Shown: one piece after another, positions 1-25,297 of the stretch
Layout: every line of letters begins with the position of its first letter
How positions within the stretch are numbered: the first letter of the stretch is position 1
DNA from: a virus
Strand: one strand, 5' to 3'
IMG/VR virus record: IMGVR_UViG_3300035180_000594
Coordinates: 1-25,297 of that record
DNA: 25,297 bases
Translations under genes and position numbers: made by a program
Notes under the pieces: generated by a model
Told to the model about the DNA's origin: nothing
The model's database searches: none
The model's input: the letters and a program-made list of their open reading frames with translations, nothing else

Positions 1-322
1 CCAGGTTGTCGAATACCGTCATGGTTTCGACCGTGATGTTGGTCATGCAGCGGATCGCGGCTTCCGCGAACCGGATGCTGGGGCCTTCCACGCCCTTTCC
101 GATGGGCTTCCGGTAGCGGGCCACCTCCGCGAAGGATGGACGACGGCACTCCTTAAGGAGGCGTTCCCGAACCATGTCGAGGTCACGGGGGCGGTTGATC
201 GCCATGAGGTAGCGGGCCTCAATCATTGACCGCGCTTGGGTGGCGAGGGCGGAGGTGGCGGTTTCGTCCGGGGCGATCATCGCGCCGGCCGGCGGCTGGT
301 AGGTGTTGAGGTTGTCGTTCAT
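1..322 (-). CDS. Conserved phage protein, possible recombination partner of the YqaJ nuclease (partial, 3' end outside window)
   Basis: The first 107 residues are visible; the reading frame stays open to the left edge, so the C-terminus is missing. The start ATG overlaps the nuclease stop codon as ATGA, which implies translational coupling. The N-terminal 25 residues look disordered. They are followed by a basic helical stretch (EARYLMAINRPRDLD at about 36-50), then RPSFAEVARYRKPIGKGVEG at about 60-79 and SIRFAEAAIRCM. I recognise this pattern from phage proteins usually annotated as hypothetical and found beside recombination genes. Pairing with an exonuclease suggests a single-strand annealing or DNA-binding role, but no Redbeta, RecT or Erf motif is visible in this part. 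The function is inference from the neighbour. Confidence 0.8.
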   Translation of the reverse strand, partial: MNDNLNTYQPPAGAMIAPDETATSALATQARSMIEARYLMAINRPRDLDMVRERLLKECRRPSFAEVARYRKPIGKGVEGPSIRFAEAAIRCMTNITVETMTVFDNL

Positions 323-1341
323 TCGGCCTCCTTGAGGTTGAACAGGAACCGGCGGGTGCCGGTCTTGGTGGTGGTGAACTTTTGGATGACTTCCGGTGTG
401 GCGCCCAGCTCGGCGGCTACGGCCTTCCAGTCCGTGCTGGAGCTGTCCTGCGCCTTCTTCCAGGTGCATACCCCGGCGATGCCTGCGCTGTCGCCGATGA
501 TGCCCTTCAGGATGTTCTCCAGCCGCGTTTGTTCGGTTTCGACTTCCTTGGCGCGGGCTCGGACCTCGGCTAACCGCTTGGCGGCCTCCAGCGCTTCGGG
601 CGTAGCGGGGAGGATCAGGTCCGAGTTCTTCGCGAACCGGCGGGTCAGATACTCGGTCGTGGCCTTAGAGCCATCCACCTCTGGCGGGATGCCCTGGACG
701 ATGTGGCGCTCCCACCATGCCTCCACCTTCTCCAGGATCATGCTCTCGACCTCCATGTCCCGGTAGAGGGTGAAGACTTCCAGTTGCTGCCCGCTGAACA
801 GGACGGCAAGGTCTGCGGTCGGCGTATCGGTAACGTGCATCTGGACCGCGAGCTGACAGGCGTAGTAAATCGGGACGGTGTCAGACCCGGCCTCGCCAAA
901 GTCCCGTTGGTTCTTCCAGCGGATGTTCTTTGCGTCCACCGGGCGCTGGTCGCCATCCGCCCATCGGGCGTCAAGGCTGGCACCAAGTACCTTGACGACC
1001 GGACTTTTCAGGAACTCGTAGGGCATGGCGAAGACGATCGGGTGGCCCACGTGGTCGGCATAGCCCTCCAGGATGGGGCGCTCAAGGCGTCGGCCCCATG
1101 CCATCTGGGGGTTGTCGGAGGCCTCGGTCATGCCGCGCTTGCTCAGCCAGACCTGCATGGGGCTGGACCACTTCGACAGGCCCAGAATGGCGGCAACCTC
1201 TGTGCCGCCGATGGCCTTCCGGCGTTCCTCCAGCCAGCCGTTGCGGCGCTTCTCCATGGTCTCATCGGTCGGGGCCTCCATGGCGCCGAATACGGAGGTC
1301 GTGGCGGATGTCGGGGCATTTACCAGCAGTTCATCGCCCAT
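319..1341 (-). CDS. YqaJ-type viral recombinase / lambda-exonuclease-like nuclease
   Basis: This 340-residue protein matches the YqaJ family of PD-(D/E)xK exonucleases, which chew double-stranded ends to leave single-stranded DNA for phage recombination. Visible motifs are the N-terminal IGGTEVAAILGLSKW block (about 44-58), GRRLE with the first acidic residue E87, SLDARW with D124, VDAKN with D136-x-K138 as the PD-(D/E)xK core, and YYACQLAVQM with Q163. The core has Asp where many relatives have Glu, a tolerated change. Residues 240-275 look like a charged coiled coil. The start overlaps the end of the upstream regulator by 11 bases and the stop overlaps the next gene by 4, so the three form an operon. 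The lambda exonuclease analogy comes from family knowledge; activity is not shown here. Confidence 0.9.
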   Translation of the reverse strand: MGDELLVNAPTSATTSVFGAMEAPTDETMEKRRNGWLEERRKAIGGTEVAAILGLSKWSSPMQVWLSKRGMTEASDNPQMAWGRRLERPILEGYADHVGHPIVFAMPYEFLKSPVVKVLGASLDARWADGDQRPVDAKNIRWKNQRDFGEAGSDTVPIYYACQLAVQMHVTDTPTADLAVLFSGQQLEVFTLYRDMEVESMILEKVEAWWERHIVQGIPPEVDGSKATTEYLTRRFAKNSDLILPATPEALEAAKRLAEVRARAKEVETEQTRLENILKGIIGDSAGIAGVCTWKKAQDSSSTDWKAVAAELGATPEVIQKFTTTKTGTRRFLFNLKEAE

Positions 1342-1549
1342 CGTTCGGCCCCGCCTTCTTCAGGTCGCCGGGCTTCAGCTTGCCCTTAGCCAGTTTGAGA
1401 ATCTCTGTGGCGTGGTCCAGCGTTGGCTGAGTCCGGCCCTTCTTCCAATTGGTCACGGCGCTCGGATCTACGCAGAGGCGCCGGGCGAGAGCCCGCACCC
1501 CGTACGCCTGAATCCAGGCTCCAAATTTGTTGAGGGTGGGTTGGTCCAT
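1331..1549 (-). CDS. Small helix-turn-helix regulator (Cro/YdaS-like)
   Basis: This small basic protein of 72 residues has a clear helix-turn-helix: GVRALARRLCVDPSAVTNW at about residues 17-35, followed by KKGRTQPTLDHATEIL, as in Cro/CI-like and YdaS-like regulators. I place the start at the second ATG (1549) because GGAG lies 6 bases before it; the upstream in-frame ATG at 1561 has no ribosome-binding site and sits against a GC-rich hairpin. It is the first gene after a regulatory region with several inverted repeats, so autoregulation and control of the following nuclease genes are likely (inference). It could act as a Cro-type repressor or an activator. No CI-type cleavage domain is present. 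Confidence 0.85.
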   Translation of the reverse strand: MDQPTLNKFGAWIQAYGVRALARRLCVDPSAVTNWKKGRTQPTLDHATEILKLAKGKLKPGDLKKAGPNDGR

Positions 1550-1565
1550 TTCTGACTCCATGTTG

Positions 1566-1583
1566 GCGGCCAGTGTTGGCCGC
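1566..1583 (-). promoter_or_regulatory. Perfect GC-rich inverted repeat before the regulator gene
   Basis: GCGGCCA and TGGCCGC form a perfect 7-base inverted repeat with a 4-base spacer, just upstream of the regulator's ribosome-binding site. It lies within the predicted leader and could fold as an RNA hairpin that limits translation, or act as an operator. It also carries a repeated TGTTGGC half-site at 1561-1567 and 1574-1580. Confidence 0.55.
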
Positions 1584-1597
1584 TAGTCCATGCTTTC

Positions 1598-1625
1598 AGT
1601 TTAGACGTTGTGGACCAAGACGCAA
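1598..1625 (-). promoter_or_regulatory. Candidate sigma70-type promoter for the regulator-nuclease operon
   Basis: On the minus strand TTGCGT (1620-1625) and TAAACT (1598-1603) are separated by 16 bases, a fair match to -35 and -10 elements. Transcription would start near 1590, about 40 bases before the regulator ATG. It is the best-placed candidate in the segment between the late terminator and the regulator gene. The match is moderate only. Confidence 0.45.
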
Positions 1626-1635
1626 CACTTTGTTG
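1623..1635 (-). promoter_or_regulatory. Operator-like inverted repeat at the -35 element
   Basis: CAACA and TGTTG flank a 3-base centre and overlap the proposed -35 hexamer, where a bound repressor would block RNA polymerase. The same CAACA half-site recurs nearer the regulator gene, at 1563 and 1575 in its TGTTG orientation on the plus strand. Assignment to the adjacent regulator is inference. Confidence 0.4.
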
Positions 1636-1640
1636 ATCAT

Positions 1641-1654
1641 CAATCCATGGATTG
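1641..1654. promoter_or_regulatory. Perfect 14-base palindrome, operator candidate
   Basis: CAATCCATGGATTG is an uninterrupted 14-base palindrome upstream of the promoter candidate, and it shares its last two bases with the adjacent CRP-type site. Dyads of this size are typical of dimeric helix-turn-helix binding sites. Binding here would be expected to compete with a protein on the CRP-type site. Confidence 0.5.
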
Positions 1655-1668
1655 TGATCTTCGTCACA
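1653..1668. promoter_or_regulatory. CRP (CAP)-type binding site, perfect TGTGA-N6-TCACA
   Basis: The sequence TGTGATCTTCGTCACA matches the symmetric consensus TGTGA-N6-TCACA without mismatch. Its centre lies roughly 70 bases upstream of the proposed transcription start, close to the -61.5 and -71.5 positions used by class I CRP activation. CRP/FNR-family regulators in many Gram-negative hosts use similar sites. Use by a host CRP is inference. Confidence 0.5.
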
Positions 1669-1682
1669 CCTTCACACGGGCA

Positions 1683-1715
1683 CAAGAAAACGCCCAGCCC
1701 ACGATGAGCCGGGCG
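1683..1715 (-). terminator. Rho-independent terminator closing the late/lysis block
   Basis: On the minus strand an 11-base-pair stem (1691-1715, two G-U wobbles) closes a 3-base loop and runs directly into TTTTCTTG. It lies about 70 bases past the last late gene and before the regulatory sites of the regulator operon, so it separates late from control transcription. A second short repeat (CCCCC/GGGGG, 1746-1760) lies just before it without a T tract in this direction. Confidence 0.8.
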
Positions 1716-1782
1716 CCCACTCCACCATCTCCGCCCTAGTTTTGTCCCCCGACAAGGGGGCGTTTGGTGTTAGCCGTCCTCC

Positions 1783-2406
1783 TCAGAACCGAATACCGGC
1801 CCGGATGAACCCAGCCCATGTAGTGCGACCACCCGCTACCAGGGGTTCTCGCACTTGGTAGAGGTCGGCTCCCATGCGGAGGAACCCGGCGTCCCTCTCG
1901 ATCCAGGCGCCGAAGGTCCTGTCGGCTGGGTTCCAGCTTGGCCCCGCCGCCCACTTCAGGACCCGCTGTGTCGCCGCCGCCTCAACAGGGATGTCCACCC
2001 CGCCCACGACCTGCCCATCGGGGCTGGAGGCCACCACGCGGCGGGAATCGTCGGGCATCCGAACAAGGGTCAAGTCCACCCGAACCGGGGAGCACGGGGG
2101 ACGGGCAGGTGCGCTTGCACTATCGGAAGCACCGGATACAGAGGGGAGCGAAAGCACCGGGCTTGCGTGGGGCTGGACGGTCACCTGGACGATGCGCTCC
2201 ACCTTCGCGCCCTTGGGGACCTGCTGAGCCGGCTTCGCGTCCTCCTGCGGCTTGCGCTCCAGCACCAGGCTCCCGTCCTGCTGACGCATCGGCGGGGCAT
2301 AGGTTTCCGGCTTCGGTGTCTTCGGCCTCCACAGCATCCACCCTGTCCCTAGCCCGGCCCCGAAGATCAGAGCGCAGGCGGCAAGTCCTTTCTGAGCGGC
2401 TCTCAC
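1783..2406 (-). CDS. Single-pass membrane protein of the lysis region, unknown function
   Basis: I start this 207-residue protein at GTG 2406, which overlaps the holin-candidate stop codon as GTGA; a longer frame exists but would lie inside the holin gene. Residues 7-26 (GLAACALIFGAGLGTGWMLW) are one hydrophobic segment, as a membrane anchor or uncleaved signal. Then comes a Pro-rich charged linker (about 27-100) and a beta-rich C-terminal part that ends in GFIRAGIRF, whose final Phe recalls outer-membrane strands. Its place right after the holin candidate is where inner-membrane spanins often sit, but it is not a coiled coil and I see no lipobox-bearing partner nested inside. I do not assign a function. 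Confidence 0.75.
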   Translation of the reverse strand: MRAAQKGLAACALIFGAGLGTGWMLWRPKTPKPETYAPPMRQQDGSLVLERKPQEDAKPAQQVPKGAKVERIVQVTVQPHASPVLSLPSVSGASDSASAPARPPCSPVRVDLTLVRMPDDSRRVVASSPDGQVVGGVDIPVEAAATQRVLKWAAGPSWNPADRTFGAWIERDAGFLRMGADLYQVREPLVAGGRTTWAGFIRAGIRF

Positions 2407-2675
2407 GGCTGGTCCCCCTTCGGCGGTTCCGGTGCATTGGAACCTTTCTTGAATAGGCCGCCGGTTATGGCGGTGAGGAAAGCGCTGAAGGCCAACACCA
2501 GGTTGCCGTCCCGTGGCCCCGTGTAGAACCACCACGTCAGCCAACACGCGGCGGCGATGAGCCCCAGGCCATAGGCTGCCAGGTTGACCTCTAGCGTGTG
2601 GTCCTGACTGTCGAAGGCGCGCCCAAGGCCCAGGCGCGGCCTCAACTTCTCCAGGAGATCAGCCAGACACGTCAT
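2403..2675 (-). CDS. Putative holin, two transmembrane helices
   Basis: This 90-residue protein has a charged N-terminus (about 1-30), a first hydrophobic segment LAAYGLGLIAAACWLTWWFY (about 32-51), a short polar turn, a second segment NLVLAFSAFLTAITGGLF (about 58-75) and a short charged tail KKGSNAPEPPKGDQ. Size, two helices and a polar tail fit class II/III holins, which open the inner membrane at the end of infection so that the endolysin can reach peptidoglycan. It overlaps by 4 bases (ATGA) with the preceding Tlde1-like enzyme gene and by 4 bases (GTGA) with the next gene, a tight lysis-cassette arrangement. The family is not recognised by a signature motif; the call rests on topology and position. 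Confidence 0.7.
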   Translation of the reverse strand: MTCLADLLEKLRPRLGLGRAFDSQDHTLEVNLAAYGLGLIAAACWLTWWFYTGPRDGNLVLAFSAFLTAITGGLFKKGSNAPEPPKGDQP

Positions 2676-3052
2676 GGCGTCACCGTCAGTGTGTCATCGG
2701 GGCCGGGTGTGAGGTCGTGGATCTTCAAACGCCCGGCGAAAGGAACCACGCAACACCCCTTGGACTCCTGGCCTCGGCGGGCGGGGTCCATGCTTGGCCC
2801 GTGGATGAAGAAGTCGTCCCGCCCGAAGGTCTCCCCGGCGATCTGGGTAAGGGGCGCCACCATCCGGCCCAGGTGGGGATGGTCCTGCCAGGGGCCGATG
2901 CGGTAGATACCTTGCGGTAGCGGTCCCACGTCGCGGACATGCTGCATGGCGGGGTTGCACTTGCCCTCCCCGTTCCCAGCCCATCCCAGGGCAACGTGTG
3001 CGCCGTCATCCCTGGTCACTAGGCCGGTGGACTGGCTGAAGTTCAGGTTCAT
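2672..3052 (-). CDS. Tlde1/DUF2778-type L,D-transpeptidase-like peptidoglycan enzyme, candidate endolysin
   Basis: The 126 residues follow the DUF2778/Tlde1 layout: an N-terminal strand pair, GLVTRDDG, then GEGKCNPAMQ, VGPLPQGIYRIG (about 42-53), FGRDDFFIHG with H84, and ESKGCCVV with C100. The spaced His and SxGC are the catalytic signature of this YkuD-related fold. Tlde1 proteins known from type VI secretion cut or exchange bonds in peptidoglycan tetrapeptides. There is no signal peptide, so the protein would stay in the cytoplasm until a holin acts. It begins with a strong GGAGG ribosome-binding site and an ATGA overlap, and sits directly upstream of the holin candidate. Endolysin is the simplest role, though the permuted NlpC/P60 enzyme nearby competes for it. 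Confidence 0.8.
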   Translation of the reverse strand: MNLNFSQSTGLVTRDDGAHVALGWAGNGEGKCNPAMQHVRDVGPLPQGIYRIGPWQDHPHLGRMVAPLTQIAGETFGRDDFFIHGPSMDPARRGQESKGCCVVPFAGRLKIHDLTPGPDDTLTVTP

Positions 3053-3471
3053 CGGCCACCTCCAAATTTCAGTGGGCAGTTCTCGACATGGTGTTGGATT
3101 TCCGTGCGTAGTTCGTTCCTGGTGTCCCGCAGGTCATCCTTGGTCGCATACTCGCGGGCCATCGTGGTGTCCAGTTTGGCCACAGTGGTGCTGAGGGTGG
3201 CGATGGCCGTGTTCAGGGAGTCGATGGACTGGCGGAACTGGCCGGTCACACGCTCTAGGGCGCGGCTGAAACTGTCTCGCGCTTCTTTCAATGCGGCTTC
3301 ATGGTCCAGCCTATTCTGGTTGACCGCCTTCCACAGCTTGTCCTTTGAGGTGACCTCCCGCCAAACGAAGGCAGCGAGGGCCGCCCCCAGGATAGCCACC
3401 AGTCCCCGCATCGCATAGGTTTCAAAGTCTGCGCCCATGTGTGCCCTCGGTGCCTTCGTGACGTGTTGCAT
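3049..3471 (-). CDS. Membrane-anchored coiled-coil protein of the lysis region
   Basis: I use the ATG at 3471 (140 residues), which has GGAGG five bases upstream; a second ATG at 3438 with GAGGG is nearly as good, and an earlier GTG at 3528 would overlap the preceding gene without a clear ribosome-binding site. After a short lead, MRGLVAILGAALAAFVW (about 21-37) is one transmembrane segment. It is followed by a long amphipathic helix (about 45-125) with heptad-like Leu/Ile/Val spacing, including SIDSLNTAIATLSTTVAKLD. The tail is HHVENCPLKFGGG. A single anchor plus a long coiled coil resembles an inner-membrane spanin or a pinholin-type accessory, but no pairing outer-membrane lipoprotein is visible. 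The function is open. Confidence 0.75.
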   Translation of the reverse strand: MQHVTKAPRAHMGADFETYAMRGLVAILGAALAAFVWREVTSKDKLWKAVNQNRLDHEAALKEARDSFSRALERVTGQFRQSIDSLNTAIATLSTTVAKLDTTMAREYATKDDLRDTRNELRTEIQHHVENCPLKFGGGR

Positions 3472-3511
3472 GGTGCCCTCCACGGGCGTTCTAATCCACA
3501 TTGTATTGTAG

Positions 3512-3970
3512 CTATTCGCCTTCTCCACAATGAGGGCAACGGCCTCGCTCCTGGCTGGTGCCGCCTCCCCCCAGGGCCTCGATCAACCCTTGCGGCGTCC
3601 ACCCCCGTGCCTCGTGGTCCAGGCCAAGAATCAGGGCGGCGAACTCGGCACACTCCCAGCCCGCATGATCCCCATGCTCTCCTAGGCCCGCCCGGATAGC
3701 GTCCTTGACGGAGTAGTGGTCCCCGAGGTGACGAAGGGCCGTGGGCACGTCCACGGTTCGCCCGGTGGGGAAGACGGTGGGGCCGTCCTCCATGCGGTTG
3801 CGGAGGGCGTGGCAGGACACACCGCCGATGGCACGAGCCTCCAGGACCAATGGCTCGCCCTCTACCACCCAGAGCACTCCGCAGTGGTCCCAGGCGCTGC
3901 GGGTCCACCAGCGAATGATGGCGGCTATGGGGCCACGCCCTCGGAACATGACGAGATCGCCGGTCTGCAT
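3512..3970 (-). CDS. Permuted NlpC/P60-type (YiiX/YebB-like) cysteine hydrolase
   Basis: This 152-residue protein starts MQTGDLVMFRGRG, then has DHCGVLW with H29, an acidic LVLEAR (E44), and GWECAEFAALIL with C107. The order His, then Glu, then Cys is that of circularly permuted NlpC/P60 (papain-fold) enzymes, the reverse of the normal Cys-His order. Members act on peptide or amide bonds, and phage copies are often taken as peptidoglycan hydrolases. The C-terminus holds a CxxC pair (CPHCGEGE) that could bind a metal. Its ATG directly follows the stop codon of the preceding gene, with GGGGG as ribosome-binding site. It could be an endolysin or a virion-associated enzyme. Family assignment is fairly sure, substrate is not. 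Confidence 0.75.
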   Translation of the reverse strand: MQTGDLVMFRGRGPIAAIIRWWTRSAWDHCGVLWVVEGEPLVLEARAIGGVSCHALRNRMEDGPTVFPTGRTVDVPTALRHLGDHYSVKDAIRAGLGEHGDHAGWECAEFAALILGLDHEARGWTPQGLIEALGGGGTSQERGRCPHCGEGE

Positions 3971-4432
3971 CTAGGCCCCCATAATCACGGACTTGTCCGT
4001 CGCCACGATCCAGGCCCGCTGGCTCTCCCAAGTGGTGTCGGGGGTCAGCCCGGCCTTGGCGAGATTGGCGCGATAGAGCGCCGCGTAGTTCTCGGCGGGC
4101 ACGATGAGGGCCTGGAGCCCCGTGGCAGCGATCCCCGCCGTCGTCCATGCGGCGATGGCGTCGGCCTCGGCACAGGTCGGGTTGGCCTTGATGTAATCCA
4201 CACTCGCAGACTTCGCGGCGAACCGCTCCTGCCGCAGAAGCTGGTCCACACTCGAGAACTCTCCGATGGAGTCAAGCCCCTGGAGGGACGCCACAACGGG
4301 CACCTTCTCCGCATAATTGGCCGCTTGGAGCTTGGCGATGGAAGCGGCGCACTGGTCAACCAAAGACTTGGCCTGGGTGAGTGCAGCCTCCTTTCCGTTG
4401 AGAAGGGCGAGGGTTTGAAGGGCGTCGGCCAT
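3971..4432 (-). CDS. Alanine-rich helical protein next to the tail fibre, unknown function
   Basis: The 153 residues are largely alpha-helical and Ala-rich: residues 1-40 look like a coiled coil (LNGKEAALTQAKSLVDQCAA), the middle contains FSSVDQLLRQERFAAKSA, and the end has TTWESQRAWIVATDKSVI. No transmembrane segment or enzymatic motif is visible. A clean AGGAG precedes the ATG. It lies between the fibre gene and the lysis enzymes, a place where phages carry fibre chaperones or small tail-tip parts. I do not recognise a family; a fibre-associated role is a guess from position only. Confidence 0.8.
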   Translation of the reverse strand: MADALQTLALLNGKEAALTQAKSLVDQCAASIAKLQAANYAEKVPVVASLQGLDSIGEFSSVDQLLRQERFAAKSASVDYIKANPTCAEADAIAAWTTAGIAATGLQALIVPAENYAALYRANLAKAGLTPDTTWESQRAWIVATDKSVIMGA

Positions 4433-4441
4433 GGGTGGCTC

Positions 4442-4840
4442 CTAAGATAGGATTTTGACGTTGTGAGACACCACGCCCAGCGTGGTGTAAGTGTGGACGC
4501 GGTTGATGGTGATCTTTACGACAGGCCCGTAAACGTCGGCCCGTGCGGACTCTACAACTAGGCCGTTCGTTAGAACATCGCCGTGGACCAAGTGCTGTAG
4601 TTCTTGCCAGCGACCATCGCTGAGCAGGAATTGGTGATTAGCGGCGAACCTACCCGAGCGCCCATTGGAGAGCACAAGCAGCCATCGGTGGTTTGTGCTC
4701 ATGGATGTGTGTGTGACTTCCTCCACACATTCGCATCCAGCGGCTTCGTCCCAGGCCACAACACGGTCGCCAATGCGGATAGCACCCGCAGGCTTCTCGG
4801 TGCCATCGGCCATGAGCAAAGGCACGTCAGGCGCAGGGCA
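4442..4840 (-). other. Hint (hedgehog/intein) domain at the fibre C-terminus
   Basis: The last 132 residues form a full-length Hint module. Block A is CPAPDVPLLMADGTEKPAGA with the nucleophile Cys1002, followed by IRIGDRVVAWD. Block B is GRFAANHQFLLSDG with His1070; the usual Thr three residues before this His is Ala here. Then comes LVHGDVLTNG, and the end is VVKITINRVHTYTTLGVVSHN with His1127-Asn1128. After Asn there are only five residues (VKILS) and no Cys, Ser or Thr at the +1 position. Protein splicing is therefore not expected, but N-S acyl shift and cleavage before Cys1002 are possible. It resembles bacterial intein-like and hedgehog-type modules more than a splicing intein. Confidence 0.85.
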
Positions 4841-7800
4841 GTTACCGCCGCCGCCCGTTCCGCCGCCCGTTCCGCCGCCCGCGGCACCCGTGATACCTGA
4901 CGGCCAAGACGTGCCGTTGTCCGTGAGCGCGGTGCCAGCAGTCCAACCGGACGCCGAGTAGAAGCAGTGGGTGTCGCTCGATCCCGACGCGCCGTAGAGC
5001 GTGACCTTGCACGCCGGGACTCCTGACAGAAGCGCCTCAGCGATAACCTGTGTGGCATAGGACGCGTTCCCAGCATCCGAATCACTCGTCGGGTTGTAGT
5101 AAATGCGGTCCCCAAGCGGGCAGTAGTAGACGCCATGTGTGGTCAGCGCGGCCGTTGTGCCCGCGGCAGACTGGCTGAACAACTCGATCTTGGCATAGGA
5201 GAGTCCATCCAGATTGTCCGTGTATGAACTCGGCGCCAGCTTGAGATCCAGGCGACCTGTGTAGGGGCTAGCCGTCTGGTAGAGCGTTGGAGTCACTGTG
5301 AGCCGCGAGATGTTGGGGCGTCCGCCATTGGTGCCAGGGTCGTTACTGCCCCGATAGAAGCACCGGAAGGACGTGCCGGTCTGCCCATTGTCGCCGATGG
5401 CGCTCATGGCACGGGCAGTGAGTCCAGACAACTGGTAGCCCATGAGGTTGACACCATAACCAAGCTCTACTTGCGCGGTGAATGTTGCGCCGCCAAGCAA
5501 GGTCGAAGTAAACCCTCCTGCGCTGATCCTGAATCCGATGGGTGGCGTGGTGGCCGTGCCCGGCGTGTATCCGCTCGCGTCCGAGCCGCTCCGCATGTCC
5601 AGCGAGTAGAGCAGCGGCACCCGCGCCACCAGGGCCTGGAGCGTGCCGTCCACGATCATTGAGGCGTCGGCCATGCGGCGAGCATAGAGGTTGTCAAGGC
5701 GGCACCCAGGAGCGGACGAGTCACAATAGAACTCAATAAACGCTGCCTGGGGGGGAATCGTTACCGTAAATGAAACTTTCTGGTAGGTTGTATTTGTGAA
5801 TGAAACACCAACCCAGTTCGCATAGCTCCAGTCTGCATTGGATATTCTGGAATAAAAAGCCCCGGTTCCAGAATCTACGCAAGCCATAGCCTCTGCGTAG
5901 AATTGATCTCCAGGATTGCAGGGGATACGGGCAGTATAGAACCCTGGTCCGCGCCGGTAGGTGCCGGAGTAAGGCCGATCCGAAGAGAGCCCAGCAGCCT
6001 CATAACTCCCTGCCGGAGGGTTAGGCATCTCGCTATTGCCGTTCGGGATCAGGTTGTCGAAGTTTGCGACCGACAACTGGTTCGCAAACAACTGCCCGAA
6101 TAGCCCCGTTGTCGCCACCAGCACATCGGTCCACGCCGTACCTGCCGCGTTGACCTGCACCGTGCGGGCGTCCGTGGTGATCGCATAGTAACCAGCGGGA
6201 TAGCTCGCGTTCGGGAGCGCGGGCTTCGACGCGTAGGCCCACGCGACTTGATGCGGCTGTGAAGCGAGTTGAGCGGCGTTTGCCTTGTTCGTGGCATCCG
6301 TCGCCGCCGTGCTGATAGCATTCTGCGCCGTGCCCACCGCGATGGCATTCCGCAGATCGGCGGCTGCATTCTTCACGGCGGTCCACTTCGGGTTCCAGAG
6401 GGCCACGCGATTACCGGTGCCGAGCGATGTGGTTCCGCCTAGGGAGTTCCAGGCCGTGGGGCTGGTGAGCGTGGACAGGTAGGACATCAGCGCGGAATAG
6501 GCCGTGTCATAGGTGGAGTGGTTCGCGCCGTAGGCGTTGGCCTTCGCCACGAGGTCCGCGTTCTCACCCGTGACCGCGTTGTAGTCGATGATGATCTGCG
6601 GCTTCTCACCCGTGGTCAGGGTGTCGGGATCGTTGATCGTGTTGACGCCGGACTGGGCATTGGTTGCCAATCCACGAAGCACCGCTCCCTGCGCTGGCAT
6701 GGGACTGAGTGTGGCGATCCCATTGGTGACGGTGTAATCGGTGACAGTGACTGCGGCTGTGGTGGTGGGAATGCGGGAGGTCGCAAGGGTGCCAGCCTCA
6801 ACCTGAGTCATCCCAGCATAGATATACGACGCACCGTCGCCGGTGTAAGCCTGCACAGATGTTCCGTCGGAGGTTCCGATACCCGCGTTTATTGTGGTGG
6901 AGGACGCCGTCACTGTTTTGGTACAGAGCCACCAGCCACTACCAAGTGAAGTCATGGTTGGACTGCCAGATCCAGAGGCTACGCCATTGATTAAATCGTA
7001 GAACGCACTGGTGGTGTCAGTCGTGCTCCAGACCCATGCCTGAGCCCATGTTCTGGTCCCCGCTTTCGCCAAGAATGAAAGCGTGTATTGTGAGCCACTG
7101 ACGATACCGCCCACAGATTGCCATACCTTGTGTCCCCCACCGCCGTTTGTGCCGGTCCCCTCAACGATTTTGTTTCCGGTGTTACCGCCATCGGGCATCG
7201 TAATCTGGTTTGCGGTCGCGGTGCAGCCGTCTTGGGACCATGTGGCAGTGAAATTATTCGATTGACGGACCATATTCGTCCGCGCAGTCGCGTAGAGCGT
7301 CTGCGTGCCCTGCCAGTCCGTCTTAGTCACGGTAGGGCCAACATAGAGAAACTGACTGGTGGTGCCGTCGCCTACCGCCACGGGAATCAGTGCGGTGTTT
7401 CCAGTGGACTGTGCTGCGTCCACTGCGGCCTTCGTTCCAAGCACAACGGTATCAGGATCTAGTTGGACTGTTCCGTCAAGAGATCGCCAACTTGACTCAT
7501 TGCCGCTGTGATACACAGCCTGCACGGAGGCTTTGATATTGGCAATCGTAGTTGCAGTAGTGATACTTTTCACATAGCGATAATTCGTCAGTGTATTCGC
7601 TACAATCGCTCCCGGATCTATTTCAATAGGGGCAGTGATGTAGGATGAAACATCATTTGGGTCCGTGCCAGTATAGACTACTATCCTGAATATCCTCAGC
7701 GCGGCGGGGTAGGGCTCTGTGTGAGTCCAATTGAAATCCAGCCATTTGGGGCTGAGAAGTGTTGGACTTCCGCCCGCGCCAGGACCACCACTGGGGCCAA

Positions 7801-7843
7801 CACCGCCGCCGGCATCATTATCTGTTGGGTATGAGATAAGCAT
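4442..7843 (-). CDS. Large tail fibre / tail-tip protein with C-terminal Hint autoprocessing domain
   Basis: This is a modular protein of 1133 residues. After a Gly-rich leader (10-28) comes an FN3-like beta domain (about 33-130) like the repeats of lambda gpJ. A jelly-roll, carbohydrate-binding-like module follows at about 187-360, starting ARTNMVRQSNNFTATW. A helical stalk (about 405-530) resembles the DKLTPSEK stalks of J-type proteins. A second jelly-roll module lies at about 597-730 (NLIPNGNSEMPNPP), then a beta-rich region to about 980, a Gly-rich linker and a Hint domain from Cys1002 to the end. It probably binds the host receptor, taking the place of the C-terminal half of lambda gpJ, since the preceding J-type gene is short. 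AGGGG serves as ribosome-binding site. Fibre identity is inference from domains and position; the Hint domain is seen directly. Confidence 0.85.
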   Translation of the reverse strand: MLISYPTDNDAGGGVGPSGGPGAGGSPTLLSPKWLDFNWTHTEPYPAALRIFRIVVYTGTDPNDVSSYITAPIEIDPGAIVANTLTNYRYVKSITTATTIANIKASVQAVYHSGNESSWRSLDGTVQLDPDTVVLGTKAAVDAAQSTGNTALIPVAVGDGTTSQFLYVGPTVTKTDWQGTQTLYATARTNMVRQSNNFTATWSQDGCTATANQITMPDGGNTGNKIVEGTGTNGGGGHKVWQSVGGIVSGSQYTLSFLAKAGTRTWAQAWVWSTTDTTSAFYDLINGVASGSGSPTMTSLGSGWWLCTKTVTASSTTINAGIGTSDGTSVQAYTGDGASYIYAGMTQVEAGTLATSRIPTTTAAVTVTDYTVTNGIATLSPMPAQGAVLRGLATNAQSGVNTINDPDTLTTGEKPQIIIDYNAVTGENADLVAKANAYGANHSTYDTAYSALMSYLSTLTSPTAWNSLGGTTSLGTGNRVALWNPKWTAVKNAAADLRNAIAVGTAQNAISTAATDATNKANAAQLASQPHQVAWAYASKPALPNASYPAGYYAITTDARTVQVNAAGTAWTDVLVATTGLFGQLFANQLSVANFDNLIPNGNSEMPNPPAGSYEAAGLSSDRPYSGTYRRGPGFYTARIPCNPGDQFYAEAMACVDSGTGAFYSRISNADWSYANWVGVSFTNTTYQKVSFTVTIPPQAAFIEFYCDSSAPGCRLDNLYARRMADASMIVDGTLQALVARVPLLYSLDMRSGSDASGYTPGTATTPPIGFRISAGGFTSTLLGGATFTAQVELGYGVNLMGYQLSGLTARAMSAIGDNGQTGTSFRCFYRGSNDPGTNGGRPNISRLTVTPTLYQTASPYTGRLDLKLAPSSYTDNLDGLSYAKIELFSQSAAGTTAALTTHGVYYCPLGDRIYYNPTSDSDAGNASYATQVIAEALLSGVPACKVTLYGASGSSDTHCFYSASGWTAGTALTDNGTSWPSGITGAAGGGTGGGTGGGGNCPAPDVPLLMADGTEKPAGAIRIGDRVVAWDEAAGCECVEEVTHTSMSTNHRWLLVLSNGRSGRFAANHQFLLSDGRWQELQHLVHGDVLTNGLVVESARADVYGPVVKITINRVHTYTTLGVVSHNVKILS
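4848..4881 (-). repeat. 12-base tandem repeat coding the Gly-rich linker before the Hint domain
   Basis: The unit CCGCCGCCCGTT (plus strand) occurs 2.8 times in a row and encodes the GGGT repeats just ahead of Cys1002. Whole-unit gain or loss would change linker length by four residues without shifting frame. Confidence 0.75.
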
Positions 7844-7851
7844 GGACGCCC

Positions 7852-10164
7852 CTAAATCGGCTTGCTAGTTGTGACCGCAAGGGTGAGACTACCCGGCGTC
7901 GTGGCAGGAATGGTTAGAGAAGCCGGTGTTCCATTTGGATCAGCAATGGTCAACGACACCTCAGTGACGAAAGTGTTTGTGATACCAGCGAAGAAAGCCT
8001 GCACACGAACTCTATAGTCACCGGGAAGAACTTCGTCGGCTGATGCGGATGAGCCCGACACCTGCATCTGAACAAATGGCCTGTAGTCGCGAGAGTAGGC
8101 GCACTCATACCCCACCGCCATCGTATTATTCGGCCAAGATACATCCAACTGAATTGCCACACGAGAATTGAGAATCTTAACATACGAACTAGTCGTTACA
8201 GGGAAAGGGGCCGCTGCGGTCCGCTGCGTCAGTCCCCCTGACGCTGAGATACGAAGCCCGCTCTCGTAACTATACTTGGACGGATCATGCAGAAGTGCCG
8301 TGACCTCGTAATCTACCGGGCCTGATTCCTTAATGCTAAGAACTCGATACAGAGCCATATTCGTGGATAGTTGCAGAATCCACATCGTTTCTGGAATATC
8401 AGAAAATGGGGCGGATACAGTCAACGAATTCGTTGCTCCGGTGCCGTTGGTGACGGTTCTTGCTTCTACGGCACCACTCGGCAGCGTGCATTTGAGTGTA
8501 TAGGTTCCAGCTACCAGTGTGATTGTGTCGTCCAAAAGCACGGTTGACGCAGTGGTCCCGGGCAGCACACGTCCGCCCATGCGCGTTTTCCCCGCTCTGA
8601 ACGGATCGACTATCTGTATGATATCCCCAGGTCGGCAGGCCGCGCCCTCCATGCCTGCTTTGAATGTCACCACTTCTGTTTCAAGAAGTTCTGTAGCCAA
8701 GGTCCATAAACCGAGCCTTCTGGCCTGCCCCTGGCTGGTGCAACCAAATGCAGTCACCTGCGTTGGCTGGTAGCCATACCGGGCAATCCCAGCATCATCT
8801 TGGACGTATTCAACAGACTGCTGGTAGCCCATCGCTGGGTTAGTCCACGATACCAGCGCCGCAGTGTGGCGAGCTTTCTTCGCGGTGCCTGAATAAGAGA
8901 ATGCGCCGTCGTGGACATTGGCTGAATTGAAAATCATCACAGGAGACGCGTCTACATCAGCCACAGGGGTGACTAATCCGCCTGCGAAATAAGCCATGCC
9001 CCGAAAAATTGAAGCCATTGTCATTAGAACTTTGAGCGCATCCTCTTGTGCTTGGATAAATAGGTTGCACGAGAATCTTGGCTCCCACCCACCATTTCCA
9101 TCCGGAACAAGCGTTTCGTCACACAACTTTGAAATGTAGTATAGAGCCCACTTATCTAAAGAAGAAGCGTCTAAGTATGAGCCGGCTCCGTAGCGCGTGT
9201 TGGTCGCGATGTCGTAGAAAATCCACGCAGGATTACAGGTCCACGCCTCCGCCTCTTTGAACAGCCCATCCCACACACCCGTATAGATACCAGGAGTCCA
9301 GATACCTGTTGACTCATCAATGAACGCGGGGGTGTAGTTAGAAGGAATCTTCACCAATCGGAGATAGTATTCTGCTGAAAGCCGCGGAACGCTGCGGAAT
9401 TGCTTCGCATCTACTTTCAGTGCCATCATTGCGGTGTTGGGATACCGAAGCAAGGCATCTGTGATCTCTGTCAGTGACTTCCAATTAGTCAGATTCTGGG
9501 TGTAAGAATCAGGTGGATCTGCCGTGACACGAACTACTCTGATCTGCCACGCCCCCGTTCCGACATTGGGCAGGTTGATTCTGTACGACTTGACATACTC
9601 GTCACCAAACTTATCCCGAACGATGCCGTCCTTATCAAGCGGAACCTTAGTGAAGACACTGCCATTGTAGCCAGATCTGTATATCCAGATTTCAATCTGG
9701 CAGTATGAGCCAGTCTCGTTCCCAGTTGTCTTGTCTATTACTTTCAGTGTAGGAATTGAAATTGATACGCGAACAGCAGAAATATTCGGGGTGATCATCG
9801 TTCGCGTCTGTGGTGCAGCATGTGTCACAGCGCAGGGCAGATTCAATTCGGAAGTTCTAACGGCCTCCACGTCCGGGAAGTCTGGAATCATAGCTTGGTC
9901 GTTGTAGCCTGCGGTGAGCGCCAAGGCCACACCCTTGAAATTCATTCCGGAAGGTCCTTGAACGGGACTGTCATCTAAATAAACAGATTTAAGCCCATTG
10001 ACCAAACCTCCGATCGGGCCCTCGCACACTGCGACAAGCATCCTGGCCATCTCAACATTGGCGTCTGTTGCAAGACTTACGCCGCTGCCGACACCTCCAC
10101 CAGTGCCGCCACCGCCGCCGCCGCCGCCGCCGCCATCCACAGACCAAGAAATCATTGCAGACAT
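7852..10164 (-). CDS. J: Tail-tip hub / host-specificity protein J-like (short form)
   Basis: The 770 residues follow the lambda gpJ plan: a Gly-rich start (11-25), then MLVAVCEGPIGGLVNGLKSV (42-61), which matches the ICEGEIEGLVNGLKSIYLDG-type J opening. NPAWIFYDIATNTRYGAG at 311-328 is the hallmark of J family hubs. The C-terminal third is beta-rich and ends in FN3-like strands. The protein forms the central tip spike that contacts the host and closes the tail tube. At 770 residues it lacks the C-terminal receptor-binding half of lambda gpJ (1132 residues); the next gene seems to supply it. AGGAG sits 7 bases before the ATG. It follows I closely, as in lambda. Confidence 0.9.
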   Translation of the reverse strand: MSAMISWSVDGGGGGGGGGGTGGGVGSGVSLATDANVEMARMLVAVCEGPIGGLVNGLKSVYLDDSPVQGPSGMNFKGVALALTAGYNDQAMIPDFPDVEAVRTSELNLPCAVTHAAPQTRTMITPNISAVRVSISIPTLKVIDKTTGNETGSYCQIEIWIYRSGYNGSVFTKVPLDKDGIVRDKFGDEYVKSYRINLPNVGTGAWQIRVVRVTADPPDSYTQNLTNWKSLTEITDALLRYPNTAMMALKVDAKQFRSVPRLSAEYYLRLVKIPSNYTPAFIDESTGIWTPGIYTGVWDGLFKEAEAWTCNPAWIFYDIATNTRYGAGSYLDASSLDKWALYYISKLCDETLVPDGNGGWEPRFSCNLFIQAQEDALKVLMTMASIFRGMAYFAGGLVTPVADVDASPVMIFNSANVHDGAFSYSGTAKKARHTAALVSWTNPAMGYQQSVEYVQDDAGIARYGYQPTQVTAFGCTSQGQARRLGLWTLATELLETEVVTFKAGMEGAACRPGDIIQIVDPFRAGKTRMGGRVLPGTTASTVLLDDTITLVAGTYTLKCTLPSGAVEARTVTNGTGATNSLTVSAPFSDIPETMWILQLSTNMALYRVLSIKESGPVDYEVTALLHDPSKYSYESGLRISASGGLTQRTAAAPFPVTTSSYVKILNSRVAIQLDVSWPNNTMAVGYECAYSRDYRPFVQMQVSGSSASADEVLPGDYRVRVQAFFAGITNTFVTEVSLTIADPNGTPASLTIPATTPGSLTLAVTTSKPI
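10114..10134 (-). repeat. (GGC)7 trinucleotide repeat in the J-like gene
   Basis: Seven identical GGC codons lie within a run of ten glycines at residues 11-20 of the J-like protein. Such a run could slip during replication in whole codons, altering only the length of a flexible leader. Confidence 0.8.
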
Positions 10165-10173
10165 CTGATGCTC

Positions 10174-10881
10174 CTAGACGATGGCGGCGGGTGCGAGAGC
10201 CCACATCCAAGGCGCAGTTCTTCCATCGCCATTACGAGTGCCAATTTCATCAGCTGCCAGCCCACCCAAGCCATTCGGAGTCCACGACTCGCTGCAGATA
10301 CCTAGTGATACGAGGGCTCCGCCAACACGAAGTTTTCCGTAGCCCAGCCCGATAGGATTTCCCTGCCCGATTGTTAGATGTGGGGATGAAAAGGCAAAGG
10401 TCGGCTTATCCGCTGGGCCTTTGTCGTTGCTTCCTGCGTCAACGCTTTGGTTTCCCGCTAAGATCTGGGCCACACCCCCGAGAGCCATCGCCATTCCCAT
10501 ATTGATAGCCATAGCAGAAAGCCAGTTGTTCGCCGCCGCCTGATACCAGTAAGCTCCTGACCCACCTGTGAAGTAGACAAGAGCTATAAGCGCGACGCCC
10601 ATAAGGATCTGTCCGAAAATATTCTTTGCGCCTACGACACATGGAACAATCCGGATAGTCTCTCCACCGTGGGGCAGGAAAAGTTGCTCTTCTCCAAGAG
10701 ATTCTGCCCCGATGCGAATTCTGTATCCGTATTCATAATTGATCATTGCTTCTTTAAAGCCTTCAAGCTGGCAACTTAGAGCTCTAATTGCTTCCTGTGG
10801 GGAGCTCACAGCCAAGCGAAAACTTGCGCCGAACTTTGCGCGAAGGTGGCCATACAGTCTGATCTCAGTGGTTTCAGTCAT
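10174..10881 (-). CDS. I: Tail assembly protein I-like
   Basis: I start this 235-residue protein at ATG 10881, where it overlaps the K-like stop codon by 8 bases. A longer in-frame extension to 11082 exists but lies inside the K gene and has no family resemblance. The N-terminus MTETTEIRLYGHLRAKFGASFRLAV and the following SPQEAIRALSCQLEGFK match the lambda gpI family, whose N-terminus has a beta-grasp fold. A Gly/Ala-rich hydrophobic middle follows (about 88-145). In lambda, gpI is needed for tail-tip assembly but is not found in the finished virion. Gene order L-K-I-J supports the call. Confidence 0.88.
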   Translation of the reverse strand: MTETTEIRLYGHLRAKFGASFRLAVSSPQEAIRALSCQLEGFKEAMINYEYGYRIRIGAESLGEEQLFLPHGGETIRIVPCVVGAKNIFGQILMGVALIALVYFTGGSGAYWYQAAANNWLSAMAINMGMAMALGGVAQILAGNQSVDAGSNDKGPADKPTFAFSSPHLTIGQGNPIGLGYGKLRVGGALVSLGICSESWTPNGLGGLAADEIGTRNGDGRTAPWMWALAPAAIV

Positions 10882-11566
10882 GACGCACCGCCATCCTGGT
10901 CCTTCCCTGCCAGTGTCCATCATACTCGTCAATGCGAGAAAGACGGTTTGGCAGGTGATGAAGTATCCTACCATGCCCAACATAGATAGCGCAATGGCTA
11001 ATAGTTGGAGCCGCAACTTCCATGAGAAGCCCATCGCCCTCCCGCAGATCTTTGATGGGGATTTCGTAATAACCCGCCGCAAGAAGATTATCTAGATGAG
11101 GAGTTTCGCCGCGTTCCCAGAACTTATCACTGCGCAGAAAGTCTGGCAGTTCATGACCACTGGAAAGTGCATACCACTCTCGCGCAATTGACCAACAATC
11201 GTCCACGCCAAACACGAATTGCCGCCCCTCAATAGGCCGCCCAACTGGATCTATGCGGCTCCACGATTGGTTTGCATCAGTGACTACCCACCACGGCACA
11301 CCTGTCGCATTGCAACTTTTCACATCAGTGACGCCGGGGCTGACGTCACCACCGACATGGCTATGGATATACCCAATCAGTCTACCATCGTCCTGCGCGG
11401 CCACCAAACTATCAGGGCACAGATCAAGTTCATCTTCTACAGTTGAAAGATTCTTACATCTACGATACTCTGCGACGCCTTTGATATCAATGACGACGCC
11501 GACAGATTCCATGGGGGACATCTCCAGGGCGTGGATGTGAGCTTTTGATAGAAGTTCTGGTGTCAT
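10874..11566 (-). CDS. K: Tail-tip protein K-like: JAMM peptidase plus NlpC/P60 domains
   Basis: The chosen ATG (11566) overlaps the L-like stop as ATGA and gives MTPELLSKAHIHALEMSP, the usual start of this family; an upstream in-frame ATG at 11635 would overlap L by 73 bases. The 230-residue protein has an N-terminal JAMM/MPN metalloprotease domain with E20, H68-S-H70, S76 and D81 (IHSHVGGDVSPGVTD). The C-terminal NlpC/P60 domain has Cys124 (GVDDCWSIAREWY) and His191 (ISHCAIYVGHG). In lambda gpK the same pair acts in tail-tip maturation and possibly peptidoglycan passage. All catalytic residues appear intact. Confidence 0.92.
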   Translation of the reverse strand: MTPELLSKAHIHALEMSPMESVGVVIDIKGVAEYRRCKNLSTVEDELDLCPDSLVAAQDDGRLIGYIHSHVGGDVSPGVTDVKSCNATGVPWWVVTDANQSWSRIDPVGRPIEGRQFVFGVDDCWSIAREWYALSSGHELPDFLRSDKFWERGETPHLDNLLAAGYYEIPIKDLREGDGLLMEVAAPTISHCAIYVGHGRILHHLPNRLSRIDEYDGHWQGRTRMAVRHD

Positions 11567-12255
11567 CTCACTAACCCAGCGCCTGGAAATCCACCATAAG
11601 GAAGCGGCGTAGTCGGTCCGAAGTGCTGTAGACACCCGCCGTCGCCAGTTGCGTCGTTCAGAGTTTTATTACAAGTGGCCAGAGCTCCAGCATACCCGCA
11701 CTCATATCCTTTGTAAACCCAGGGACAGATAGTTGCCTGGATAACCCTGCGCGGAAGTTTGAGACCCTGCGCGTCCATCTTGCTGGCAAGCTCAAATGAG
11801 ATGAAATCCTTTGTTTCAAGGGCCTTGCGTTCTATGACGAATACGTCGTCAGGCAAGTAGGCATTAGGATTAGGGCTTGAACCTGTGGGGAGGAACTTGG
11901 CGAGCGTCCTCTTTCTTATGAGCGTCGCCCCTACCAAATCGTCGTAGTCTCGGATCATTAGCCCAATCAGGCCGTCAACAGCCGCAACTGTGATCTTTGG
12001 TCTGGGCAAGGTGCCCTTTCCGGTTATTTCAAATCCCTCTGCCTTGATCGGGAATGCCTGATAGGTGTTGTTCTGCCAGACGATGTTGGCCCACACATCG
12101 TTCGTTCCGGCGTGGAAATAAGTCAGACCCCCGCCGATGCTAGGATCACTAGCGTCGAGAACGAATAGTTCAATAATAGCGCCGGGATCAAGACTCGCTA
12201 TTTCCCGGCGCGGCGTGGGGTCAACATACCCTGGATCTAAGCGAGAAAGAGTCAC
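11563..12255 (-). CDS. L: Minor tail protein L-like, probable [4Fe-4S] protein
   Basis: The 230 residues match the lambda gpL family. The N-terminal part has SLDPGAIIELFVLDAS and the central FEITGKGTLPRPKITV, and the C-terminal part carries four cysteines, C177, C186, C195 and C208, in the pattern ICPWVYKGYECGY, ATCNKTL and GGCLQHFG. Lambda gpL binds a [4Fe-4S] cluster through four cysteines in this region, so the same is likely here (family knowledge). It ends in YGGFPG, also typical. The start is GTG and overlaps the M-like stop by 4 bases. It links the tape-measure end of the tube to the tip complex. Confidence 0.93.
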   Translation of the reverse strand: MTLSRLDPGYVDPTPRREIASLDPGAIIELFVLDASDPSIGGGLTYFHAGTNDVWANIVWQNNTYQAFPIKAEGFEITGKGTLPRPKITVAAVDGLIGLMIRDYDDLVGATLIRKRTLAKFLPTGSSPNPNAYLPDDVFVIERKALETKDFISFELASKMDAQGLKLPRRVIQATICPWVYKGYECGYAGALATCNKTLNDATGDGGCLQHFGPTTPLPYGGFPGAGLVR

Positions 12256-12584
12256 ATCGGCACCTGCTCAAATACACCAGAGATGGACACCTGATTGAAA
12301 CTATTCTCTGTGCGCTTCCAGTTGTCGCAAATGAACTTGTGCGAAGTTCCGTTCGGGGGAGTCCAGTCGAATGGAGTGGTCCCATACTGCGCTTCAAGAA
12401 AGGCTTCGATGGCGTCGGCCTCTGCGGTGGTCCGGTTATTGAACGAAACTGACCACTTGGCGAGGCTCGTGTTCAGTCCATCTCGAGCACGCTGGGCGTA
12501 GCCATCGCCGAACTGCGCTTTTATGACCCGCAACTTTTTGTCATCAGAAGCTCCAGATGATGGTAGCCAAGTGAAAGTAGCCAT
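12252..12584 (-). CDS. M: Minor tail protein M-like
   Basis: This 110-residue protein matches the lambda gpM family: an early VIKAQFGDGYAQRARDGLNT, WSVSFNNRT, then FDWTPPNGTSHKFICDNW. Its size is usual for the family. It lies between the tape measure and L as in lambda, and builds the distal ring of the tail tube to which the tip complex attaches. The 4-base overlap with L suggests coupled translation. Confidence 0.92.
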   Translation of the reverse strand: MATFTWLPSSGASDDKKLRVIKAQFGDGYAQRARDGLNTSLAKWSVSFNNRTTAEADAIEAFLEAQYGTTPFDWTPPNGTSHKFICDNWKRTENSFNQVSISGVFEQVPM

Positions 12585-12587
12585 GAA

Positions 12588-15500
12588 TCACCGTCCATTC
12601 ACAAAGTCGTAGATTATACCGTTGGGGCGCTGTTCGTCCATGATTACTTCTCGCATCTTAGCCGCAAGACTGCGGGCCACTGCGATACTCTGGTCATTAG
12701 ATCCACTTTCCTGGGTTTGGGTGCTACCGTTGGCGGCCACAGTAACGCTCAGGTAAACGTCCCCAGTGCCTCTGGGCTGCGCCGCTTTGGCTTGGCTGGT
12801 GGGCGTGCCCGCCACGCTAAAGGCCGCAGAAGCGCCATTATTTTGAGCCAAGCCCCCCAATTTGCCCGTGAACCCGCCCGCTCCAGAAGTATTGAGTCCA
12901 GATCCGACATTTGAGTAATTCCCTGTTCCTGGGGCCGCAGGGGCACTGCCACTGAAATACGATGCGAAGGTGGACCAGAACCCTGCCCCGCCACCCTTGG
13001 TAAGCGAGGTCAGTGAAGCGGCCAGTGCGTCCATGATCGGCTTCATGATCATTGCCTTTATGATTGCCACTTCCATGTCACGAACCATACTGGCGAACAT
13101 CTTGTGCCAGTTTGTGGAAGTGCCATTGAAGAAGTCTGCCAGTAAGGTAGACGTCTGATCGGTGTAACCTTTGACAACCTGCCCCATGGCAGCCCACGCT
13201 GAGCCGCTCGTTTCTTTGAGCTTAATGAGCTGGCGTTCGTAGGTTGTCAGAGACATGGTAGATTTTCTGGCAATTAGCTGCTCTAAATCGCGCGCATACT
13301 TTTCTTCAGGTCGCTCGTTTCCAGATATGAAGCCGCCAGACTTAGCATCCTCCAGTCCAAATTTGAGCTTAGCGTAGTCACCCGGCCCCAATGCGCCTTC
13401 ATCGCGTAGTTTGTTCAACTTTGTAAGAGATATTTCATAAACCGTAGCCGCATCGTTAAGATTCTTGTAGTTCTGAACAAAAGCCTTCATGTAGTTATTA
13501 GTGGCCTCAAGTTTCTCGGCATCGGTAAGTTTGCTCCGATCAGTTAGCATTGAATTTTGGGCTTCTAACTGGGCAGCGAATAATTCCCGCGCGGACTTTG
13601 CAGCATCATTATTGGCTTTAGTCAGCTCCTCAGTGCTTAAAAGAATATCATCAAATATCTTTCGGTCATTAGCCCCCTCCAGAGACCTAATGAGGGCCAA
13701 TTCTGTTTTGCGCGCCTCCGCTATAAGCGTCCTCATCTTATCGGCGGCCAGCTTCGGCGCCTCATCGCCCTTCTTACCATGATCCGCATTCATGGCCCGC
13801 CATCCGGCGATTTCCTTTTCAGTATCCAGGCGAACCTTGTTCACTGCGAGTTCAAGAGAGCTCATAGAGGAGCCCTTGGCGATAGCGTCTTGGATCTTTT
13901 CTTCCATAGCCGCCATCTGTTTCTTGAAGTATAGCAGACGCTCAGCGTTAGCAGTCTGAATTTCTTCCGCTTTTTGCCTGGCTTTGGCCTTCCTTATCTC
14001 TTCATCTTCGTGCTCTTTTTGTTCTTTGAGATGCTTCGCGGCCTCTGCCCTTGCTTTGGCAAGCTCGTCTGCCGCTATACGCGCCGCTTTCTGGGCCGCC
14101 CCTAGCGTATCATTATCTACACCATCAAAGTGCGTGATACCATACCATATATCCTTTAGCGCAAGTTTCAAGGTTCCAGCTTGGGCCTTTGTTTCTTCCA
14201 TTTTAGCGTTGGCAGCGTTGAGATCGTCAATTAACTTCCTAATTTGAGGAATGTTATCTATATCTATTTCTTCTTTCTTCTTTTTCCGCTGATTTTTATT
14301 ACGAATTCTATCAAGTTCTGCCCACTGAGCCGCCTCTTCCTTCCACTTAGCGATCAATTTGTCTGCTGAGGCGGCGTCCTCCTCAGCATCCGCAACAGAA
14401 GTATCCCGGTATTTCATTACAGCGGCAGTCAGCGCAGTGATAGCAATAAATATTAGACCTATCGGGCCGCCAACCGCCGTTATCGCTTCGTTAGCCATGA
14501 TAGCTGCCTGCCCAACTAGGGTCTCTGCTTCCGCCAACCTAATCTCCGCGGCCGTCAGAACAGCGTCCGATTCAGCTACCCGCAGATTAGCGAGGGCCCG
14601 CCGATTGATCAATTCATTGGTCAAAAACCGACCCTTCTGAGCCGCAACCTCAGCCTCGACTGCAGCCTGATCAGCGAGCGCGGCTACTTTCGCAGACGCC
14701 GCATACTGAATCTGGGACATAGTCATCGCTCTGAATGAATCGATTCCCCCAGACGCCCACTTGTGGAAAGCTGCGCTGGCTGCCTGGAACCACTGGACTA
14801 CTTTGAACGCAGCGAAACCAGCGGCCAACATTTCTAGAGAATCTTTCATTTCTACAAGTGTGCCTATGAAAGTCTCTACGTAGCCAATGGCGGTCTTAAC
14901 ATCTTCCGCCAAGTTATTCGCAAAAGTAGCCTGCCCACCAGAATCTTGCCATGCCTTCATTGCCTCAGATGCGTCCTTGAATGCACTCACCAGTGCAAAG
15001 ACAACTTCCGTCGTAGCAGCGTTGAAAGTTTCCCCGATCTTTACCTGAAGATTTTCAGTGTAGCGGACCATTGACAACATCTGCTTGCCAGCGGTAGTCA
15101 TCGCCGCTTCGTACACACCGAAGCGCTTCGCGCCTTCGCTAAGCACGGCATCCATACGAATTTCTGCCAGTGTCTTAGCATCTATACTTTCAACTGCTAC
15201 ATGATTAGCGCGGGCGTATTCATTGATGGCCGATTTGAAATTCACCATAATGCCCATATGGCGAATGATACGAGACTCTCCAGTTGAAATACCCTGGACC
15301 AGCTTAGCAAAGGCCTCCGAGCTATTAATTCCCGCTAATGTCGCTCCATCCTGTGCCACGCGGCCCAGCTCGGCAGCTTTAGACAGATCTACCTGTGCAG
15401 CCGCCATGAGCTGAAGACCTTGACGAGCTCTCAAAGCGCTGATTCCTGTCTTCTCCATGTCTTCCTGGAAACCCTGCATCTCGCTTCTAGTGAGTCCGGC

Positions 15501-15749
15501 ATTATTGGCCATGACCCCCATAGTCGCCCCGAGCATCTCGTAGCGAGCGCCCAGCATAGCAACATCTTTTACCGCGTCAATAACGACAGCGGTTGAGATG
15601 GCCCCGGCTAGGTGACCATACACCTCGGCTAGAATCCCCGCTGAATCAGCAGCCTTATCACTAGCATTTTTCAACGATAGTAAAGCAGCCTCTCCCTGAC
15701 TAACTTGGCGGCCATCAACTTCTAAGATGAGGGTTGCGACATCAGCCAT
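12588..15749 (-). CDS. H: Tail tape measure protein (lambda gpH-like)
   Basis: At 1053 residues this sets tail length and is probably ejected with the DNA. The N-terminus (MADVATLILEVDGRQVSQGEAALL) is the beta-alpha start common to tape measures. Residues about 415-445 hold a hydrophobic stretch (AIMANEAITAVGGPIGLIFI) that could insert in the host membrane. A long coiled-coil region follows (about 450-800). The DFFNGTSTNWHKMFASMVRD segment and the helix after it resemble the lambda gpH C-terminal domain, which is processed in lambda. The start overlaps the end of the T reading frame. The coding sequence is visibly richer in A+T than the lysis and recombination genes, hinting at mosaic origin. 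Confidence 0.93.
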   Translation of the reverse strand: MADVATLILEVDGRQVSQGEAALLSLKNASDKAADSAGILAEVYGHLAGAISTAVVIDAVKDVAMLGARYEMLGATMGVMANNAGLTRSEMQGFQEDMEKTGISALRARQGLQLMAAAQVDLSKAAELGRVAQDGATLAGINSSEAFAKLVQGISTGESRIIRHMGIMVNFKSAINEYARANHVAVESIDAKTLAEIRMDAVLSEGAKRFGVYEAAMTTAGKQMLSMVRYTENLQVKIGETFNAATTEVVFALVSAFKDASEAMKAWQDSGGQATFANNLAEDVKTAIGYVETFIGTLVEMKDSLEMLAAGFAAFKVVQWFQAASAAFHKWASGGIDSFRAMTMSQIQYAASAKVAALADQAAVEAEVAAQKGRFLTNELINRRALANLRVAESDAVLTAAEIRLAEAETLVGQAAIMANEAITAVGGPIGLIFIAITALTAAVMKYRDTSVADAEEDAASADKLIAKWKEEAAQWAELDRIRNKNQRKKKKEEIDIDNIPQIRKLIDDLNAANAKMEETKAQAGTLKLALKDIWYGITHFDGVDNDTLGAAQKAARIAADELAKARAEAAKHLKEQKEHEDEEIRKAKARQKAEEIQTANAERLLYFKKQMAAMEEKIQDAIAKGSSMSSLELAVNKVRLDTEKEIAGWRAMNADHGKKGDEAPKLAADKMRTLIAEARKTELALIRSLEGANDRKIFDDILLSTEELTKANNDAAKSARELFAAQLEAQNSMLTDRSKLTDAEKLEATNNYMKAFVQNYKNLNDAATVYEISLTKLNKLRDEGALGPGDYAKLKFGLEDAKSGGFISGNERPEEKYARDLEQLIARKSTMSLTTYERQLIKLKETSGSAWAAMGQVVKGYTDQTSTLLADFFNGTSTNWHKMFASMVRDMEVAIIKAMIMKPIMDALAASLTSLTKGGGAGFWSTFASYFSGSAPAAPGTGNYSNVGSGLNTSGAGGFTGKLGGLAQNNGASAAFSVAGTPTSQAKAAQPRGTGDVYLSVTVAANGSTQTQESGSNDQSIAVARSLAAKMREVIMDEQRPNGIIYDFVNGR

Positions 15750-16089
15750 TTTTCATAGTCCTTAGAAATATTAGGTCTAGACCACGAATGCAGGCGAATT
15801 CAAAGGCCCCCAGCCTTATTCCTCGTAACTGCGACCAAGCCAGGATTTCTGTGCAGGAAAGCGGGTTGGCGCTCATTCCGTTGTTTTGACGCCCGAGACT
15901 GATTTCACAAAACCAGTTCCAAATTTCCGCGCACTGATACGGCATTGGAGGCGGAAGAAACTCACTGACATCTACGCCCTGATCCCGCAGAAACTTGACA
16001 TGATCTCGCAGCGTGCCACCTGTTTTCTGCGGGGCATCAAGAGCGAATGATTTCTCAGCGAATTCGTCTAACTTCAGCCTCAGTCCTTG
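15742..16089 (-). CDS. T-domain extension of the tail assembly chaperone, made by -1 frameshift from G
   Basis: This frame has no stop from the slippery site to 15742 and would add 115 residues to the first 133 of G, for a 248-residue G-T fusion. It starts QGLRLKLDEFAEK. Its centre and end (CAEIWNWFCEISLGRQ, then PLSCTEILAWSQL, then RGLDLIFLRTM) look like T-type extensions of lambda tail chaperones. There is an internal ATG at 15945 but no ribosome-binding site before it, and the conserved region continues upstream of that ATG. Its position between G and the tape measure is exactly where lambda has T. In lambda, G-T binds the tape measure and recruits tube protein during assembly. Confidence 0.85.
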   Translation of the reverse strand, partial: QGLRLKLDEFAEKSFALDAPQKTGGTLRDHVKFLRDQGVDVSEFLPPPMPYQCAEIWNWFCEISLGRQNNGMSANPLSCTEILAWSQLRGIRLGAFEFACIRGLDLIFLRTMKNG

Positions 16090-16487
16090 AAAAAAAGTTT
16101 GCGGCTCCCAGTGGCCTTGTTGACCTGATCACGGATCGTGGGAACCTTGGAATAGATCATTCGCGCGTTCTCTGGGGAGAACTCCAGTTCCTCACCCTTC
16201 CAGGCCATGTTCTTCCACCCAGTGGTGCAGACGACCAGCAGATCCAGGAAACTTTCCCGGTTCTGCTGGGCGTCAAACTCTGGAATGACCATCTCCCCAT
16301 CCACCTTCGTCATTTCCTTGAAACGGAGCGCCTGCTGCTTATCCAAGCAAGCCTGGGCAGCGGTGGAGTCCGTGCCAACCACGAAGATGGAGACATCTGT
16401 GGGCTCCCCAGTTACGGGGTGCTTGATGACGACTTCAGCCGGAATGTTGGCTTTATCGGAGGTGTAGTTGAAAAGGTCCAGAGGCAT
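16080..16487 (-). CDS. G: Tail assembly chaperone G
   Basis: The 135-residue acidic protein begins MPLDLFNYTSDKANIPAEVV and lies between tail tube and tape measure, where G is found in lambda-like phages. The middle contains TDVSIFVVGTDSTAAQACLD, and the end reads KLFFKD before the stop, right over the slippery T run. G and the longer G-T act as chaperones that hold the tape measure for tube assembly and are absent from the finished tail. A clean AGGAG precedes the ATG. No sequence-specific domain beyond this layout is recognised, but position, size and the frameshift signal together make the call firm. Confidence 0.87.
   Translation of the reverse strand: MPLDLFNYTSDKANIPAEVVIKHPVTGEPTDVSIFVVGTDSTAAQACLDKQQALRFKEMTKVDGEMVIPEFDAQQNRESFLDLLVVCTTGWKNMAWKGEELEFSPENARMIYSKVPTIRDQVNKATGSRKLFFKD
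16089..16095 (-). promoter_or_regulatory. Programmed -1 frameshift slippery heptamer T TTT TTC
   Basis: On the minus strand the G frame reads CTT TTT TTC AAG GAC TGA. The heptamer T TTT TTC fits X XXY YYZ, so both tRNAs can re-pair one base back; the -1 frame then continues as CAA GGA CTG without a stop through the T region. The G stop lies only 6 bases downstream of the slippery site. Confidence 0.85.
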
Positions 16488-16516
16488 GGTATTCTCCTAA
16501 GAGGGTTGAGGTGAAA

Positions 16517-17728
16517 TTAAGTGCGCGAAATGCCGATGTTAGTGGACTGAAGGGAGATGTCTCCGGCACCCGAGCCGGGCGCGGCGGCAGTCTGAGCGAC
16601 CATCGTGGAGCCCACAGGAACAATGACGGTCAACACAGTAGCCGTCACTGCTGACACGACCCAGTCCCCGTTGTTTCCAGGGGTCGTGGCATTCTTGAGC
16701 GTAATGATATCGCCGACGTTGAACCCTTCAGTGATGAAACTAGTGAACGAACCTCCGACAGCCTTTGTGAGCGTAGCCGTGAGAGCCGTCGTGGTAGGGG
16801 ACGCAGCGCTGATTGCGAGTGTGGTTCCAGCGGCAGAGGAAATGGCGTTGTCGTGCAGCGCCGTGAATGGCAGTGTCATGATGGTCGCGCCATCCTTAGG
16901 AGGTGCAATTTCTGCGCCCGTGTATTTAATGCGCGGCAGATTGATGGTGAACGCGCCGCCCACTGGGTCAACCAGCGTCATGTTGAGCGAACTCTCGGTT
17001 TCGTTCAGAAACTTATTCAGAAGAACCAAGTCCTTGAACAGAGCCGTGATGGTGCCAGTGACAGAGGAGCGGCCATTGAAAGTGGCGGGGGAGGTGTTGG
17101 CGCCGATCACGCCCACCTGACCGATGCCGTTGTCCAGATTGATGTCACATCCGGTGACGTAGGCAATGGGGGTGCCACCCTCGGTGATCGTTCCACCCGC
17201 ATAGCTCACCGGACTAGAAGTCCCAGCAGCGATAGTGCTGTTGACGGCCTGAACAGTGCCCGCAGTGGCATCCTGTCCGAGGATATCAAATGAGACGCCC
17301 ACCATGGCGCCGGGTTTGATGGTGAGCTTCATCTTCGAGATGCTGCACCCGAAGAACAGCCGATACTGAGCAGCGGTAAGATCAGGGAACGCCTGCTCCA
17401 AAACATATGATCGGAGCGTGGTGCCAGAACGCAGGTTCTTGTTAGACCAAGTTCCCTGGAGAGCGCCCTGAAGGAAATCATCCCAGTCCCCCAGCATGAG
17501 GTCGCCCTCGATGGATCCCTCCACCTTACGCATTCCGTGCCGAACATCGCTAATCCCGCGGTCTGCCCGAACTTCGTCAGTGGTATAGGTGTCCTTCTTG
17601 AGGCCCATGTTAGACGGCTTCGCGCGAAGCGTCTTCATTGGAATGGTGGGAGAAAGACCCTTGTCTCCGTAGACAGTTTCAAGAGCCTGCCTCCAGGTTA
17701 CGGTAGAGCCAGAAGAATAAGTTGCCAC
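16517..17728 (-). CDS. Major tail tube protein with C-terminal extension
   Basis: This 403-residue protein begins at GTG behind AGGAGG. The N-terminal part (about 30-280) has the tube-protein pattern: TIPMKTLRAKPSNMGLKKDT, DVRHGMRKVEGSIEGDLMLG (61-80) and FFGCSISKMKLTIKPGAM with SFDILGQD. A module at about 300-385 (TTLAISAASPTTTALTATLT, then EGFNVGDIITLKN, then NNGDWVVSAVTATVLTVIVP) looks like a separate beta-sandwich fused near the C-terminus, before the final IGISRT strand. The protein stacks as rings to form the tail tube, and the extra module probably decorates the outside. Most tube proteins of this type are nearer 300 residues, so the extra module accounts for the length. Confidence 0.87.
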   Translation of the reverse strand: MATYSSGSTVTWRQALETVYGDKGLSPTIPMKTLRAKPSNMGLKKDTYTTDEVRADRGISDVRHGMRKVEGSIEGDLMLGDWDDFLQGALQGTWSNKNLRSGTTLRSYVLEQAFPDLTAAQYRLFFGCSISKMKLTIKPGAMVGVSFDILGQDATAGTVQAVNSTIAAGTSSPVSYAGGTITEGGTPIAYVTGCDINLDNGIGQVGVIGANTSPATFNGRSSVTGTITALFKDLVLLNKFLNETESSLNMTLVDPVGGAFTINLPRIKYTGAEIAPPKDGATIMTLPFTALHDNAISSAAGTTLAISAASPTTTALTATLTKAVGGSFTSFITEGFNVGDIITLKNATTPGNNGDWVVSAVTATVLTVIVPVGSTMVAQTAAAPGSGAGDISLQSTNIGISRT

Positions 17729-17737
17729 GGTTCCCTC

Positions 17738-18151
17738 CTAGAAGTTGTGGTATGCGTTGTAGTGGACGGAGACTGGCAGGATCCACCAATCTGTGTCTTG
17801 ATCAGCGGCTTTAGTGCCGAGGGTAGACTTGTAAAATACCACATCGCCGCCGCCAGCGGGGAGGGAAGTGCCAGGTTTTAGCGCCTTGGCGATTGTCTCA
17901 GCCAATTCAGTCGCGGCACCGCCGCCTGAACCCGCTGGGAAGTGAATCAGGATACGCATGATACCTTCGGTGTCCATCACACCCGAAAGTCCGATGGTAA
18001 GAGGGGCCGTATCAACCGGAATATGAAGAATTTCAATGAATGGGTTGGGAGGCGCAGAAGAAAATGCGACGTTCTCTGGGTAAACAGGGCACCCAAGATT
18101 AAGGGACTGAACTTTCTGTTCAAGTGCGGAATAGATGGAGTTCCAGTTCAT
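17738..18151 (-). CDS. Tail terminator protein (gpU-like)
   Basis: The 137 residues start MNWNSIYSALEQKVQSL and contain VYPENVAFSSAPPNPFIEIL, then GIMRILIHFPAGSGGGAATELAETIAKAL. This matches DUF4128-type tail terminators: an N-terminal helix, a 'P-x-P' entry strand and a long helix preceded by a Gly-rich turn. The protein caps the tail tube at its head end and ends tube growth. It overlaps the preceding neck gene by 4 bases (ATGA) and precedes the tube gene by 9 bases, the normal order. Confidence rests on size, order and this pattern. Confidence 0.82.
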   Translation of the reverse strand: MNWNSIYSALEQKVQSLNLGCPVYPENVAFSSAPPNPFIEILHIPVDTAPLTIGLSGVMDTEGIMRILIHFPAGSGGGAATELAETIAKALKPGTSLPAGGGDVVFYKSTLGTKAADQDTDWWILPVSVHYNAYHNF

Positions 18152-18543
18152 TTCACGCCCCGAATTCTTCGGCGAGTTCTGGAAATCACAGCCGCTGTGA
18201 TGCCATATTTATTTTCAATTATTTGGATGTAGGGCACCCCGTTGCACAGAAAGATTCTGTCTCCCATTTTGATCTTGGGAATCTTAATAGCGGGGGGATC
18301 TGTCTTGGATTTGCGTGGCGGGCGAATCGGGCCCATTGCGAGGCCTTCGTTGGGCTCTCCAATTGACACAGCCCATGACCCGCGTGCCCAACCAGAATCT
18401 ACATGACCGCTGGTAGTGAACGCATCGTGGACTTCTTCCATCATTATTTCTACGATCTCAGTTAGCTGCTCCGCTAGTTGGGCAGCTCGCTTCTTGGTGA
18501 ATTTCTCCACCGAAGACCGAAATGATAGGTTCTTTCCGTTCAC
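18148..18543 (-). CDS. Neck / tail-completion protein, HK97 gp10-like
   Basis: The 131-residue protein begins at GTG, overlapping the preceding stop as GTGA. It has an N-terminal amphipathic helix (KKRAAQLAEQLTEIVEIMMEEVH), then SGHVDSGWARGSWAVSIG (about 45-62), equivalent to the 'TG.LR.SW' block of HK97 gp10 relatives. GDRIFLCNGVPYIQIIENKYG (about 93-113) matches their 'NNVPYA..IE.G' block, and a basic C-terminus follows. This family sits at the head-tail junction. The gene order adaptor, stopper, gp10-like, terminator is standard in lambda/HK97-type phages. Confidence 0.83.
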   Translation of the reverse strand: MNGKNLSFRSSVEKFTKKRAAQLAEQLTEIVEIMMEEVHDAFTTSGHVDSGWARGSWAVSIGEPNEGLAMGPIRPPRKSKTDPPAIKIPKIKMGDRIFLCNGVPYIQIIENKYGITAAVISRTRRRIRGVK

Positions 18544-18893
18544 TTAGACACCAAAACTTCGTAGAGTACGATCTTTGACTTAACCCAGATGGCCTTCTGG
18601 GAGAATGCGGTGTAGGTGATGCCATCAACTGTCACGTAGTCCCCATCATAAACCGGGGAAGTGGTTAGCACGCGAAGACTTCCTGACCTGTTAAGCTCGC
18701 CTTTTCTGAACTGCTCCGCCCTAAGTTGCGATGTTTCGCTCCCGAATCCATCGAGGATGCCATAAATCGTAACCTCTGGCTGAACCGCATTGACAACAGT
18801 TCTTGTGATTGGATCATAGACCCCACTAGAGCCCGACATCTTTTTCCACAAGAGTTTCTTGCCATTGCGTTTGATGACAGGCGCCAGATTCAT
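18540..18893 (-). CDS. Head closure / stopper protein candidate
   Basis: This 117-residue, beta-rich protein is overlapped by 4 bases on both sides (ATGA, GTGA). Visible stretches are VYDPITRTVVNAVQPEVTIYG, FGSETSQLRAEQF and SGSLRVLTTSPVYDGDYVTVDG. A Val/Gly-rich strand pattern and position after the adaptor fit a stopper (gp16 of SPP1/gpFII type) that seals DNA in the head and joins to the tail. No decisive motif is recognised, so this is a call by position, size and strand content. Confidence 0.7.
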   Translation of the reverse strand: MNLAPVIKRNGKKLLWKKMSGSSGVYDPITRTVVNAVQPEVTIYGILDGFGSETSQLRAEQFRKGELNRSGSLRVLTTSPVYDGDYVTVDGITYTAFSQKAIWVKSKIVLYEVLVSK

Positions 18894-19384
18894 ACACGAC
18901 CGACCTTGCCCATACCGTTCGGATACCCGGTTAAGTAGGGCCGAATCATTTCCGTGACAGAATCAGGAAGAAGTTTTCTCTGGTAGTAATCAGGATCTTT
19001 GACCGGACCGACCTTGCCATTAACGGACACCAGCCCGCCTTCGTCAAGAGAACGGTCTTCCCCGAGCAAGGCCATAGCCAGCTCTGCTGTCGCTTCCTTT
19101 AAGAATTGCGGAATGATATCGTAGGGAACATACCTACGATCGCGATCCGTAAGTCCACTTCGTGGAAATCGCAGTGACTGCGACAGGGTCCACTTGAACC
19201 CCGCCCAGGGCTGCTGATCAAGAATTCTGGTCGCCCACATGAGGGCGGTCTCTTTCGCAGCATTGGTCGCAGAAGTCCAATTATCATTGAAGCCCCGCGT
19301 CAGGAAATAGTCCTCAGCGTCGCTTACCGAACAGTAAGAGTTCGCAGTGGAAGTTCCCACAGTTGCATCAATGACAACGGCCAT
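18890..19384 (-). CDS. Head-tail adaptor protein (gp6-like, 'DnaT-like' family)
   Basis: The 164 residues match phage proteins often labelled 'DnaT-like ssDNA-binding', now seen as head-tail adaptors. The hallmark start is TANSYCSVSDAEDYFLTRGF (about 13-32), followed by W, KETALMWATRILDQQPWAGFK, QSLRFPRSGL and YDIIPQFLKEATAELAMALL. The adaptor forms a ring under the portal. The ATG follows AGGTGA at suitable spacing. The DnaT label should not be read as DNA replication here; gene order supports the neck role. Confidence 0.83.
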   Translation of the reverse strand: MAVVIDATVGTSTANSYCSVSDAEDYFLTRGFNDNWTSATNAAKETALMWATRILDQQPWAGFKWTLSQSLRFPRSGLTDRDRRYVPYDIIPQFLKEATAELAMALLGEDRSLDEGGLVSVNGKVGPVKDPDYYQRKLLPDSVTEMIRPYLTGYPNGMGKVGRV

Positions 19385-19391
19385 GCGTCAC

Positions 19392-19571
19392 CTACTTCTT
19401 CGAGGGCTTGGCCTCGGGAGCCTCGGGAGCCTTGAACGGATCTACCTCAACGAAGATTTCATGCGTGCCTTCCACGAAGTCTTCTTTATTGATAAGCATG
19501 AAGCCTTCGGCGAAGGGCGCCACTACTTTGACAGTGTCTTTCGGCATGGGGCCGGGGGTGAGCTCAGGCAT
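19392..19571 (-). CDS. Small protein of unknown function (59 aa) after the coat gene
   Basis: This is a short reading frame with a strong ribosome-binding site (AGGAG before CATCTTGG complement) directly after the coat terminator. The protein reads MPELTPGPMPKDTVKVVAPF at the start and then FMLINKEDFVEGTHEIFVEV, and ends in a PEAPEAKPSKK-type Pro/Lys/Ala-rich tail. It ends 7 bases before the adaptor gene and uses the same codon style as its neighbours, which supports it being real. Small acidic proteins with a basic tail occur between coat and adaptor genes in many phages, and I do not recognise a family. Confidence 0.75.
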   Translation of the reverse strand: MPELTPGPMPKDTVKVVAPFAEGFMLINKEDFVEGTHEIFVEVDPFKAPEAPEAKPSKK

Positions 19572-19590
19572 CTTGGTTCTCCTAGAAAGG

Positions 19591-19634
19591 TTATTTGAAA
19601 ACAGCCGCCCAACGGCATGAACCGTCAGGCGGCT
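19591..19634 (-). terminator. Terminator after the coat protein gene
   Basis: On the minus strand AGCCGCC (19628-19634) pairs with GGCGGCT (19603-19609), with an inner ACGG/CCGT pairing (19612-19615 with 19622-19625). GTTTTCAAATAA follows. It begins about 20 bases beyond the coat stop codon and ends just before the ribosome-binding site of the next gene, so it must be leaky if neck and tail genes are read from upstream. Confidence 0.75.
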
Positions 19635-19653
19635 GGGTTACTCCGCCCGGTTA

Positions 19654-20811
19654 TTAACCGAACAGGCGCGCGCCGAGCTCTTCACGCACAATGTCCACAC
19701 CCCAGAGCAGGTCGAAGGCCCACCGAACGCGGTGGAACTCTTCCCGAACCTGGAGACGCAGGGTCAGACCACTGACAGGATCAGCAACCTGCATAGAGTT
19801 GGGATTGGGCTCCGCTCCGGCGACGTGCTCCAGGGTGCGAGAAGCGAACCCAAAACAGTCAGCATGGAACGCGAGGTTCACTCGGTGGCTGGCCTTCACG
19901 GTGATGGCTTCGGAGCCGCTCAGGGCCATAGCGAGCGGCTGATTGATCGTGAGGCTGACATCAGTAGCAGCGGCGGCCTGAGTCGCAGCAGCGGCCAAAG
20001 AATAGGTCCTCGGATGGCCAGCGATGGCGATGACATCACCCGCAACCAAGGCGCAAGCGCCGGTGGAGGCTGCGGTCGTTGCCAGGAAGGTCTTGGTCCC
20101 AGCCGCCACAGGAGTGGAAGCCTTGGCAGCGAGCCCAGTGGTGATGGTTCCAGCGGTGTGCTGAGGAACCTGCTGGTCCTCAAACCAGTTGAAGCCATAC
20201 TTGCGGCCAATTTCGCCTTCGCGCATGACATTGGGGTCGCTACTGTTGAGCGCATAGGCGAAGGCACCGAGCTTGAGGGCATTGCCCATGGCCACGGTGT
20301 CAAGAACGAGCCGGCGGTCGCCGATGGGGGCCTTCCAGGTCGTCAGCAGTTCCTTCAGATCCACTGCGTTATCAACAGCGGTCGCGAAGGGAGCAGTGCC
20401 AGGGGTGCCGGTGCTGAGGCCGAGTTTCTTATACTTGCTGAAGATCGTGCTGTTCACATACTCAGCAAGTGCCACGACAGCGGCATTGGCCTGACGAGCG
20501 GGGTAGCCCGCAGCGGCCTGAGCCATTTCCTGCTCGGTCAGCGTGAAAGGAGCCTCACGCCAGTAGTCGAGGGAAATCTGCGCGACGGTAGGAGTGGAAT
20601 TCCCGCTATCCGGAGCGTAGGGGCCAGGAACGACGTCGTTGGTCGCATTGGCGGAAGGGATGGGAATGGTCACCACCTGACCCTTTTCCATCGCGTTGGT
20701 GGAGAAGCTGTTGTTCACCATGCTGGGCATGACGCAGTTGCCCCGGAGAACATTCAGCCCCTGTGCAAAGATCACAGGGATGATTGCGGAAATATTGTTG
20801 GACAGGGCCAT
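19654..20811 (-). CDS. Major capsid protein (P22 coat-like, HK97 fold)
   Basis: The 385-residue protein begins MALSNNISAIIPVIFAQGLN and has KGQVVTIPIPSANATNDVVP, then ISLDYWREAPFTLTEQEM and YVNSTIFSKYKKLGL. This resembles P22 gp5-type coat proteins: a helical start, a strand with 'ITIP', the substrate-like 'L.....W' loop and the 'A.YVn..I..' spine helix. The Ala/Thr-rich segment at about 225-290 (TITTGLAAKASTPVAAGTKT and AATQAAAATDVSLTI) is a probable inserted domain like the P22 insertion domain. It forms the capsid shell on the scaffold, whose gene lies immediately upstream. A terminator, promoter and downstream terminator frame it (entries below and above). Identity is firm from position, length and pattern. 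Confidence 0.87.
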   Translation of the reverse strand: MALSNNISAIIPVIFAQGLNVLRGNCVMPSMVNNSFSTNAMEKGQVVTIPIPSANATNDVVPGPYAPDSGNSTPTVAQISLDYWREAPFTLTEQEMAQAAAGYPARQANAAVVALAEYVNSTIFSKYKKLGLSTGTPGTAPFATAVDNAVDLKELLTTWKAPIGDRRLVLDTVAMGNALKLGAFAYALNSSDPNVMREGEIGRKYGFNWFEDQQVPQHTAGTITTGLAAKASTPVAAGTKTFLATTAASTGACALVAGDVIAIAGHPRTYSLAAAATQAAAATDVSLTINQPLAMALSGSEAITVKASHRVNLAFHADCFGFASRTLEHVAGAEPNPNSMQVADPVSGLTLRLQVREEFHRVRWAFDLLWGVDIVREELGARLFG

Positions 20812-20857
20812 GCCTGTGCCTCCTATGAAGTGAAGATGGTTTTATGCTTGATCCCGT

Positions 20858-20874
20858 GTATGGCTCCACCATAC
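20858..20874 (-). promoter_or_regulatory. 5'-leader hairpin of the coat mRNA
   Basis: GTATGG and CCATAC form a perfect 6-base-pair stem with a 5-base loop about 50 bases upstream of the coat ATG, within the leader of the predicted coat transcript. A hairpin near the 5' end could slow mRNA decay; no T tract follows it, so it is not a terminator. Confidence 0.5.
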
Positions 20875-20917
20875 TGTTTCGGGCGAGCAACCACCGGAAG
20901 CTCCGCAACTGAAATGA

Positions 20918-20946
20918 AGTATAAGCCCGTTCCTGGCCCCGCGCAA
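20918..20946 (-). promoter_or_regulatory. Promoter candidate for the coat protein gene
   Basis: On the minus strand TTGCGC (20941-20946) and TATACT (20918-20923) are spaced 17 bases apart. The -10 matches TATAAT in 5 of 6 positions; the -35 matches in 3 of 6 with the important TTG. It lies between the scaffold terminator and the coat gene, giving a leader of about 100 bases. Confidence 0.55.
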
Positions 20947-20956
20947 GTATTTGTGC

Positions 20957-20987
20957 AAAATAAAAGAGCCTCCGAAGAGGCCCTTTT
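20957..20987 (-). terminator. Strong rho-independent terminator between scaffold and coat genes
   Basis: An 11-base-pair stem (one G-U pair) closed by a UUCG tetraloop is followed by TTTTATTTT in the reading direction. It starts about 30 bases after the scaffold stop. The A tract on the other side is also long, so it may work in both directions. Confidence 0.85.
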
Positions 20988-21017
20988 CCACTCGAATCCT
21001 TTTTAGGGGATACGACT

Positions 21018-21767
21018 CTAAACTACCTTGATCTGGCCCTTTGCGATGGCGTCCAAGTTATTCAGGATACCCATTTGATCGCTTCGGCTGATGGTGCCGG
21101 GGGCGGCAGCGCCTTTGTTCTGCTGACCTCCGGTGGCGCCGCCGCCCTTCGACTCATTGAACAGGTGCCCAGCGACGGCAGGAAGGTTTGACATCCACTC
21201 ATCAATTCCAAGCGGATCTACTCCTGTCTTTCCATACTTGATGTTGTCGCCTTCCATGGCAACGGCCACACCGTCACGAACCTGGAAAGTGGCACGGGCT
21301 CGGAATAGGACATCCTCCATAGCCGACGGCTTGACGCCATGTTTCGCGGCCGCAGTCTGAACTGCGTTATCAATAACCAGTTTGTTGAGCTGGGTTTCCA
21401 AGGATGTGACTTTGGCCCGCTCATTGCCAAGTTCTCCCTGAAGGCTCTCACGCAGAGCCTTGGTCCTCAGCTCGGTGAGCTCATCAACCTTGCCAGCGGC
21501 AATAAGCTGACCCTCCAAGATCTGCTGTTCATGAGTAAGCATCACCTTATACTTCTCAGGATCAACATCCTTGAACTTGGCAAGACCATCCTTCGTGCCT
21601 CGGAGTTCCTCTCGAACATTGATCAGCGAACTCTTGAGGCCGCGCACGCCGGGGTGGTCTTCTACATTGACGTCAAGGGCGAAGGTTCCATCCCCGACGG
21701 GCTTGTATTCTCCCTGAAGGGCCTCCGGCACTTCTGAAAGTGACTTGATTACTGCGGGCAAAGCCAT
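21018..21767 (-). CDS. Capsid scaffold protein candidate
   Basis: The 249-residue, strongly charged protein is mostly helical. It has SSLINVREELRGTKDGLAKF (about 45-64), then long coiled-coil helices between about 65 and 155 (DPEKYKVMLTHEQQILEGQL; ERAKVTSLETQLNKLVIDNA), an Ala/Gly/Gln-rich disordered stretch (KGGGATGGQQNKGAAAPGTI) and a final helix. It lies directly before the coat gene, the usual scaffold position, and its profile fits scaffolds that are removed as the head matures. A protease domain is not visible. AAGGAG precedes the ATG. Confidence 0.8.
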   Translation of the reverse strand: MALPAVIKSLSEVPEALQGEYKPVGDGTFALDVNVEDHPGVRGLKSSLINVREELRGTKDGLAKFKDVDPEKYKVMLTHEQQILEGQLIAAGKVDELTELRTKALRESLQGELGNERAKVTSLETQLNKLVIDNAVQTAAAKHGVKPSAMEDVLFRARATFQVRDGVAVAMEGDNIKYGKTGVDPLGIDEWMSNLPAVAGHLFNESKGGGATGGQQNKGAAAPGTISRSDQMGILNNLDAIAKGQIKVV

Positions 21768-21779
21768 GTGAAACTCCTT

Positions 21780-21820
21780 GTCAGCACCGCTGACGTTTAA
21801 TCGTTAGACCCGCTAACGAT
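21780..21820 (-). promoter_or_regulatory. Two adjacent perfect hairpins just before the scaffold gene
   Basis: ATCGTTAG/CTAACGAT (8-base-pair stem, 5-base loop, 21800-21820) and GTCAGC/GCTGAC (6-base-pair stem, 3-base loop, 21780-21794) lie 5 bases apart. The second abuts the AAGGAG ribosome-binding site of the scaffold gene. No T tract follows either, so RNA processing, stability or translation control is likelier than termination. Confidence 0.6.
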
Positions 21821-21886
21821 GGTTGGGTGATGCTCGGGGAAGGCTCCCGATACGATCCAGAAGAAGATGCGCGTGTAGGTCATCAT
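21797..21886 (-). CDS. Possible 29-residue peptide overlapping the upstream gene by ATGA
   Basis: The frame starts at an ATG that overlaps the stop codon of the preceding 86-residue gene (ATGA) and runs to a TAA at 21797. The peptide begins MMTYTRIFFWIVSGAFPEHH and ends in SGSND; its first half is hydrophobic and aromatic. ATGA coupling is the junction style used repeatedly in this genome, which supports translation. It fills most of an otherwise unexplained gap. It is too short to assign a family, and the 8-base-pair hairpin lies over its last codons. Confidence 0.45.
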   Translation of the reverse strand: MMTYTRIFFWIVSGAFPEHHPTIVSGSND

Positions 21887-22143
21887 GATTGAAACTCTTT
21901 CCAGGCAACCGCTGGTTCAAGTGTAAAGGTGAACCAGAACTGAATGCAAACTCTTTTTTCTAAGACTGCATCGCCATTTACGACTTTATAGGTTCCATCT
22001 GGGTTCCTAGCGTAGACCCAATACTCACCAGTGTCCGTATTCAACCTGACGACATCGTCTAGTTGCTTTCCGGTCTCATCATGGGTAAGTATTCCACGAC
22101 CATCAACGGCCATCGCAACGACACTACCCGCCTCGATGATCAT
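21883..22143 (-). CDS. Small phage protein of unknown function between portal and scaffold
   Basis: The 86-residue protein begins MIIEAGSVVAMAVDGRGILT and has two beta-hairpin-like motifs (DDVVRLNTDTGEYWVYARNP, then DGTYKVVNGDAVLEKR) before a tail with FWFTFTLEP. AGGGG precedes its ATG, and it lies 9 bases after the portal gene. No transmembrane segment or enzyme motif is seen. Small proteins are common here in portal-scaffold clusters; I do not recognise a family. Confidence 0.75.
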   Translation of the reverse strand: MIIEAGSVVAMAVDGRGILTHDETGKQLDDVVRLNTDTGEYWVYARNPDGTYKVVNGDAVLEKRVCIQFWFTFTLEPAVAWKEFQS

Positions 22144-22152
22144 ATTGGACCC

Positions 22153-23691
22153 CTATTGTTCGGTATTCGTGGCCCTAGAAGGCGCCTTGCCTGCCCCGGT
22201 GCCGCTACCACCTGCCCCATTGGCGCCCCCTGCGTCTGGCGCGCCGTCCTGGCTCCCAGTAGTGGGGGTGGCGGGCTGGGCGGCGGCCATCTTGGCAGCC
22301 GTGGCGGCGTCTTTGACGACTTTTTCCTCATCCAGGACTTTTTGGAACTCATCGAAGGTGATATTCGGCTTGACAATGCCGCCGCGCTGAAGATTCCAGA
22401 ACAAATCCTCATTTCGCATGGAACCTGCCTGCCAAGCGGCCACGATCGCAGTGATTTCTTGCGCAGAAAGCGTGGCATCAATGAAATCGCGGTTCAAAGT
22501 GACTTCGATGTCGCCTTCAGCGGGGGTCACGCCTTCCCAATTCATGATATACGTGAGAGCTCGCTCAAATCCCTCTTCGATTCGGCCCACAATAGCCGAA
22601 AGTAGAGAAGTTTCGCCACTTTGCTGAATGCGGGCCGCTTCTGCGGTCTCGACTCCGCGGCCACGCTGCGAACGCTGAAGCAACTGGGCGCCTAGCGCCG
22701 CCATCTGCTTCGTGCGATCTTCCAGTGCATCCTTGATTGCCACGAGTCCCTGACCATTAAACTCAAGATAAAACGCTTTAGAGTCGGCATTCCGCAGATT
22801 AATCGCCCCTTCTGACCCGAGATAGTAAGCCTTGCTGTCATCTACGCCGGTGAAAACAGGGGTGGGGAGCGCTGTGAAGTGCAGGCCGTGTCGATAATCG
22901 GCATCCAGCTGATAGTGATTGATATTGACGTTCACTAGATCCAAAAGCGGGGGCTTTGAGCAACTGATTGAATCCTCGTCAGCCGAAATCATCACGAATG
23001 GAATGTGATCGATTGGAATTCCGCGCATCGTGGGGGCCACGGTCTGCCCAGGGGTCCATTCTTCTGCGCCAGCGGTGATACCCGTTGTCTTTCGCCACAG
23101 GGTCACCGTATAGATGCCCGTTTCCATGGACAATTCTCTGATTTGTTTGACTTCAACAAGATCATACTTGTCTTTGTCGGGGGCCAGGACGGTTTCTTCC
23201 AGGATCACGGCCACGAACTTTCCATCAGACACCACCCAGTTCAGAATATTCTCTGGGTAATAGAGCTTGATGAACGCCGTTTCTCCTTCAGCCGCATCCT
23301 CGCTAAGTTTATCCACCAGTAGGCCGCACCGACCAGTGGTCAGCAATTCCTTAGTGAGTGCATGGGTGAACTGAATAGCGTTCTGCCCCGAATCTGTGAT
23401 GTCTTCCATGCGATCCCGCAAAATATCAGGAACGATGAACGACGGATCTTTGCGCAGGATGGCCCCAACATATCCATTAAGCGTTCGATCGGTGGCCCCA
23501 AACCACAAGGCCCGCCCCTTGTAAGCCTCGTATGCCTGGATGCCTGTATTCGGCTCTAGGTGCCCACTGAGTCGGGGGAGGTAACTGTCGCCCTTGGCTT
23601 TGATGACATCCTGGCCTTCGACGGCGTCTCGGCACCGAGTCCACTGAGGCAGGGTCCGCTTATACTCGGGATGCTGAGAGTTGATGGGCAC
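22153..23691 (-). CDS. Portal protein (DUF4055 family)
   Basis: This 512-residue protein starts at GTG behind GGAGG, four bases away. Residues about 55-82 (AYKGRALWFGATDRTLNGYV, then GAILRKDPSF) match the DUF4055 opening of phage portal proteins. Further on come GIPIDHIPFVMISADEDSIS, then LLDLVNVNINHYQLDADYRH (about 253-272) and EFNGQGLVAIKDALEDRTKQ. The C-terminus has the helical region (YIMNWEGV) and ends in a Gly/Ala-rich disordered tail. The ring of twelve forms the DNA gate of the head and the docking site of terminase, whose gene lies just upstream. Confidence 0.9.
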   Translation of the reverse strand: MPINSQHPEYKRTLPQWTRCRDAVEGQDVIKAKGDSYLPRLSGHLEPNTGIQAYEAYKGRALWFGATDRTLNGYVGAILRKDPSFIVPDILRDRMEDITDSGQNAIQFTHALTKELLTTGRCGLLVDKLSEDAAEGETAFIKLYYPENILNWVVSDGKFVAVILEETVLAPDKDKYDLVEVKQIRELSMETGIYTVTLWRKTTGITAGAEEWTPGQTVAPTMRGIPIDHIPFVMISADEDSISCSKPPLLDLVNVNINHYQLDADYRHGLHFTALPTPVFTGVDDSKAYYLGSEGAINLRNADSKAFYLEFNGQGLVAIKDALEDRTKQMAALGAQLLQRSQRGRGVETAEAARIQQSGETSLLSAIVGRIEEGFERALTYIMNWEGVTPAEGDIEVTLNRDFIDATLSAQEITAIVAAWQAGSMRNEDLFWNLQRGGIVKPNITFDEFQKVLDEEKVVKDAATAAKMAAAQPATPTTGSQDGAPDAGGANGAGGSGTGAGKAPSRATNTEQ

Positions 23692-23701
23692 GGTTCCTCC
23701 G

Positions 23702-23980
23702 TTACTTTTTCTTCTTGGGGTAGGCTCGGAACTGGATTTTCTTCACCGGAAACGACTTGCCAGCCTTCTTGCATTTCCTAATGAAGACCCTGTCCAAGTA
23801 GTTCGGCTTGCCGAAGGTCACCACCATTTCTTCCCGGGATTTCCGACCAGAAGGCTTGTTACGCCAGGTTGCCTTGACCGTCGTATTTTCGTCAACGATC
23901 TTGATGGCCGTCTTCATCCCTGAGCCGATCAAGGCGTCGCACACGACAGCAAACCACTTCGCTTCGATAGCCTTCTTCAT
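23702..23980 (-). CDS. Small basic protein between terminase and portal, unknown function
   Basis: The 92-residue protein is rich in Lys and Arg (WRNKPSGRKSREEMVVTFGK; RKCKKAGKSFPVKKIQ) and ends in KKKK. The predicted pattern is a short helix (EAKWFAVVCDAL), then beta strands ending in RAYPKKKK. There is no known motif; a nucleic-acid-binding role is possible from charge alone. It is 11 bases from both flanking genes, so it is co-transcribed with packaging genes. Confidence 0.8.
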   Translation of the reverse strand: MKKAIEAKWFAVVCDALIGSGMKTAIKIVDENTTVKATWRNKPSGRKSREEMVVTFGKPNYLDRVFIRKCKKAGKSFPVKKIQFRAYPKKKK

Positions 23981-23991
23981 GAAAGGACTCC

Positions 23992-25297
23992 TCAGCCGTA
24001 GTAAGTCTTAGTGACAGAAAGACTCTGCCCGCCAATAAAACGATAGACAATGTAGTATCCAAGTCCATCCGATAAGTGGGTCAGTTTCGCGTCCTGATGC
24101 TTATCAATCTCGCCACTGCCACCTTCAAGCAGCCGCACACCGTCCAAATCGCGCGATGTCATGGGGGCTCGGCTCGGGTCACAATAGAGATGCCTCTCTC
24201 CTACGACATTCAGAATGCGGCTGTTCATGCAGTTCACCCTCGCGCGCTCAGTGGGATTCGCACGAGGCACAAAATACATGAATCGTTCTCCAAAGTGCGG
24301 TTTAAGCACCGACCTGACCAGATCCCAATCAGAACCCTGGGTCGCCGACGTCTTTCTGTTCCCTCCGGTGGCGTCGCCATACACATGAACTTCACCCTGG
24401 TGCTCGCCCCACACTTCAATGAGTTTCCGGCATACGGCCACGGTATTAGAATTCTGAGGTATGTAAACCTCGCCGATAACCTTAGTTCCGACGAGCCCGT
24501 TCGGGAGGATCCCCTCCTGGGCAACGACCGCAACGCCCGGATCCACATTGAAATCAAAGCAGAACGCGATCGGAGCCTTTGGATCGTAATCCAGTCTAGC
24601 TTTGTTCGCGTCGGTATAGTTGTAGTAGGCCCTTCCAACGAAGTTGACAAAGGATCCCTCGTATTCCTGTTGGAAGGTAAGCTCGTCCATGTCACGCTTA
24701 GCCGACTCAATCGTCTTCGCGTCTAAGACCTCAGAACTCTTCCAGTGGTAGTAACCCCACTCGCTCGCATCTCCGAACTCAATCATCTGTGCTTTGGCAT
24801 ACTCGGCGATGTCGTAGTAGTGATTTCTTCCTTCAGGCACGCCGATCAGATCACACCAGCCCTGCCGGTCAGCCAGTGCAGGCCGGACGTTCGCGTTCCA
24901 GGCCGACGCCTTCATGTTGCCGTATTCATCAAGGATCCCGCCGTCCCAGGGCGATCCTTCAATGCGCTCGGGCTTGTCCATGCCCACGACCATGATGGTC
25001 GAATTCATAATGGTGGTGATGGAAAGCTCTGTTTCTGAGATCCCACGGGGGGCGACCAGCCGCTTCGGCACCAAGAGCTTCAGATCATTCCAATAGATGC
25101 GCTTGGCCTGATCCCGAGTGGGCGCCCCGCAGAAGTATCGTGGATCCGGAAAGTTGCTCGCTCCAGGCATCCCGGGTGGCATGAGCGCCCGCAGCACGAG
25201 TTTCCGCTTTGCGTTCTCTGTCTTCCCCGATCGTCGCCCCGCAGGCACCACATTGAACCTGTGGGGGGAGTTCGCATACTCCATCTGTGGCTTGATC
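23992..25297 (-). CDS. Large terminase subunit, ATPase and nuclease (N-terminus outside window)
   Basis: The visible 434 codons contain PAGRRSGKT (Walker A) and GGILDEYGNM (Walker B, with D-E). The C-terminal RNase H-like nuclease has D in FCFDFNVDP, D in YGDATGG and D in HLSDGLGY. The frame remains open through the right edge, and residues before the first ATG (25284) read IKPQ, matching the family pattern PQ...S..RF before Walker A. The real start is therefore probably upstream of the window. Large terminase threads DNA into the empty head using ATP and cuts it to length. A small terminase gene is not in view. Confidence 0.93.
   Translation of the reverse strand, partial: IKPQMEYANSPHRFNVVPAGRRSGKTENAKRKLVLRALMPPGMPGASNFPDPRYFCGAPTRDQAKRIYWNDLKLLVPKRLVAPRGISETELSITTIMNSTIMVVGMDKPERIEGSPWDGGILDEYGNMKASAWNANVRPALADRQGWCDLIGVPEGRNHYYDIAEYAKAQMIEFGDASEWGYYHWKSSEVLDAKTIESAKRDMDELTFQQEYEGSFVNFVGRAYYNYTDANKARLDYDPKAPIAFCFDFNVDPGVAVVAQEGILPNGLVGTKVIGEVYIPQNSNTVAVCRKLIEVWGEHQGEVHVYGDATGGNRKTSATQGSDWDLVRSVLKPHFGERFMYFVPRANPTERARVNCMNSRILNVVGERHLYCDPSRAPMTSRDLDGVRLLEGGSGEIDKHQDAKLTHLSDGLGYYIVYRFIGGQSLSVTKTYYG

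Follow-up and report, generated by a model that had tools for sequence, protein, structure and literature searches.

The window, i.e. the whole stretch of 25,297 nucleotides of viral DNA analyzed here, carries on its minus strand a cassette of four genes, coding in this order for proteins of 129 aa (3438-3049), 126 aa (3052-2672), 90 aa (2675-2403) and 207 aa (2406-1783). Overlaps of 4 bases are found throughout the cassette, and all four genes are retained across the close clade. The second gene, which has an ATG start and a translation of 126 aa, is the subject of this study. Its product matches the Pfam family PF10908 (Tlde1_dom, DUF2778) with 34.1 bits for a cut-off of 30.1 (E 4.2e-8; 32.1 bits in the record-wide search), so that the profile search against DUF2778 proposed in the first-pass annotation of this DNA turned out positive. 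It also matches phrog_24118 (E 6.4e-21), a family listed in PHROG as of unknown function. At E≤1, the window protein had no match to PF03734 (YkuD); a microvirus relative, presented below, scored 25.2 versus 23.4 bits. The gene is more than a chance reading frame, since its dN/dS is between 0.05 and 0.21 in comparisons with six close relatives, and since relatives of its product are encoded at 67 viral loci. Here and below, gene neighbourhoods come from our own simple gene caller rather than a published one.

The first-pass annotation had described this gene well: a DUF2778 layout with His84 and Cys100, both of which are placed as it said; no signal peptide, in agreement with our inspection of the N-terminus (MNLNFSQSTGLVTRDDG); 4-base overlaps with both neighbours, found at 2672-2675 and 3049-3052 (reading TCAT on the plus and ATGA on the minus strand); a position directly before a holin candidate, the next gene downstream indeed coding for 90 aa with two hydrophobic segments; and an NlpC/P60-like gene some 460 bases upstream, which ends at 3512, 459 bases away.

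The gene upstream in the cassette (3049-3438, minus strand) codes for 129 aa with an N-terminal membrane helix and a coiled coil. It is 82-92% identical across the clade and has weak matches to Rz-like spanins (E 0.006-0.04); the protein may be i-spanin-like or holin-like. A 159-aa ORF starting at 3528 was considered for this upstream partner and rejected, the gene call being best read as the 129-aa gene starting at 3438. Downstream, the 90-aa holin candidate (2403-2675, minus strand) has no match to a named family in Pfam or PHROG. The last gene (1783-2406, minus strand) encodes a spanin candidate of 207 aa, in which the alignment and a low-confidence model suggest an N-terminal membrane helix, then a periplasmic linker, then a beta segment of four strands at the C-terminus, with Phe as last residue. 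This Phe is invariant in the 13 family members, like an outer-membrane beta signal. The model has a pLDDT of 65 overall and of about 87 at the C-terminal end, with a disordered linker, and no fold match at E≤0.001. No match to the 207-aa protein was found in 50,697 phage records, and the same holds for the 90-aa-type protein of contig L157 (see below). Genes related to that of the 207-aa protein are in all cases neighbours of a murein enzyme, and the predicted architecture could be that of a spanin made of one protein, anchored in the outer membrane by its beta segment. The locus thus has the layout of a late lysis cassette, with candidate holin and spanins around an enzyme devoid of export signal.

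Fold and catalytic residues of the DUF2778 enzyme

An AlphaFold2 model of the 126-aa protein, computed with 44 aligned phage relatives as input, had a pLDDT of 96.7 and a pTM of 0.90. Its top Foldseek match in the PDB was Tlde1a (E 1.8e-4), a type VI secretion system (T6SS) effector of Salmonella, and VIA-align superposed the two (PDB 7uma) over 115 residues at 2.3 A, with a Z score of 12.8 and 23% identity. Next came Pgp2 (Z 12.6) and Bd1075 (11.8), which we take to be LD-carboxypeptidases, then Csd6 (11.6) and YkuD (11.6). Pgp2, Csd6 and Bd1075 share the fold (Z 11.6-12.6), but these cellular proteins are larger (268-316 residues) and have extra domains, whereas the phage protein consists of the 126-aa domain alone. 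Csd6 is named as an LD-carboxypeptidase in the Tlde1a paper (PMC9638812). Sequence searches of the PDB gave no match with P0001 as query, and only 4lpq (E 0.8) with the alignment as query.

The phage enzyme has in common with Tlde1a, besides the PF10908 domain, the layout H...[S/T]-x-G-C. H84, S97, G99 and C100 are invariant in 46/46 aligned relatives. The codon of the catalytic His84, in an IHG motif, lies at 2801-2803 (minus strand), and the residue corresponds to H121 of Tlde1a by motif spacing; that of the catalytic Cys100, in the SxGC motif, lies at 2753-2755 (minus strand) and corresponds to C131 by motif. FGR76-78, F81, I83, G85 and R108 never vary either among these 46 relatives. R78 is placed six residues before H84, as R115 is before H121 in Tlde1a (numbers from PMC9638812).

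Two residues of the known enzymes are mostly or always missing, which may be of importance. The second His of T6SS-effector Tlde1 proteins, in their (S/T)HGC motif (H129 in Tlde1a), is kept in 5 of the 46 phage relatives and is K98 in the window protein. The Arg found two residues after the catalytic Cys in L,D-transpeptidases of the YkuD type is present in none of the 46, where the position is I or V in 45 and E in one. This Arg was tied to transpeptidase activity in the DpaA paper (PMC8263019), and the H129A mutant of Tlde1a was described as keeping D-amino-acid exchange while losing crosslinking and part of the carboxypeptidase activity (PMC9638812). From this residue pattern we infer that the phage enzyme is probably a hydrolase rather than a transpeptidase. 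The loss of H129, which was placed by docking against the D-Ala4 carboxylate, would be compatible with accepting a cross-linked stem.

The activities described for YkuD-fold enzymes, i.e. LD-carboxypeptidase, LD-endopeptidase (LdtCd2, LdtCd3) and detachment of proteins (PMC12729407, PMC8263019), are compatible with the mechanism proposed below. DpaA (LdtF) resembles the 46 phage relatives in having no Arg at the second position after the Cys; it acts on Lpp-murein, and neither LD-endopeptidase nor LD-carboxypeptidase activity was seen for it, according to its report (PMC8263019).

Exchange of the enzyme at the cassette slot

Profile searches retrieved the 90-aa protein in 16 contigs, the 129-aa protein in 14 and the 207-aa protein in 20, making 23 distinct contigs overall. 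In the 16 contigs of the 90-aa family, the gene just upstream is DUF2778 in 13 cases, and in the 3 others (L126-L128) a Peptidase_M15_3 gene is found in its place: the slot holds a 168-aa protein of this family (30.3 versus 23.2 bits) and a 92-aa ORF, with the 129-aa gene again upstream. This ORF (L126:2720-2995) has an N-terminal signal-like segment and no Pfam match. At the DNA level, L126 shows 89.6% identity to the window between 3486 and 3045, a stretch that comprises the 129-aa gene and ends eight bases into DUF2778; homology breaks off after 3045, and resumes at 2639, inside the 90-aa gene.

In each of the 23 contigs, tblastn with five enzymes (these five only, with queries taken from the same loci) found exactly one of them in or beside the slot: DUF2778 in 14, M15_3 in 4, GH19 in 3, Amidase_2 in 1 and GH108 in 1. 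The enzyme sequence is identical, where covered, in the four M15_3 contigs, which therefore count as one lineage. The amidase, in L157, scores 70 bits to PF01510 (Amidase_2) and matches T7 lysozyme (E 1.2e-24); the GH19 proteins have PF00182 scores of 36.9-42.1 bits, along with matches to endolysins of solved structure (best E 5.5e-39); and the protein of L161 scores 111.7 bits to PF05838 (GH108). Gene order in L157 is that of the window, namely a TM/coiled-coil protein, the enzyme, a 95-aa protein related to the 90-aa one and a 205-aa protein related to the 207-aa one. The enzyme genes of L161 and L164 lie near or beside a gene of the 207-aa family, with the small genes in another order. These four families occupy the same position, beside relatives of the 90-aa and/or 207-aa proteins, but are unrelated to DUF2778 in sequence and catalytic chemistry; none of the slot enzymes had a blastp match to DUF2778 below E 0.1.

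The comparison of lysis loci in relatives, suggested at first pass, thus places ordinary endolysin families in the very slot of the DUF2778 gene. At this locus the DUF2778 enzyme is interchangeable with known endolysins, and it is this exchange that argues for a role in lysis. Contrary to what would be expected for a T6SS effector like Tlde1a, the phage gene is not near T6SS genes or a cognate immunity gene: it lies in a tail and lysis context, shares its slot with endolysins, and its 90-aa partner is also found beside other enzymes.

DUF2778 relatives in other phages and genomes

We compared the surroundings of DUF2778 genes with those of random genes from the same 47 representative loci (2000 draws). 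A small TM gene on the same strand lies within two genes of DUF2778 in 34 of the 47 loci (16.2 +/- 2.5 for random genes, maximum 25), and at least two small TM genes are near it in 22 (3.6 +/- 1.4, maximum 9). Of 49 records, four have a match to holin phrog_3427; it is the immediate neighbour of DUF2778 in three (L029, L034, L057) and lies more than 10 kb away in L063. Pfam searches with 69 chosen neighbours, mostly small membrane proteins plus the two adjacent glycosidases, returned GTA_holin_3TM three times, and Glyco_hydro_108, LysC (Rz1-like) and Phage_lysozyme once each. In L067 (5980-7815) the order is Rz-like gene, lipoprotein with a LAGC lipobox, DUF2778 and lysozyme; in L054 (6304-7884) it is Rz-like gene, 79-aa ORF, DUF2778 and GH108. 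Both may be two-enzyme lysis cassettes.

No small TM gene was found nearby in 13 of the 47 loci, among which are those of jumbo phages L080-L082 and four where head or tail genes surround DUF2778 (L044, L050, L063 and L073). DUF2778 lies among head genes in L063, L050 and L073, and the next gene in L063 encodes a histidine-phosphatase domain protein (His_Phos_1). The GH108 endolysin gene of Erwinia/Dickeya jumbo phages is elsewhere, separate from DUF2778, and in Burkholderia phage JC1 the DUF2778 gene is reported two genes before the terminase, with a separate lysis module (PMC9144972). The domain therefore appears to serve more than one purpose across phages, and our claim on lysis is limited to the clade of the window and its near relatives.

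Classical endolysin families were also searched in the 49 records, most of which are fragments. PF13539 and PF01510 were found in none and PF05838 in 5; PF00182 was found in none, in a search that gave no control match, and PF00959 in none, in a search that missed the lysozyme of L067 (22.7 bits by hmmscan). We give these absences little weight because of this missed lysozyme and of the fragmentary records.

Three relatives come from other settings. Citromicrobium phage vB_Cib_ssDNA_P1 (MG214764.1), an ssDNA microvirus of 4.36 kb, encodes a DUF2778 protein, gpB (L016:1358-1735; 46.4 bits), which is 40.5% identical to that of the window. The isolate paper reports no match for this ORF (PMC6030365). 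The gpB protein is a candidate lysis enzyme. The gpE protein of this microvirus (58 aa) has one hydrophobic stretch, and neither its DUF2778 nor its capsid protein had relatives in viral_contigs. L102, a 36-kb contig from a Geothrix MAG, has a 62% identical DUF2778 gene followed by genes for a two-TM protein, an Rz-like protein and terminase-like proteins, so that part of the group may have an Acidobacteriota host. Finally, Dyella solisilvae (L104:8001-8366) has a stand-alone chromosomal DUF2778 gene, with no evident phage or T6SS neighbours.

Proposed role in lysis and other readings

We think it quite likely that the DUF2778 enzyme is a cysteine LD-peptidase released by a holin and acting as endolysin. 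As it has no export signal, it would collect in the cytoplasm, until the putative holin, possibly the 90-aa protein, opens the inner membrane and lets it reach the periplasm. Once there, the enzyme would use Cys100, with His84 as activating residue, for an attack on the meso-DAP carbonyl at stem position 3 of murein, and water would free the acyl-enzyme, with the result that an L,D bond is cut: mDAP3-D-Ala4 within cross-links and/or mDAP3-mDAP3 cross-links. Spanin-type proteins may then finish the outer membrane. A pure carboxypeptidase would not open the sacculus. According to its report, Tlde1a is an LD-carboxypeptidase/exchange enzyme that forms a few 3-3 links (PMC9638812); since it mainly trims and exchanges D-Ala4, lysis by the phage enzyme alone would require a different substrate.

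This point leads to the best of the other explanations, unlikely in our opinion, in which the enzyme is accessory and helps another endolysin that went unrecognised, either by LD-carboxypeptidase or D-amino-acid exchange activity or by detaching outer-membrane proteins as DpaA does. The folds nearest to the model appear to be those of LD-carboxypeptidases, the YkuD fold can detach Lpp, as described for DpaA (PMC8263019), and a GH108 or lysozyme gene directly follows DUF2778 in L054 and L067. Against it, a single such enzyme is found per cassette in the clade of the window, as well as in the counterparts that carry M15_3, Amidase_2, GH19 or GH108. A sister record of 37,448 bases, G005, keeps the DUF2778 cassette; its ends overlap by about 1.2 kb at 92% identity, and we therefore read it as a complete genome of about 36 kb sampled from a mixed population. 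The 52 proteins scanned from it matched 37 Pfam families at E≤0.001; among the 25 of these that were listed, Tlde1_dom is present and no lysozyme, amidase or M15 is found. A scan of 20 proteins, chiefly from the left half, gave 13 families, with NLPC_P60 as the only murein-enzyme family; in the window this domain occurs in a JAB fusion beside tail genes. The G005 scans, within these bounds, thus point to no other murein hydrolase than the tail NlpC/P60.

The 152-aa protein encoded at 3512-3970 (minus strand) is a YiiX/NlpC-P60-like permuted papain-fold protein (NF007458, E 2.5e-5, under its cut-off; phrog_1128, E 4.5e-12). That this papain-fold enzyme, so close upstream of the cassette, would be the endolysin and DUF2778 do something else seems to us very improbable: by tblastn, which covered G005 whole and the fetched flanks of the other contigs, its gene is in only 4 of 11 contigs of the close clade (L002, L003, L020, L021) and not in G005, whereas DUF2778 is in all 11. 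It lies outside the conserved cassette, has no holin neighbour, sits among variable tail-fibre genes and travels with an exchangeable tail-fibre part. Since it is missing from most sister phages, it is not the general lysis enzyme. Further upstream, the large fibre-like protein (4442-7843, minus strand) has a C-terminal domain that starts with Cys, ends with HN and a short tail, and is presumably of Hint/intein type. The distribution of the YiiX/NlpC-P60-like gene speaks against the two-enzyme or exclusion system with NlpC/P60 envisaged in the first-pass annotation, while its suggestion that a DUF2778/Tlde1 protein is used as a holin-dependent lysis enzyme is favoured by M15_3 in the slot of sister phages, by Amidase_2, GH19 and GH108 in the wider P0005-linked cassettes, and by GTA_holin_3TM or Rz1/lysozyme neighbours elsewhere.

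Even less credit is given to a toxin-immunity or superinfection-exclusion pair formed by the DUF2778 and 90-aa proteins, on the model of Tlde1-Tldi1. Tlde1 does have an immunity partner (PMC9638812), and JC1 has, elsewhere than in its lysis module, a 93-aa gene that comes after DUF2778 (PMC9144972). The 90-aa protein, however, stays when M15_3 or Amidase_2 replaces DUF2778, which an immunity protein specific to DUF2778 would not do, and we rejected an immunity role for it on this ground. Least credible of all is a lysin carried in the virion and serving at entry: in L046, L058, L063, L065 and L073 the gene comes after head genes or after putative fibre genes of very large size, but in the clade of the window its translation is coupled to that of membrane-protein genes, and the tail genes of the phage already include a JAB + NlpC/P60 fusion (10874-11635, minus strand, by Pfam scan), probably a tail-tip murein peptidase used at entry.

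A holin-released DUF2778 endolysin could be the starting point of a broader scheme, which we put forward as a rather doubtful one. A whole group of phages of Gram-negative hosts would lyse with an LD-specific cysteine peptidase of L,D-transpeptidase fold as only endolysin; this LD-endopeptidase, opening D-Ala4-containing and 3-3 cross-links, would have arisen from a carboxypeptidase/exchange enzyme that lost both the transpeptidase Arg and the second His of Tlde1; a microvirus of 4.4 kb, Citromicrobium phage vB_Cib_ssDNA_P1, would share this chemistry; and a one-protein spanin of a new type, combining a helix in the inner membrane with a beta anchor of outer-membrane type, would disrupt the outer membrane.

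Glycosidases, amidases and classical endopeptidases make up, as far as is known, nearly all of the endolysins studied. In the accessible literature on DUF2778/Tlde1/YkuD-type phage enzymes, no report of a tested Tlde1-domain endolysin was found. PF10908 has already been counted once among phage lytic proteins, in the domain table of PhaLP, as one of the 10 proteins of its YkuD catalytic class (PMC8310338). Other mentions of YkuD in the phage lysin literature, as far as accessible, concern catalogue domains or large modular gut endolysins.

The phage studied here thus appears to burst its host with a small cell-wall enzyme of a type known chiefly from the weapons of bacteria. If this is true, a murein enzyme of L,D-transpeptidase fold in the endolysin slot would represent a new cutting chemistry for lysis, and one that would attack bonds on which beta-lactam-tolerant cells rely, such as 3-3 cross-links and murein-protein links. 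It would also give a function to phrog_24118, a widespread phage family now listed as unknown, and suggest one for the ORF of the Citromicrobium microvirus that was reported without a match.

Follow-up and report, generated by a model that had tools for sequence, protein, structure and literature searches.

Which function could an intein-like domain have at the very end of a phage tail fibre? This question is raised by the window, i.e. the whole stretch of 25,297 nucleotides from a metagenomic virus record that was analysed here: its tail fibre ends in 132 residues that were read, in an initial annotation of the DNA, as a complete Hint domain. The fibre is encoded in a lambda-like tail module which, from right to left, consists of the tape measure protein, L, a K-type protein with NlpC/P60 and JAB domains, gpI, the J-type hub and the Hint fibre (Table 1). 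The fibre as a whole matches phrog_5939 (tail protein) with an E value of 7.6e-19; the setting on a tail-tip protein, as in the initial annotation, is supported. The function of lambda J is split here (7843-7852) between a hub of 770 residues and a separate fibre of 1133 residues; in relatives, fibre open reading frames reach 1866 residues. The gene for a protein of 153 residues is also found 3' of the Hint fibre in close, Holophagaceae-type relatives. The first 85 residues of this protein are kept in most relatives and its full length in about half of them, and it is a possible candidate for an assembly partner of the Hint fibre.

Table 1 Features of the fibre gene, its Hint domain and the neighbouring tail genes in the window
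Feature	Position	Strand	Basis or conservation
153-residue protein, starts 9 nt past the fibre stop	3971..4432	-	no family match
Tail fibre gene, 1133 residues, directly after the J-type hub gene	4442..7843	-	ORF call
Phage spike/fibre domain, residues 185-367 of the fibre	within 4442..7843	-	NF048003, E 1.5e-32
Predicted C-terminal Hint domain, residues 1002-1133 (132 codons plus stop)	4442..4840	-	AlphaFold2, Foldseek, profile
Five-residue tail VKILS; +1 Val (no nucleophile), +2 Lys1130	4445..4459	-	Lys+2 in 62/63
Terminal His-Asn, residues 1127-1128	4460..4465	-	Asn 62/63, His 61/63
Block B His, His1070, Hint position 69	4634..4636	-	63/63 in family
Block B position B:7, Ala1067, not Thr	4643..4645	-	Ala 14/63, Thr 41/63, Ser 7/63, Asn 1/63
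Cys1 codon, Cys1002, predicted thioester nucleophile	4838..4840	-	63/63 in family
Gly-rich linker GAAGGGTGGGTGGGGN ahead of Cys1	4841..4888	-	four or more Gly among the 12 residues ahead of Cys1, 61/63
J-type hub/central fibre protein, 770 residues, without Hint	7852..10164	-	phrog_31 1.2e-207; Phage-tail_3; FNIII-A_GpJ
gpI-type tail insertion/assembly protein, without Hint in the window	10174..11082	-	Lambda_tail_I 2e-7; phrog_32

Pfam alone would have missed the domain, since all matches of the single window sequence are below cut-off (PT-HINT 0.0079, Hom_end_hint 0.023, Hint 0.047); the best of them, PT-HINT (PF07591), scores 16.9 bits against a gathering threshold of 27.7. The match to rSAM_Rv_intein (1.5e-5) is likewise under the curated cut-off, and a search of PHROGs with the isolated Hint domain gave no match. 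For remote comparison a profile was built from 18 relatives. It matched the Hint of Streptomyces UmbC (8w20; 3e-9), the BIL domain 2lwy of Clostridium thermocellum (5e-7), BIL2 of Tetrahymena (5e-6) and the hedgehog Hint 1at0 (1e-4). AlphaFold2, run with the alignment of the same 18 relatives, gave a model of the Hint with a mean pLDDT of 93 and a pTM of 0.85, and the best PDB matches of this model in Foldseek were BIL2 (6y75), NpuDnaB (4o1r), SspDnaB (1mi8) and 2lwy, with TM scores around 0.8 and E values from 1e-8 to 1e-7. Structure prediction and profile search, both proposed in the initial annotation, thus returned the Hint fold and not another one. On the strength of these models it is nearly certain that residues 1002-1133 adopt a Hint fold, and we regard this point as settled. 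For the fibre end before the Gly-rich linker the AlphaFold pLDDT was only 51, too poor for use.

The translated reading frame has the motifs as they had been described: Cys1002 stands within CPAPDVPLLMADG, and the terminal His-Asn is followed by VKILS alone. Block B of the window fibre reads AANH, with the Ala three residues ahead of His1070. We considered a programmed frameshift or a longer C-extein past the stop and rejected both. The stop is genuine, because the gene that follows has its ribosome site (TAGGAGCCACCCATG) overlapping it, the fibres of relatives stop at the same point and the domain is not continued in any other frame.

Such a terminal Hint is not a peculiarity of the window. 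The survey for the same tail that had been suggested was done by scanning IMG/VR and, in one further scan, genomes for Hints near the C terminus of tail-type open reading frames, and it yielded 63 distinct C-terminal Hints, in 25 clusters at 70% identity, on tail-tip proteins of phages and prophages, many of them unrelated. With this number of Hints and clusters, and with conserved junction residues, the C-terminal placement is not due to chance. The scan that yielded most of the diverse members was seeded with the N-terminal block only, so that the tail of the domain was not selected for. Cys1, the block B His, Ala18 and Gly24 are present in all 25 cluster representatives, Asn and Lys+2 in 24 each and the penultimate His in 23. 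Even between members with about 31% identity, Cys1, the block B His and Asn show little or no variation. Loss of the His-Asn was seen only once, in L193. In L078 and L216 a Ser replaces the penultimate His (SNIK, SNLK), with Asn and the +2 Lys retained.

The lack of a nucleophile at +1, recognized from the window sequence at the outset, is a stable property of the family: among 61 members the +1 residue is Ile (22), Leu (15), Val (13), Ala (7), Met (2) or Thr (2), and never Cys or Ser. The Ala in place of Thr before the block B His, also noticed in the initial annotation, is real, and it is confined to the window's own clade. Two further features had not been described there. One is the Lys at +2, which is conserved in proteins with a Lys share of 2.3%; apart from this Lys, the sequence of the tail, which counts 4-14 residues from +1, is free to drift. 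The other is position F:4, which is Asp in typical class 1 inteins. In the tail Hints this Asp is replaced in the whole family, by Lys or Arg in 58/63. Position -1 varies freely (T, Y, G, A, Q, N, P, L, R, S or D). No paper on Hint or intein-like domains of phage tail fibres was found in the open-access literature. Some phage proteins carry a "Hint" label in public databases and the domain as such is therefore not unseen; what appears undescribed is the conserved terminal Hint family with its Lys+2 signature.

With class 1 inteins the tail Hints share the fold and blocks A, B, F and G. Terminase inteins retrieved by the same scans serve as a natural control: 30 of 30 examined have Thr at +1 and a full C-extein, and the examples displayed read VFD.xV, with Asp at F:4. 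The tail Hints mostly lack these features (only 2/61 have Thr at +1), and since the terminase inteins of the same scans differ in this way, the signature of Lys or Arg at F:4, an aliphatic +1 residue, Lys+2 and a stop is specific to the tail type. The phages of L009 and L010 bear a true terminase intein (L038 and L040) beside the tail Hint. Beyond the missing +1 nucleophile and C-extein, no conserved insertion site with intein-free alleles was found; the Hint is always terminal, and none of 18 loci has a fibre that is homologous over the last 200 residues of the body and lacks the Hint.

PT-HINT domains resemble the tail Hint in that they lie near the C terminus of long filamentous proteins. 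They directly precede a toxin and are reportedly absent from the phage-tail-like T6SS and PVC systems (PMC3482391). The tail Hint, unlike them, has nothing behind it, let alone a toxin, and its carrier is a phage tail protein. It is scarcely probable at all that the tail Hint is what remains of a mobile intein, or of a polymorphic toxin that lost its C-terminal part: although PT-HINT is the best single Pfam match, if below cut-off, and true terminase inteins came from the same scans, some of them from these same phages, a remnant does not account for one truncated architecture across 25 clusters, no homing endonuclease, Hint-less allele or toxin remnant was seen, and the F:4 and +2 signatures are unlike those of terminase inteins. 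In addition, the Hint is, as judged from its codons, under purifying selection, with a median dN/dS of 0.18 (0.14 in the fibre end next to it).

A-type BILs come closer. They have in common with the tail Hints the fold, Cys1 (Cys or Ser at this position), the block B His, the C-terminal His-Asn, a variable carrier and the lack of Cys, Ser or Thr at +1, where the window has Val and the family I, L, V, A or M in 59/61 (Thr in 2/61). A-type BILs have protein segments on both sides, whereas the tail Hints have no C-flanking domain but 4-14 residues only, with the stop five codons past Asn in the window; they also differ by Lys+2, the basic F:4 and their phage tail-tip carriers. The tail Hint was compared with BILs by motifs and single BIL structures, and since it has no C-terminal flank we call it BIL-like and do not file it as a BIL. 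In kind it is nearest to a flankless A-type BIL and not to hedgehog, given the conserved Asn, Lys+2 and the F:4 features.

The initial annotation had named, beside cleavage before Cys1002, a hedgehog-like transfer of the thioester to a nucleophile. A Hog domain is indeed, like the tail Hint, a C-terminal Hint behind a functional N-terminal protein and is expected to form a thioester at Cys1. It has no need for a terminal His-Asn, however, and the tail Hint retains His-Asn-x-Lys. Cleavage of the hedgehog type only, in which the Cys1 thioester would be attacked by an outside nucleophile and the His-Asn would be a relic, agrees with the profile match to 1at0 and with the absence of a +1 nucleophile, but a relic Asn and Lys+2 would drift instead of being kept in 62/63 each, the BIL and DnaB intein structures fit better, and no sterol-recognition region follows, as the protein ends five residues past the Hint. 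We consider this reading very unlikely, and the hedgehog likeness gives way to that with BILs.

The chemistry to be expected from a Hint is known: with the help of the block B His, Cys1 can form a thioester with the preceding residue, and Asn is able to cyclise (PMC4031507). A-type BILs, with His-Asn and without a +1 nucleophile, splice when the amine that has been set free attacks the thioester at Cys1, with cleavage dominating (PMC4031507). The earlier expectation that the fibre does not splice is reasonable for the main product, but as a rule it is too strong, since A-type BILs without a +1 nucleophile do splice. In the tail Hints, the retained catalytic residues together with the Lys-bearing tail suggest a chemical reaction by which the tail tip would cut or join itself. 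We favour, with evenly balanced confidence, the reading that the last 132 residues of the fibre are an autoprocessing, A-type-BIL-like cap that would be removed or exchanged after folding or assembly. Cys1 would attack the preceding peptide bond, so that the Gly-rich end of the fibre is held as a thioester, and Asn would cyclise and release the short x-Lys tail. The thioester could then be resolved by water, and the Hint would be shed; by the freed amine of the tail, in which case the Hint would be excised and the fibre joined to the short tail again; or by some other amine of the tail tip. The likely net effect would be removal or exchange of the Hint after the tail tip has folded or assembled. 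An A-type-BIL-like reaction is favoured because a hedgehog-like reaction needs neither Asn nor Lys+2, yet both are retained. In outcome, such a cap would recall the Peptidase_S74 chaperone of endosialidase tailspikes, which is also C-terminal on a phage fibre and may remove itself; in fold and chemistry this chaperone is unrelated to the tail Hint, and Pfam gave no match to a Peptidase_S74 domain in the window fibre.

Thioester formation may be slow or lost, since two residues that help in this N-terminal step are altered, Thr B:7 to Ala in the clade of the window and Asp F:4 to Lys or Arg in most of the family. Pro at -1 often blocks the thioester step, and a bulky residue at +1 (I, L or V) slows cyclisation of Asn. 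The main rival is, for these reasons, a catalytically silent Hint, a structural or receptor-facing tip domain in which the conserved residues would keep the fold and the short tail in place. The loss of Asp F:4 throughout the family and of Thr B:7 in the clade of the window speaks for it, as do -1 residues (Pro among them) and +1 residues that are poor for the two reactions. The alleles of the Hint also agree with it. Within the window's group, residues 47-107 of the Hint occur as two strongly diverged alleles, one in L001-type and one in L012-type fibres; the first 46 and the last 22 residues, by contrast, share 86-93% identity across the two alleles, as expected for an exchanged outer face. 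A structural role does not, however, predict the retention of precisely Cys1, the block B His and Asn, and natural loss of the His-Asn is limited to the single case mentioned. We regard a silent Hint as a minor, though serious, possibility. We asked whether the middle of the Hint is under positive selection and set this aside; the two allele types look like an exchange of a diverged segment.

The Hint is also not specific to the fibre tip, but caps gpI-type and other tail proteins as well. The carriers are J-type or central fibre proteins (phrog_31, 5616, 1101) in L149, L162, L019, L144, L188, L195 and L018, gpI-type insertion proteins (phrog_32) in L097, L164 and L175, phrog_376 tail proteins in L129, L192 and L194, and separate post-J fibres in the window, L168 and L097. 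The window's gpI is without a Hint, unlike its counterparts in other prophages. Two C-terminal Hints, on a gpI-type protein and on a post-J fibre, are present in the prophages L097, L164, L166, L168, L169, L174, L175 and L177; in several two-Hint prophages the intervening J has no Hint and is about 40% identical to the J of the window. By cryo-EM, the lambda virion contains gpI, which runs through gpJ at the tip of the tail (PMC11101478, PMC10721106). From this contact in lambda we infer that the Hint carriers would be neighbours at the tail tip of these phages, too.

This arrangement bears on a third reading, in which the Cys1 thioester would be transferred to the +2 Lys of the own or a neighbouring tail, or to an amine of the tail tip or the host, with formation of an isopeptide bond. 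We know of no role of a Lys at +2 in Hint splicing, and yet Lys+2 is the best-conserved feature outside the Hint core (62/63). In tail-type Hints with a longer flank the +2 residue is not Lys (L095, L172, L176 and L191; L165, which has Lys, is the exception), and L164, L168 and L175 bear Hints on proteins that are expected to touch, a gpI-type protein and a fibre. The Lys could equally adjust the charge around the active site or serve to bind a neighbour. That virions possess an isopeptide or transpeptidation system based on Hints, with the +2 Lys as built-in acceptor on fibre and gpI-type proteins, is in our estimate unlikely, and the same holds for covalent joining in general.

Siphophage tail tips are thought to assemble by non-covalent contacts. 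If the favoured reading of an autoprocessing cap is true, autoprocessing on two proteins that in lambda touch each other at the tip would amount to a chemical maturation or a covalent locking of the receptor-binding apparatus. BIL-type domains, whose role is still unsettled, would gain a defined and testable setting.

In L012 and L015 the same Hint cassette stands behind a different fibre end, from which we infer that Hint and linker would be exchanged as a module with its boundary near the Gly-rich linker. Three loci have unusual arrangements. In L095 (4140-5621) a Gly-rich stretch and the motif SDLRLKKNI, which by eye resembles the start of an S74 chaperone, come after the Hint. L176 (2865-5624) has a tandem pair of Hints, each with its His-Asn. 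In the L183 region the last third of the Hint is present a second time, as a degenerate copy with a stop, downstream of the intact fibre (G016:C1:6728-6844).

Among genomes, the closest match is a Holophagaceae MAG (L148; 64% identical), and further carriers are Sphingomonas melonis, S. naasensis and S. beigongshangi. Strong matches (E < 1e-30) were found in 3/299 genomes of the family of S. melonis, and matches with E < 1e-25 in 2/77 genomes of the order of the Holophagaceae, where one further genome has a fragment at 3e-20. The matches of a tblastn search in 50,697 phage records were mostly to terminase inteins or other proteins, with one of the tail type, in the unannotated faecal contig MT835519; accordingly, no isolated phage with the tail Hint module was found in these records. 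Public genome collections do include Sphingomonas strains with the module in a tail gene, among them S. melonis AS2.3 (L149, a Hint with Thr at B:7) and S. beigongshangi REN5. Elsewhere in the window, an open frame of 424 residues (19732-21006, + strand) runs antisense to the major capsid gene and is most likely an artefact of high GC content.
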